Below are positions 1-64,000 of a DNA stretch of 64,000 nt, in pieces; positions within the stretch are counted from its first letter, which is position 1, and each line of letters starts with the position of its first letter. The stretch covers positions 620,001 to 684,000 of the forward strand of contig NZ_BMXU01000001.1 in the NCBI RefSeq assembly GCF_014651915.1, in the 5' to 3' direction. The notes under the pieces were generated by a model, which saw nothing but the letters and a program-made list of their open reading frames with translations, searched no databases and was not told where the DNA came from. The position numbers were made by a program, and so were the translations under genes. The stretch comes from Parvularcula lutaonensis. Its GTDB lineage: Bacteria; Pseudomonadota; Alphaproteobacteria; Caulobacterales; Parvularculaceae.

Positions 1-378
1 GTCGATCCGCGACTTTTCCTCGCCATAACGGACCTCCCGCGCAAGGTCGCCTTCGGGGTCGATGCCATCGACGAAGCCTGCGCGAATGGCTTCTTCGGCC
101 AGCCGGTTGGGCAGGTTGGTGTTGATGCCGACCGGGACCACCCCGCCGCTGGGCGGGCTGGGGCAATCCACGATCTCCAGCGTGAGCGGCAGCTTGCGGT
201 TCTTGTTCGGCGAACGGCTGAGCCAGCAGGGTGCATCCTCCGGCGCAACGCCCAGCATCGCGCCGGGGTTCGGGCAATGCACTGTCTCTTCGCGACCATC
301 CGGGTGGACGACATCGGCGAGGAAGCGCTTGTAGCGACGGATCAGGCGGGCGGGCTCGAGGGGTGGGTCAAACTGCAC
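1..378 (-). CDS. sfsA: SfsA family protein (sugar fermentation stimulation protein), 3' end outside window
   Basis: The visible 126 codons are the N-terminal half of an SfsA protein, a family of about 230-240 residues first linked in E. coli to maltose metabolism and described as a DNA-binding, nuclease-like protein. The reading is VQFDPPLEPARLIRRYKRF, then HCPNPGAMLG, LSRSPNKNRKLPLT, NTNLPNRLAEEAI and EVRYGEEKSRID, all standard family blocks. The start is a GTG, because no ATG lies in frame before the conserved QFDPPL start. The gene runs off the left edge. It is divergent from the CinA-like gene, with only 46 bp between the two starts, so the promoters must overlap. The family is clear; the cellular role remains poorly defined in any organism. 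Confidence 0.88.
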   Translation of the reverse strand, partial: MQFDPPLEPARLIRRYKRFLADVVHPDGREETVHCPNPGAMLGVAPEDAPCWLSRSPNKNRKLPLTLEIVDCPSPPSGGVVPVGINTNLPNRLAEEAIRAGFVDGIDPEGDLAREVRYGEEKSRID

Positions 379-424
379 GGGTCAGGGGTTAGACGGGCTC
401 GCCGGATAGCGCTACCGGGGCCGT

Positions 425-1213
425 ATGACAGAAAGCTCCTATCCCCGCGCCGCGTGCCTGCTCATCGGTGATGAACTCCTCAGCGGCCGCACCCGCGACG
501 CCAATTCCCACCACCTCGCGCGCGTTCTCCACGACCGCGGTCTCGAACTGATCGAGATTCGCGTGGTCCCCGACGAGATGCCCGCCATCGTGTCTTCGCT
601 CCGTGAACTGAAAGACAAGGCGGAGATCGTCTTTACATCCGGTGGGATCGGTCCGACCCATGACGACATCACCGCCGATGCGGTGGCGGAGGCATTGGGG
701 CGCCCGATCGCCGTGCGCGAGGACGCGCTGGAGATCCTGAAGCATCACTACGCGAAGCGCGGCGAAGAGGTCACCGATGCCCGACGCCGCATGGCGCGTG
801 TGCCCGAGGGCGCCGAATTGATCCCCAATGCGATCACTGGAGCCCCCGGCTTCGTGGTCGACAATGTCTATGTCATGGCGGGCGTGCCCGCGATCTTCGA
901 AGCCATGCTCGATGCGGTGAAGGACAGACTGCCGACCGGGCCGGAGGAGACGGCGTTCAGCGTCATTGGCGAGCTTGGCGAAAGCTCGATTGCCGATGGC
1001 CTCCGTGATCTCCAGACAGCGCTCAAGGGGCTGAAGATCGGCTCCTATCCCGGTCCGACGGGCAGGGGCGGTGACCTCGTCATCGTCTGCCGTTCCCAGA
1101 ATCCCGCGACAGCAGAGCAGGCCGCTCTCGCGGTCAAGGCGCTCTTCGCGGCCCAGGGGGGCGATGCTCGCATCGAAGAAGGCCAGCTACGGCAATCACT
1201 TAATAGTAATTAA
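425..1213 (+). CDS. molybdopterin-binding domain protein (CinA N-terminal / MoaB-like)
   Basis: This 262-residue protein has the MoCF/CinA-N fold used by MoaB/MogA and by the N-terminal half of CinA. Diagnostic blocks are GDELLSG (residues 15-21), the helix with DANSHHLARVLHDRG, and TSGGIGPTHDD (71-81), which forms the ligand-binding loop. The CinA C-terminal amidase domain is absent; it is encoded separately on the opposite strand at 11747-12259. In CinA the N-domain hydrolyses ADP-ribose or NMN-related compounds, but the substrate of free-standing forms is not settled. The ATG start at 425 follows shortly after the divergent sfsA start. The last codons run into an AT-rich patch before the receiver gene. 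Confidence 0.88.
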   Translation: MTESSYPRAACLLIGDELLSGRTRDANSHHLARVLHDRGLELIEIRVVPDEMPAIVSSLRELKDKAEIVFTSGGIGPTHDDITADAVAEALGRPIAVREDALEILKHHYAKRGEEVTDARRRMARVPEGAELIPNAITGAPGFVVDNVYVMAGVPAIFEAMLDAVKDRLPTGPEETAFSVIGELGESSIADGLRDLQTALKGLKIGSYPGPTGRGGDLVIVCRSQNPATAEQAALAVKALFAAQGGDARIEEGQLRQSLNSN

Positions 1214-1248
1214 GCGAACGCTGACGGTTTTGTGGTGTCTTTGCTCCC

Positions 1249-1635
1249 ATGAGAGGGACCACCACACCCGCCGTTCTCGTCTGCGAGGATGACCCGATCC
1301 AGGCCAAGGTCCTGGCCGAAGGACTGATGCGGCGGGGCATGACCGTCATCGGCCCTTGCGCGACGCCCGAAGACGCCAAGGCACAGGCGGAGCGCCATGA
1401 GGTGAGTGCGGCTCTCCTCGATGTCTCTCTCGAGGGCGGAAGCTGCGCCGACGCGGCATCGGTTTTGGCCGGGCGAGGCGTGCCCTTCGCCTTCATCACC
1501 GGCTACAGCACCGACGCGGCCAGCACTTTGCGGAAATTCTCCGACCACCTCGTGGTGCCGAAGCCCATTCCCCCAGACCTCCTGGACCAGATCATCGATA
1601 CGCTCATCCCGCCTGCCGCCCTGCCTGCGGAGTAG
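1249..1635 (+). CDS. stand-alone response regulator receiver protein
   Basis: This 128-residue protein is a single CheY-like receiver domain with no output domain. The acidic pocket is CEDD (E13, D14, D15), the likely phospho-acceptor is D58 in LLDVSL, the switch threonine is T84 in ITGY, and the conserved lysine is K105 in PKP. All residues needed for phosphorylation are present. Such single-domain regulators act by protein-protein contact or as phosphate sinks in phosphorelays. No histidine kinase lies next to it, so its partner is unknown. An AT-rich element with two TTAA tetramers six bases apart lies at 1199-1212, about 40 bp upstream. Confidence 0.9.
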   Translation: MRGTTTPAVLVCEDDPIQAKVLAEGLMRRGMTVIGPCATPEDAKAQAERHEVSAALLDVSLEGGSCADAASVLAGRGVPFAFITGYSTDAASTLRKFSDHLVVPKPIPPDLLDQIIDTLIPPAALPAE

Positions 1636-1685
1636 AACGGCCCGGTTGCCATACGCAGCCATGCTGCCCCATATGACCCGACCCT

Positions 1686-1770
1686 GCGGGCGTGATGGAA
1701 TTGGTAGACATAGCGGACTTAAAATCCGTAGCCTTCTGGCGTGGGGGTTCGAGTCCCCCCGCCCGCACCA
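1686..1770 (+). tRNA. tRNA-Leu (anticodon UAA)
   Basis: An 85-nt class II tRNA. Acceptor arms GCGGGCG (1686-1692) and CGCCCGC (1760-1766) pair fully and are followed by an encoded ACCA. The D arm contains ATTGGTAGAC, the anticodon loop is CTTAAAA (anticodon TAA), there is a long variable arm typical of leucine tRNAs, and the T arm GGGGGTTCGAGTCCCCC is perfect. It reads UUA and, by wobble, UUG. Confidence 0.97.
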
Positions 1771-1911
1771 GCTTTCCATCTCACGCCAAGTTGCGCTTCC
1801 AACGGGGCGGCGTCGATGGCCGGGGTCGCGGCCTTGGGGACTTCGCCCCTGCCAGCGGCATCCCGGAATCTGCGCAGCAAGTCTGCAGGACCCATCAACC
1901 AAGCCCTCGGC

Positions 1912-2838
1912 CTAGAAGCCCAGCAGTTCCTCTAGCAGCTCCACCTGACGCTCCCACGCTTCCGTGCCCGGAGCGATCAGCTCCACATGGCCGCCCGGCA
2001 CTTCGACATAGCGGGCATCGCCGCCCGCATCACGGACATCCGCCGTGAAGCCGAGGCCGAGGATGGGCGGGGCGATCCTGTCGCGAGTGGCGTTGACGCT
2101 GACCTGTTCCGCGGGCGGAGGGAGAAGGCGCGCAAGGCTCGTGTCCGTAAAAACATCCGGACGGTCGGGGGAGGGCTCTCCGGTGAGAAGGTCCATGACG
2201 TCGGCAAGACAGCTCGGCAGCGTGACAGGTGCCGACCGTTCGAGATCCGCAAGCCCGCCTGATACAACGGCACTTGCGATCAGGAAGGGATCGCCTGAAT
2301 GAAGGGGGCTGTCTTCCGGCAGGTTCGGCCGCGCCGAAGCCCAAGCGACCAGGTGCCCGCCCGCCGAGTGCCCGAAGCCGGCGACACGGCTCGTGTCCAG
2401 GGACCATTCGGCAGGCACGTTGCGCAGCGCATCGACGGCTTCTGCCACATCGGAAAACGTCCCCGGATAGCCGCCGCCTTCCTCGTCAACGCCGCGATAC
2501 TCGATGTTCCAGACCGCCATGCCGCGCTGGCGCAAGTCCTCGGCGGCATAATTCATCAGTGTGCGGTCCGCGATCGCCTTCTGCCAGCAACCGCCGTGGA
2601 TCATCAGGACGACAGGGTGCGGGCCTTCCCCTTCGGGCAGCCAGACATCGATGACGCCAGCATCCCCCTCACGGTAACGCAGCGTTTCGCTCGGCTCTGG
2701 CAGCGGGCGTGAGGTCAGGTCCGGCCAGGCCATCAGCGGGGCCTCCTCGCCGATGACCAGTGGCTCCTCGGCCTCGATCTCCATGTCGACTTCGCCGCAG
2801 GCCGCGACCAGCGCCAGCACGCCCAACATCACACGCAT
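1912..2838 (-). CDS. lipoprotein alpha/beta hydrolase (BD-FAE/esterase-like)
   Basis: A 308-residue alpha/beta hydrolase with a lipoprotein-type signal: the hydrophobic start ends in VAAC, giving a lipidated C14. The oxyanion-hole motif HGGCW begins at residue 81 and the nucleophile is S158 in GHSAGGH. The acid is probably the aspartate in TRDRIAPP and the base the histidine in PGGHVEL near the C-terminus, so the triad looks complete. It faces kynureninase across a 103-bp divergent gap. Alpha/beta-hydrolase kynurenine formamidases carry a similar HGG(Y)W motif, so a link is conceivable. However, the lipid anchor puts this enzyme outside the cytoplasm, and a general esterase is more likely. 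Confidence 0.8.
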   Translation of the reverse strand: MRVMLGVLALVAACGEVDMEIEAEEPLVIGEEAPLMAWPDLTSRPLPEPSETLRYREGDAGVIDVWLPEGEGPHPVVLMIHGGCWQKAIADRTLMNYAAEDLRQRGMAVWNIEYRGVDEEGGGYPGTFSDVAEAVDALRNVPAEWSLDTSRVAGFGHSAGGHLVAWASARPNLPEDSPLHSGDPFLIASAVVSGGLADLERSAPVTLPSCLADVMDLLTGEPSPDRPDVFTDTSLARLLPPPAEQVSVNATRDRIAPPILGLGFTADVRDAGGDARYVEVPGGHVELIAPGTEAWERQVELLEELLGF

Positions 2839-2941
2839 GTCTTTTGCCCCATGAAAGCTCCGTCCAGCCTAGGCCCACCGCGCCGATCTGTCAGCCGCCG
2901 AAGCTCTGGCCACAGCGCGCCTGACGCGGCAGAGGAGGGGG

Positions 2942-4165
2942 ATGACCAGGATCCCGACCTCGCGCGCCGAAGCCGAAGCCCTCGACGCCGCCGACCCGCT
3001 CGCCCCTGCGCGGGCAAGGTTCAGGCTGCCCGAAGGTGTCACCTATCTCGTCGGCCATTCCCTTGGCCCGGCGACCGAGATGGCCATCGCACGGGCAGAG
3101 AAAACGGCGACCGAAGAATGGGCGAACGGCATCGTCCGTTCGTGGAACACGGCGGGCTGGATCGACCTCGGCCAGAGCGTTGGCGCACGGATCGCCCGGC
3201 TGATCGGCGCGAAGCCTGAGGAGGTGGTGGTCTGCGACTCGGTTTCGGTGAACCTCTTCAAGCTCGCTGTTGCCGCTCTTCCGCTCGCGAAAGAGCGGCG
3301 GGTAATGGTCGAGGACGACGAGTTCCCGACAGACCAGTACATGACCGGCGGCATTGCACGGACGACAGGCGCAGCCTTCGACCACTTGCCTGCTGGCGAG
3401 GGGATCGAAGCGCTCGCGAAAGGCGGGGTGCTGATCAAGAGCGCGGTCAACTACCGTACGGCTGAGATCATCGACATGGCGGCTTTCGAGCAGGAGGCAC
3501 GCCGCACGGGCGCTGTCATCGTCTGGGATCTGAGCCACGCAGGCGGCATCGTGCCGGTGAAGCTCAATGATAGCGGTGCCCTTTTCGCGACGGGGTGCAC
3601 GTACAAATACATGAATGGCGGGCCGGGTGCGCCGTCCTACCTCTACGTCGCTGCCGGTATCGTAGGCGAGGTCCATACCCCGCTGCCCGGCTGGCTGGGC
3701 CATGCCCAACCGTTCGCCTTCTCAAAAGAGTATCAGCCTGCGGAGGGTGTCAGCCGTTTCGTCGCTGGCACCCCGACCATACTGTCGCTTTCCGCCCTCG
3801 ACGGTGCTCTCGATGCTTTCGACGGCATCGAGATCGGTGCCGTGCACGGGAAGGCGCAGGCGCTGGGCGATCTCTGCTCCATGCAGGCGGCGACATTCGG
3901 CCTCACGCTCGGCTCTCCTGCCGCAGGCGAGCGGCGGGGCGGGCATGTCAGCCTCCGCCATCAGGAGGGCTACGCCGTGACGCAGGCCCTCGCGGCGCGC
4001 GGCATCCTTTCGGATTTCAGGACGCCGGACACGATCCGCTTCGGGCTATCGCCACTTTTCCTACGGTACACAGACGTTTGGGACACAGTGGCCGCGCTCG
4101 GCGACATCCTGGAACACCGTCTCTGGGACAGGCCAGAGTTCAAGGTCCGGGCCAAGGTCACCTAG
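2942..4165 (+). CDS. kynU: kynureninase (PLP-dependent)
   Basis: This 407-residue fold-type I PLP enzyme would hydrolyse kynurenine or 3-hydroxykynurenine to (hydroxy)anthranilate plus alanine. Family signatures are YLVGHSLGP near residue 36, DLSHAGG (the aspartate contacts the PLP ring nitrogen) and GCTYKYMNGGPGAP, in which K222 forms the Schiff base. The length fits the family (about 400). The ATG at 2942 follows a purine-rich GAGGAGGGGG. No tryptophan dioxygenase or cyclase-type formamidase is visible nearby, so the rest of the pathway must be elsewhere, if present at all. Its stop overlaps tail-to-tail with the hydroxylase gene on the other strand. Confidence 0.92.
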   Translation: MTRIPTSRAEAEALDAADPLAPARARFRLPEGVTYLVGHSLGPATEMAIARAEKTATEEWANGIVRSWNTAGWIDLGQSVGARIARLIGAKPEEVVVCDSVSVNLFKLAVAALPLAKERRVMVEDDEFPTDQYMTGGIARTTGAAFDHLPAGEGIEALAKGGVLIKSAVNYRTAEIIDMAAFEQEARRTGAVIVWDLSHAGGIVPVKLNDSGALFATGCTYKYMNGGPGAPSYLYVAAGIVGEVHTPLPGWLGHAQPFAFSKEYQPAEGVSRFVAGTPTILSLSALDGALDAFDGIEIGAVHGKAQALGDLCSMQAATFGLTLGSPAAGERRGGHVSLRHQEGYAVTQALAARGILSDFRTPDTIRFGLSPLFLRYTDVWDTVAALGDILEHRLWDRPEFKVRAKVT

Positions 4166-4899
4166 GCTTTCCCGAACGGGTCCTTCATCAGCTGGCCGAA
4201 CGGTGCGTCATGCGTCCCTTCGACACCGTACTGCCCCCGCGTGTCCGCCTCCCGGTAGGTGCCGAAGAACCTGTCCCAGAAGGTGAAAAGCGTGCCGTAA
4301 TTGCTGTCCGTGTACCGTCGCTCCGGGATGTGGTGGATGCGGTGGTGGTGCGGCGAAACAATCACCTTGCGGATCGCGTCGTCGGTCTTCTCCCTCAGCA
4401 TGACGTTCGAATGGTGAAAGCCAGCCGCGATGATGACCAGTGCGTCGAAGAGCAGGATTGCCGGGATCGAAATATCCAGCGCAAGCACCCAAAGCCCGCG
4501 CACGAAAGCCGAGAGGATCACCTCGCCCGGATGGAACCGCAGCGCCGAGGTGACGTCGAGAAACTCGTCATAATGATGCACACGGTGGAAACGCCAAAGC
4601 AGCGGGACTTCATGGTTCGCCCGGTGCCACCAGTAGATGTAGAACTCGAGCAGCAGAATATCCGTGCCGAGACGAAGCCACATCGGCCAGGCCTCGCGCC
4701 AGGCCGGCCCGATCTCCGCCGCGCCAAGCGAAACAGGCGTCACGACGAGAAACGTCGTCCCGAACCCGACCACGCCAAGCATGGCATTGCGCAAGAGCCG
4801 CGCCCGACTACTTGGCCATGGGAAGGCGGGACGCAGCCTCTCCCATAAAAACCATCCGGCAAGCAGGGCGACGGTGACGCCCGTGAGAATGCCGGTCAT
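4162..4899 (-). CDS. sterol desaturase / fatty acid hydroxylase family protein
   Basis: A 245-residue integral-membrane di-iron oxygenase of the fatty-acid hydroxylase superfamily. The histidine clusters are HRANH (92-96), HRVHH (105-109) and a distal HHHRIHH around residue 200. Hydrophobic helices occur at residues 3-18, 38-60 and about 125-150. Substrates in the family include sterols, carotenoids, sphingolipids and ornithine lipids; none can be picked from sequence. The start overlaps the stop of the DUF2959 gene as TGATG, which implies translational coupling on the minus strand. A second, distinct member of the superfamily lies at 17559-18488. Confidence 0.88.
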   Translation of the reverse strand: MTGILTGVTVALLAGWFLWERLRPAFPWPSSRARLLRNAMLGVVGFGTTFLVVTPVSLGAAEIGPAWREAWPMWLRLGTDILLLEFYIYWWHRANHEVPLLWRFHRVHHYDEFLDVTSALRFHPGEVILSAFVRGLWVLALDISIPAILLFDALVIIAAGFHHSNVMLREKTDDAIRKVIVSPHHHRIHHIPERRYTDSNYGTLFTFWDRFFGTYREADTRGQYGVEGTHDAPFGQLMKDPFGKA

Positions 4900-5552
4900 C
4901 AGCTCGCAGGCATGGCCGCGATGAAGGCCTCGGCTTCCGCGATCGCCTTGTCCATCTCACGGATCAGGTCGTCCACGCGGCTTTTGATCTGGGCGAGTTC
5001 GGTATCGAGTCCGGCGATCGCCTGGGCGTTGAGGTTGTGCTTCAAGAAAAGGACCTGGTCTTCGAAGAGTTCTAGCACTGGATCCATCCGCGCCGCAGCC
5101 GCGTTCATCGCGGCGAGCACCTGCTTATAGCGCTGTTCTGTTTCGCGCAGTTGCTGCTCCGACCGCCGGCGGAGGTCCGGAGACTGATAGTCGTTCAGCT
5201 CCTGCCGCCATTCCCGGAAAAGCGCCGTGCCGACATTCTCGATCGAATCGATCCGCGACTTCACCAGCTTGGCTTCGCCCTCGAGCTTTTCGTACTGTTT
5301 CGACAGGCGGTCATAGGTCTTGCCAAGCTCGCCGCCGTCGAAATTCACGAGAGCGCGGTATTGTTCCAGCGCGTCCTTGAACTCCTCCTGCGCATGAGCC
5401 TGGGCGTCGCGGGCGCTATCGACCCTGTTCACCAGGATGTCGCGCTTCTCGATGCCGATATTCTCGAGCGCATTGTAATAGGTGCTCGCGCAGCCGGAGA
5501 TCACGACGCTGCCGAGCACGAGAGCGAGGGCGGGAGGAGAACGAAACACCAT
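4899..5552 (-). CDS. DUF2959 family lipoprotein
   Basis: A 217-residue protein that matches the DUF2959 family in length and layout. The signal peptide ends in the lipobox ISGC, followed by STYYNALE and the block IEKRDILVNRVDSARDAQ. The rest is almost entirely charged alpha helix with several heptad-like stretches, so an extended coiled coil in the periplasm is likely. The biochemical role of the family is unknown. The GGAGGAGAAC sequence before the ATG is a good ribosome binding site. It is the first gene of a two-gene unit with the downstream hydroxylase. Confidence 0.85.
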   Translation of the reverse strand: MVFRSPPALALVLGSVVISGCASTYYNALENIGIEKRDILVNRVDSARDAQAHAQEEFKDALEQYRALVNFDGGELGKTYDRLSKQYEKLEGEAKLVKSRIDSIENVGTALFREWRQELNDYQSPDLRRRSEQQLRETEQRYKQVLAAMNAAAARMDPVLELFEDQVLFLKHNLNAQAIAGLDTELAQIKSRVDDLIREMDKAIAEAEAFIAAMPAS

Positions 5553-5620
5553 TGTTCGATTATGGTCCGCGGCGTTCCGGCCCCCAAGCGAAATTCTCGT
5601 GAATGGCAGTCCCGCGACGC

Positions 5621-5655
5621 AAAAACGCCCCGGTCCGCAAGGGAGCCGGGGCGTT
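5621..5655 (-). terminator. intrinsic terminator of rplY
   Basis: Read on the minus strand, a stem AACGCCCCGG / CCGGGGCGTT with a 12-nt loop is followed directly by a run of T. It lies 28 bp after the rplY stop. Confidence 0.9.
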
Positions 5656-5682
5656 CGTGGAAAACTGCGTGAAGCGCGAGGC

Positions 5683-6348
5683 TTACTCGGCGTCGCCGTC
5701 CGCGTCGTCCTTGACCTCGGTGGCCGGGACTTCGTCCGGTGCGACTTCGTCTTCCTCGTCAGCTTCCTGCGACTTGAGGCCCGACGGCGCAGCGATCGTC
5801 GCGATGGTGAAATCGCGGTCGGTGATCGTCAGCTCGACGCCCTTCGGCAGGGTGGTGTCGGAGATCTTGATCGTGTCCGACAGCTCTTTCGAAGCGAGAT
5901 CGAATTCGAAGGCTTCGGGGATCTCGGTCGCCGGGGCAACGACTTCGACTTCGTGACGGACGACGTTCAGCACGCCGCCTGCCTTAAGGCCCGGACAGGT
6001 CTCTTCGTTGAGGAAACGGACCGGGACGTTGACCGTGACCTTGGTGCGGGCATCGACGCGCATCAGGTCGACATGGATCGGCAGGTCCTTGACGACGTCG
6101 ACCTGGATGTCGCGGCCGATGACCTGGTGCTTCTTGCCCTCGAGTTCGACGATCGACAGAACGTCGATGAGACGGCCGTTGTTATAGGCCTTCAGCACCT
6201 CGTTGTATTTCATCTTGATGTTCATCGGCTCGTCCTTGCCGCCATAGATCACGGCGGGGACCCAGCCATCACGGCGCACGGCGCGGGAGCCGCCGGTGCC
6301 GGAGCGCTTGCGGGGTTCGCAGGCAAAAACAGTTGCTTCAGAAGACAT
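5683..6348 (-). CDS. rplY: 50S ribosomal protein L25/general stress protein Ctc
   Basis: A 221-residue long-form L25 (TL5/Ctc type). L25 binds 5S rRNA in the central protuberance. The N-terminal 5S-binding domain (about residues 1-95) contains RKRSGTGGSRAVRRDGWVPA and VIYG. The C-terminal beta domain (about 100-190) includes PVRFLNEETCPGLKAGG. An acidic tail of roughly 30 residues follows, as is common in alphaproteobacteria. The ATG is preceded by AAGGA at 8 nt. It is a single-gene unit with its own terminator. Upstream lies a 500-bp gap that contains the 6S RNA gene on the other strand. Confidence 0.95.
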   Translation of the reverse strand: MSSEATVFACEPRKRSGTGGSRAVRRDGWVPAVIYGGKDEPMNIKMKYNEVLKAYNNGRLIDVLSIVELEGKKHQVIGRDIQVDVVKDLPIHVDLMRVDARTKVTVNVPVRFLNEETCPGLKAGGVLNVVRHEVEVVAPATEIPEAFEFDLASKELSDTIKISDTTLPKGVELTITDRDFTIATIAAPSGLKSQEADEEDEVAPDEVPATEVKDDADGDAE

Positions 6349-6675
6349 GGCTCGGTCCTTTCAGTTCATCCCGCAGACTGGACCTCCAGCCCCCGGAAGA
6401 AGAGCTGCGCATGCCTGAGCAGGGCGGCGCGCAGCCCGGGTTTCCTTTGAAGCGCTGGCGGGTAGTGGAAAGGCTGCCATTTGGCAAGCCCGTAGGGCGG
6501 AACGCAAAGCGATCCGCCTTCACCGCGACCAATGGCAGGTCGCTGGCGCGTTCCGCGTGACATATCCCCGCGCGCTCGACCTGCGCTATCCTCCCCTTGC
6601 AGCACCCACGGAGGGCCTCCCGGTACCGTCGGCGCGAAGGGGACGTGCTTTTCGGAGCTCCGTGGACTGAGGGTG
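6349..6675. other. non-coding stretch between rplY and the 6S RNA gene
   Basis: No convincing gene is present. ORFs here are short, frame-inconsistent and without family motifs. The stretch should hold the rplY promoter (minus strand, right-hand part unknown) and the 6S promoter. It contains a hairpin repeat at 6496-6518 and a complementary pair CCACGGAG / CTCCGTGG about 50 bp apart near 6608-6665, which may be part of a longer precursor RNA. Confidence 0.5.
6496..6518. repeat. short palindromic hairpin, intergenic-repeat-like
   Basis: GGCGGA-a-CGC-AAA-GCG-a-TCCGCC forms a near-perfect stem-loop preceded by GTAG. The pattern resembles widespread GTAGGGCGGA...TCCGCC intergenic repeats of proteobacteria. 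That relationship is from memory, and no second copy is visible in this window. Confidence 0.4.
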
Positions 6676-6838
6676 CGCCCTCGGTTCGCCGATGGTCCAT
6701 GACCGGCGTGAGCTGATGTTCGGCCGTCCCTTATGCGCTGGATCTGGAGACGCCAGGCGATGGGCGTGTAGGAAGCCTGCACGCTGCGGCAAGCCGCGGG
6801 GCGATCCCTTCTCACATGGTTCCGTCCGCGTCAGGCGG
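6676..6838 (+). ncRNA. ssrS: 6S RNA (ends approximate)
   Basis: 6S RNA binds sigma70-RNA polymerase and mimics an open promoter. Both halves of the central bubble match E. coli 6S RNA. GAGCTGATGTT at 6710 corresponds to GAGCCGATATT, and AAGCCT-N5-CTGCG at 6773 is identical in its fixed bases to the E. coli segment. The spacing is 63 nt here against 66 nt in E. coli. A closing stem is visible: CCATG (6697-6701 region) pairs with CATGG near 6816, extended outward by GG/CC, GAT/GTC-type pairs and CGC/GCG. An internal arm CCC...CGCTGG / CCAGGCG...GGG forms the terminal stem. The 5' and 3' ends are estimated from the 184-nt E. coli length. Confidence 0.72.
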
Positions 6839-6852
6839 ATGTCTGGCGCGCC

Positions 6853-7413
6853 TCAGACCTTTTCGCTGACCTTGATCGCGAGATTGCAGCCTGCCTCGAT
6901 GATCCGCTTCATGAAGCGGTAGCCCGGTGCCTGCTCGGCGCCCTCTTCGATGGCGGTGTCGTGGTGCTCGAGCTCGTCTTCGCGGAACTCCGCGAACGTC
7001 GCCCGGAGTTCGTCCTCACCTTGACCATCAAGCTCGTCGACCTGCTCCTGGTAGTGCTTCTCGATCACGCTTTCGACAGCGGATGTGCAGGCCATCGCGG
7101 CTTTCTCCCCCATCAGCGCGGTGCCTGCGCCGAGGGCGAAGCCCGCCGCGTTCCAGAGCGGGGCGAGGAGCGTCGGCCGCGCGCCGCGCTCGGCAAGGAG
7201 GCGGTCGAAGGTCTCGAGGTGCTTCTGCTCGCCTTCCTCCATGTCCTTCAGGAGGAGCGCGATCCGGGTCTTGCCGGGGAGGTCGCCGAAGACGGCGCGC
7301 TGGCCGCGGTAGATCTGCACCGCGCCATACTCGCCGGCATGGTCCACACGGAGCATTTCTTCGGTCCGGCGCTTCAACTGGGTCGGGACGGGCGGTCTGG
7401 CAGTCTCGCTCAA
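6853..7413 (-). CDS. coq7: demethoxyubiquinone hydroxylase (Coq7/UbiF-type di-iron)
   Basis: A 186-residue carboxylate-bridged di-iron enzyme that hydroxylates demethoxyubiquinol, the penultimate step of ubiquinone synthesis. The iron ligands lie in RVDHAGEYGA, MEEGEQKHLE and, in the second half, EDELEHHD. The long family has an internal repeat of this ExxH pattern, and it is complete here. The start is TTG at 7411-7413, three bases after the dsbB stop codon, so the two genes are probably co-transcribed on the minus strand. The 3' end faces the 6S RNA gene with little room for a terminator. Confidence 0.93.
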   Translation of the reverse strand: MSETARPPVPTQLKRRTEEMLRVDHAGEYGAVQIYRGQRAVFGDLPGKTRIALLLKDMEEGEQKHLETFDRLLAERGARPTLLAPLWNAAGFALGAGTALMGEKAAMACTSAVESVIEKHYQEQVDELDGQGEDELRATFAEFREDELEHHDTAIEEGAEQAPGYRFMKRIIEAGCNLAIKVSEKV

Positions 7414-7416
7414 GGC

Positions 7417-8019
7417 TTACTCCGCGATTGCAGGGGAGCCGACGCGGTCATTGCGGAGGCCCTTCGCCGCCCTGAGGAAGGATAGGCCGGCAACACCGGC
7501 AAGCATTAGCGAAATGAGAGCGTTGTAGCCAGCCATCGAGATCCCGAAGAGCCGCCAGGCGGCTTCGCTGCAGGACGGACCCGCGGCCGGTTCCTCGAGC
7601 GAGCTGAGCAGGTCGCTGCCTACGAAATTCGTCAGGTCCGCATTGCGTCCGCCGCCGGCGCATTCGTTCGGGCCGGGCCAGAAACCCCACTCGACGCCTG
7701 CATGGTAGCCGGCCAGCCCGGCGCTGAAGAGATAAAGGAGCACCATGGCCCCCAGGAAGGCAGCGAAGATCCGGGTGCCGCCCCGCGCCAGCATCATCAC
7801 GGCGATGGCAAGAATGGCCACGCCAATGGCGGCCCAGTGGACCTCCCGCTGGTCAAGGCAAAGAAGGCAAGGGGTGAGACCAGCAATGCGCTCAAAGGCA
7901 TGCGCGGCGGCGATCAGCGAGAAGCTGACCCCTGCGCACACACCGATCGCGATCTTGGGATCGGAAAGTCGTTCAAGACCTCTAGTCATTACGCTTACTT
8001 CGCGCCGACGCATCGTCAT
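7417..8019 (-). CDS. dsbB: disulfide bond formation protein B
   Basis: A four-helix inner-membrane protein of about 200 residues that would reoxidise DsbA and pass electrons to quinone. The quinone-proximal pair is C51/C54 in PCLLCLDQRE. The periplasmic pair is C120 (NECAGG) and C150 (PSCSEA). Hydrophobic segments lie before CLLC, at about 61-78, 85-105 and near the C-terminus. The ATG at 8019 is chosen because GGAAGGG precedes it at a good distance; an ATG at 7989 is also possible, and a TTG at 8082 would overlap exoD. Its linkage to coq7 is sensible because both depend on quinone. Confidence 0.88.
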   Translation of the reverse strand: MTMRRREVSVMTRGLERLSDPKIAIGVCAGVSFSLIAAAHAFERIAGLTPCLLCLDQREVHWAAIGVAILAIAVMMLARGGTRIFAAFLGAMVLLYLFSAGLAGYHAGVEWGFWPGPNECAGGGRNADLTNFVGSDLLSSLEEPAAGPSCSEAAWRLFGISMAGYNALISLMLAGVAGLSFLRAAKGLRNDRVGSPAIAE

Positions 8020-8062
8020 GGAAACCCTTCCGCGCGTCGCGCGCGCGTACGTCGCAGGCAGC

Positions 8063-8713
8063 CTAGCCAGAAATCCGGCCAACCACGAATGCCTTCATCG
8101 CCGAAATCGCCTCGGCGCCGAAAAAGACGAGCAGGAACACCCAGATAAGACCGATCGCAAGACCAAGCAGGATGAGAAGGCCGTCACGCTCCAGAAGGCC
8201 CACCGCGGCGAGCCCGACGCCGATTCCCGGCGTCGTGTTGGTCATCGGCAGGGGAACGAGGATCGAAGCCGCGGGAATCAGCATCAAGGCACCAACGATT
8301 CGGGCGCCGGTGCCTTCGGAAAGGAAGGTCAGGCGCGGCTTCGCGAGGCGCTCGAGAAAGCCGAGGGTCCGGTGAGCCCGGTCCACGGTCCTACGCAGGC
8401 CAGCGACGGAGACCTCACGCTCGCCCAGCGCCTTGGGCAGCCAGGGATGCTCCCGCCCCGCAGCCAGTTGCGCGGCGAGGGCCAGCATGGGCAGGGACAC
8501 GATCTGCGGGATGCCATAAAGAAAAGGGATCGCGCAGGGCAGGGCCAGGATGAGGATGGCAAGGCCGAATGCGCGCTCGTCCAAGGCATCGATCAGCCGG
8601 TGCAGGGTGATCTTGTCCTCGTCATCCGGTCGCGGATCCTCGGCGGCGAAGCGTTCGAGGACATTCGCCAGCATGACGGTCACGCGGGCTTCGGCGTTCT
8701 CGGATGCATTCAT
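8063..8713 (-). CDS. exoD: ExoD family exopolysaccharide synthesis protein
   Basis: A membrane protein of about 216 residues matching the ExoD family, named after a Rhizobium meliloti gene needed for exopolysaccharide production and alkaline tolerance. Family features are the helix ITLHRLIDALDERAFG, the hydrophobic LALPCAIPFLYGIPQIVSLPML, and a second membrane part with IPAASILVPLPMTNTTPGIG. The ATG at 8713 follows GGAG at 6 nt; an ATG 12 nt upstream is possible. It is the first of the minus-strand set exoD-dsbB-coq7. The molecular function of the family is unknown. Confidence 0.85.
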   Translation of the reverse strand: MNASENAEARVTVMLANVLERFAAEDPRPDDEDKITLHRLIDALDERAFGLAILILALPCAIPFLYGIPQIVSLPMLALAAQLAAGREHPWLPKALGEREVSVAGLRRTVDRAHRTLGFLERLAKPRLTFLSEGTGARIVGALMLIPAASILVPLPMTNTTPGIGVGLAAVGLLERDGLLILLGLAIGLIWVFLLVFFGAEAISAMKAFVVGRISG

Positions 8714-8834
8714 CGGCTGCTCCATCCTGTCGGGGCTTTCGCGATAGCTGTCGAGCGTAAACAAACCAAGCACATGCGCCAGCCCTCGGAACTACTGGAC
8801 ATCGAAAGGAACGACCTTACTGTGGCGCCGTCAC

Positions 8835-8919
8835 GCGGGTGTGGCGGAATTGGTAGACGCAGGGGATTCAAAATCCCCCGCCGCAAGGCTTGTCGGTTCG
8901 AGTCCGACCACCCGTACCA
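8835..8919 (+). tRNA. tRNA-Leu (anticodon CAA)
   Basis: An 85-nt class II tRNA. Acceptor arms GCGGGTG / CACCCGT pair with a terminal G-U, and ACCA is encoded. The anticodon loop TTCAAAA sits on a GGGGA/TCCCC stem and gives anticodon CAA. A long variable arm and a T arm with GTTCGAGTC are present. It reads UUG and complements the UAA isoacceptor 7 kb upstream. Confidence 0.96.
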
Positions 8920-9047
8920 CCTTTTGTTTCACGGAGCGCAGCGCCTTCGACGGCTCGCGGAGAGGGGCTTCTGCCTACCCAAAACGAACCTTCTCTTCCC
9001 TTTGGCCATTCCCTGACCACATGATGGAACCAGCACGGGAGACCGCC

Positions 9048-9245
9048 ATGAGCGACAAGGCAGCCCAGACCCTCGACGAAGATGCGATCCGCCGGATCAT
9101 CGAAGCCACCGTGGCCGCCGCGGGGGAACCTGATCCCTCGACGCTGCCACATCTTGTCCGCCAGCGCCTGCAGGGCCAGGCCACCGGCGACATCGACCTT
9201 GAGCAGTATATCAAGCGGGTCCTGCGCGAAATGCGGAAGGCCTGA
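9048..9245 (+). CDS. small helical protein of unknown function
   Basis: A 65-residue acidic/basic mixed protein read as MSDKAAQTLDEDAIRRII, then PSTLPHLVRQRLQGQ and IDLEQYIKRVLREMRKA. It is predicted to be almost wholly alpha-helical and has no signal peptide or cysteine. The ATG at 9048 is preceded by CGGGAG at 8 nt, a strong ribosome binding site, and codon use matches the neighbours. In-frame extension upstream would run through the tRNA gene and is rejected. I do not recognise a family. It ends 69 bp before the M23 peptidase start and may share its transcript. Confidence 0.65.
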   Translation: MSDKAAQTLDEDAIRRIIEATVAAAGEPDPSTLPHLVRQRLQGQATGDIDLEQYIKRVLREMRKA

Positions 9246-9286
9246 ACAAGCCTTTCTTAAACGTAGGCCACCCGGTTCTTGAGATC

Positions 9287-9311
9287 GCAAGACTTGTCGA
9301 GCAAGTCTTGC
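9287..9311 (+). promoter_or_regulatory. perfect hairpin over the start region of the M23 peptidase
   Basis: GCAAGACTTG-TCGAG-CAAGTCTTGC is a perfect 10-bp inverted repeat with a 5-nt loop. It ends three bases before the ATG at 9315 and covers where the ribosome binding site should be. There is no T run, so it is not an ordinary terminator. Confidence 0.7.
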
Positions 9312-9314
9312 CGG

Positions 9315-10619
9315 ATGAGGGCAATCCTGCTTGCAGCGCTTGCGGCGACGGTCGCGTGTCTGTCCCCGGCGGTGGGGCAGGAAGACGAGCCGCGCCGTCC
9401 GCTCTGGACGGGAGCGGATACCCTCGACGACCAGAGCCTGTTCGGCCAGTTCCGCGCCCTGCGCGACAGCCAGCAATTCATCACCGAGCCCATTCTTGAT
9501 GGCGAAGCGCTCCCTGAGTTCCTGCAGCGCCTCGGTGTTCCGGCCACCGATGCAAATGCGGCATCGCAAGCGGTTTTCGCTGAGGCTGGGATCGAGAAGC
9601 TTCCCGACGACACCGTGGTCCGCGTCAAATTCATGCGCAGCCCGGCCACTGTCTTCGAGATCGCGTCAGGTGCCTACCCCAGGGCCCTGCAGGCGATGGA
9701 GATCCTTCTCGGGACGGACAGGCTGATTGTCGTCGGCCGGACCGATGACGGGTTCGAGGCAGCGTCCCGGCCGGTCGATCTCGAGATCCGCTACGTGGCC
9801 GCGGCGGGAGAGATCAACCGATCGCTGTTCTCCGCGGCTTTGGGAGCCGGCGTGCCGCGCGAGGTGATGATCCGCTTCGCCGACGTCTTCGCCTTCGACG
9901 TCGATTTCGCCCGCGAGATCTTCCGTGGGGACCGGTTCGAAATCATCTACGAGGTCTATGTCGACAAGGAGGGGGAGGAGATCGGCGTCGGAGAAATCGT
10001 CTTCGCGGCGCTAACCTGGAAAGGCGGGACTGAAGCCATCGGTTACTATCGGTTCAAGCCAGAGGGAGCCGAAGAAGCCGCCTATTACGCTGCCAACGGA
10101 CGAAATCCACGCACGCTCCTGATGAAGTCGCCGATCAATGGCGCGCGGGTCACCTCGCGCTTCGGTCGCAGGCGCCACCCGGTGCTCGGCTTTGTCAAAG
10201 GCCATGCCGGCGTCGATTTCGGCGCGCCGCGGGGAACCCCGGTCCTGGCGGCAGGTGACGGTGTGGTGAAACTCGCAGGCCCCCGCGGCACGTTCGGCAA
10301 TTACATCCGACTCGAACACTCCGAAGGGCTCGAGACCGCCTATGCGCACCTCAACGGCTTCGCCAAGGGCCTGAAACAGGGCCAGCGGGTCAAGCAGGGC
10401 GAAGTGATCGGCTATGTCGGCTCGACAGGTCGCTCCACCGGACCGCACCTTCACTACGAAGTCCTCGTCCAAGGCCAGCCGCAGAACCCCGAAACCGTCA
10501 AGGTCGCGGTGGGGGAAACCCTCGAAGGAGAGACTCTCGAATCCTTCTACGGGGTGCGTGAGACCTTCAACGACATGCGGATCCGCCCCTTTGCCGTCGC
10601 AGAGGCAAGACTTCCTTAA
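9315..10619 (+). CDS. M23 family peptidoglycan metalloendopeptidase
   Basis: A 434-residue secreted zinc endopeptidase (LytM/MepM type) that would cut peptide cross-links in murein. A signal peptide (MRAILLAALAATVACLSPAVG) starts the protein. A beta-rich middle region precedes the catalytic domain (about residues 270-405). Zinc ligands are H297 and D301 in HAGVD, and H380 in HLHYE, with H378 as the catalytic histidine. The family motif GSTGRSTGPHLHYE is intact. ATG 9315 gives the proper signal peptide; an upstream TTG at 9279 would put the hairpin 9287-9311 inside the coding region. The C-terminus ends just before chpT. Confidence 0.9.
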   Translation: MRAILLAALAATVACLSPAVGQEDEPRRPLWTGADTLDDQSLFGQFRALRDSQQFITEPILDGEALPEFLQRLGVPATDANAASQAVFAEAGIEKLPDDTVVRVKFMRSPATVFEIASGAYPRALQAMEILLGTDRLIVVGRTDDGFEAASRPVDLEIRYVAAAGEINRSLFSAALGAGVPREVMIRFADVFAFDVDFAREIFRGDRFEIIYEVYVDKEGEEIGVGEIVFAALTWKGGTEAIGYYRFKPEGAEEAAYYAANGRNPRTLLMKSPINGARVTSRFGRRRHPVLGFVKGHAGVDFGAPRGTPVLAAGDGVVKLAGPRGTFGNYIRLEHSEGLETAYAHLNGFAKGLKQGQRVKQGEVIGYVGSTGRSTGPHLHYEVLVQGQPQNPETVKVAVGETLEGETLESFYGVRETFNDMRIRPFAVAEARLP

Positions 10620-10686
10620 CCTCTTGCCGTCGACCTCAGGGGGCTTCAATGCCGCTTCCCATCATCCCGGTCGGAGAACCAACCGA

Positions 10687-11301
10687 ATGCAGCACGATTC
10701 CGAACTCGATTTTGCATCCCTCCTTGCCTCGCGACTCTGCCACGACCTCGTCAATCCGGCGGGCGCCCTGAACACCGGTCTCGACGTCGTGAAGACCGAG
10801 ACCGACCCGATGATGATCGAGGAAGGCCAGAAGCTGATCGCCACGTCGATGGAGCGCGTGCTTTCTATGATCGAATTCGCCCGCGTCGCTTACGGTGCGT
10901 CGGGCGGCAGCGAGGGGACCATTGACATGGCCATGGTCCGTGACTTGACGAAACGGGTTTTCGCGCATTTCAAGGCTGACCTTGACTGGCAGATCGAGAA
11001 GCCGGGCCTCGAGAAAGCCGAGGGGCGGGCGCTGATGAACCTGCTGCTTGTCTGTGAGCGCATTGTCCCGCGCCGCGACAGCGTCGTCCGGGTCGAGGAG
11101 GCGGGAGACGGCTACGCCATTATCGCCACGGGCAAACGGGCCAAGGTGCCCGAGGATGTCGCTGCTGCGTTCGCAGGCGCGGACGGCGATTTCGAGCCGA
11201 AGGCGATGCCCGCCCGGCTGGCCCAGAAACTCGCGGCGACTGTGGGTAAGTCGATCACCGTCGAAAGCGGCGAGGACATGGTGACGATCCTGCTTCGATA
11301 A
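10687..11301 (+). CDS. chpT: histidine phosphotransferase ChpT
   Basis: A 204-residue protein with the ChpT layout: an N-terminal DHp-like helical hairpin, then a degenerate HATPase-like C-terminal domain. The phosphorylated histidine is H19 in SRLCHDLVNPAGALNTGL. In Caulobacter, ChpT receives phosphate from the kinase CckA and passes it to CtrA and CpdR, which control the cell cycle. ATG 10687 matches the conserved family start. It is followed 77 bp later by a receiver gene that may be a partner. A TTAACC half-site overlaps the stop of the preceding peptidase gene. Confidence 0.9.
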   Translation: MQHDSELDFASLLASRLCHDLVNPAGALNTGLDVVKTETDPMMIEEGQKLIATSMERVLSMIEFARVAYGASGGSEGTIDMAMVRDLTKRVFAHFKADLDWQIEKPGLEKAEGRALMNLLLVCERIVPRRDSVVRVEEAGDGYAIIATGKRAKVPEDVAAAFAGADGDFEPKAMPARLAQKLAATVGKSITVESGEDMVTILLR

Positions 11302-11317
11302 ACTTTGAGGCGTCGAG

Positions 11318-11332
11318 TTAAATAACGCTTGA
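11318..11332 (+). promoter_or_regulatory. candidate CtrA box (one mismatch)
   Basis: TTAA-ATAACGC-TTGA fits the CtrA consensus TTAA-N7-TTAA with one mismatch. It lies 47-61 bp upstream of the ATG of the receiver gene at 11379 and just after chpT. Confidence 0.35.
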
Positions 11333-11378
11333 GCCTGTCTGCCCCATGGGATCGCTACCGCAAACCGAAGGGGCAGAA

Positions 11379-11762
11379 ATGGCACGTTCCGTGGTGATCG
11401 AGGATTCCAGCCGGGTCCGCGGGATCGCGATCGAGCTGTTGGGCCGCCTCGGAATTGAGGCCGAAGGGATCGCAACGGCGAAGGAGGGGGCGAGCTTTCT
11501 CATCGAGTACAAGCCCGACCTGGTGCTCCTCGACTGGGACCTGCCGAAGCTCGGTGCACTCGACATCCTCACGGCCATGGCCGAAGCGGCATTGTCGCCG
11601 AAACCCAAGGTGATCCTGATGGCCACGGAGAACGACCCCAAGCAATTCGCGCTGGCGCGGGCGGCAGGCGCGGCGCGTTACATCCTCAAGCCTTTCGATG
11701 CCGATGACCTCCGAGCAGCCCTGCGCGGCGCGGGAGTCAATGTCGATCAGGATACGGACTGA
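11379..11762 (+). CDS. stand-alone response regulator receiver protein next to chpT
   Basis: A 127-residue single receiver domain. The acidic pair is E8-D9 (VIEDS, where most homologues have DD), the phospho-acceptor is D52 in [10 protein letters not shown], the switch residue is T83, and the lysine is K104 in ILKPF. The site should be phosphorylatable. ATG 11379 follows AAGGGG at 7 nt, better than the earlier ATG at 11346. Its position after chpT suggests a role in, or a phosphate drain from, the CckA-ChpT relay; that is inference. It is not clearly CpdR or DivK. The last 16 bp overlap the 3' end of pncC on the other strand. Confidence 0.86.
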
Positions 11763-12259
11763 CCGCAGAGGTCGATCCCGCGCAGGAGCAGTCGTAGCCC
11801 GTTCCGCATCGCGAGGGTCCTGACGAGATCGCGGCAATGGCCCGGAAAGAGCCTGCGGTCCGAGATTGTCCCGAAGGGACCCGACAACCCGAACCAGACA
11901 AGGCCGACAGGCTTTTCAGCGGTACCGCCGCCGGGTCCTGCGACGCCGGTGACCGAGACGGCGATGTCGGCTCCCGAGCGCGCTCGGGCACCGGTCGCCA
12001 TCTCCATGGCCACGCACCTGCTGACGGCACCGTGGTCATCAAGGGTTTCCTTCCGCACACCGAGAAGGTCGATCTTGGCTTCGTTGGCGTAGGTCACGAA
12101 CCCATGAGTGAAAACTGCTGACGATCCGGGGACGGAGGTGAGGGCGGCGGAGATGAGGCCCCCCGTGCAGCTCTCGGCGGTCGCAGCGGTCAAGCCTTCC
12201 GACGCGGCGCGGGTGATGACCTTTTGGGCCAGCGCGCGGGACTGCGGGTCGCCGATCAT
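11747..12259 (-). CDS. pncC: CinA C-terminal domain amidohydrolase (nicotinamide-nucleotide amidase)
   Basis: A 170-residue PncC-type protein, which deamidates NMN to nicotinic acid mononucleotide in pyridine nucleotide recycling. The signature [19 protein letters not shown] gives the conserved serine, followed by [15 protein letters not shown] and [19 protein letters not shown]. The start is ATG 12259, which overlaps the ispDF stop as ATGA, so translation is coupled to the isoprenoid gene. The N-terminal CinA half is a separate gene at 425-1213. The order ispDF-cinA(C) is common in alphaproteobacteria. Confidence 0.9.
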
Positions 12260-13416
12260 GACGCAGGCAGGGTTACGGTCACGAGCGCCTGCGCGGCGAT
12301 CCCTTCGCCACGCCCGGTAAAGCCGAGCTTCTCCGTGGTCGTTGCTTTCACAGCCACGCGGTCGAGGCTTATACCCATGATCTCGGCCAGCGCACCGCGC
12401 ATCGCTTCGCGATGAGGGCCCACCTTGGGCGCTTCGCAAATCAGGGTGACGTCCGTGTGCAGGATCCTTCCCCCGCGTTTCTTCACGAGCTCGGCAGCGT
12501 GGCGCAGGAAGACTTCCGATGGCGCCCCGCGCCATTGCTCGTCCGAAGGCGGAAAATGCTGGCCGATATCGCCCTCGGCAAGAGCGCCGTAGATCGCATC
12601 GGTCAGGGCGTGCATCCCGACATCGGCATCGGAATGGCCCCTGAGCTTCTGCGTGTGCGGAATGTCAACGCCGCAGAGGGTGACGTGGTCGCCATCCTCG
12701 AAGGCGTGGACATCAAAGCCTTGCCCGACACGGGTTTCCATGGCGCTCTCCAGTAGCCGCTCGGCCAGAGCGAAATCCTCCGGACGGGTGATCTTGATAT
12801 TGGTGGGGTCGTCTTCGACCAAGGTGACCGGCCTGCCCGCGGCCTCGAACAGGGAGGCGTCGTCCGTCATGTCTTCGCGCTCCGAGAACTGACGATGCAG
12901 GTCGAGAATTTCTTCGAAGCGGAAGCCTTGGGGCGTCTGCGCCCGCCAGAGGCGATCGCGCGGGACTGTGCCGCTAATGACCGGGCCGTCTCCCGCGCGC
13001 TTCAGGGTATCGCTGACCGGCAGCGCGGCGATCGCCCCGCTGTCGCGGCGGGCAGCGTCGATGACACGGTCGATGGTCGCGGAGCTGACGAAAGGACGGG
13101 CACCATCATGAATCAATACGATGTCGGGTTCTTCGCGCGCGAGCGCTTCGAGGCCGCGCAGGACAGAAGCCTGTCGCTCGGCGCCTCCCGGCACCGGTGG
13201 AGCGATCTTGGGCAGGCCGCTGGCGGCATCGGCAAAGCGGTCTTCCTGTCCCTCGGCTATCACGGCAAGGATCGACGTGATCCGTGGGTGATCCGCAAAT
13301 GCGCGGAGGGTCCTTCGCAGGACAGGTTCTCCGACGATGCTCCGGTACTGTTTGGGAAGCTCGCCACCTGCCCGGACACCCTTGCCTGCAGCGACGATAA
13401 CAACGGCAACTTTCAT
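12256..13416 (-). CDS. ispDF: bifunctional IspD/IspF isoprenoid enzyme
   Basis: A 386-residue fusion of the third and fifth MEP-pathway enzymes. IspD (residues about 1-225) is the CTP:MEP cytidylyltransferase, with [19 protein letters not shown] binding CTP and [10 protein letters not shown]. IspF (about 230-386) is the cyclodiphosphate synthase, with the metal-binding DVH in [25 protein letters not shown] and [11 protein letters not shown]. The fusion is typical of alphaproteobacteria. ATG 13416 starts at [11 protein letters not shown]; an upstream TTG is less likely. The upstream region carries a 33-bp tandem repeat that could influence its promoter. Confidence 0.95.
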
Positions 13417-13471
13417 GGCCCGGCTTTGGCAGAAACCGGGCAAGGCGGGTAGCCCCGTCTCCAGCGACTCC

Positions 13472-13537
13472 CTTTTCTCCGTGATTTCGGATAAGAAATA
13501 GAGGCTTTTCTCCGTGATTTCGGATAAGAAATAGAGG
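13472..13537. repeat. perfect tandem repeat, two 33-bp units
   Basis: Units 13472-13504 and 13505-13537 are identical. Each starts CTTTTCTCCGTG and contains ATTTC-GGATAA-GAAAT, a small inverted repeat, ending ATAGAGG. The array lies between the divergent ispDF and OmpA-like genes, 22 bp upstream of the latter's ATG. Confidence 0.97.
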
Positions 13538-13559
13538 TCAGGCTGGGTTGGAGCCGCGT

Positions 13560-14657
13560 ATGGGTGCGATCGGAAGTCTCCTGAAGGGCATTATCGCTGC
13601 CGCGGTCGTCACGGCGATCGTGTGGATCGGCGCGCTTCTCCTGCTGAACGTCGCGTGCCCGCTTGGTTGCGAGGCACTCGCGCCGTATTCGGAACTGGTG
13701 AAACAGCCCGCTCCGCTGCTCGGTGAAGGCATGTCGATGGCGATGCTGCTGATCGCCATCCTGTTCCTTGGTCTCGTCATTGTGCTCACGCCGAGGGACA
13801 TGGTGATTTCCCTCGCTGCGGTCTTTGCGATCCTGATCGGCGCGGTTGTCTTCCTGATGCACATGACCCCGGTTCTGGAGGCGCAGGAACCCGAGCCTGA
13901 GCCTGTCGTCACACCGGCGCCCGAGCTTGATGCCGCCGCGAGCGAGCTGCCGATCCTCGAGCCGGCGCGCTGCGCACCGGACGAGTTCCTGAGCGAAGAT
14001 GGCTGCCGCAAATGCATGGTGACGGAGACGGTGACACGGCCCCCGCGCCTCGACTTCGGCCCGGTCGAGACCGGCGCATTCTGGCAGTACGCCAAGGACC
14101 GCACCGTCATCAGTGGCGGGCAGGCGATGGACGTCGACAGCTTTGTCCGCTCCCTCGCGAGCAGGGCGGACTTCTGTTCGGCGGAGGCGGTGCTGGTCTT
14201 CGGATCGGCTTCATCCGACGGCCTGCGTTCGGTGAACGAGCAGCGGGCCCGGAGAAGGGCCGAGAACCTGGCCGATGCCGTGCGCGAGGCGTGCGGGCCG
14301 AGCGGGCCTGAAATCTTCGCGCTCAGCCTTGGCCAGTCCGAAGCCGAACGTGACGTGGACGAGGATCGCCCGGTCACGATCACGGCGATCAGGCGCTCGA
14401 ACGGCTATGAGCTGACCGGCGAGCTGATCCTCGATGAACTCGGCTATGAATTGGCCGAGGGCCGGGCGGTTTCGCCGCTCCTCGAACGCCGGGAGAGGTT
14501 CCCGCACCCCTGGTCAGGTCCGAACGGAACGGCATCCGCGCTCGAAGTGAAACCTCGCCCCGTCGAAACACGGATGGTCCCGGCCCCTGGCGCGCCTGAA
14601 AGCTGCGGCGCGCCTGATCTCTTGGGGGTTGACGGACGCCCGCCCCTGCGCCAGTAG
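13560..14657 (+). CDS. membrane protein with OmpA-like C-terminal region, unknown function
   Basis: A 365-residue protein. Three hydrophobic helices lie at about 9-30, 58-76 and 81-102, followed by a proline/glutamate-rich linker ([13 protein letters not shown]). The soluble part has a cysteine pair near [15 protein letters not shown]. Residues about 190-285 resemble an OmpA/MotB peptidoglycan-binding fold: a GSASSDG turn, then N[15 protein letters not shown] and a final DRPVTIT strand. The tail is proline-rich and low-complexity. ATG 13560 follows GGAG at 7 nt. I do not recognise the family; a murein-contacting membrane protein is a reasonable guess. The tandem repeat lies just upstream. Confidence 0.75.
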
Positions 14658-14699
14658 GCCCGCTCGCGCAGGTGAGCTGCGCCACGTCGAAGACCGCAG

Positions 14700-14820
14700 G
14701 CATCCATAAGCCCTGCCGAGACGGCTGAAAGCCAATCGGATGCGTCAGGCCGTATGGCCCGATGGCACGCATCGTTCTCCGCCGCGGCACGGTCTCAACT
14801 GCCCATAAGCGGAGAGTTTC
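14700..14820 (+). promoter_or_regulatory. possible rplJ leader (L10 autoregulatory site)
   Basis: The 160 bp before rplJ are GC-rich and contain GCCGAGACGGCTGAAAGCC, which resembles the conserved part of L10-leader RNAs that bind the L10(L12)4 complex, together with several complementary segments (GGCCGTATGGCC; GCGGAGA near the start codon with TCTCCGC at 14784). The assignment is by resemblance only. Confidence 0.35.
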
Positions 14821-15342
14821 ATGCCCCTCTCTAGGGAACAAAAGAAGGATCAGGTTGCCTGGTTCGAACGTGTCCTCAACGACAATGAAGTCGTTGTGGT
14901 CATGAAGAACAGCGGCCTGACCGTTGCGGAGGTCTCCGACCTGCGTAACCAGATGCGCGAAGCGGGTGGCGGCGTGAAAGTCGTCAAGAACCGCCTCGCC
15001 AAGATCGCTATCGGCGATCGTCCGGGTTCGGAAGTCAAAGAACTGTTCACCGGCCCGACCGTCATCGCCTATTCGGCGGATCCGGTGACGGCTCCGAAAG
15101 TCGTCGTCAAATGGGCGAAGGATCACGACAATCTCGAGATCCTCGGTGCCCTGATGGGCGAAACCGCCCTCGATGCGCCGGGCGTCGACAGCCTGTCGAA
15201 AATGCCGTCCCGCGAAGAAGTTCTCTCGCAGATCGTTGGCAGCCTTACCGCTCCGTGGACGAACGTCCTCGGTGCCGTTGGCGCACCGGCTGCGAACCTT
15301 GCCGGTATCGTCAAGACGATCGCCGAAAAAGAAGACGCGTAA
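14821..15342 (+). CDS. rplJ: 50S ribosomal protein L10
   Basis: A 173-residue L10, the base of the ribosomal stalk that anchors L7/L12 dimers and contacts GTPase factors. The family N-terminus MPLSREQKKDQVAWFERVL and the block VVKNRLAKIAI are present, and the C-terminal helix that binds L12 ends the protein. It heads a two-gene unit with rplL (51 bp gap). The usual upstream partners secE, nusG, rplK and rplA are not here; an OmpA-like gene precedes it instead. Confidence 0.97.
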   Translation: MPLSREQKKDQVAWFERVLNDNEVVVVMKNSGLTVAEVSDLRNQMREAGGGVKVVKNRLAKIAIGDRPGSEVKELFTGPTVIAYSADPVTAPKVVVKWAKDHDNLEILGALMGETALDAPGVDSLSKMPSREEVLSQIVGSLTAPWTNVLGAVGAPAANLAGIVKTIAEKEDA

Positions 15343-15393
15343 CAACAACCGTTCTCTGATCCGAACACAGACTAACCAAGGAAGACCCAAACC

Positions 15394-15774
<381 letters not shown>

Positions 15775-15802
15775 TCTCGTCTCCTCAGGGAGATCCGAGC
15801 GG

Positions 15803-15838
15803 AAAACCCCGCGGCAGCGATGCCGCGGGGTTTTTCTT
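15803..15838 (+). terminator. intrinsic terminator after rplL
   Basis: A ten-base-pair stem CCCCGCGGCA / TGCCGCGGGG with a GCGA tetraloop is followed by TTTTTC. Confidence 0.96.
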
Positions 15839-15920
15839 TGCCGGGGGTGGTGAGCATAAAAGCATTTGATTCAGGGGGGTGATCCGTCCACCTTCGTGCA
15901 GGGCTTATGGGGAACTCGTT

Positions 15921-16532
15921 ATGATGTTGGTTTTTGGCGATGGGTCGCAACAGGCGGACCTGTCCCGTGAGGGTATTGGGGCTGCCCTCCGGCGTCTCCG
16001 CCATGACGGGCTGCGAATGGTATCGCTGGTCCGGACCCAGGACGAGTGGCTGATCGCCATCGCCTGCGAGACGGGTTTTGAACTCTTCTACCTGAACGAC
16101 GCCAAGCTCGATTACCGGCGTCGTCTGGGCGTGAAGTCGGCCGATGATGTCGCCGTCATCATGCTGGCGTTCGCTGATGGCGATACGTCATGGTCGCAAG
16201 GATTCGAGGCCATCACGGCTGACGAAATCATCTTCGCCCTCGGCGAGGATGAGGACGAAGTCGCCGGGTATCTCGCAAACCTTCCCGCCGGGATCGCGCT
16301 CCTCGTTGCGTTTGCCGTCGACACCCCTCTTGGTTTCGGAACCATTCTGGATGCGTTCATCGAGGGCGCCGCGGCAGGATTGATCGGCGGTCTGGGCGGC
16401 GGGCTTGCGGCAGGTGTGTTCCAGTCGAACCTGCCCAAGGCTGTTGGTTATCTCGCGGTCCTGTTTGCCATCGCAGGCAGTGTCGGTGCCTTTCTCGCGC
16501 TCCGCTGGTTCGCGCTGGGGCTCGTTGGCTGA
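15921..16532 (+). CDS. hypothetical protein with C-terminal membrane helices
   Basis: A 203-residue protein of unknown family. Residues 1-115 look like a soluble alpha/beta domain (LVFGDGSQQADLS, a hydrophobic DEWLIAIACETGFELFYL strand pair). The C-terminal 80 residues hold two or three hydrophobic segments, including a glycine-rich stretch (AAAGLIGGLGGGLAAGVF) suited to helix packing. ATG 15921 (with a second ATG directly after) follows GGGGA at 8 nt; a GTG at 15879 is less likely. It begins the 8.5-kb block between rplL and rpoB. No signal peptide is visible. Confidence 0.65.
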   Translation: MMLVFGDGSQQADLSREGIGAALRRLRHDGLRMVSLVRTQDEWLIAIACETGFELFYLNDAKLDYRRRLGVKSADDVAVIMLAFADGDTSWSQGFEAITADEIIFALGEDEDEVAGYLANLPAGIALLVAFAVDTPLGFGTILDAFIEGAAAGLIGGLGGGLAAGVFQSNLPKAVGYLAVLFAIAGSVGAFLALRWFALGLVG

Positions 16533-16593
16533 CAGGAAGGCCACTTGCCGGTGGAACCCTCCCATGCAAGCGTTTGCGCAAGGGAGAGCGACC

Positions 16594-17472
16594 ATGCGGT
16601 TCATGACAGCGTTTGCGGCCATGCTAGCACTCGGTGCCTGCAATGATGATGGTGCCTATAATGCACAGCAGCCTGTCTACGCCGAACTTGCCGAGGAAGC
16701 GGACACGGTTGCCGTAACCGGTGCTCGGTTAAAAAGCGGCGCACCGCCGACGGAGCAGGGCGGGGAGCCGTCTGCGACCCGCTACCTCGCCTATGCGTAT
16801 AGCGGCACGCTGCTCCTCCCCTCGGAATCGGTGAAGCCGGTCCTCAGCCGGCACGAGGAAGCCTGTATCGCCGCGGGCCCCTCGACTTGTCAGGTGCTGG
16901 AGAGCTCTGTCGAGGAACGAAACGCGGACAGTGTGTTCGGGACACTCAGTTTCCGGGCGACACGCGACTATATGAACGCCTTCCGTGCAGGGCTGGCAGC
17001 GGAGGCGGAGGCCGTAAAAGGCTCTGTCGTCAGCATGAATGCCAGCGTGGAAGACCTGACCCGGGAGATCCTCGACACTTCCGCCCGGCTCGAGGCGCAG
17101 AGGAAGCTGCGCGACCGTCTGCTCGTCCTGCTTGAGAAAGACACGGACGATGTTGGCGACCTGCTTCAGGTGGAGCGTGAGCTGGCACGCGTGCAGTCCG
17201 AAATCGAGAGCACCGAGAGCTGGCTCCGTGCCCTTGAAGGCCGGGTCAGCATGGACCGGATGACGCTGTCCTACCAGTCGATCCGAAAGCCGGTGACCCA
17301 GAGCACCGGCCAGCCACTGGCGGAAGCATTCCGCAACTTCTTCTACGTGGTGTCCGAGAGCCTCGCGGCAGTTATTCTCTTTGTCGCGGCGGCGCTGCCA
17401 TGGCTGATCGTGGCGATCCCCGCGCTCTTCCTTCTCCGCTTCGCGATCAACAGGATCCGCCGGAAACCCTGA
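16594..17472 (+). CDS. DUF4349 domain lipoprotein
   Basis: A 292-residue lipoprotein. The signal peptide ends in LALGAC, lipidated at C16. After a beta-rich region with YSGTLLLPSESV come the DUF4349 hallmarks: two long helices with heptads (VEDLTREILDTSARLEAQRKL and VERELARVQSEIESTESWL), then a short beta part (MDRMTLSYQSI) and one transmembrane helix near residues 255-280 with a basic tail. The family is common in cell-envelope contexts, but its function is unknown. ATG 16594 follows GGGAG at 8 nt; an upstream in-frame ATG at 16564 would spoil the signal peptide. Confidence 0.84.
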   Translation: MRFMTAFAAMLALGACNDDGAYNAQQPVYAELAEEADTVAVTGARLKSGAPPTEQGGEPSATRYLAYAYSGTLLLPSESVKPVLSRHEEACIAAGPSTCQVLESSVEERNADSVFGTLSFRATRDYMNAFRAGLAAEAEAVKGSVVSMNASVEDLTREILDTSARLEAQRKLRDRLLVLLEKDTDDVGDLLQVERELARVQSEIESTESWLRALEGRVSMDRMTLSYQSIRKPVTQSTGQPLAEAFRNFFYVVSESLAAVILFVAAALPWLIVAIPALFLLRFAINRIRRKP

Positions 17473-17558
17473 TCGGGCCGGACTGCTGCTGACTGGTGTG
17501 TCGGCTTGGCAATCGCTCCGGAGCGCGTAACCTCTGAAGGAGCGAGGAGGGCGGCCCG

Positions 17559-18488
17559 ATGAGCGTCCACCACTACCTTTTGTTTTTCGCGCCGGTTTTC
17601 CTGACGATGATCGCCGTCGAAGTTTTTGTCGGCCGCAAGCGGGGACTGGCGCTCTACTCACGGGGCGAGACAACGGCCTCGATCGCGATCGCCCTCGGCC
17701 AGCGTCTCCTAGCGCTGTTCCCGCTCAGCCTCGTCGGTTTCATCACCCTGTCGGCTTATGAGAACCGGCTGTTCGAGATCCCGAGCGATGCCTGGTGGTA
17801 TATCCCGCTGCTCTTTGTGCTGATGGAGTTCGCCTATTACTGGTTCCATAGGCTCAGCCATGGCGTGCGGTGGCTCTGGGCGACGCACTCTGTCCATCAT
17901 TCGATCGAGGAGATGAACATCCTCGCTTCCTACCGGTTCGGCTGGACCGGCAGGATCTCGATGGGCGGCCTGATCTACGCGCCGCTGGCCCTGCTGGGTT
18001 TTCCGCCTGCGCATTACCTTGCGATGCTGGCGGTAAACCTGATGTACCAGTCATGGCTGCATACCGATCTCATCGGGAAGCTCGGCCCGCTCGAGGGGAT
18101 CGTGAACACGCCTTCGGCGCACCGGGTCCACCATGCGAAGAACGCCGATTACCTGGACCGGAACCATGGTGGTGTGCTGATGGTCTTCGACCGGCTCTTC
18201 GGTACCTACCAGGCCGAGAGGGACCACGTCCCGGTGGAGTACGGCCTGGTGACCCCGTCAGGGTCAAAAAACCCGCTCAGGATCGCTTTCCACGAATGGG
18301 GCAGCATGCTGAAGGACCTGCGGCGGCATCGGCCTGCCGCGTGGCCGGGTCTGCTCTTCGGCCCGCCCGGATGGGCCCCGGACGGGCAGGCTCGGACCAG
18401 CGCAGACATCAGACGGGAGTACCGTAACAGCCTGGGCGCGCCGGATGCGAACCTGGCGATTGCGCCGTCTGTTCAGCCTGCGGAGTAG
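17559..18488 (+). CDS. sterol desaturase family protein (second di-iron hydroxylase)
   Basis: A 309-residue membrane oxygenase. The histidine clusters are H97-x3-H101 (HRLSH), HSVHH (110-114) and HRVHH near 190. N-terminal helices (about 5-22 and 45-65) and a central hydrophobic pair near 150-175 give the expected topology. A C-terminal extension of about 60 residues after the last histidine box is hydrophilic. Only the histidine framework is shared with the hydroxylase at 4162-4899; the rest differs, so it is probably a paralogue with another lipid substrate. It lies 86 bp after the DUF4349 gene on the same strand. Confidence 0.88.
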   Translation: MSVHHYLLFFAPVFLTMIAVEVFVGRKRGLALYSRGETTASIAIALGQRLLALFPLSLVGFITLSAYENRLFEIPSDAWWYIPLLFVLMEFAYYWFHRLSHGVRWLWATHSVHHSIEEMNILASYRFGWTGRISMGGLIYAPLALLGFPPAHYLAMLAVNLMYQSWLHTDLIGKLGPLEGIVNTPSAHRVHHAKNADYLDRNHGGVLMVFDRLFGTYQAERDHVPVEYGLVTPSGSKNPLRIAFHEWGSMLKDLRRHRPAAWPGLLFGPPGWAPDGQARTSADIRREYRNSLGAPDANLAIAPSVQPAE

Positions 18489-18497
18489 GCGCGCGGT

Positions 18498-19124
18498 CTA
18501 CTGCGCTTTCGCAGCTTCCATCTCAGCGATCAGCGCCATGTCCCGGGCCTTGGCCTTGCGGAAGGGGTCTCGGCCGGTGAGACGGCCTGCATAGGCCGCG
18601 AACGCGTCTCGCTTAGGCAGCGTCTCGAACTGGAGGCCCCAGACAATCTGGCTGCCGAGATAGACGTCGGCGGCGGAGAAGCGCGCGCCGCAGACATAGT
18701 CTCGATCGCTGAGGAGGGTTTCGAGCACATCGACGACCTTGTCGTAGCTGCCGAAACCGAAGGAGCGGCTCTGTTCTTCGGTGGGAACGATACCCGCCGA
18801 GTTCATGCTCACCGCCTGCTCGACCGGCCCAGCGGCAAAGAACATCCAGCGGTAATAGTCGTGCCTGTCTTCAGGCGTGGGGCCGAGACCCTTTTCGGGG
18901 AAGGCGTCAGCGAGATAGGCGCAGATCGCGGCGACCTCGGTCACCACCTTGCCGTCATGGCGGATGGCGGGCACTTTCCCCATGGGATTGATCGCGGTGT
19001 ATTCCGGACCCTTCATTTCGGGTCCGTACTGGATGATCCGCTCTTCATAGGGCGCGCCAACCTCTTCGAGCATCCAGCGGACTATCTGCCCGCGCGACAT
19101 CGGGTTGGTGAAGAATTCCAGCAT
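18498..19124 (-). CDS. glutathione S-transferase family protein
   Basis: A 208-residue GST. The thioredoxin-like domain has MLEFFTNPMSRGQIVRWMLEE, where a serine of the NPMSRG turn is the likely thiol-activating residue, the cis-proline motif GKVPAI, and the glutathione-binding VTEVAAICAYLAD. The helical C-domain contains ARFSAADVYLG, the usual N-capping motif. The class is uncertain but near the Beta/Nu-like bacterial GSTs. ATG 19124 begins the conserved strand; the longer reading upstream has no family support. It converges on the hydroxylase gene, whose stop is 9 bp away. Confidence 0.9.
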   Translation of the reverse strand: MLEFFTNPMSRGQIVRWMLEEVGAPYEERIIQYGPEMKGPEYTAINPMGKVPAIRHDGKVVTEVAAICAYLADAFPEKGLGPTPEDRHDYYRWMFFAAGPVEQAVSMNSAGIVPTEEQSRSFGFGSYDKVVDVLETLLSDRDYVCGARFSAADVYLGSQIVWGLQFETLPKRDAFAAYAGRLTGRDPFRKAKARDMALIAEMEAAKAQ

Positions 19125-19291
19125 GGCCTTGCCCTCGGATTGCCGCCTGAAGGGAACAAAAGATGTACGCTCCCGCAAGGATGGATCACAGCTCTCGGGA
19201 AAACTCCTGCCGCTAGGGAGTCGGCAGGGGTCCCGCGCACACCTCAAGAACCGCGAGCGGAGTGCCCGCGGCTCCTTCGATCGTGCGACAC

Positions 19292-19588
19292 TCAGAATCG
19301 GGCGCGGTCTTGGTAGGCTGCTGTCAGGACAGGTTCGTCGAGTTCGGTGATCACGCCCTCAATGGCGTCCTCGGTACAGCGACGGATCTTGTGGCCAGGC
19401 GTGCCGTGGCGTTCGCCCTGCTTGCAGAAGCGGCGGGCCTTGGTTTCCAGCCGGTCGAGCAGCGCTTCGCGCGCACCTTCGGATCGAAGCTCGTTCTCGT
19501 CGAAGGCGAAGGTGAAGTCCTTGGCCTCGGCGGCTCCAGCGGGATGGGCTGCGTTGAGGATAGCGGCGGTGAGAAGGGTGGCGATCAT
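19292..19588 (-). CDS. UrcA family protein (secreted, small)
   Basis: A 98-residue protein with a signal peptide (MIATLLTAAILNAAHPAGAA) and the pattern of the UrcA family: FAFDENELRSEGAREALLDRL, two cysteines (FCKQG and RRCTEDAIEGVI) that should form a disulfide, and a closing helix with LDEPVLTAAY. UrcA proteins are abundant in Caulobacterales and Sphingomonadales, and their function is unknown. ATG 19588 gives the clean signal peptide. It is divergent from the large membrane-bound regulator, 270 bp away, which makes it a candidate target of that regulator. Confidence 0.78.
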   Translation of the reverse strand: MIATLLTAAILNAAHPAGAAEAKDFTFAFDENELRSEGAREALLDRLETKARRFCKQGERHGTPGHKIRRCTEDAIEGVITELDEPVLTAAYQDRARF

Positions 19589-19858
19589 GGTCGTGGTCTC
19601 CCCGGGGTTGGTGACCAGACCCAGATGGACCGCGACCCCGCTGCACAACCCGATGGCAGGCTGACGTTTTGCGGAGGGCTTTATGATGGCCACCATCAGT
19701 CAGATTTCGAGGGGAAATTCGCGCCTGCTGGCGATTCCATCAGGGTTTCATCAGGCCGCCATCCGGCGATTTCAGGGCCTCACGGGTGGAAGATCGTCGC
19801 AAACGATCTCATCTCGACGGGGAGTCATGGGGCAGGATCGCAAGGGAAGGAACACGAC

Positions 19859-21835
19859 GTGCCGGAGAATGCCCGCCAGAAACTGGTCCAGATCGGTGAG
19901 TTCCTCTTCGATCGCAGCCGGAACCTGCTCACGCGCGGCGAGGCCGAGCAAACCCTTGAGCCCAAGGTTGCCGATCTACTCGCCCGGTTTGCGAGGGAAC
20001 CCGGCCAGACCCTTTCTCGCGGCACGCTGCTCGACGATGTCTGGGGCACCCGCATCGGTTCCGATGAGAGCCTGACTCGCGCAGTATCGCTCCTGCGCAA
20101 GGCATTCAAAGCCGATGAGGGGGCCACCTATATCGAGACCGTGCCAAAGCGGGGCTATCGCCTCGTGGCGCCGGTGGGGGATGCCGAGCAGGCGCCTCGG
20201 GTCGAGACACAGCCTGCTGCGAAAGCCGCGGAGGGTCGAAGCGAGCCCGGAGCCGGTGAGGTTCGGCAACCGGAACATGCAGGGCCGTCAGTGTTCCGGC
20301 GTTCCGGACTGAGCGGGGCCGTGGCCCACGTAACATCGAGTGTCGTCTATAGCGTCGCCGGTCTTGCCGCGCTGGCGATCATGGCGATCGTGTTGGTCAC
20401 CATGGTGGAGATGGCGAAGAAGCGGGACATGATGGCGAGCGGGGGCATCGCTGTCGCGAGCTTCACCGGCGAGGCGTCCAGCGAGCGTTCTTCCGAACTC
20501 GCCGCGTCGCTGGCGGAAAGACTTCCCGCGGTCCTGATGGCCAATACACTCGATGTCCGCACGGATCCGGAGCGGGCAGGGCTGTTGCTGTCAGGTTCGG
20601 TGGATCATCAGGGCGGGGACATTTTTGTCGTCTCCGTCCAGCTTGTCTCCCAAGCGACGGGATCGGTCCTCTGGGCGGCCCAGCTCAAGCGTCATGACGA
20701 CGAAGGCTCATCCATCCGCGACGACGTCCTCGGATCGGTGGGTCACGCCCTTGGCTGTGCGATCAAAGGCTTTGACGTCTACGACATGAACGCAGCCTTT
20801 CTGCCGATCGCCATGCGCTATTGCAGCGCCTCGCGGGATGCACCGGGCACCGCCGCGCATATCGAGGCGATGAACGATCTCCTCGGTATCGCTTCGGACA
20901 ATGCTTCGGTCTGGGCTGCGCAGGCCGTCGCGCAGGTGCTTTGGGCGCAGCAGAACACAGGCCGTGCGGACCGCATTCCCGAAGATGCGCTGGACGCTCT
21001 CGACAATGCCTTCAGCATGGCGATCGAAAAGGACGCCCCGGCGATCGCGCTGGCCGAAGTGATGACATCCGCCCCAGGAGCGCTTTCGCTCTCCGAGCGG
21101 GAAGAGAAGCTGCGGGTTGCAGCGCTCGACCACGGGCCGATGCGCAATCTCGCGCGGAGCCTCCTCGCCGAGCAGTTCCTCAGCGTGGGAAGGCACGCCG
21201 AGGCCGAGGCGCTGGCCACCGCGATCAGGAACACCGATCCTGCCCATGCAGGTGCTTACAGGCTGAGCGTGCTGGCCGAGACGCAGGACGGGAACTGGGA
21301 ACGGGCCCAGGCGTTCCAGGAGGCGGGGGAGCGGTTCGATCCGGAGGCGGATTGGCTGGCGTCAAGCGGTTTCGATCTTGCGCTTTACCGAGGCGATCTC
21401 CCGACAGCTGCGGCTCTCTGGGAAGAGCAGGGAGCGAAAGCCTTCATTGGCGTCGGCGGTTCTGGTACCGCCTGCATCGACCTGTTTCTCGAGACTGCCC
21501 GCGCCAAGCAGGCGGACGACCTTGCGAGTGTTCGTCTCGACCGCGCCTGTATCGGCGTCGATCCAGTGACACGAGCGCGGCTCTTCCTGGCACTTGGCGA
21601 AAACGTCTTTGCGGCGCAGGAGCTGACCCGTGTGGGGTCGGGAACAACACCCGACGCAAGGCGGGCGCTGTTCGCGCCTGCCTTCGACCCGTTCCGGAAT
21701 GACGAGAGGTTCTGGGGTGCTCTCCAGCGCACTGGCCTGATCGAGAGCTACATAGAGACCGGGCGCTGGCCGGATTTCTGCGGCGATCGCCGTTTCACCC
21801 CGGCCTGCGAGGAGGCCGCCCGCTTTGGGAGCTGA
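19859..21835 (+). CDS. ToxR/CadC-like membrane-anchored transcriptional regulator
   Basis: A 658-residue one-component regulator. Residues 5-105 are an OmpR-type winged helix ending in ETVPKRGYRLVAPV, the hallmark of CadC-like proteins. A basic/Pro-rich linker is followed by one transmembrane helix at about 162-183. The remaining 470 residues are periplasmic and mostly helical with TPR-like repeats. They also include a beta segment with FTGEASSERSSELAASLAERL, as in homologues that carry a TolB-N-like part. The start is GTG 19859, preceded by GGAAGG at 8 nt; the open frame extends further 5', but that part overlaps UrcA and lacks homology. It converges on the S9 peptidase with a 12-bp gap. Confidence 0.87.
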   Translation: MPENARQKLVQIGEFLFDRSRNLLTRGEAEQTLEPKVADLLARFAREPGQTLSRGTLLDDVWGTRIGSDESLTRAVSLLRKAFKADEGATYIETVPKRGYRLVAPVGDAEQAPRVETQPAAKAAEGRSEPGAGEVRQPEHAGPSVFRRSGLSGAVAHVTSSVVYSVAGLAALAIMAIVLVTMVEMAKKRDMMASGGIAVASFTGEASSERSSELAASLAERLPAVLMANTLDVRTDPERAGLLLSGSVDHQGGDIFVVSVQLVSQATGSVLWAAQLKRHDDEGSSIRDDVLGSVGHALGCAIKGFDVYDMNAAFLPIAMRYCSASRDAPGTAAHIEAMNDLLGIASDNASVWAAQAVAQVLWAQQNTGRADRIPEDALDALDNAFSMAIEKDAPAIALAEVMTSAPGALSLSEREEKLRVAALDHGPMRNLARSLLAEQFLSVGRHAEAEALATAIRNTDPAHAGAYRLSVLAETQDGNWERAQAFQEAGERFDPEADWLASSGFDLALYRGDLPTAAALWEEQGAKAFIGVGGSGTACIDLFLETARAKQADDLASVRLDRACIGVDPVTRARLFLALGENVFAAQELTRVGSGTTPDARRALFAPAFDPFRNDERFWGALQRTGLIESYIETGRWPDFCGDRRFTPACEEAARFGS

Positions 21836-21847
21836 CGGCCAACACTT

Positions 21848-23788
21848 TTAGTCCGTTCCGAGATGGTCTTCCAGGAACTTCGTGATTTCCTGGTACAGAT
21901 GGACGCGGTTGTTCAGTTTCCTGACGGAGTGCCCTTCATCGGGCCAGCGCAGGTACTTCACCTCGACCCCGCGCTCCCGAAGGGCCTTCACCATGCGGTC
22001 GCTTTCGGAGACCGGGTCGCGGGGATCATTCGCGCCGTGGCTGAAGAGCATCGCGGCCTTGATCCTGTCGACATTGTTGATGGGTGAGATCGAGGCGAAG
22101 AAAGCCCGTTCCTCGGGGTCTGTGATGTCGCCATATTCGATGACGTCCGATGCCTTGAGATAGGGCGATGCCTCCTCCAGCGCGCGGACCCAGTCAGAGA
22201 CGCCCACGAGCGAAACGCCCGCCTTGAAGAGATCAGGATACGCGCCAACCGCTGCGTTGGTGAGGTAGCCGCCATAGGACCCGCCCATGATTGCCACGCG
22301 CTCTCCATCAAGGCCGTCCGCCTGCTTCAGCCACGCCACGGCATCGGCGACATCGTCAACGGCCTTGGTCCGGTTCCGTCCGTTGTCCATCCTTGCAAAG
22401 CTCTTCCCGAAGCCCGTCGAGCCGCGGAAGTTAAGGTCGAGCACGGCGATGCCGCGGGTGGTCAGGTACTGCGCCAGCGGTTCGAAGGTGGGACGGGCCT
22501 GCGCCGTGGGGCCGCCATGGACCATAATCACCACCGGCGCATTGCCTTCCGTATCAGGACGATAGAGAAGCCCCTGCAGTTCCACTCCGTCACGGGCCTC
22601 GAAACGGACAGGCTTTGGGGCCTGGAAAGATGCCAGGTCGAGGCCGCCATCCTGCGGTTCCGCCAGGATATCGAAGCGCGGGCGGCGCTTGGTGAGGTCG
22701 AGGAGGCCCACCGTGCCGGGCGTTGTCGGTCCGCGCAGGGTCACAGCCAGCTTGGCCGCGTCCTTCGCGCCGTCGAGGCTGTAGATTCCTCGCGGCAGTT
22801 CGGGGAGGAATACCCGGCGGTTGTTCCGGGTGACATCAAAGGCACCGATGCCCGAATAGCCGTCCTCATTCTCGGTCCAGACGAGGTAGCGGCCCCCGGC
22901 GAGTTCGACATCCTCGATATCCCGGTCGTCATGCTCGTGAAGGAAGGAGAGAGCTGCGTTGGCGTCGCCGGTTTCCTCGAAGGCTTCGAGATCGAAGAAG
23001 GCGAGGGCCTGGAATTCGCGCCCGTGGTTCGTCGCCATCCAGAAGCCCGACCCATCGGGCTTGAAGACGAAGCTCTGGTAGTTCGAGATATCCTCGGGAT
23101 TGAGGAGCGTCGTGAGCTCTCCGGTGCTGACGTCCAGCAAGTGGAGGACGTTGCCATCCTCGCCGCGGGTCTCCGTCACGATCACTTCGTCGGTGCCCGG
23201 ACGCCATGCCTGCGGGAAGAAACCGAACCGGCCTTCATAGACCTCGCGCACGCCGTCGTCGTCGCTGAGATAAATGTCGAAGTCCGTGCCGTTCCGGCGT
23301 GTGGTCGCGAACACGAAGCGGTCGCCATCATCGTCGAAGTCACCAAAGCTGTTGAACGCCTCGGAGGCATCGAGCAGCCTCTCCTCGTGGTGGCCGTCCA
23401 CGGTGAGGAGGGTATATCCCACCCGCTCGTTCCCGTCCGTGTCAGCGGCAATCCTGATCCTGCCGTCAGGGGCGAAGCCAAAGCCCGAAACACCTGTGCC
23501 AAAGGTCAGCTGTTTCGGCTGGCCGCCTTCATCGGGAACGGCGAAGACCTGCGGCTCGCCCGTGATGGAGCTGGTGAACAGGACCGTCTCGCCGTCGGGG
23601 CTGATCGTTCCGCCCGAAGCGCCGGTGACCTTGAAAAAGCGGACAACGTTCGGCGGTTCGGCGCCAGCAAGACCGACGCTTGCCGGTGCAGGCGAGGGGA
23701 TGTCCTCGGGAAATTCCCAGTCTTGCTCGGATTGCGAGGCCTGCAGGGCGATCGCCGCGGCCGAAGCGGTCAGCATGGTGATGAGCAT
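21848..23788 (-). CDS. S9 family prolyl oligopeptidase-type peptidase, secreted
   Basis: A 646-residue serine peptidase. A signal peptide (MLITMLTASAAAIALQA) is followed by a beta-propeller of repeated blades with GGTISPDGETVLF-type starts (about residues 50-395) and an alpha/beta hydrolase domain (400-646). The nucleophile is S504 in GGSYGGY, the acid lies in HGANDPRDP, and the base is in DEGHSV. HGGPTAQ forms the oxyanion region. It would cleave peptides, perhaps after proline or alanine, in the periplasm. GGAGG stands 7 nt before the ATG. The gene is divergent from rpoB across a 525-bp gap. Confidence 0.93.
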   Translation of the reverse strand: MLITMLTASAAAIALQASQSEQDWEFPEDIPSPAPASVGLAGAEPPNVVRFFKVTGASGGTISPDGETVLFTSSITGEPQVFAVPDEGGQPKQLTFGTGVSGFGFAPDGRIRIAADTDGNERVGYTLLTVDGHHEERLLDASEAFNSFGDFDDDGDRFVFATTRRNGTDFDIYLSDDDGVREVYEGRFGFFPQAWRPGTDEVIVTETRGEDGNVLHLLDVSTGELTTLLNPEDISNYQSFVFKPDGSGFWMATNHGREFQALAFFDLEAFEETGDANAALSFLHEHDDRDIEDVELAGGRYLVWTENEDGYSGIGAFDVTRNNRRVFLPELPRGIYSLDGAKDAAKLAVTLRGPTTPGTVGLLDLTKRRPRFDILAEPQDGGLDLASFQAPKPVRFEARDGVELQGLLYRPDTEGNAPVVIMVHGGPTAQARPTFEPLAQYLTTRGIAVLDLNFRGSTGFGKSFARMDNGRNRTKAVDDVADAVAWLKQADGLDGERVAIMGGSYGGYLTNAAVGAYPDLFKAGVSLVGVSDWVRALEEASPYLKASDVIEYGDITDPEERAFFASISPINNVDRIKAAMLFSHGANDPRDPVSESDRMVKALRERGVEVKYLRWPDEGHSVRKLNNRVHLYQEITKFLEDHLGTD

Positions 23789-24313
23789 GGTTGCGCCTCC
23801 TTCTTGTTCCCGCCTCGTTAGCGTCGAGGCTGTCGCGGGGTCGAGGCGCTCAGGCAGCGTCGAAGGGGCACTGGGCAGCCCGCACGCCCACGCGTAGCCG
23901 CGGCGCCGGTTGGGCGTGTCACGGCCATGGGCGATGGTCCTTGCCTCGCGCCCGGGCGGGTGTCTCCCTGGTTCGTCGAGCGATGCTGATCGCGAGCGGT
24001 GATGAACAGGGCGTGGCGAAAAAAGCGCTTGTCAATCACTTAGCTTTGCATTAACGCGCGCGTTTCCGGGGTCGGCGGCCTTCCCGGAACTGGCTGTGCA
24101 CGTGCAAACGAACTTCGTTGTAAACAACTGATTTTTTCGAGCGCTTCATACCCCGCTCGCCCGATGGGCGCGGGGTATTGGCGCTTTCACTCGCCGTCGC
24201 GTTCCGCCGGACGCGACTTGGAGCGCCTGAAGTCTCGGGCGTTCGGAAATTCTGGGTGCCCCGCCGGGCGCCCGCAGGAACAAAGGCCCACCGGGGTCAG
24301 TTAAGGGCGGTTT
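23789..24313 (+). promoter_or_regulatory. long rpoB upstream region with structured leader
   Basis: This 525-bp gap must hold both the S9 peptidase and the rpoBC promoters. The left 240 bp show nothing specific. At 24029 TTGTCA and at 24051 TTAAC lie in an AT-rich island that could be a promoter; TTAG-N7-TTAAC (24040-24055) also resembles a CtrA box with one mismatch. Three strong stem-loops follow: ATACCCCG-ct-CGCCC-GAT-GGGCG-CGGGGTAT (24148-24178), GTCGCGT / ACGCGAC (24196-24217) enclosed by GGCGCT / AGCGCC (24180-24227), and GGGTGCCC-CGCC-GGGCGCCC (24254-24273). None has a T run. Confidence 0.6.
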
Positions 24314-32692
<8,379 letters not shown>

Positions 32693-32701
32693 GAATTCAG
32701 G

Positions 32702-32730
32702 AAGGCGGGCTACGGCCCGCCTTTTTGTTT
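32702..32730 (+). terminator. intrinsic terminator of rpoBC
   Basis: AGGCGGGC-TACG-GCCCGCCT, an 8-bp stem, is followed by TTTTTGTTT. Confidence 0.97.
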
Positions 32731-32855
32731 AGACAGAGCTGCTAGGATTCCGCCATCCCGAACGTCTCGGGGCGAATCCCGTTCCAGGGGCCGACTGACG
32801 CTGCCTGCGTCAGGTCTGGTTGGGATGAAGGCAGCAGGGCCAGGGACCACGGATC

Positions 32856-33827
32856 ATGCTCGACGACCTCGGCATCGTCGTCATCGGACGGAACGAAGGA
32901 GAGCGGCTGAAGACCTGCTTCGGATCGCTGCCCAATGGCGTCCCCGTCGTCTATGTCGACTCGGGCTCCACCGACGGCTCGCCCGAATGGGCGGAGGCGC
33001 AGGGGGCGGAAGTGGTTCGTTTGTCGACGGACAGACCATTCTCCGCTGCGCGCGCGCGGAACGAGGGCTCCGAGCGGTTGGTGCAGCTGCATCCGGACAC
33101 GTCCTATGTCCAGTTCATCGACGGCGACTGCGAGCTCCTCGACGGCTGGCTTGAAACCGGGCTTGCTGCCCTGCGCGCCAACGAAAAGCTCGCCGCCGTC
33201 GCAGGGCTGCGGCGAGAGCGCTATCCCGGAAAAAGCTGGTACAACGAGCTGTGTGCCTATGAATGGGACACCCCGATTGGCCGCGCCGACGCGATCGGTG
33301 GCGATGCGATCTACCGGGTCGAGGCACTCACGAAGGCCGGGCTGTTCGATCCCATGATGATGGCGGGGGAGGAGCCGGAACTCTGCCTCCGCCTGCGCAG
33401 GCTGGGCTACGAGATCGAGCGGCTCGATGCCGACATGACCTTGCATGACGCGGCAATCGAGAGCTTTGGCGCGTGGTGGAAGCGGGCGGTTCGGTCAGGC
33501 TACGCCTACACCCTCGGAATGCTCAAACACGGCCGTGATGGGTATAATGTCCGCGAGGTGATCAGGGCCCTTGTTTGGGGCGGCCTTTATCCTCTTCTCG
33601 TTTTCCTGACGCTTGTCTTCGGGCCCCGTGTCGTCGCCTTCGGCTTGATCGCATTCGGCATTCTCAAATGGTGGCGGGTGACCCGTCGCGTCGGTGCGCG
33701 CTACCGGAACCCCGGAAAATATGCGGCATTCATGATGCTCACGAATGTTGCAGAGGTTCGCGGCATCATTCGTGCTCTGGTCGAAACGGCCAAGGGAGAA
33801 CGCCGTATCGTGGAGTACAAAGGGTGA
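32856..33827 (+). CDS. family 2 glycosyltransferase with C-terminal membrane helices
   Basis: A 323-residue GT-A enzyme. The nucleotide-sugar site has VVYVDSGSTDGS (residues 31-42) and the metal-binding DGD (89-91, in FIDGDCELLDGW). GGDAIYRVEAL and EEPELCLRLRRLGYEI form the acceptor side. Residues about 235-275 hold two hydrophobic helices. The architecture fits a membrane-attached transferase acting on a lipid or surface glycan. Its stop overlaps the start of the sulfotransferase as GTGA, so the two are translated together. The pair is isolated between the rpoBC terminator and rpsL. Confidence 0.88.
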   Translation: MLDDLGIVVIGRNEGERLKTCFGSLPNGVPVVYVDSGSTDGSPEWAEAQGAEVVRLSTDRPFSAARARNEGSERLVQLHPDTSYVQFIDGDCELLDGWLETGLAALRANEKLAAVAGLRRERYPGKSWYNELCAYEWDTPIGRADAIGGDAIYRVEALTKAGLFDPMMMAGEEPELCLRLRRLGYEIERLDADMTLHDAAIESFGAWWKRAVRSGYAYTLGMLKHGRDGYNVREVIRALVWGGLYPLLVFLTLVFGPRVVAFGLIAFGILKWWRVTRRVGARYRNPGKYAAFMMLTNVAEVRGIIRALVETAKGERRIVEYKG

Positions 33828-34807
33828 GCACGCAGCTTTCGACGGACGACATCGAGACCCGCGCACCGACGCCGAGAGAGCGACCGCATATCGTGCTCTG
33901 CGGCTCCCTCCGTGCGGGGACGACGATGCTCAGGCTCATGCTCGGCCGTCACCCGCTGGTCGAGGGACTGGGCGAGAGTGATTTCCTGTTCGATGGCGCC
34001 CCCATCGACAACGAGGCGACGCCCGAGAGGATCGAGTGGTTCCGCCACCGGTCGGTCGACCGCCGACCCGCGCGATGCCTGGGGTTCAGGCCGCCGACCG
34101 GCGAGCGCTATGTCGATATGCTCAATGATCTCATCGCCCAGCACCGCATCGGGCGCGATCATCTCCTGATCACACTGCATCGCCACTTCGATATCGCTGC
34201 TCGGATGCTGCCCAACGCGTTCTTCATCAGGCTGCAGCGTGATCCTCGCGATGTCGCGCTGTCGGCCGTTCCGATGGGATGGGGTGGCATCCCCTATTTC
34301 GGGCTCGACGTCTGGATGCAGGCCGAACGCGACTGGCTCCGTGCGAAGGACCACATTCCTGAAGAGCGGCGCGCCTTCATCCGCTACGAAGACCTGGTCC
34401 GAGATCCAAGGGGCGAGCTTTCCCGTGTGCTTGATGCGGCGGGCCTGCCCTTCGACAAGGCCGTGCTGGCGCCGGGGGATAACACCACCTACGCAGCCCC
34501 CAAGCCGCGGGAGCACGAAGCTTTCCGCAGGAAACTGAGCGAAAGGGAGATCCGGGAGATCAATGCCCGGCTAGCCTGGCTGCCGGAGGATTATGGCTAC
34601 AACCTGTCTCCCGCCGAATCACCCAGCGCGATCCGTTCCCTCGAGCTTCGAGCGCTCAAGATTGCTGGCATCTTCAAATGGCGGCTTGACCGCTATGGTC
34701 TCGGCCTCACGCTCGCTGACGTGGCGGGCCGCAAGCTTGGGCTGAAGGGCCTTGAGGCCAAGGCCCGCCGTGAGATGCGGGTCATCGACGCTGCGCATCT
34801 GAAGTAG
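33824..34807 (+). CDS. sulfotransferase family protein
   Basis: A 327-residue PAPS-dependent sulfotransferase. The phosphosulfate loop is LCGSLRAGTTMLRLMLGRHP (residues 25-44) and the 3'-phosphate site is RLQRDPRDVALS. A later GDNTTYAAPKPREHEAF and the EINARLAWLPEDYGY helix match the family C-terminus. The start is the GTG at 33824, inside the stop of the glycosyltransferase, because the ORF's earlier part lies in that gene in another frame. The coupling suggests that a sugar added by the neighbour is then sulfated; the substrate is unknown. Confidence 0.86.
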   Translation: MSTQLSTDDIETRAPTPRERPHIVLCGSLRAGTTMLRLMLGRHPLVEGLGESDFLFDGAPIDNEATPERIEWFRHRSVDRRPARCLGFRPPTGERYVDMLNDLIAQHRIGRDHLLITLHRHFDIAARMLPNAFFIRLQRDPRDVALSAVPMGWGGIPYFGLDVWMQAERDWLRAKDHIPEERRAFIRYEDLVRDPRGELSRVLDAAGLPFDKAVLAPGDNTTYAAPKPREHEAFRRKLSEREIREINARLAWLPEDYGYNLSPAESPSAIRSLELRALKIAGIFKWRLDRYGLGLTLADVAGRKLGLKGLEAKARREMRVIDAAHLK

Positions 34808-34968
34808 TCGACGCTGGTCTGCGAGAACCTGACGGATTGCTTGTGGAAAGCCGCCTCTATCCTGCTTGACGTCTCGCCTATGACCCGCTAGCGGCACCAG
34901 ACGCCAGATAGGGCGCTGTCGGTTCGCCGAAACAACCCTAGGCACATCGTCAAGGCAGGTCATTGTTA

Positions 34969-34992
34969 CCGCGCGGGTTTTCCTTTGCGCGG
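34969..34992 (+). promoter_or_regulatory. stem-loop in the rpsL leader
   Basis: CCGCGC...GCGCGG encloses a 12-nt pyrimidine-rich loop and is followed by CACTCTTTTT. It lies about 65 bp before rpsL and could be an attenuator-like element or a weak terminator for the preceding sulfotransferase gene. Confidence 0.4.
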
Positions 34993-35056
34993 CACTCTTT
35001 TTGGCATTTCTGTCTGGCGATCCTGGTCACGAGATTTTGGAACGAAAAGGGCTCTA

Positions 35057-35428
35057 ATGCCGACGATTCAGCAGCTGATCCGCAAGCCGCGGAAGCCGAA
35101 GCGGAAGATCAACAAGGTTCCGCACCTGCAGGGTAACCCGCAGAAACGCGGCGTGTGCACCCGTGTCTACACCACGACCCCGAAGAAGCCGAACTCCGCG
35201 CTTCGGAAGGTCGCCAAGGTGCGCCTGACCAACGGTTACGAGGTCATCAGCTACATCCCCGGTGAGGGTCACAACCTTCAGGAGCACTCGGTGGTTCTCA
35301 TCCGTGGTGGCCGCGTGAAGGACCTTCCGGGTGTCCGCTATCACATCCTTCGCGGTGTCCTCGACACCCAAGGCGTCAAAGACCGCAAGCAGCGCCGTTC
35401 GAAATACGGCGCCAAGCGTCCCAAGTAA
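35057..35428 (+). CDS. rpsL: 30S ribosomal protein S12
   Basis: A 123-residue S12, located at the decoding centre. The streptomycin-sensitive sequences [13 protein letters not shown] (K43, K44) and [12 protein letters not shown] are unmutated, so no resistance substitution is visible. ATG 35057 follows AAAGGG; the upstream ATG at 34985 is rejected because family members start [12 protein letters not shown]. It heads the str operon rpsL-rpsG-(lipoprotein)-fusA-tuf, 14 bp before rpsG. Confidence 0.98.
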
Positions 35429-35436
35429 TAGGGTAG

Positions 35437-35913
<477 letters not shown>

Positions 35914-35928
35914 TCCGGAGCAGGTTTG

Positions 35929-36357
35929 ATGAACAAGCTTCTCTCCATCCTCGCAGTTGCGTCCCTTGCGATTGCTGCCTGCTCGACCACGGTTCCTGAG
36001 GAGCCGGAGGTCCAGCGCGCCAACGCCACGCCGCGCGCGACGCTGAACACCGTAACCGTCGGTGGCCAGTCTGTCCGCACGCTGGCCGACGCTGTTACCG
36101 CTGGTGAGATCGAGCGGCGGGCACGTCTTGCGGCGGCAGCCGGTTTCGAGGGCGACAACAAGGGCAACGCCTGTTTCCAGGAGCCGGTGTTCCGCGGTGT
36201 CGTCGGGGGAGAGCTTGCCTCGGACCAGACCCGCCGCCGCGAGTTCTGGACCTACTCGGTCTGTGGCGAGAGCTACGAAGTCCCGGTTACGGTAACAAAA
36301 AGACAAGGCTCGGCGACGGTTGATTTTTCCGTCGGTTCCGGGCGAGAGGCGCGCTGA
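35929..36357 (+). CDS. small lipoprotein of unknown function inside the str operon
   Basis: A 142-residue protein with a lipoprotein signal (MNKLLSILAVASLAIAAC, lipidated at C18) and a mature part of about 125 residues containing two cysteines (GNACFQEPV and YSVCGESYEV) that could pair. The C-terminal half is beta-rich (PVTVTKRQGSATVDFSV). I do not recognise a family. The ATG at 35929 follows an in-frame TTG at 35926. It sits between rpsG and fusA with short gaps (15 and 30 bp) and no terminator, so it should be co-transcribed with ribosomal genes. Confidence 0.8.
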   Translation: MNKLLSILAVASLAIAACSTTVPEEPEVQRANATPRATLNTVTVGGQSVRTLADAVTAGEIERRARLAAAAGFEGDNKGNACFQEPVFRGVVGGELASDQTRRREFWTYSVCGESYEVPVTVTKRQGSATVDFSVGSGREAR

Positions 36358-36387
36358 GACCCTTAGGCTCGGCAAGGATCACGAGAC

Positions 36388-38481
36388 ATGACACGCGAAT
36401 ACCCTATCGAGGACTATCGGAACTTCGGGATCATGGCCCACATTGATGCGGGCAAGACCACGACGACCGAGCGTATCCTCTACTACACCGGCAAGTCCTA
36501 CAAGATCGGCGAAGTCCATGACGGCGCCGCGACCATGGACTGGATGGAGCAGGAGCAGGAGCGGGGTATCACCATTACCTCGGCTGCGACGACCACCTTC
36601 TGGACCGGCCGCGACGGCAAGAAGCGCCGCTTCAACATCATTGACACTCCGGGCCACGTCGACTTCACCATCGAGGTCGAGCGTTCGCTGCGCGTGCTCG
36701 ATGGTGCCATCGCTCTTCTCGACGGTAACGCCGGTGTCGAGCCCCAGACGGAAACCGTCTGGCGCCAGGGCGACAAGTACCGCGTGCCGCGGATGTTCTT
36801 CATCAACAAGATGGATAAGCTCGGCGCGAACTTCTACACGTCCGTTGACTCCATCCACGAGCGTCTCGGCTGCAAGACCGTCGTTCTCCAGTTGCCCATC
36901 GGTGAAGAGAGCGACTTCAAGGGCGTCGTCGATCTCATCGAGATGGACGCGATCGTCTGGAACGAGGAAACCCTCGGCGCGAGTTTCGATCGCGTGGAGA
37001 TTCCGGACGACCTGAAGGAAAAGGCGGCGGAGTACCGCGAGAAGATGATCGAAACGATCGTCGAGCTCGATGAAGAGGCGATGGAAGCCTATCTCGAGGG
37101 CAACGAGCCTTCGAACGAGAAGATCCGTGAGCTGATCCGCAAGGGCACGATCAACGTCGAATTCCACCCGGTGCTGCTTGGTACGGCGTTCAAGAACAAG
37201 GGCGTGCAGCCGCTTCTCGACGCGGTGATCGACTTCCTGCCTTCGCCGGTCGACGTCCCGCCGATCAAGGGTATCGAGCCTGACACGGGCAAGGAAGTGA
37301 CGCGTCTGTCTTCTGACGACGAGCCGCTTTCGATGCTTGCCTTCAAGATCATGAATGACCCGTTTGTCGGTACGCTGACCTTCTGCCGCATCTACTCCGG
37401 CACCTTGGAGCAGGGCGCTTCGGTGCTCAACACCGTCAAGGGCAAGAAGGAGCGCGTCGGCCGCATGCTGCTGATGCACTCCAACCAGCAGGAAGAGATC
37501 AAGAGCGCATACGCCGGTGACATCGTCGCGATCGCGGGCCTGAAAGACACGACAACGGGCGATACGCTCTGCGTTCCGAACAAGCCGGTGATCCTCGAGC
37601 GTATGGAGTTCCCGGAGCCGGTGATCTCGCTCGCTGTCGAGCCGAAGACCAAGGCTGACCAGGAGAAGATGGGCATCGCGCTCAACCGTCTCGCGGCGGA
37701 GGATCCGTCCTTCCGTGTGCACACGGATGAAGAAAGCGGCCAGACGATCATCGCGGGCATGGGCGAGCTTCACCTCGACATCCTCGTCGACCGGATGAAG
37801 CGTGAGTTCAAGGTCGAAGCCAATGTCGGTGCTCCGCAGGTTGCCTACCGTGAGACCATCACCAAGGCTGCCGACATCGACTACACCCACAAGAAGCAGT
37901 CGGGTGGTACGGGTCAGTTCGCGCGCGTGAAGTTCCGCATCCAGCCAGGCGAGCCGGGGTCCGGTTTTGTCTTCAAGAACTCGATCGTCGGTGGTGCCAT
38001 TCCGAAGGAATACATTCCGGGTGTCGAGAAGGGTCTTCGTTCGGTTCAGGAAGCGGGTCTTCTCGTGGGCTTCCCGATCCTCGACTTCGAAGTCGATCTC
38101 TATGACGGTGCCTTCCACGACGTCGACTCGTCGGTCCTTGCCTTCGAGATCGCTGCTCGTGGCGCCATGAAGGAATACAAGGACCAGCTTGGCCTCGCTC
38201 TTCTCGAGCCGGTCATGAAGGTCGAAGTCGTGACCCCGGACGAATACACCGGAACCGTCATCGGCGACCTCAACTCGCGTCGTGGCCAGATCCAGGGCCA
38301 GGAGGTCCGCGGCAACGCAACCGTCGTCAACGCGATGGTGCCGCTTGCCAACATGTTTGGCTACGTGAACAACCTGCGTTCGGCCACCCAGGGTCGTGCT
38401 CAGTACACCATGCAATTCGATCACTACGAGCGCGTTCCCAACGCGGTCGCGGATGAAGTCAAGGCGAAACTCGCCGGGTAA
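36388..38481 (+). CDS. fusA: elongation factor G
   Basis: A 697-residue translocase GTPase. The P-loop [15 protein letters not shown], switch [11 protein letters not shown] and NKMD base-recognition motif mark the G domain. Domains II-V follow, with the domain IV block [11 protein letters not shown] and a C-terminal [12 protein letters not shown]. The length equals the canonical EF-G1 size. It is followed 26 bp later by tuf. Confidence 0.99.
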
Positions 38482-38507
38482 CACGGTCAGAATACGGAGA
38501 TAGGATT

Positions 38508-39683
<1,176 letters not shown>

Positions 39684-39698
39684 AATAGGCCTTTTCTT

Positions 39699-39743
39699 CG
39701 GCGGGCTGCTGCATTAGTGCGGCAGCCCGCCGATCACTTTTTT
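39699..39743 (+). terminator. intrinsic terminator after tuf
   Basis: An 11-bp stem CGGCGGGCTGC / GCAGCCCGCCG with a 12-nt loop is followed by ATCAC and six T residues. It sits between tuf and rpsJ; the five-base spacer may weaken it. Confidence 0.75.
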
Positions 39744-39800
39744 CAGCTCCTCTGAGGCGCTCGGCCCGCCATCACGAGCCCAGTCGTAAGGACTAGGACA

Positions 39801-40112
39801 TTGCAACAGAATATCCGCATCCGGCTGAAGGCGTTCGACCACCGCGTGCTCGACACTTCCGCCAAGGAGATCGTCAACACGGCGAAGCGCACCGGCGCCC
39901 AGGTCCGTGGCCCGATCCCTCTCCCCACCCATATTGATCGGTACACTGTCCTTCGCTCGCCGCACGTCAACAAGAAGTCGCGCGAGCAGTTCGAGATGCG
40001 TACGCACAAGCGTGTTCTCGATATCGTGGAGCCGACCCCGCAAACCATCGACGCCCTGATGAAGCTGGACCTGTCCGCTGGCGTCGACGTTGAGATCAAG
40101 CTGGGAGCGTAA
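39801..40112 (+). CDS. rpsJ: 30S ribosomal protein S10
   Basis: A 103-residue S10, also the NusE partner of NusB in antitermination. The family start [18 protein letters not shown] is encoded from a TTG at 39801, with AGGA upstream; no in-frame ATG is suitable. The loop [20 protein letters not shown] and the C-terminal [13 protein letters not shown] are intact. It is the first gene of the S10 operon. The region between the tuf terminator and this start is only 57 bp, which leaves space for a compact promoter. Confidence 0.97.
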
Positions 40113-40115
40113 GCG

Positions 40116-41042
40116 ATGTCCGTTACGGAACGTCAGCAAATGCGCAAGACCCAGCACCGGCCGCAACCGCTGCCTGCCCAACACCAGGTGCGCACCGGTC
40201 TGATCGGCAAGAAACTGGGGATGACGCGCCTCTACACTGCGGAAGGCACCCACGTGCCGGTCACGGTCGTCAGCCTCGAGAACTGCCAGGTTGTCAGCCA
40301 TCGCACCGCTGAGAAGGACGGATACACCGCCCTCCAGCTCGGCGCAGGCACCGCCAAGCTGAAGCGCGTTTCGAAGCCGATGCGCGGTCACTTTGCCAAG
40401 GCGAAGGTCGAGCCGAAGCGCAAGCTCGCCGAGTTCCGCGTTCCTGAAGATGCCATGATCGAAGTGGGGTCGACCATGACCGCTGACCACTTCGTCGCTG
40501 GTCAGCGTGTCGACGTTGTCGGCACCTCGATCGGTAAGGGCTTTGCCGGCGGCATGAAGCGCCACAATTTTGGCGGCCTCCGCGCCTCGCACGGCGTGTC
40601 GATCTCGCACCGTTCGCACGGCTCTACCGGCCAGTGTCAGGATCCGGGCAAGGTTTTCAAAGGCAAGAAGATGGCCGGCCACATGGGTGACGTCCGCGTG
40701 ACCACCCAAAACCTCGAAGTCGTCAAGACTGACGTGGCTCGCGGCCTGGTCATGATCAAGGGCGCGGTTCCGGGTTCTGCCGGGTCGTGGGTCCTGATCA
40801 AGGATGCCATCAAGAAACCTCTGCCCGAAGACGCTCCGCGTCCGGGCGCGTTCGCCGCTCCCAACGAAGAGGTCGAAGCTCCCGAAGAGGAATCTCTGCT
40901 GGCCGAGGCCGGCGAGAAGACGCCCGTCGGCGCTTATGACGCTCCGGTCCCTGAGGACGGCGGCGAAGCGAAGGAAGCCAATGCGGAGGAGCAGGGCGGT
41001 GACGCTGCTGCTCCTGCCGCTGACGAAGGAGACAAGAGCTGA
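40116..41042 (+). CDS. rplC: 50S ribosomal protein L3 with C-terminal acidic extension
   Basis: At 308 residues this L3 is about 90-100 longer than the E. coli protein. Residues 26-235 hold the core: [44 protein letters not shown] with the methylated-glutamine region [20 protein letters not shown], and [22 protein letters not shown]. The last 70 residues are Glu/Ala/Pro-rich and strongly acidic, so they are probably disordered. A 25-residue N-terminal addition precedes TGLIGKK. Its stop overlaps the rplD start as TGATG. Confidence 0.96.
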
Positions 41043-41662
41043 TGAAAGTCGACGTCATCACTCTCGGCGCGGACAAGTCCGGCGATGCTCAGCTGAAGGA
41101 CGAAATCTTCGGCATTGCTGAGCCGCGCAAGGACCTCCTGCACCGGTACGTCGTTTGGCAGCTTGCCAAGCGCCAGCAAGGCACGCACAAAACGAAAGAG
41201 CGCGGCGAAGTCGCTGGCTCGACGAAAAAAATCGTCCGCCAGAAGGGCTCCGGCGGTGCTCGCCACGGCAACAAGAAGGCTCCGCAGTTCCGCGGTGGCG
41301 GCAAGGCTCACGGCCCCCGCGTCCGCAGCCACGCGATCGATCTTCCCAAGAAGGTCCGCAAGCTCGCCCTGCGTCACGCCCTTTCTGCCAAGCAGGGCGC
41401 TGGTGAGCTGATCGTCATTGACGAAGCCAAGCTCGACACGCCGAAAACCTCGGCGCTTGCGGGCAAGCTGAAGTCCCACGGACTCAAGAACGCGCTCATC
41501 ATGGATGGCACGTTCGACGAGAACTTCTCGAAGGCTGCCCGTAACATCGAGGGCGTCAACATTCTCCCGGTCGCCGGCGCGAATGTCTACGACATCCTCA
41601 AGCACGAAAAGCTGGTCCTGACCAAGGCTGCGGTCGAGGGCCTGGAAGAGAGGCTCGCATGA
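41042..41662 (+). CDS. rplD: 50S ribosomal protein L4
   Basis: A 206-residue L4, which lines the exit tunnel near the macrolide site. The extended loop carries [23 protein letters not shown], and [25 protein letters not shown] follows. In E. coli L4 is the autogenous repressor of the S10 operon; no matching leader is evident here. The start lies one base into the rplC stop, and the gene's stop overlaps the rplW start as ATGA. Confidence 0.98.
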
Positions 41663-41958
41663 CCGAAGCGACTGCGAAGCATTACGACACCATCACGTCT
41701 CCGGTGATCACCGAGAAGGCGACGATCGGTGCCGAGCATAACCAGTACGTGTTCAAGGTGCCGCTGAAGGCGACGAAGCCTGAGATCGCTGAAGCCGTCG
41801 AAGCTCTTTTCGACGTCAAGGTGAAGGCCGTGAACACGCTGATCAACAAGGGTAAGGCCAAGCGCTTCCGTGGTCGTCCGTACACGCGTTCGGACGTGAA
41901 GAAAGCGATGGTCACCCTCGAAGACGGTCACAGCATCGACGTGACGACGGGGCTCTGA
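41659..41958 (+). CDS. rplW: 50S ribosomal protein L23
   Basis: A 99-residue L23, at the tunnel exit, where it docks trigger factor and SRP. The family start [20 protein letters not shown], the tunnel loop [15 protein letters not shown], and [15 protein letters not shown] are present. Start and upstream stop share four bases. Confidence 0.98.
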
Positions 41959-41962
41959 GACA

Positions 41963-42802
41963 ATGGCACTGAAGACATACAATCCGACGTCGCCGGGTCG
42001 CCGCACCCTCGTGACCGTGGACCGCAAGGGTCTGCACAAGGGCCGTCCGGAAAAGACGCTCACCGAGGGTCTGCACAACAAGGGTGGCCGTAACAACAAC
42101 GGTCGAATCACGGCCCGTCGTCAGGGTGGTGGCGCGAAGAAGCTGTACCGGATCATCGACTTCAAGCGGCAGCGTTACGACGCCATCGCGACGGTCGAGC
42201 GTCTCGAGTATGACCCGAACCGTTCGGCCTTCATCGCGCTCATCGAATACGGCGACGGCGTCAAAGCCTATATCCTTGCGCCGCAGCGCCTGCAGCCGGG
42301 CGACAAGGTCGTCTCGGGCGAGCGCGTCGACGTGAAGCCTGGCAACGCGATGCCGTTGAAGAACATCCCAGTCGGTACGATCGTCCACAATGTCGAGCTC
42401 AAGCCCCTCAAGGGCGGCCAGCTTGCCCGTTCGGCTGGCGCCTATGTCCAGCTGGTCGGTCGTGATGGCGACTATGCGCAGATCCGGCTCAAGTCCGGCG
42501 AGGTCCGCCTCGTCCATGGAGAGTGCCGCGCCACGATTGGAGCGGTTTCGAACCCGGATCACTCCAACACGGTTCTCGGCAAGGCCGGCCGCAAACGCCA
42601 TATGGGCAAGCGCCCGGCGGTTCGCGGTGTCGCCATGAACCCGATCGATCACCCGCACGGTGGTGGCGAAGGCCGTACCTCGGGTGGCCGTCACCCCGTC
42701 ACGCCGTGGGGCAAACCCACCAAAGGTAAACGGACGCGGAGCAATAAAGAGACAGACCGTCTCATCATTCGCTCGCGTCACGCGAAGAAGAAGGGACGCT
42801 AA
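41963..42802 (+). CDS. rplB: 50S ribosomal protein L2
   Basis: A 279-residue L2, needed for subunit association and peptidyl transferase assembly. [14 protein letters not shown] opens the protein, [19 protein letters not shown] and the central SH3-like domain follow, and the essential C-terminal [13 protein letters not shown] carries the conserved histidine near the active site. Four bases separate it from rplW. Confidence 0.99.
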
Positions 42803-42805
42803 TTC

Positions 42806-43084
42806 ATGCCGCGTTCAGTATGGAAAGGACCTTTCGTCGATCGGTACCTCCTCAAGAAGGCGGCTGAGGCCGGCGAGGGTGGTCACAAGGGCGGTATCAA
42901 AACCTGGTCCCGCCGTTCGACGATCCTGCCGCAGTTCGTGGGGCTGACGTTCAACGTCTATAACGGCCAGAAGTTTATCCCGGTGCATGTCACCGAGGAC
43001 ATGGTCGGCCACAAGCTCGGCGAGTTCAGCCCGACCCGTACCTATTACGGTCACGGCGCTGACAAGAAAGCGAAGCGGAAATAA
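42806..43084 (+). CDS. rpsS: 30S ribosomal protein S19
   Basis: A 92-residue S19 of the small-subunit head. [19 protein letters not shown] is the family start, and the body contains [17 protein letters not shown] and [20 protein letters not shown]. It lies three bases after rplB and two before rplV. Confidence 0.99.
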
Positions 43085-43086
43085 TC

Positions 43087-43464
43087 ATGGGTCAGATGAA
43101 AAATCCGGTCCGTCGTGAGGAAGATCAGGCGATCGCCAAGGGTCGCATGATCAAGACCTCGCCGCAGAAGCTGAACCTCGTTGCTCAGTCGATCCGCGGT
43201 CTGAAGGTCGAGCGGGCCCTCAACGAACTCGAGTTCTCCCGCAAGCGCGTCGCTCGCGAGGTCAAGGCTGTCCTGGAAAGCGCGATCGCGAATGCCGAGA
43301 ACAACCACGATCTCGATATCGACAGCCTCGTTGTCGAGGAAGCCTTTGTCGGCAAGAACCTCGTCATGAAGCGCTTCCGTCCGCGTGCCCGTGGCCGCAT
43401 CGGTCGCATCAAGAAGCCGTTCGCCGAGATCACCATCAAACTCCGCGAGAAGGAGACTGCATAA
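43087..43464 (+). CDS. rplV: 50S ribosomal protein L22
   Basis: A 125-residue L22. The start [20 protein letters not shown] is followed by the globular domain and the beta-hairpin [21 protein letters not shown] that reaches into the exit tunnel at the macrolide site. Its last base is the first base of the rpsC ATG (TAATG). Confidence 0.98.
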
Positions 43465-44189
43465 TGGGTCAGAAGGTTAACCCGATCGGTCTCCGTCTGG
43501 GGATCAACCGCACCTGGGACAGCCGTTGGTATGCGCCGAAAGGCGCATATGGGGATCTTCTCCACGAAGACCTTGCCATCCGGAACTATTTGCTCAAGCG
43601 GCTCAAGAATGCAGGCGTTTCGAAAATTGTTATCGAGCGTCCGCACAAGAAGTGCCGCGTCACGATCTACTCGGCGCGTCCGGGTGTCGTGATCGGCAAG
43701 AAGGGTGCTGACATCGAGAAGCTCCGCCAAGAGCTTTCGAAGATGTCGAGCTCGGAAACGGTCCTCAACATCGTCGAGATCCGCAAGCCGGAAACCGACG
43801 CCACGCTGGTTGCCGAAAACATCGCGCAGCAGCTGGAGCGCCGTGCGTCGTTCCGTCGCGCGATGAAGCGTGCCATGCAGACCGCGATGCGCATGGGTGC
43901 CCTCGGCATCCGCGTGAACTGTGCCGGTCGTCTCGGTGGTGCAGAGATCGCCCGAACGGAGTGGTACCGCGAAGGTCGCGTGCCGCTGCACACCCTGCGT
44001 GCCGACATCGACTACGGCACCGCCACCGCCCGCACCACCTATGGTGCGATCGGTATCAAGGTCTGGATCTTCAAAGGCGAGATCCTCGAGCACGATCCGA
44101 TGGCGCATGAGCGTCGCCTGATCGAGGCCCAGACCGGCGGTCCGACCATGAGCCGCGAGCGTCGTCCGCGTCGCCGCGAGAACGCATAA
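43464..44189 (+). CDS. rpsC: 30S ribosomal protein S3
   Basis: A 241-residue S3 that forms part of the mRNA entry tunnel. [20 protein letters not shown] opens it, the KH domain carries [20 protein letters not shown], and the C-domain has [23 protein letters not shown]. The basic tail [12 protein letters not shown] is usual. It is coupled to rplV by TAATG and is 10 bp from rplP. Confidence 0.99.
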
Positions 44190-44199
44190 GAGGTCTGAA

Positions 44200-44619
44200 A
44201 TGCTACAGCCGAAACGGACGAAGTTCCGTAAACAGCATAAAGGCCGGATCAAGGGCACCGCTAAAGGCGGCACCAGCCTGAACTTCGGTTCCTACGGCCT
44301 CAAGGCCGTGGAGCCGGAGCGGGTCACCGCCCGCCAGATCGAGGCCACCCGTCGTGCGATCACCCGCCACATGAAGCGGGCCGGTCGTGTGTGGATCCGG
44401 ATCTTCCCGGACGTGCCTGTCACCGCCAAGCCGACAGAAGTGCGGATGGGTAAGGGCAAGGGCTCGGTCGACCGTTGGGTTGCCAAGGTGAAGCCTGGCC
44501 GGATCATGTTCGAAATCGACGGCGTCAACGAGCAGGTCGCGCGTGAAGCGCTCGCGCTCGGTGCCGCGAAACTTCCGATTAAAACCCGCATCGTCAAGCG
44601 GATCGGGGAGGACGCGTAA
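44200..44619 (+). CDS. rplP: 50S ribosomal protein L16
   Basis: A 139-residue L16, near the A-site tRNA elbow. [19 protein letters not shown] is the family start, and [29 protein letters not shown] is intact. The arginine block that is hydroxylated in some species is present. The final A is shared with the rpmC ATG. Confidence 0.98.
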
Positions 44620-44864
44620 TGAACGCTCAAGAAGTTCGCGATCTCAGCGACGACGAACTCAACGCGAAGCTGCTCGATCTCAAGAAAGAGCAGTTCAACC
44701 TGCGGTTTCAACGTGCGTCGGGTCAGCTCGAGAAGACTTCTCGCGTGGCGGAGGTTCGTAAGGCCATTGCCCGCATCAAGACCATCCAGACCGAGCGCCG
44801 CAAGAACGCCGACGCTCCGGCCCGCACCAAGCCGGAACAAGTGAAAGAGGACAACGATGCCTAA
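44619..44864 (+). CDS. rpmC: 50S ribosomal protein L29
   Basis: An 81-residue L29, slightly longer than the usual 63-70 because of a hydrophilic tail ([20 protein letters not shown]). The helical core has [21 protein letters not shown] and [14 protein letters not shown]. It sits at the tunnel exit beside L23. The end overlaps rpsQ by 8 bp. Confidence 0.96.
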
Positions 44865-45111
44865 GCGTATCCTGCAAGGGTCTGTCGTTTCGGATAAGGG
44901 CGATAAAACTGTTGTCGTCCGCGTGGACCGCAGTTATCTGCACCCGCTCCTGAAGAAGGTCGTACGGCGCTCCAAGCGCTATCACGCCCATGACGAAACC
45001 AACTCCGCCAAGGAAGGTGACGTCGTTCAGATCATCGAATGTGCGCCGAAGTCGAAGACCAAGCGCTGGGAAATCTTCAGCGGAGCCGATGCGGCTAAGG
45101 CTGAAGCTTAA
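44857..45111 (+). CDS. rpsQ: 30S ribosomal protein S17
   Basis: An 84-residue OB-fold S17 that binds 16S rRNA early in assembly. [24 protein letters not shown] and [23 protein letters not shown] mark it. The start overlaps rpmC. A 50-bp gap with a GCCCGG / CCGGGGC near-palindrome precedes rplN, which may mark the S10/spc boundary. Confidence 0.98.
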
Positions 45112-45161
45112 ATCTATTGGATAGCGCCCGGTTTCCCCGGGGCTGAACGGAGGATCAAGCT

Positions 45162-45530
45162 ATGATCCAGATGCAGACGAACCTCGACGTCGCCGACAAC
45201 AGCGGTGCGAAGAGGGTGCAGTGCATCAAGGTTCTTGGCGGGTCGAAGCGGAAATACGCTTCCGTGGGCGACATCATTGTGGTGTCGGTCAAGGAAGCCA
45301 TGCCGCGCGGCCGTGTCAAAAAGGGCCAGGTGATGAAAGCTGTGGTGGTCCGGACCGCGAAAGACATCAAGCGTCGCGACGGTTCCGTGATCCGCTTCGA
45401 CGGCAATGCAGCCGTCATCGTGAACAACAACAAGGAGCCGATCGGCACTCGTATCTTCGGCCCGGTGACGCGCGAGTTGCGCCGAGCCGGTCATATGAAG
45501 ATCGTGTCGCTGGCGCCGGAGGTGCTCTAA
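45162..45530 (+). CDS. rplN: 50S ribosomal protein L14
   Basis: A 122-residue L14, positioned at the subunit interface, where it also receives the silencing factor Rsf[28 protein letters not shown] and the C-terminal [13 protein letters not shown] are exact. It is the first gene of the spc group; GGAGGATCAAGCT precedes the ATG. Confidence 0.99.
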
Positions 45531-45844
45531 TGGCCGCGCGTATCAAGAAGGGTGACAAGGTCGTCGTCCTCGCGGGCAAGGACAAGGGTTCGGAAGGCGA
45601 AGTCCTGAAGGTCTTCCCGAATGAACAGCGCGTCCTCGTCCAGGGCTGCCAGATGGTCACCAAGCACGTGAAGCCGTCCCAGCAATCCGCTGGTGGCCTT
45701 CAGCGCACCGAGGCACCGATCCATGTGTCGAACGTCGCCCTGAAGGATCCGAAGGACGGCAAGCCGACCCGCGTCGGCTTCGAAATCCGCGACGGCAAGA
45801 AGGTCCGCGTCGCCAAGCGTTCGGGAGAGGTCATCGATGGCTGA
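45530..45844 (+). CDS. rplX: 50S ribosomal protein L24
   Basis: A 104-residue L24, an assembly initiator with a KOW motif ([21 protein letters not shown]). The ATG at 45530 uses the last A of the rplN stop. An open frame extends 5' into rplN, but family members start MAARIKKGD. The 3' end overlaps rplE by 8 bp. Confidence 0.98.
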
Positions 45845-46403
45845 TACTGCCGTGGAAAACTACGTCCCGCGCCTGAAGGCCCGGTACAATGACGTCATCC
45901 GGGCCAAGCTCAAGGAAGAGCTCGGTCTCGCCAACGTCATGCAGATCCCCAAGCTCGGGAAGGTTGTCCTGAACATGGGCGTCGGCGATGCGGTCAATGA
46001 CCGGAAGTCGATCGAGACCGCTCTTGCCGAGATGGAAGCCATTGCCGGCCAGAAGCCGGTTGTCACGAAGGCCAAGAAATCAATTGCGGGTTTCAAGGTT
46101 CGTGAAGAGATGGCGCTCGGCGTCAAGGTCACCTTGCGCCACGACCGCATGTATGAGTTTGTCGATCGGCTGATCACCATCGCGATGCCCCGGATTCGCG
46201 ACTTCCGTGGCCTGAATCCGAAAAGCTTTGATGGCCGTGGCAATTTTGCCATGGGCTTGAAAGAGCACATCGTGTTCCCGGAGATCGACTACGACAAGGT
46301 AGAAGGCCAACGCGGGATGGACATCATCGTCTGCACCACATCGGACAATGACGATCACGCCCGTGCGCTTTTGAAAGAGTTCAACTTCCCCTTCCGCAAG
46401 TAA
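45837..46403 (+). CDS. rplE: 50S ribosomal protein L5
   Basis: A 188-residue L5 of the central protuberance that binds 5S r[32 protein letters not shown]-type strand ([14 protein letters not shown]), [16 protein letters not shown] and [10 protein letters not shown] are present. A 57-bp gap with a TTCCGT / ACGGAA hairpin follows before rpsN. Confidence 0.98.
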
Positions 46404-46460
46404 GGGGGCCGTCTTCGGTACTTCCGTCCGTGAACGGAAAAGGCCGGAAAGGAGAAAGAC

Positions 46461-46766
46461 ATGGCTAAAAAGGCTATGGTCGAGCGGGACCTCAAGCGTC
46501 GCCGCATGGCCAAGAAGTGGGACGCCCGTCGTGAGCGCCTGAAGGCGATCATGAGGGACGAGGCGGCCAGCCCGGAAGACAAGTTCAAGGCAGCGATGCA
46601 GCTTGCCGAGATCCCGCGCAACGCTTCGAAGACCCGTATCCGTAACCGGTGCCTCGTGACCGGCCGTCCGCGCGGTTACTACCGTAAGCTGAAGATGTCC
46701 CGTATCGCGCTGCGTGAGCTTGGCTCGCTCGGCAAGATCCCGGGTCTCGTGAAGTCGAGCTGGTAA
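46461..46766 (+). CDS. rpsN: 30S ribosomal protein S14 (zinc-free form)
   Basis: A 101-residue S14. The length and absence of CxxC pairs identify the long, zinc-independent C- type. [18 protein letters not shown] opens it, and [27 protein letters not shown] is the rRNA-contacting C-terminus. AAAGGAGAAAGAC before the ATG is a very good ribosome binding site. Confidence 0.98.
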
Positions 46767-46781
46767 GGAAGTCGAGCCAAG

Positions 46782-47180
46782 ATGACCATCAGCGATCCTC
46801 TCGGTGATATGCTCACCCGCATCCGCAACGCGCAGATGCGCGGGATGAACAAGACCGTCACCCCTGCGTCCAAACTTCGCCAGCGCGTCCTCGACGTTCT
46901 GCAGGCGGAAGGCTTCATTCGCGGCTACACCCGCGTGGAGCAGGACAACAACAAAGCCGACCTCGAGATCGAGCTGAAATATTTCGATGGTGATCCTGTC
47001 ATCTCGAAGATCAAGCGCGTGTCGAAGCCGGGTCGCCGGGTCTACAGCTCGGTGAAAGACATCGAGCCCGTCCGGAACGGCCTCGGTATCTCCATCCTGT
47101 CAACGCCCAAAGGCGTGATGTCCGACGCGGTTGCGCGCGAACAGAACGTCGGTGGCGAAGTCCTCTGCCAGGTGTACTGA
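46782..47180 (+). CDS. rpsH: 30S ribosomal protein S8
   Basis: A 132-residue S8. [21 protein letters not shown] is the family start and [26 protein letters not shown] the end. S8 organises the central domain of 16S rRNA, and in E. coli it represses the spc operon at an rplE site; no such site is recognisable here by eye. Confidence 0.98.
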
Positions 47181-47182
47181 TC

Positions 47183-47716
47183 ATGTCGCGCATTGGTAAG
47201 AAACCGGTCCCCATCCCGAGCGGCGTTGAAGCGAAGATCAACGGCCAAACCGTTCAGGCAAAAGGTCCGAAGGGCCAGCTCGAGTTCGTCGTGAACGAGC
47301 TCTGCCTGGTCAAAATGGGCGACGATGGCGTCGAGGTGACCCCGGTCAACAAGACCAAGGAAGCCCGTTCGCAGTGGGGCATGAGCCGCACGCAGGTCGC
47401 CAACATCTTCGAAGGCGTGACCCAAGGCTTCAAGAAGAACCTTGAGCTTGTTGGCGTCGGCTACCGTGCACAGATGAAGGGCAAGACCCTCGTTCTCGCA
47501 CTGGGCTATAGCCATGATATCGAGTTCGAGCCGCCGCAGGGCATTGAGATCAAGGTCGGGAAACCGACCGAGATCGAGATCTCCGGCATCGACAAGCAGG
47601 TCGTTGGTGAAGTCGCAGCGAAGATCCGCAGCTTCCGTCCGCCGGAACCCTACAAGGGCAAAGGCGTGAAATACGCTGGCGAGTACATCTTCCGCAAGGA
47701 AGGGAAGAAGAAGTAA
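47183..47716 (+). CDS. rplF: 50S ribosomal protein L6
   Basis: A 177-residue L6 with two related domains, near the factor-binding region. [39 protein letters not shown] and the signature [18 protein letters not shown] are intact. It sits two bases after rpsH and two before rplR. Confidence 0.98.
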
Positions 47717-47718
47717 TC

Positions 47719-48081
47719 ATGCCTCTCACCCGGATTGCAAAACTCAAGAAACGCGCCGACCGCACCCGGACGGCGCTTGCGAAGCGTGCCGGTGGCCGTC
47801 CACGCCTCAGCGTCTATCGCTCGGGCAAGAACATCACTGCACAGATCATCGACGACGCCGCGGGCAAGACCCTCGCTTCGGCTTCCTCGCTGGAAAAAGA
47901 ACTCCGCGAGGCTGGCAAGGGCTCGACCACGGACGCCGCTGCGAAGGTCGGATCCCTTGTCGCCGAGCGCGCGAAAGCCGCTGGCATCGAGAATGTGATC
48001 TTCGATCGCGGCGGTTACCTGTTCCACGGCCGGGTGAAAGCCCTGGCAGAAGCTGCCCGTGAGGGCGGCCTGAAATTCTGA
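47719..48081 (+). CDS. rplR: 50S ribosomal protein L18
   Basis: A 120-residue L18 that binds 5S rRNA together with L5. The basic N-terminal arm, [20 protein letters not shown], and the C-terminal [24 protein letters not shown] identify it. Ten bases separate it from rpsE. Confidence 0.98.
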
Positions 48082-48091
48082 GGTCAGACTG

Positions 48092-48682
48092 ATGGCAAGA
48101 GAACCGAGACAAGGTGGTGATCGCCGTCGTCGTGGCGGCAATCGCGAAGAAGAGCGGGACGAGTTCCAGGACCGTCTTGTTGCGATCAACCGCGTCGCGA
48201 AGACCGTGAAGGGTGGTAAGAACTTCGGTTTTGCCGCTCTCGTCGTGGTCGGCGACCAGAAAGGTCGCGTCGGCTTCGGCAAGGGCAAGGCCCGCGAAGT
48301 GCCCGAGGCGATTCGCAAGGCTTCGCAGGAAGCCAAGCGCAACATGATCCGTGTGCCGCTCCGCGATGGTCGCACGCTGCACCACGATGCCCATGGTCGT
48401 CACGGTGCCGGCAAGGTCACCGTTCGTACGGCGCCCCCGGGTACCGGCGTCATCGCCGGTGGCCCGATGCGTGCCGTCTTTGAGATGCTGGGCGTCCAGG
48501 ACGTGGTCGCGAAGTCGATCGGCACCTCGAACCCCTACAACATGGTCCGCGCGACCATCGACGCCCTGAAAGAGCAGTCGAACCCGCGTTCCATCGCGGC
48601 CAAGCGCGGTCTCAAAGTGTCGGACCTCATCGCCCGTCGCGCGGCGGTGCAGGCTGACGCCACCACGGTGGATGCAGGCTAA
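48092..48682 (+). CDS. rpsE: 30S ribosomal protein S5
   Basis: A 196-residue S5, important for fidelity. A glycine/arginine-rich N-terminal extension of about 25 residues ([20 protein letters not shown]) precedes the double-stranded RNA-binding core with [19 protein letters not shown]. The spectinomycin-interaction loop [16 protein letters not shown] looks wild type. The final A is shared with the rpmD ATG. Confidence 0.98.
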
Positions 48683-48960
48683 TGGCTGACTACGAGAAGA
48701 AAACCACCGGCCGCGGCCGTGTGGTCGAGAAAAACCACGGTGCCGAGAAGGCCAAGAAAGAGGGCCGGCCCACGATCACCGTGCGCCAGTACGGCTCTCC
48801 GATCCGTCGCGAGGCGAGCCAGCTGGCCACCCTCAAGGGCCTGGGTCTCGGCAAGATCGGCCGGGAGCGCGAGCTCGAGGACACCCCGGCGATTCGCGGC
48901 ATGGTTCGCAAGGTCCGCCACATGGTCGAGATCGTCGGCGAAGGCCGCGCGCTCAGTTAA
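48682..48960 (+). CDS. rpmD: 50S ribosomal protein L30 with N-terminal extension
   Basis: A 92-residue L30 against about 60 in E. coli. The core begins near residue 30 ([28 protein letters not shown]), with [13 protein letters not shown] at the end. The first 30 residues are charged ([24 protein letters not shown]) and are translated from the ATG coupled to rpsE. A 127-bp gap with three hairpins follows. Confidence 0.93.
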
Positions 48961-48989
48961 CCGGCTGATCGCAAGACAGGTATGGAGAG

Positions 48990-49009
48990 GGGAGGGCGCT
49001 TGCCCTCCC
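48990..49009 (+). promoter_or_regulatory. perfect stem-loop in the rpmD-rplO gap
   Basis: GGGAGGGC-GCTT-GCCCTCCC, an 8-bp stem with a tetraloop, lies 30 bp after rpmD. Two smaller hairpins follow: GGGGC-ATT-GCCCC near 49019, and GGCCCG / CGGGCC near 49050. No proper T run follows, so full termination is unlikely. Confidence 0.6.
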
Positions 49010-49087
49010 GCTTCGTTTGGGGCATTGCCCCCTCAGATCAAAGGCGAGGCCCGCGACTGCCGGGCCGTATAGTCGAAAGGACAAGAC

Positions 49088-49603
49088 ATGAGCATTCGTC
49101 TCACCGACCTCGCAGACAATCCCGGTGCCCGTAAGGAACGCAAGCGCGTTGGTCGCGGCATTGGCTCGGGCCGCGGCAAGACCGGCGGCCGCGGTGTGAA
49201 AGGCCAGAAATCCCGCTCGGGCGTCGCCATCAATGGCTTCGAGGGGGGGCAAATGCCGCTCCACATGCGTTTGCCGAAGCGTGGCTTCAACGCGCCGAAC
49301 ACGAAGACCTTCGCAGAGATCAACCTCGCGACGCTTCAGGCTGCCGCCGATGCCGGCCACGCCACCATCACCGAGGATGCCCTCGTCGAAGCCGGCCTCG
49401 TCAAGAACAAGCGCGATGGCCTCCGTCTCCTCGGCTCGGGCGAGCTTTCGGCCAAGGTCGACGTGACTGTCACCTACGCGACCAAGTCGGCTCGCGAAGC
49501 GGTGGAGAAGGCCGGCGGGAAGGTCACCATGACCCGTCCGGAAAAGACCAAGCGTCTTCGCGGCAAGGAACGCGAAGAGGCGAAGAAAGCCGGCAAGAAG
49601 TAG
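49088..49603 (+). CDS. rplO: 50S ribosomal protein L15
   Basis: A 171-residue L15, a late assembly protein with a long glycine/arginine-rich arm: [20 protein letters not shown] and [24 protein letters not shown]. The C-terminal globular part has [23 protein letters not shown] followed by a basic tail. The usual spacing to secY is expanded by an inserted palindromic element. Confidence 0.98.
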
Positions 49604-49610
49604 CACGAAG

Positions 49611-49697
49611 CGTCATCCCGGAGGCCGAAAGGCCGTCCGGGATCCATCGGTTGATGCGATGGGTTCCGGATCCGTCGGCGCTCCGGCCGGGATGATG
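49611..49697. repeat. palindromic intergenic element between rplO and secY
   Basis: The 87-bp element is bounded by inverted ends CATCCCGG (49614-49621) and CCGGGATG (49687-49694). Internally there is GGCC-GAAA-GGCC, and a longer stem GGATCCATCG / CGATGGGTTCC around a GTTGATG loop. The layout is like mobile palindromic repeats (REP/RPE type) of alphaproteobacteria. Confidence 0.65.
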
Positions 49698-49761
49698 TCC
49701 GGGCACGATCTTCTCGCCGGGGATGGTGCGCCGCAACGCAAGAGCGTCTAAGGACGTCGTT

Positions 49762-51111
49762 ATGACTTCAGCCGCAGAACAAATGGCTTCGAACTTCAGC
49801 TTCGGCAACTTCGCCAAGGCTGACGAGCTTCGCAAGCGTATCCTCTTCACCCTCGGTGCACTGATCGTCTACCGTCTTGGCACGTTCATCCCGATTCCGG
49901 GGGTGAATCCCGAGGCTTTTGCCGATCTCTTCCAGACCCAGACAGGCGGCCTCCTTGGCACGTTCAACCTGTTCTCGGGTGGTGCGACAGAGCGGATGGC
50001 AATCCTCGCGCTCAACATCATGCCCTACATTTCGGCATCGATCATCATGCAGATGATGTCGGCCCTGGTGCCTTCGCTCGAGGCTATCAAGAAAGAGGGC
50101 GAAAGCGGGCGTCGCCAGATCAACCAGTACACGCGTTACCTGACGGTGTTGCTTGCGACCGTGCAGGGCTACTTCATTGCCGCGACCATCGTTGGCCAAA
50201 CCAGCCCTTCGGGTATCCCCGTCGTGGCCAATGCAGGACCGCTCTTCATCCCCGCGACGGTCATTACCCTCGTTGGCGGCGTCATGTTCCTGGTCTGGCT
50301 TGGTGAGCAGATCACCGCGCGGGGGATCGGCAATGGCATCTCGCTAATCATTTTCGCAGGCATCATCGCAGAGCTGCCGCGTGCGGCCGCCGGTCTCCTG
50401 ACGTCCGGCCAGACCGGTGCGATCCCAGCCTATGTGGTTGTCCTCGTCCTCGTGATGGCGATCGGCATCATCGCCTTCGTGGTGTTCATGGAGCGTTCGC
50501 AGAGGCGCCTCATTGTCCAGTATCCGCGCCGCCAGCAGGGCAACCGGATGACCCAGGGCGAGACGAGCCACCTGCCGCTCAAGCTGAATACCGCTGGCGT
50601 TATCCCTCCGATCTTCGCCAGCTCGCTTCTTTTCCTGCCGGCAACGGCGCAGGGCGCCATCGGCACCGATGCACCGCTATGGCTTCAGGATCTCGTGGGC
50701 GCGCTCAGCCCCGGCAGTTGGCTATACATTGCCATCTACGCCGTCGGCATCATCTTCTTCTGCTTCCTCTACACTTCGATTGTCTTCAATCCGGAGGATA
50801 CGGCCGATACGCTGAAGCAGTATGGCGGCTACATTCAGGGTTACAGGCCCGGCAAGAAGACTGCCGAGTATATCGATTACGTGCTGACCCGAATCACGGT
50901 GATCGGCGCTGCGTACCTGACCTTTGTCTGTGTTCTCCCTGAGTTTCTGAGAATGCAGATTTCGGCGATCCCGGTGTATCTAGGGGGTACGTCGCTGCTC
51001 ATTGTCGTGACGGTCACGCTGGACACGGTGCAACAGATCCAAGGCCATCTGCTGGCGCAGCAGTATGAGTCGCTGATCAAGAAGTCGAAACTACGGGGAG
51101 CGCGTCGGTGA
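49762..51111 (+). CDS. secY: protein translocase subunit SecY
   Basis: A 449-residue core of the Sec channel with ten transmembrane helices. The start region has LRKRILFTLGALIVYRLGTFIPIPG, the plug follows, ERMAILALNIMPYISASIIMQ marks the second helix, and RRLIVQYPRRQQGNRM lies in a cytoplasmic loop. ATG 49762 follows AAGGA at 8 nt; a GTG at 49723 would extend into the repeat-bearing gap and lacks homology. The stop overlaps the adk start as GTGA. Confidence 0.97.
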   Translation: MTSAAEQMASNFSFGNFAKADELRKRILFTLGALIVYRLGTFIPIPGVNPEAFADLFQTQTGGLLGTFNLFSGGATERMAILALNIMPYISASIIMQMMSALVPSLEAIKKEGESGRRQINQYTRYLTVLLATVQGYFIAATIVGQTSPSGIPVVANAGPLFIPATVITLVGGVMFLVWLGEQITARGIGNGISLIIFAGIIAELPRAAAGLLTSGQTGAIPAYVVVLVLVMAIGIIAFVVFMERSQRRLIVQYPRRQQGNRMTQGETSHLPLKLNTAGVIPPIFASSLLFLPATAQGAIGTDAPLWLQDLVGALSPGSWLYIAIYAVGIIFFCFLYTSIVFNPEDTADTLKQYGGYIQGYRPGKKTAEYIDYVLTRITVIGAAYLTFVCVLPEFLRMQISAIPVYLGGTSLLIVVTVTLDTVQQIQGHLLAQQYESLIKKSKLRGARR

Positions 51112-51713
51112 TAGTCATTTTCCTTGGACCGCCGGGAGCTGGGAAGGGGACCCAGGCCAAGATGATTGCGGCCCGCCGTGGTATCCCTCAACTTTCGACC
51201 GGTGATATGCTCCGTGCGGCAATTGCCGCTGGCACCGAACTCGGGAAGAAATGCCAGTCGATCATGGCGGCCGGTGATCTTGTTTCCGATGAGATCGTCA
51301 CCGGCATCATCTCCGAGCGCATCGACATGGACGATTGCAAGTCCGGGTTCCTGCTCGACGGGTTCCCTCGGACAGTTCGGCAGGCCGAGCTGCTCGAGGA
51401 AATTCTCGAGGAGAAAGGCCGCCAGGTTGATGTCGTTCTTGAGCTCCGGGTTGATGACGAAGAACTCGTCAATCGCCTCAAGTCCCGTGTGGAAGAAACA
51501 AAGGCCGCCGGTGGCGAGGTCAGGGAAGACGACAACGAAGAGACGTTCCGCAAGCGTCTCAGTATTTACAACGAACAGACCGCGCCGCTCATCCCGTTTT
51601 ACGAGAAGCGCGGCCTCGTCAAAGTGATCGACGGCATGAAGCCGATCGACGAAGTCACCGCCGAAATCGAGGCAGCTCTCGATTCGGTGGAGCCTGGCCG
51701 AAACCACGCTTGA
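51108..51713 (+). CDS. adk: adenylate kinase
   Basis: A 201-residue kinase that equilibrates ATP + AMP with 2 ADP. The P-loop is FLGPPGAGKGTQAK, the AMP-binding part has QLSTGDMLRAAIAAGTELG, and GFLLDGFPRTVRQAE is exact. The LID is the short type without zinc cysteines. The GTG start lies inside the secY stop codon. A hairpin-bearing 132-bp gap separates it from rpsM, so the alpha operon may start there. Confidence 0.97.
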   Translation: MIVIFLGPPGAGKGTQAKMIAARRGIPQLSTGDMLRAAIAAGTELGKKCQSIMAAGDLVSDEIVTGIISERIDMDDCKSGFLLDGFPRTVRQAELLEEILEEKGRQVDVVLELRVDDEELVNRLKSRVEETKAAGGEVREDDNEETFRKRLSIYNEQTAPLIPFYEKRGLVKVIDGMKPIDEVTAEIEAALDSVEPGRNHA

Positions 51714-51716
51714 CAT

Positions 51717-51747
51717 GGAAAGATGAGGGTTTAGACCCCCACTTTCC
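51717..51747 (+). promoter_or_regulatory. stem-loop between adk and rpsM
   Basis: GGAAAG-atga-GGGT-ttag-ACCC-cca-CTTTCC forms a two-part stem just after the adk stop. It is not followed by a T run, and its role is unknown. Confidence 0.5.
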
Positions 51748-51845
51748 GCTAACACGGACCGCGGACCCTTTTGCCTGCGTGGCGAAAGAAAGTCCCAACA
51801 ATTTCAAGGCACCGAAGTTCGGTGCACCCGCTAGAGAGGAATTCG

Positions 51846-52214
51846 ATGGCCCGCATCGCCGGCGTTAACATCCCGAATAATAAGCGCGTTCATATCGCGC
51901 TGACCTATATTCATGGCATCGGACCGGCCAAGGCGATGGAAATCGTCGAGAAAACCGGTCTCGACACGAACCGTCGTGTCCAGGATCTCACGGATGCTGA
52001 AATTCTGAAGATCCGCGAGACGATCGACGCCGACTATACCGTCGAAGGCGACCTTCGCCGTGAGAACGCCCAGAACATCAAGCGCCTCATGGACCTCGGC
52101 TGCTATCGCGGCCTGCGTCACCGTCGTGGCCTTCCGGTTCGTGGCCAGCGCACGCACACCAACGCCCGCACCCGTAAAGGTCCGGCCAAACCGATCGCCG
52201 GGAAGAAGAAATAA
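51846..52214 (+). CDS. rpsM: 30S ribosomal protein S13
   Basis: A 122-residue S13 that bridges to the large subunit. [26 protein letters not shown] opens it and [25 protein letters not shown] is the basic C-terminus that contacts P-site tRNA. AGAGAGGAATTCG precedes the ATG; the longer open frame from 51771 has no family support. The last A begins the rpsK ATG. Confidence 0.98.
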
Positions 52215-52609
52215 TGGCACGTACTCCGACCCGTCAGGCGCCGCGTCGCCGCGAACGCAAGAACATCGTTTCGGGCGTCGTTCATGTGAACGCCTCGTTC
52301 AACAACACGCATGTCACCATCACCGACGCGCAGGGCAATGCCATCAGCTGGTCCACGGCTGGCCACATGGGCTTCAAAGGCTCGCGCAAATCGACGCCTT
52401 TTGCCGCGCAGATGGCAGCTGAGGACGCTGCGAAGAAGGCCATGGAACATGGCCTCCGCTCGGTGGACGTTCTGGTTCGTGGTCCGGGTTCGGGCCGTGA
52501 GAGCGCGCTTCGCGCGCTGCAGGCTGCTGGTCTGACGGTCACGACCATCAAGGATGTCACGCCGATCCCGCATAACGGTGTCCGTCCGCGTAAACGCCGT
52601 CGCGTCTAA
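52214..52609 (+). CDS. rpsK: 30S ribosomal protein S11
   Basis: A 131-residue platform protein S11. [46 protein letters not shown] and the C-terminal [16 protein letters not shown] are standard. It is coupled to rpsM by TAATG and lies 53 bp before rpoA. Confidence 0.98.
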
Positions 52610-52662
52610 CAGACTCACCTTAGGCTCGGGGCTCGCCTGCAAGCGCCCCAATTGGAGACCAT

Positions 52663-53679
52663 ATGCTCGAAAAAAACTGGCAGGAGCTCATCAAGCCGCA
52701 AAAGCTTGAAGTGCAGCCGGGTTTCGACCCGCAGCGCAAGGCGACGATCGTCGCCCAACCGCTTGAGCGCGGCTTCGGCCTGACGCTCGGCAACTCGCTC
52801 CGCCGTATCCTCATGTCCTCGTTGCAGGGTGCCGCTGTGACTTCGGTCCAGATCGACGGCGTCGTGCACGAATTCAGCTCGATCCCTGGTGTTCGTGAGG
52901 ACGTCACGATCATCATCCTGAATATCAAGCAGCTCGCGCTGCGCATGCATGTTGACGGCCCGAAGCGCCTGACCCTCAAGAAGCAGGGGCCTGGTGTGGT
53001 CACTGCCGGCGACATTCAGGAAACCGCTGACATCGAGATCCTCGACAAGGATCACGTGATCTGCACCCTCGACGAGGGCGCAGACCTTCACATGGAATTC
53101 ACGGTCCAGACCGGCAAGGGCTATGTCCCGGCCGATCGCAACCGTCCGGAAGACGCTCCCATCGGCCTGATCCCGGTCGACAGCCTGTATTCGCCGGTCC
53201 GCCGTGTCTCCTACCGCGTCGAGAACACCCGCGAAGGCCAGGTCCTCGACTATGACCGCCTGATCCTCGACATCGAGACCAATGGCGCTGTCAGCCCGGA
53301 AGACGCAGCAGCCTATGCTGCTCGGATCCTGCAGGACCAGCTCCAGATCTTCGTCAACTTCGACGAGCCTCAGGCCGACCAGACGCAGGAGAAGGAAGAA
53401 GAGCTGCTCTTCAACGCTGCTCTCCTCAAAAAGGTCGACGAGCTCGAGCTTTCGGTGCGTTCGGCGAACTGCCTGAAGAACGACAATATCGTCTATATCG
53501 GCGACCTCATCCAGAAAACCGAAGGAGAGATGCTCCGCACTCCGAACTTTGGTCGGAAGTCGCTGAACGAGATCAAGGAAGTCCTGGCTTCCCTCGGCCT
53601 GCATCTCGGTATGGACGTGCCGGACTGGCCGCCGGACAATATCGAAGAACTGGCTCGCAAGTTCGAGGACCAGTCGTAA
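52663..53679 (+). CDS. rpoA: DNA-directed RNA polymerase subunit alpha
   Basis: A 338-residue alpha subunit. The N-terminal dimerisation domain (about 1-230) includes [21 protein letters not shown] and [22 protein letters not shown]. The linker is acidic. The C-terminal domain (about 255-325), which binds UP elements and activators, has [23 protein letters not shown], with the DNA-contacting RSANCLK intact, and [16 protein letters not shown] 163-bp gap separates it from rplQ. Confidence 0.99.
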
Positions 53680-53842
53680 GACCACTCCCTGCGGGTCGAC
53701 CGTGGGGTCCATTTCTACCCCCTCGACGAGAGCCTTGCTGTTGGAGAGGGGCACCCCGGGCTCCGCTGGCACCATGCCGCGGTGGTTGCGGGAACCGAAC
53801 AACCAAACCATCCGGCCTCGCCGGAGTAGTGGAGAGTGAACC

Positions 53843-54262
53843 ATGCGCCACGGCGTTGCGCACCGCAAACTGAACCGCACGGCGAGCCACCGGAAGGCGA
53901 TGTTCGCCAACATGGCGGCGTCGCTCATCAAGCACGAGCAGATCGTGACCACCCTTCCGAAGGCGAAGGAGCTCAAGCCGATCGCCGACAAGCTCATCAC
54001 GCTTGCCAAGCGGGGCGACCTTCATGCCCGTCGTCAGGCGATCTCCAAGATCCGTGACGTCGAGATGGTCGGCAAGCTCTTCGACACGCTCGGCCCGCGC
54101 TATCAGGAGCGTAACGGCGGCTACACACGCGTCATGAAAGCGGGCTTCCGCTTCGGCGACAATGCTCCGCGCGCTGTCATCGAGTTCGTCGACCGCGATG
54201 AGACGGCCAAAGGCCAGGACTCGGGCCCGACGATGAAGCTGGTCGAGGCCGACGAAGAGTAA
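53843..54262 (+). CDS. rplQ: 50S ribosomal protein L17
   Basis: A 139-residue L17 near the exit tunnel. [28 protein letters not shown] is the family start; [28 protein letters not shown] closes the core. AGTGGAGAGTGAACC precedes the ATG. It is the last gene of the alpha operon; the usual terminator-bearing gap follows. Confidence 0.98.
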
Positions 54263-54306
54263 GTCTCAGGCCCCTTGCGAGGGGTCAGGGTATCAGGTTT
54301 CAGGAG

Positions 54307-54342
54307 AACGCCGCGCGGCTATTTCAGCCAGCGGCGTTTTTC
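54307..54342 (+). terminator. intrinsic terminator after rplQ
   Basis: ACGCCGC / GCGGCGT enclose a 16-nt loop and are followed by TTTTTCTTTT. The structure overlaps the last codons of the convergent sulfotransferase gene. A smaller CCCCT-TGCG-AGGGG hairpin lies at about 54271-54284. Confidence 0.8.
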
Positions 54343-55041
54343 TTTTGCGACCAGGAGCGGCGCCATCGCCTGGGCGCTCAAGTTTCGCCAGGAAGCTCGG
54401 GCGTCGGACGGCATCGCGCTCAGGTCTGGCCTGGAAAACCCGAAGCGGTCATAGTCCTCGGCATAGAACCTCAGGATCGCCTCGGCATCCTCGCGGTGAA
54501 CGGTGACGTCACCAAGTTCCTTGGCTGAGGAGTTCGCTCTTTCGATCCCATAGGCCACCGTGTCTCCCGCGACCGCGTCGAGCCTGGCGACAAGGGCGTC
54601 GAATCCTGTCTCGAATCGGAAAACCTCGGCGTTCGCCGGAACGAAGTCCGCCTGCGGACGGATATGATTGTGGTAGATGCGTGGATCCTTCGCCGCCCCC
54701 GCAAACATGCGCCGTAGCCAGGACGAGAAGTCCGTCGCCATCCGTCCCTGGGCCTGTTTCTGGAAGCGGAATTCGCTGACGATCCGGTCGATCGGATCGC
54801 GCACCATCGTGAAGCAGAGGTCTATATCCTCGGGAATGAATTCGGTCAGGTCTTCGGCCGTGAAGTGCCCCGGCGGCGTGACGAAGCCGCGCTTCGCGAA
54901 CTCCGCCATGAAGGTAGTCCGGTTCGACATCACCGGCGTGCCGAAACGCCGCCCGAGATAATTGGTGATCGCCGTGCCCGCGGTTTTCGGGACATGGACG
55001 AAAAAAATCCGGGGACCGCCGCGTGGAATGTAGAGAGGCAT
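54319..55041 (-). CDS. sulfotransferase family 2 protein
   Basis: A 240-residue Sulfotransfer_2-type enzyme. IFFVHVPKTAGTAITNYLG is the PAPS 5'-phosphosulfate loop with the catalytic lysine, and MVRDPIDRIVSEFRFQK holds the 3'-phosphate arginine and serine. The C-terminal helix DAEAILRFYAEDYDRFGF fits heparan/chondroitin-type family members. It is unlike the sulfotransferase at 33824. ATG 55041 begins the conserved region; a GTG at 55074 is possible. It converges on rplQ and is divergent from the amidohydrolase with a 105-bp gap. Confidence 0.85.
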   Translation of the reverse strand: MPLYIPRGGPRIFFVHVPKTAGTAITNYLGRRFGTPVMSNRTTFMAEFAKRGFVTPPGHFTAEDLTEFIPEDIDLCFTMVRDPIDRIVSEFRFQKQAQGRMATDFSSWLRRMFAGAAKDPRIYHNHIRPQADFVPANAEVFRFETGFDALVARLDAVAGDTVAYGIERANSSAKELGDVTVHREDAEAILRFYAEDYDRFGFSRPDLSAMPSDARASWRNLSAQAMAPLLVAKEKRRWLK

Positions 55042-55146
55042 GGTCGGACCCGGTTTCTCCCTGCTGCACCGCACGCGCCAAAGGGCGCTGAACCGTCGTC
55101 ATAGGCCAGTCTGGACAGAGGCCTTCAATACGCTTCTAGTTCCATA

Positions 55147-56457
55147 ATGGTTAGATTTTTGTTCGCCGCCTCCGCTCTGGCGCTCGGCACGGCCCAGGCC
55201 GCCGACGTCACCGTCCTCCGTACCGACCGCCTCGTCGCCGTTCCCGGCGACAGCAGCCCCAAAGCGGCGACGATCCTGATCGAGGACGACAAGATCCTCG
55301 AGGTCCGGGATGGGCGCATTTCCGATCGGGCACTGTCGGAAGAGGGCCACACGGTCGAGGCGAGCTATGATCTCGGCGGGCACACCGTGCTGCCCGGCTT
55401 CATCGACGGTCATGTCCACATCACCAGCGAGAACAATCCGCGCGGAAGGCTCCAGCGCGTCGAGCTGAGCTCCGCCGACCGTGCGTTGATGGGTGCAGGA
55501 TTCGCGAAGAAGACCCTCATGGCTGGCTTCACGACAGTCCGTGACGTGGGTGCCGACGGCGAGGCGATCTTTGCCCTGCGCTCGGGCATCGAGAGGGGCG
55601 ATGTTCCGGGACCGCGCATCCTCGCCAGCGGCAACTCCGTTTCGATCACCGGCGGCCATGGTGACGGCACGCAGGGCTATGCCCTCGAAGTGGCGGAGCT
55701 GCTAAAGAGCCCTGCGGTCTGTGACGGCGCTGATGACTGCCGTCGTGCGGTTCGGGAGCAGATCCGCCGCGGCGCCGACCACATCAAGATCACTGCCACC
55801 GGCGGTGTCCTGTCGAACACACAGACAGGAACGGAGCAGCAGTTCACCAACGAAGAGCTCGCCGCCATCGTCGATGCCGCGAACAAAATGGGCCGCGATG
55901 TCACCGCGCATGCGCACGGCAAGGGCGGGATCGAAGCGGCGCTCAATGCCGGTGTGCGGACTATCGAGCACGGCACCTATCTCGACGATCGGACCATCCG
56001 TGCCTTCCGCCGGAACGACGCCTTCCTCGTGCCGACGCTTCTTGCTGGCGCCACGGTGGCCGAGTGGGCGAAAGACCCCAACACCTTCCTGACACCCGCC
56101 CAGCGCGCCAAGTCCGCCGAGGTCGGGCCTTTGATGCAGGAGATGGGGCGCCGCGCCCATGAGGGCGGCGTGAAGATTGCCTTCGGCACGGACTCGGGCG
56201 TCTCCAAGCACGGCGAGAACGCAAAGGAGTTCGCGCTGATGGTCGATGCAGGCATGACCGAGGAGGAAGCCATTCGTGCCGCCACGGTCGTCGGATCCCA
56301 GAACATCCGTATGGAAGACAAGATCGGCACGATCGAGGCGGGCAAGCTCGCCGACATTATCGCTGTGGAGGGCGATCCTCTCAGCGACATCGAATTGCTG
56401 CAGACCGCGGTCAATTTCGTGATGAAGGATGGCGAGGTCTTCAAGGCGCCCCAATAG
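55147..56457 (+). CDS. secreted metal-dependent amidohydrolase
   Basis: A 436-residue amidohydrolase-superfamily enzyme with a signal peptide (MVRFLFAASALALGTAQA). The TIM-barrel metal site has H89-x-H91 in GFIDGHVHI, the bridging lysine in HIKITATGG (a site for carboxylation), HAHGKGG, TIEHGTYLD and the aspartate in FGTDSGV. It resembles periplasmic Xaa-Pro or imidazolonepropionase-like dipeptidases; its exact substrate is not predictable. The C-terminus has the typical small beta domain (GKLADIIAVEGDPL). It ends three bases before the convergent glycosyltransferase gene. Confidence 0.9.
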   Translation: MVRFLFAASALALGTAQAADVTVLRTDRLVAVPGDSSPKAATILIEDDKILEVRDGRISDRALSEEGHTVEASYDLGGHTVLPGFIDGHVHITSENNPRGRLQRVELSSADRALMGAGFAKKTLMAGFTTVRDVGADGEAIFALRSGIERGDVPGPRILASGNSVSITGGHGDGTQGYALEVAELLKSPAVCDGADDCRRAVREQIRRGADHIKITATGGVLSNTQTGTEQQFTNEELAAIVDAANKMGRDVTAHAHGKGGIEAALNAGVRTIEHGTYLDDRTIRAFRRNDAFLVPTLLAGATVAEWAKDPNTFLTPAQRAKSAEVGPLMQEMGRRAHEGGVKIAFGTDSGVSKHGENAKEFALMVDAGMTEEEAIRAATVVGSQNIRMEDKIGTIEAGKLADIIAVEGDPLSDIELLQTAVNFVMKDGEVFKAPQ

Positions 56458-56460
56458 CTC

Positions 56461-57633
56461 CTAGCTTCGCGGCGTGCGGGTCCAGCGCTTGGTGCTCGCA
56501 CGCCCGGACTTTCCATAGACCCCGAATTTCGAGAGCAGGAACACCGGGAGCCGGGACAGCTCCGCAGGCGGCAGGACGCTGCGCCCGTCGCGAATATAGG
56601 CGATGACGACGGCATCGAAGAAGGTGAGGGCGGCAAGACCTGCCAGCAGGAGCGGCAGCCAGGCGCCGAGCATGAGGAGCACTGCGCCCACCCCGCCCGC
56701 GGCAAGCACGGCCGCTGCAAACACCGTCAGCGGAGGCACGGCGACGTTGAGGGCCAGCATGGCCTTCCACGGTGCGGTCAGCCCACTGACGAGAAGGCCC
56801 GGCACCCGTGCACGGGCCATGCGGAGGGAGCCATGTTCCCAACGCGCGCGCTGCACGGTGGCGGCGCTGTCGCTTTCGGGGAACGTGCTCGTCACCGCTA
56901 CATCTGGCAGGAAGTCGATCCGCATACCCTGCTGCGCTAGGGTCAGGGTCAGGGCCAGGTCCTCGACGATTTCGCCGGAGCCGAGCGCCAGTTTCTCCGC
57001 GACAGGCCACGGGAATGCCGCGCCCGCTCCGGTCAGGCGGGTCGTCTTTGCGAGCCGCCACAGCCCTTCCATCCTGGTCTTGTTGATCAACCGCCAGGCG
57101 AAGGCCGCGATCTTTCTCGCAGGGCTGGCGCTTTCCGCCGCTTCCATGAGGTAGAGCGCCTGCGCAGGCCGGCCGGAGGTTTCGGCCACCGAAGCCACAG
57201 CTTCGAAGAGTCCTTCGGCGTGAAAGCAGTCCGCATCGGTGAAGACCACCGTTGCTGGCGGGTTCTGGCGCAGGTGGTCGAGCGCGAACTGCAGCGCATA
57301 GCCCTTGCCGCGCTTCTCCGCATCCTTGCGCGCCAGCATTTCGGCGCCAGCCGCCAGCGCCACATCCGCCGTCCGGTCGGAACAATTGTCCGCGACGACG
57401 ATCAGCCGGTCCCGCGGCCGCAATTGGCGCTTCACGTCTTCAAGTGTCGCCGCGATGCCCGCTTCTTCGTTATGGGCGGGAATCACCACGGCCATCGGCC
57501 CGGCGCCGCCCTTGGCTACAGGTCCTCCGACCTTTCCGGATGCGAGGACTTCCACCAGCAGCCACAAGCCCAGCAGCAGCAATCCGGCGGAAAACACCGA
57601 TGCGACCACCGCGAGGAGCATGACAATCTGCAT
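56461..57633 (-). CDS. membrane family 2 glycosyltransferase
   Basis: A 390-residue processive-type GT2. One N-terminal helix (4-27) precedes the GT-A domain: VVIPAHNEEAGI, TDADCFHAEGL (DxD-like), VEDLALTLTLAQQG (the catalytic ED) and QRARWEHG, equivalent to the QxxRW motif. Two C-terminal hydrophobic segments follow (about 290-335). The presence of ED and QRARW suggests repeated sugar addition to a lipid or polymer. ATG 57633 follows AAAGGGG at 5 nt. It is divergent from the DegP-type protease gene. Confidence 0.88.
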   Translation of the reverse strand: MQIVMLLAVVASVFSAGLLLLGLWLLVEVLASGKVGGPVAKGGAGPMAVVIPAHNEEAGIAATLEDVKRQLRPRDRLIVVADNCSDRTADVALAAGAEMLARKDAEKRGKGYALQFALDHLRQNPPATVVFTDADCFHAEGLFEAVASVAETSGRPAQALYLMEAAESASPARKIAAFAWRLINKTRMEGLWRLAKTTRLTGAGAAFPWPVAEKLALGSGEIVEDLALTLTLAQQGMRIDFLPDVAVTSTFPESDSAATVQRARWEHGSLRMARARVPGLLVSGLTAPWKAMLALNVAVPPLTVFAAAVLAAGGVGAVLLMLGAWLPLLLAGLAALTFFDAVVIAYIRDGRSVLPPAELSRLPVFLLSKFGVYGKSGRASTKRWTRTPRS

Positions 57634-57765
57634 GGGAACCCCTTTTTCCCGTCCGGACGCGACCAAAACCGCCTATCTCTTGGGGACAGGACCGGCTCCG
57701 GTCTTGCCAGGCCGGGTCTAACGACCCATCCAAAGGGCTACAACACGCACCTTTCGGGGATGTTC

Positions 57766-59142
57766 ATGCGCGCAGTCACGCTTGTTCTAGCAGTTTTCGT
57801 CTCTCTCATCGCCAGCGCGTCGGCCGAAACGCGCCAGCCCGCGACAGATCTCGATCTCCGCGCCACCTATGCGCCGATCGTGAAGCAGACGGCGCCAGCG
57901 GTGGTGAACGTCTATACCAGCCGCACCGTCAGAACGCGCAGCCTCTTCGACGATCCCTTTTTCAGCCAGTTTTTCGGGCAGGCGCCGGGAGGGCAGACCC
58001 GCCAGCAAAATTCCCTGGGCTCGGGCGTGATCCTCGACCCTGACGGCATCATCGTGACGAACAACCACGTGGTCGAGGGAATGGATGAAATCCGCGTCTT
58101 CCTCCCTGACCGTCGCGAGTTCGAGGCCAAGCTCCTGCTCGCCGACCCCCAGACCGACCTGGCCGTCCTCAAGATCGATGCCGGTGAACCGCTACCGGCG
58201 CTCCGCTTTGCGGACAGCGACGCGGCGGAGGTCGGCGACATCGTCCTCGCCATCGGCAACCCGTTCGGGGTTGGCCAGACCGTCAGCTCAGGGATCGTCT
58301 CTGCGCTCAACCGGACGAATGTTTCGGTGTCGGACTTCCAGTTCTTCATCCAGACCGACGCCGCCATCAATCCCGGCAATTCGGGGGGCGCGCTCGTCGA
58401 TATCGACGGCAACCTGCTCGGCATCAACACGGCGATCTATTCCCGGTCCGGAGGGTCGAACGGCATCGGGTTCGCCATCCCCGGCAATCTCGTGCAGCGG
58501 GTCCTGGCGAGCGCAGTGACGGGAGAGACCGTGGTGCGCCGCCCGTGGCTCGGTGTGCTCGGGAGCGACGTTGACAGCCGCATTGCCGAAGCCATCGGCC
58601 TCGACCGTCCGCGGGGCGCGCTTATCAGCCAGCTCTTCAAGGGCGGCCCAGCGGACCGGGCAGGCCTCAAGGAAGGCGACATCATCGTCTCCATCGCGGG
58701 GCAGGAAGTCATGGACGGCGAAGCCCTTCGCTATCGCCCGGCGACCCGCTCGCCCGGCGAGACCATCGAGATTCGCTACCTCCGCGATGGCCGCGAGCGC
58801 CGCACAAGGGCAAAGCTCGAGTATCCGCCCGAAATCCCGGCAGCCAATCGCACACTGATCGAAGCGGACTGCCCGCTCTACGGCGTGACAATCGCGAACC
58901 TTTCGCCAGCCCTCAACGAGGAACTGGGTCGCAACCCCTTTGACAAGGGCGTTGTCGTCATCGGCGTCGATCCCCGCGTCGCCACGCGCCGCACACCGGT
59001 CCGCGCTGGCTACCAGATCTTCGCCATCAACGGACAAAGTGTCGATAAGGTCGACGATGTCCTCCGGGCGCTCCGCTTGCCGATGGAATCGATCACCGTG
59101 CGCGATGCCCGCGGACGGACCGGAACGATCAGGCTCCGCTGA
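57766..59142 (+). CDS. DegP/DegQ-type periplasmic serine protease (Do family)
   Basis: A 458-residue trypsin-like protease with a 20-residue signal peptide cleaved after SASA. The triad is H101 (NNHVVEG), D131 (PQTDLAVLKID) and S206 (GNSGGA). Two PDZ domains follow: the first about residues 250-345 (LGVLGSDVDSRIAEAIGL), the second about 370-455 (YGVTIANLSPALNEELG). It would degrade misfolded envelope proteins. ATG 57766 has GGGGA at 5 nt; another ATG six bases upstream lacks a good ribosome binding site. The last base is shared with the rarA start as TGATG. Confidence 0.93.
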   Translation: MRAVTLVLAVFVSLIASASAETRQPATDLDLRATYAPIVKQTAPAVVNVYTSRTVRTRSLFDDPFFSQFFGQAPGGQTRQQNSLGSGVILDPDGIIVTNNHVVEGMDEIRVFLPDRREFEAKLLLADPQTDLAVLKIDAGEPLPALRFADSDAAEVGDIVLAIGNPFGVGQTVSSGIVSALNRTNVSVSDFQFFIQTDAAINPGNSGGALVDIDGNLLGINTAIYSRSGGSNGIGFAIPGNLVQRVLASAVTGETVVRRPWLGVLGSDVDSRIAEAIGLDRPRGALISQLFKGGPADRAGLKEGDIIVSIAGQEVMDGEALRYRPATRSPGETIEIRYLRDGRERRTRAKLEYPPEIPAANRTLIEADCPLYGVTIANLSPALNEELGRNPFDKGVVVIGVDPRVATRRTPVRAGYQIFAINGQSVDKVDDVLRALRLPMESITVRDARGRTGTIRLR

Positions 59143-60443
59143 TGAGCCTTTTCGATGCGGCAGGTCTTGGCGATGCGGTCCCGACACCGCTGGCCGAGCG
59201 GCTGCGTCCGCAATCCCTCGATGAGGTCGTCGGCCAGAAGCAGCTCCTTGGCGAGGGCGGCAAGCTCCGTGTACTTCTGAAGACAGAGGCATTGCCATCG
59301 ATCATTCTCTACGGCCCGCCCGGAACCGGCAAGACCACCATCGCCCGCCTGATCGCCAAGGAGACAGGCCGGCACTTCGAGCAGCTCTCGGCCATTTTCT
59401 CCGGCGTGCCCGACCTCAAGAAGGCCTTCGCCGAAGCCGAGGCGCGGCGTGACACCGGCAGGGCAACGCTCCTTTTCGTCGACGAGCTCCATCGCTTCGA
59501 CAAGCGCCAGCAGGACAGCTTCCTGCCGCATATGGAGACCGGCCTCATCACGCTTGTCGGTGCAACAACAGAAAATCCCAGCTTCGCTTTCAACCGCGCG
59601 CTTCTGAGCCGCGCGGTCGCGCTCAAGCTCGAACGTCTGACAGCGGAGGATCTCGAAATTCTTCTTCAGCGTGCGGAGAAGGAACTCGCCAAGTCGCTTC
59701 CGGTCACGGACGAGGGCCGCGCCGCCCTCATCGCCATGGCCGACGGCGATGGCCGCGCGCTCCTCTCCCTCGCCGACCAAATTGCCGCCTCGAGCCCGCC
59801 TGAGCCCATGGGTGCCGAAGCTCTCCGCCGATCGTTCTCGGGCCGCGCCATGGCGGGCGACAAGAGTGGCGACATCCATTACGACTTCGCGAGCCTGCTC
59901 CAGAAGTCGATCCGGGGTTCCGACGATGACGCGGCCCTTTATTGGACCGCGCGGATGCTCGAGGCGGGCGAAGACCCGATGTTCATTTTCCGCCGCTTGA
60001 CGGTCATCGCGTCCGAAGACATCGGCAATGCCGACCCCCGTGCCTTGCAGGTGGTCATCGCCGCCCGCGAGGCTTTTCGCCAGCTCGGCGAACCCGAAGG
60101 ACACATCCCGCTGGGGCAGGCCGTCGCCTATCTTGCCACCGCGCCTAAGTCGAACGCCAGCTACTCCGCTTTCAAGAAAGCCATGGCATTCGCCAAGAAA
60201 ACCGGCTCGCTCCCGCCACCCATGCATGCGGTCAACGCGCCGACGAAGCTGATGAAGGAAGAGGGCAGGGGCGAGGGCTACGAATACGACCATGATGCCC
60301 CCGGCGGCCATGCCGGACTCAGTTACCTTCCCGAGGGTATGGAGAGGCTGGATTTCTACCAGCCCGTCGACCGGGGCTATGAGCGCGTGATCGCGGAGCG
60401 TTTGGCCCTGTTCCGGCAAAAACGACAGCAAAGACAGCGGTGA
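59142..60443 (+). CDS. rarA: replication-associated recombination protein A (AAA+ ATPase)
   Basis: A 433-residue RarA/MgsA, which acts at stalled replication forks. The Walker A is GPPGTGKTT (58-66) and the Walker B LLFVDELHRF (about 107-116), with sensor 1 GATTENPSF. The C-terminal tetramerisation region contains HYDFASLLQKSIRGSDDDAALYWTARML and DIGNADPRAL. It is translationally coupled to the protease gene, a pairing seen in alphaproteobacteria. Confidence 0.95.
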   Translation: MSLFDAAGLGDAVPTPLAERLRPQSLDEVVGQKQLLGEGGKLRVLLKTEALPSIILYGPPGTGKTTIARLIAKETGRHFEQLSAIFSGVPDLKKAFAEAEARRDTGRATLLFVDELHRFDKRQQDSFLPHMETGLITLVGATTENPSFAFNRALLSRAVALKLERLTAEDLEILLQRAEKELAKSLPVTDEGRAALIAMADGDGRALLSLADQIAASSPPEPMGAEALRRSFSGRAMAGDKSGDIHYDFASLLQKSIRGSDDDAALYWTARMLEAGEDPMFIFRRLTVIASEDIGNADPRALQVVIAAREAFRQLGEPEGHIPLGQAVAYLATAPKSNASYSAFKKAMAFAKKTGSLPPPMHAVNAPTKLMKEEGRGEGYEYDHDAPGGHAGLSYLPEGMERLDFYQPVDRGYERVIAERLALFRQKRQQRQR

Positions 60444-60496
60444 GACAGGTTCCGCTGCGCCGCGGCATGGTTTAGTGTCCCCGGACGGGTGGTCTC

Positions 60497-60622
60497 ATGC
60501 GCTTCATCAGTTTTCTCGTCACGCTCCTCATTCTCGCCGTGGTGCTCCTTTACGTTCTGGGCGATCGGCGGCAGCCTGAGACCCGGACGATCACGCAGGA
60601 GGTCGAGCTCGACGCTCGGTAG
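60497..60622 (+). CDS. 41-residue single-pass membrane peptide
   Basis: The reading is MRFISFLVTLLILAVVLLYV, then LGDRRQPETRTITQEVELDAR. A single transmembrane helix (residues about 3-21) is followed by a 20-residue hydrophilic tail. Codon use matches neighbours, ACGGGTGG precedes the ATG, and the stop is 4 bp before the next gene's ATG. No family is recalled with confidence. It is too short for most gene finders and lies between rarA and a secreted protein gene. Confidence 0.7.
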   Translation: MRFISFLVTLLILAVVLLYVLGDRRQPETRTITQEVELDAR

Positions 60623-60626
60623 CGCC

Positions 60627-62204
60627 ATGAAGCAAGCCATCCTCGCCAGTTTTCTCGCCCTTGCGTCCGCGACCGCTCCCTTTTCAGCGGCAAAGGCGCA
60701 GGTCGAACGTGCGAATTTCGACTCGAGCCCTTTCTCGCTCGGCACGCTGACCGAGAACGAAGGCGCCCTTGGCCGGGACCTTTGGGACGGGGCCACGGCC
60801 GAGGAGATCGCCGACCAGCTTCGCAACGTCCCCACCAGCTACGAGGATCCTGTCAAACGCCTGATCCTGCGGCGGGTGCTGCTTTCGCCGGGCAACGGCC
60901 CCGACGGCGCGGATGCCGATCTTGCCGGGCTGAAGCTGCTTCGTGCAGCAGAGGCCGGTTATGTGATGGAAGCCGGCGCCCTGGCCGAGCTGATGCCCGG
61001 CCTCGTGGTCCAGCCCTCGCTCAGCCGCATTGTCGCGATGCGCGACCTTTACAAGCTCCAGTTCGACCAAGCCTGCGCGCGCGGGGCAAACCTTCGGGAG
61101 GGGCGCCAGCAGCCCTTCTTCGTCCGCCTGCGGGCTTTCTGCTACATCCATGCGGGCGAGACGCCTGCCGCTGAGCTGACCATCAGTCTGGCGCGGGAAG
61201 AGGGCGTCCTCTCCCCTGGGGACGAGCAGATGTATGCGAACCTCTTCGCTCGCAGCGTTCCCAACGAATTTCCCCGCAGCGCTCTTCAGTATGCAGCCTA
61301 CCGCAAGCTCGGCGGGCTGTTCGCGCCTACGGATATTCCGGATGTCACGCCGGCCGTTGCAGCGGCCATTGTCTATGACCGCGGCCTTTCGACTCCGACA
61401 CGCTCGGCCGCTCTCGTCCGCGCTGCTCGGGAAGACCTGGTCCCCGCCCGCGATCTTGCTGACGCTGCTGCCTCGCTCGAAGGCGAGGAGGTCGCGAGCG
61501 TCATCGCCACCATCGCGGCCCAGCCCGCAGGCTCCTTCAACCGGTCCCAGGCCATCGGTGAAGCCTTGGTTGCAGCGAAGCAGAACCCGGATCTCTACCT
61601 CGTCCTGACCAAGATCTATGGTCAGGAAATAGCCTCCATGCGGCCCGACGCCGTGACCATGCCCTACGCGACCGAGCTTGCGCTCAGTTCGCTGATCATC
61701 CGAAACTTCGCGACGGCTGAAGCCTGGATCCAGGCGGTCGCCGCCGAGAACACCATCGGAGCGGAACGCGCGTTCCTCAACCTTGCCAAGCTCTACAGCT
61801 ATCTTCGCCCCGGCGCGGCGCAGCGTCTTGCAGGCGCGATCGGCGAGCGCCTGCCCGACCCGCCGGTTCCCGCCATTCGCATTCCCGATGCCCTGGCGCA
61901 GGCGCAGGCGAGCGCGGATCTCCCCACGACCGTGGACCGGGCGATCACGGCAGCGGCCAGCGGCGCGCGTGGATCCATGCTCCTCGCCGCACTCGCCACA
62001 TCCGGCGTCCGTGCCTCGGGCGAGCTTGCCGCTGTGCGCGATACGGTCGGCGCGGCCCTTTACAAGCGTGCCGAAGCCAACCGCCTTGCCGCGGACGCAG
62101 CCTTCCAGCGTCAGGCCCTCGAGAGCGTAGGGTCCCTCCGTGAGGAGGTCATCAACAAGGAAGCCTACGTCCCGCGCCTCAAGCCGATCGCGGCAGGTCA
62201 GTGA
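60627..62204 (+). CDS. secreted alpha-helical repeat protein, unknown function
   Basis: A 525-residue protein with a signal peptide (MKQAILASFLALASATAPFSAAKAQ). The mature part is almost entirely helical with alanine-rich, TPR/SEL1-like hairpins, two cysteines (FDQACARG and RAFCYIHAGETP) and a C-terminal SLREEVINKEAYVPRLKPI tail. I recognise no family domain. ATG 60627 is 4 bp after the small membrane-peptide stop, and the stop overlaps the xerD GTG as GTGA, so all three may form one operon. Confidence 0.8.
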   Translation: MKQAILASFLALASATAPFSAAKAQVERANFDSSPFSLGTLTENEGALGRDLWDGATAEEIADQLRNVPTSYEDPVKRLILRRVLLSPGNGPDGADADLAGLKLLRAAEAGYVMEAGALAELMPGLVVQPSLSRIVAMRDLYKLQFDQACARGANLREGRQQPFFVRLRAFCYIHAGETPAAELTISLAREEGVLSPGDEQMYANLFARSVPNEFPRSALQYAAYRKLGGLFAPTDIPDVTPAVAAAIVYDRGLSTPTRSAALVRAAREDLVPARDLADAAASLEGEEVASVIATIAAQPAGSFNRSQAIGEALVAAKQNPDLYLVLTKIYGQEIASMRPDAVTMPYATELALSSLIIRNFATAEAWIQAVAAENTIGAERAFLNLAKLYSYLRPGAAQRLAGAIGERLPDPPVPAIRIPDALAQAQASADLPTTVDRAITAAASGARGSMLLAALATSGVRASGELAAVRDTVGAALYKRAEANRLAADAAFQRQALESVGSLREEVINKEAYVPRLKPIAAGQ

Positions 62205-63145
62205 GCGACGCCTGGGCCATCGAGGCCTTTCTCGAAATGATGGTCGTCGAGCGCGGCTCGTCCCAGCGGACCGTGCGCAATTACGGCCGTGACCTCGGCC
62301 GAGTCACAGAGTTCCTGGGCAAGCGCAACAAGGACCTCCTCTCCGCGGGCCGCGATGACCTTGCAGCCTATTTCCAGCATCTCGAAAAGACAGGCCGGAG
62401 CCAGGCAACAGCCGCGCTCTGCCTGTCCGCTATTCGCCAGTTCTACGGCTACGCCTTCGCTGACGAGCTGCGCCCCGATAACCCCGCGCTCACGCTCGAA
62501 GCGCCGAAGAAAGCCAAGCGCCTGCCGAAGGTCCTGACGGTGGAGGAGGTCTCCGACCTTCTCGATACCGCCGACCGCGAGGCTGAAAGCGGTGATGCCA
62601 AGGCGCTGCGGCTGCAAGCGCTGCTGCATGTGCTTTACGCCACGGGCCTCAGGGTTTCGGAGCTCGTCTCCCTCTCGGCCAACAGCTTTTTCGGCACCGG
62701 TGGCTCGATCCTAAGAATCAGGGGCAAGGGAGACAAGGAACGCCTTGTCCCCCTGACCGAGGAGGCCGAGAAAAACCTCCGCCGCTATCACGAAGAAGCG
62801 CGCCCGGCCTTCCTGCCCGAGGGTGGCAGCAAGTGGTTGTTTCCGAGCCGAGGCAAGCAAGGTCACCTGACCACCGCCCGTTTCGCGCAGCTTCTCAAGG
62901 AGATAGCGGCGAGGGCAGGAATTGAGCCCACGAAAATCAGCCCCCACGTCCTGCGCCACGCCTTTGCGACCCACCTGCTCGAAGGCGGCGCGGATTTAAG
63001 GTCCCTCCAACACCTTCTGGGGCATGCTGACATCACGACCACACAGGTCTACACGCACGTCAGACAAGACAGGCTGCGCAGGGCACTCGAAGAGTACCAC
63101 CCCCTGGCGCGCCCCGGGAAAGGAAGTCATGCGGACGTATCTTGA
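62201..63145 (+). CDS. xerD: site-specific tyrosine recombinase XerD
   Basis: A 314-residue recombinase that resolves chromosome dimers at dif with XerC and FtsK. The N-terminal SAM-like domain spans about 1-100. The catalytic residues are R151 (TGLRVSEL), K176 ([11 protein letters not shown]), H249 and R252 ([10 protein letters not shown]), H275 ([10 protein letters not shown]) and the nucleophile Y284 (VYTHV). It is complete and in a stable housekeeping context, so it is not a phage integrase. It starts with GTG and overlaps accA by 17 bp. Confidence 0.96.
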
Positions 63146-64000
63146 TTTCGAGAAGCCGATCGCGGAGCTCGAGACGAAAATCGACTCCCTGCGCGAGATG
63201 GACGACGAGAATGCCTCGAAGGAAGTCGAGCCGGAGATCCAGCGCCTCGAAGAAAAGGCGAAGAAGATCCTCAAGGACACCTATGCCGGGCTTAGCCGCT
63301 GGCAGAAGACGCAGGTCGCGCGCCATCCGAACCGTCCGCACTTCATCGACTATTCAAAGGGGCTTGCCACCGGCTTCACCGAGCTGTGCGGTGACCGCGC
63401 CTTCGGTGACGATCGCGCCATCATCGGCGGGGTTGCGCATATCGGTAAGCACCGCGTGGTCATGATGGGCCATGAGAAGGGCACCGACACCGAGAGCCGC
63501 CTGACCCATAATTTCGGCATGGCCCGGCCCGAAGGCTACCGGAAGGCCATCCGCCTCGTGGAGATGGCTGAGCGCTTCGGCCTGCCTGTCGTCACCCTTG
63601 TCGATACCGCCGGTGCCTATCCCGGCCGCGGTGCTGAAGAGCGCGGCCAGGCTGAAGCAATCGCTTCGTCCACGGCCAAATTCCTCGAAGCCCGCGTCCC
63701 GGTGATCGCGATCATCACCGGCGAAGGCGGCTCGGGCGGTGCCATCGCGCTTGCCGCGGGCAACCGTGTCCTGATGCTCGAACATTCCATTTACTCGGTG
63801 ATCTCGCCCGAGGGCTGCGCTGCGATCCTCTGGAAGGACGCCATGGCCAAGGGCGAGAACAAGGCGCCCGATGCTGCCGATGCCATGAAGATCTCCGCGC
63901 AGGACCTCCAAAAGCTTGGCGTGATCGACGGCATCATCCCGGAGCCCGTGGGCGGCAGCCACCGCGCCCCGGACCTTGCCATTGCTGCGGTCAAGGACGC
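63129..64000 (+). CDS. accA: acetyl-CoA carboxylase carboxyltransferase subunit alpha, 3' end outside window
   Basis: The visible 290 residues are most of AccA (about 318), which with AccD transfers CO2 from biotin to acetyl-CoA. [18 protein letters not shown] opens the protein. The core has [86 protein letters not shown] and [16 protein letters not shown]. It begins inside the 3' end of xerD, the order usual in this group. Confidence 0.96.

Follow-up and report, generated by a model that had tools for sequence, protein, structure and literature searches.

A conserved short reading frame in the rpoB leader of Parvularculaceae as a candidate leader-peptide attenuator

The rpoB locus and its leader

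We analyzed a 64,000-nucleotide stretch of the Parvularcula lutaonensis genome (contig NZ_BMXU01000001.1, positions 620,001 to 684,000 of the forward strand), from here on referred to as the window, and all coordinates below are counted from its first letter. On the forward strand, rpoB occupies positions 24314–28399, as read from its ORF and its Pfam Rpb2 domains, and is followed by rpoC (28448–32692; ORF and domain reading). A likely Shine-Dalgarno sequence for rpoB, AAGGG, was read from the sequence on the same strand at 24303–24307. In this genome, rplL (15571–15771) lies 8.5 kb upstream of rpoB on the same strand, and the 8.5 kb between the two genes (15775–24313) hold unrelated genes, which a domain search showed to encode a fatty acid hydroxylase, a transcriptional-regulator-domain protein, and a prolyl oligopeptidase. 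By the first 200 residues of RpoB, the closest records in our collection were Aquisalinus luteolus (88%) and a metagenome genome of the Parvularculaceae (86%). Aquisalinus, too, is placed in Parvularculaceae, and we take this to be the family whose genomes are compared below.

The region preceding rpoB folds more stably than its dinucleotide shuffles, both over the whole leader (24029–24313; z −3.22, with one of 200 shuffles as low) and over 24120–24330, where a fold of −104.1 kcal/mol compares with −84.7 (sd 4.0) for the shuffles (z −4.80, none of 200 as low). A previous reading of the sequence alone (the sequence-only reading) had placed three strong stem-loops here, and these do exist, but it overlooked a hairpin further 5′ (24064–24089) and a short ORF (24096/24102–24131). 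At the gathering threshold, Rfam families matched only two tRNAs in the window and nothing at the leader; below threshold, six matches were obtained at 23750–24600, with E values of 2.9 or worse. The Rfam family L10_leader (RF00557), which we take to be the leader RNA of the rplJ–rplL genes, the usual neighbors of rpoB, was searched for in this genome up to E 10 without a match; in a control search, RF00557 found matches in 12 of 14 genomes, three of them over the cut-off.

A conserved core and its distribution

When the rpoB upstream regions of 50 genomes of the family were compared, a box of the form GGC...(G)ACGTGC was present in 47. In the window, the box reads CTGGCTGTGCAC running into ACGTGC (24090–24101, forward strand; alignment A1). 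Nine of its columns (GG, GC, A, and GTGC) are invariant in A1, which holds 43 of the 47 sequences (G014, G018, G057, and G058 being omitted), a constancy that is partly by construction, the box having doubled as the search anchor. The core around it has a regular order: a promoter-like site in many genomes, a GC-rich 5′ hairpin (P1), the box, an A/T-rich stretch, and a GC-rich hairpin (P3), often with a U-run. A palindromic DNA operator, GCACGTGC, was considered as well and rejected, as the palindrome is not retained in genera g2, g7, and g8. We also note that the G058 leader (L123) contains repeated ACGTGCTTC-like units upstream of the box GTG, before the short frame.

The promoter was predicted by a comparative hexamer scan as the best TTG-anchored pair, which in the window consists of a −35 element TTGTCA (24029–24034) and a −10 element ATTAAC (24050–24055) separated by a spacer of 15 (24029–24055, forward strand). 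The best pair ends 44–54 nt before the box in 31 of the 47 genomes, and in only three of 10 in the genus of the window (g1); a stricter sigma-70 scan of 23700–24500 gave no promoter site. From the promoter-like site, transcription is predicted to start near 24062, upstream of all of the leader hairpins rather than downstream of them, the case that the sequence-only reading had set against its own proposal. P1 (24064–24089, forward strand) was identified in a fold of 24060–24135 and would lie at the very start of the transcript. Its covariation was scored in alignment A2, comprising the 24 of 47 sequences that belong to g2, g6, and g7 and thus no member of the genus of the window: 96.1% of the cells are paired, four of 10 pairs show changes on both sides (a result reached by 29 of 500 shuffles), and the covariation score of 0.279 compares with 0.171 in the shuffles, none of 500 of which scored as high.

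We built a covariance model of P1, the box, and the short frame (R1) from 43 of the 47 sequences. At E ≤ 0.1, R1 matched 53 of the 62 genomes examined from the family (window E 5e-8), and its best match lay at the rpoB leader in 49 of the 62, as well as in G042, where the contig ends before rpoB and the position is assumed. The best match lay elsewhere in G011, G041, and G057 (E 0.002 at the rpoB leader of G057). The weak match in G041 (E 0.014, with a frame of 20 codons) was taken as chance. G011 lacks the element, and both its RpoB start (MALSFTEKKR) and its leader resemble those of family f2; judged by these sequences, the contig is probably foreign. R1 had no match in G056, G058, and G043, all of which have rpoB, the upstream sequence of G043 being too short. 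The box is also missing from G013, which has a readable TTG frame of 18 codons ending ...ESKN*, and from before the second rpoB of G032 (72% identity). Of seven extra regions that were fetched, four yielded leaders, and the second rpoB of G032, G043, and G041 did not.

Outside the family, R1 found nothing better than E 1.3e-4 in a search of 398 genomes of the order (family members included), which was run with stricter filters and 11 scored candidates per genome, so that weak relatives may escape it. A regular expression for the box, applied to the 600 nt upstream of rpoB at 80 loci, matched L002 and L003, both from the family, and gave a loose match at 308 nt in L024; a single loose match (G093) was obtained among 40 genomes of families f2–f5. 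The rpoB leaders in 40 genomes of four other families are different ones, and 14 loci scanned among the leaders of other families gave no Rfam match. By eye, 15 genomes of family f3 in the same order (L174–L187 and L213) share another conserved rpoB leader, CCGAGGC..GGTC..GCCCTCCGACC..GCGAAGG...; 10 of these loci were scanned without an Rfam match, and in 14 of the 15 genomes no rplL end was found in the fetched upstream stretch. Three genomes of family f4 (L188–L190) have yet another apparently conserved rpoB leader, TTTATTGCGTTTGA...CCCGAGCAGGCAATCATTCGGCAGCC-like, again by eye.

The short leader reading frame

The short ORF of the window begins at an outer GTG (24096) or at an inner, family-wide GTG (24102) and ends with TGA at 24129–24131 on the forward strand; it would encode MHVQTNFVVNN or MQTNFVVNN, respectively, and was recognized by conservation of its frame and stop. 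Reading from the box GTG to the first stop in frame gives nine codons in all 10 g1 genomes (TGA in seven, TAA in three), seven codons in all six g3 genomes, and 10 codons in both g8 genomes that have the box. Overall, the frame has 7–11 codons in 44 of 47 genomes, the deviants being G035 (18 codons) and G059 and G060 (16 codons each), and all three stop codons are used. Four further leaders (G017, G038, G042, and G053) have seven or nine codons each, G038 and G042 being near-identical to G044. G056, in which the box is altered to TCGTGC, retains a 10-codon frame, as do its two genus mates.

The frame occupies a stretch of low GC content (36%) between GC-rich hairpin regions (75 and 69%), and in such A/T-rich surroundings stops arise frequently by chance. 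The other two frames were compared. Across the 10 g1 genomes, one of them has its first stop at codons 6, 5, none, 5, 48, 6, 12, 28, 3, and 10 and the other at codons 66, 40, 5, 10, 6, 11, 5, 11, 5, and 2; as judged from these sequences, both alternative frames scatter and the leader frame is fixed. The g1 stop column contains TGA and TAA only, whereas in codons 3, 4, 7, and 9 each of the three positions varies. Composition-preserving column shuffles reproduced the g1 outcome nine times in 100,000 and the g3 outcome in about 1.0%. In g7, the stop column of the 17 genomes with nine codons contains TAG and TAA only, and shuffles reproduced this outcome in 0.2%, a partly circular figure, as 17 of 21 genomes were picked for having nine codons. 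Further, in 20 of the 21 g7 genomes the first stop of frame 1 falls at codon 3, an equally fixed place, and g7 thus does not single out the leader frame, the sequence there being simply conserved. We conclude that conservation of the leader frame in position, frame, and stop is well supported by the sequence comparison.

These data also bear on the alternative that the box and the 5′ hairpin form a structured or protein-binding RNA element and that the short frame is a by-product of conserved A/T-rich sequence. This would account for a GTG that is invariant in 47 genomes, for nine invariant columns in 43 aligned sequences, for the covariation of P1, and for the fixed stop of another frame in g7. 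It does not sit well with g1, which varies freely and in which the stop nevertheless changes only among stop codons while the other frames scatter, nor with G056, which loses the exact box yet keeps the frame, and we consider it unlikely.

The features of the frame and of its peptide are as follows. The start codon is GTG in 47 of 47 genomes; with the box as search anchor, this invariance is again partly by construction, but on the aligned sequences such uniformity would be uncommon if the GTG did no more than start translation, and it points to a further constraint. The frame GTG has a weak Shine-Dalgarno match ∼7–12 nt upstream (AGG or TGG), the GGC of the box may offer ribosomes a weak binding site, and the GTG is largely base-paired in the predicted structures (0.27 unpaired). 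The phase of the frame relative to rpoB is not fixed among the 47 genomes, and the frame is therefore not an N-terminal extension of RpoB; its end lies 94–267 nt upstream of rpoB in the family genomes. Residue 5 of the peptide is Ile or Phe in 45 of 47 cases, and residue 3 is Arg in 30 of 47. Variability in g1 is 0.43, 0.47, and 0.51 at the first, second, and third codon positions, and as the third does not clearly stand out from the others, conservation of the peptide is no more than loose. No run or consistent repeat of one amino acid was found in the 47 frames or in that of G056. The codons TTA and GTA are used zero and four times, respectively, in 13 large ORFs of the window, yet one of the two occurs in 24 of the 47 short frames, the rarity of both being known for the window only.

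Leader hairpins and the proposed attenuation

Hairpin P3 (24139–24186, forward strand; −33.9 kcal/mol for the fold of 24136–24192) begins 7 nt past the ORF stop in the window. The sequence-only reading had seen a stem-loop at 24148–24178, which is present but constitutes only the apical part of this longer hairpin. In alignment A3, consisting of three of the 10 genomes of the genus (G000, G005, and G004), the six outer pairs of P3 are kept in all three sequences, with no double change in support of the hairpin. Among 47 family genomes, the homologous region is terminator-like in 34, compared with 5–15 in 10 rounds of shuffles, where terminator-like means a single hairpin of −10 kcal/mol or lower followed by at least four T in five bases, a loose criterion under which some T-runs are short. 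This criterion superseded an earlier automatic hairpin search, which gave mixed structures. By genus, the counts are six of 10 in g1, four of five in g2, five of six in g3, zero of one in g6, 16 of 21 in g7, one of two in g8, and two of two in g9. In g9, the frame extends into the hairpin arm itself, and the segments of G059 and G060 were begun earlier in the terminator search because their frame enters the hairpin. The remaining 13 genomes are without the hairpin and U-run combination; the window is among them, with the hairpin retained and the U-run absent. Hence, the view that none of the hairpins is a terminator holds for the window, where there are no terminator-like sites, but by this loose criterion not for most of the family. 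Consensus folds revealed no antiterminator pairing common to the genera. By eye, a CCGCG-N3-CGCGG mini-hairpin was visible only in g7, in many of its leaders.

Three further hairpins follow on the forward strand. H2 (24196–24217) has CCGCCGG in its loop region, and its inner helix keeps eight of eight pairs in the three close relatives of A3, three of them with compensatory double changes; the larger stem-loop proposed previously at 24180–24227 thus survives as this inner helix, but inspection of A3 shows that its outer pairs are not kept. H3 (24254–24273), with the same CCGCCGG in its loop region, is present in the fold of the window as proposed, and the two relatives in A3 have a hairpin at its place by eye, but its pair-by-pair support in A3 is weak (58 and 83% of cells paired). 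A small hairpin, H4 (24285–24298), is predicted by folding immediately upstream of the rpoB ribosome-binding site, at the place of which the two relatives appear by eye to have a different stem. The covariation that the sequence-only reading had called for is therefore present, in P1 (g2, g6, and g7) and in H2. RNAalifold over whole alignments found little, which we think is due to the length variation of P1 and P3. We note that the two successive hairpins sharing the loop-region CCGCCGG (24196–24217 and 24250–24280), which also occur in G005, may, from their sequence, represent a repeated binding site.

Leader-peptide attenuators are laid out in this way, with a short frame that ends close to a terminator-like hairpin. 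The sequence data point to the leader being such an attenuator, shared across the family, through which rpoBC transcription would be coupled to translation, a reading to which we assign a probability of about one-half. Transcription would begin just upstream of the 5′ hairpin, and a ribosome would initiate at the box GTG and read 7–11 codons in most species, up to a stop codon shortly before the GC-rich hairpin, which often has a U-tail; formation of this hairpin during passage of the polymerase would depend on the state in which the ribosome is on the short frame, and rpoBC transcription would thereby track translational activity. We infer attenuation itself from this arrangement, as we do translation of the frame, termination or pausing by the hairpin, and both the signal to which the leader would respond and the direction in which it would do so. 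The hairpin of the window, in which the U-run is missing, may work through pausing, through processing, or as a weak terminator. The claim of the sequence-only reading that this leader exerts control gains from the family-wide conservation of the core, the location of the best R1 matches, and the covariation of P1 and H2; an attenuator, which it had also suggested, is plausible, but what points to it is the short reading frame that it missed.

In the parts of the literature drawn on here, the trp and ilv attenuators, including that of mycobacterial ilvB1 (PMC13236596), likewise have a short upstream frame and a terminator-like hairpin close behind it, ahead of the operon. The rpoB element differs in that it precedes RNA polymerase genes, has no amino acid run and no defined antiterminator, and lacks the U-run in some species. 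Because there is no run of one sensed amino acid, we did not class it as a trp/ilv-type amino acid attenuator, and a general translation signal is likelier than a single amino acid. A leader peptide that senses global translation capacity, tunes the synthesis of β and β′, and so couples the transcription machinery to ribosome activity is a possibility that we put forward only tentatively. In E. coli, an attenuator between rplL and rpoB and autogenous control of β and β′ are already known, the former being, like the element proposed here, a transcription-control signal before rpoB that uncouples it from rplL; the portions of these papers considered here do not mention a leader peptide, whereas in the rpoB element the hairpin is preceded by a short frame that is conserved and by a predicted promoter (PMC6181997, PMC4670729). 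In 36 of 50 genomes, rplL ends no more than 560 nt before rpoB, which would be compatible with a spacer attenuator of the E. coli type, but many leaders have a promoter-like site ahead of the element. Among Alphaproteobacteria, the excerpted Caulobacter work similarly describes short upstream frames, such as a small CDS before trpS, and start sites that often lack a Shine-Dalgarno sequence (present at 24.6%), in keeping with the weak site of the rpoB leader; unlike the present element, rpoB is not mentioned in that excerpt (PMC4117421). Among the matches listed from the open literature, for which titles and abstract openings were covered and in which subscription journals are largely missing, there was no earlier report of a leader peptide before rpoB.

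An effect of short-frame translation on the translation or stability of the rpoB mRNA, rather than on transcription, would suit the 13 of 47 genomes, the window species among them, that are without the hairpin and U-run, as well as the strong hairpins that separate the frame from rpoB in the window. Against this, the frame ends at least 94 nt and up to 267 nt from rpoB, an unsystematic look noticed no conserved sequestration of the rpoB ribosome-binding site, and U-runs are enriched in the family; we regard such mRNA-level control as improbable. It is rather improbable, too, that the hairpins are mere 5′-UTR stabilizers or RNase processing sites: the E. coli rplL–rpoB spacer contains an RNase III site, and the long GC-rich hairpins of the window species have no U-run, but the conserved frame and its stop would be left unexplained. 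In the 50 upstream stretches, in which the rplL end was identified by its last residues, proximity of rplL to rpoB was found in only one of the 10 genomes of the genus of the window, and the leader element is carried by 33 of the 36 genomes with rplL within 560 nt, that is, 33 of the 47 element-bearing genomes keep rplL directly upstream of rpoB. Because these 33 also carry it, the element is, on the sequences compared, not dependent on rplL displacement and not born of rpoB losing its neighbors. The idea of the sequence-only reading that rpoBC acquired a new form of control, autogenous or responsive to growth rate, on losing the ribosomal protein genes upstream of it draws on H2–H4 having been seen in G000, G005, and G004, none with rplL within 560 nt and the only genomes in which they were sought systematically, but is very improbable given the core in those 33 genomes. 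As to autogenous binding by polymerase, the Rfam searches gave no sign of it.

Control of the amount of RNA polymerase is described as incompletely understood even in E. coli in the part of the literature cited here (PMC4670729). The proposed attenuator, a family-wide short frame and hairpin before rpoBC, would connect the supply of polymerase to translation in a simple way that can be tested, and its conservation suggests that translation helps to set the RNA polymerase level; the family has named strains, e.g. Aquisalinus luteolus NH6-79. Finally, the leader peptides of g7 have no likeness to the start of RpoB, and when 24102–24131 was compared with 24314–24343, and likewise in L100, some leader peptides of the genus of the window were seen to match the RpoB N terminus in register, e.g. 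MQRSFVKKN in G002 and MAQSFVEKK, hinting at feedback via early RpoB translation.
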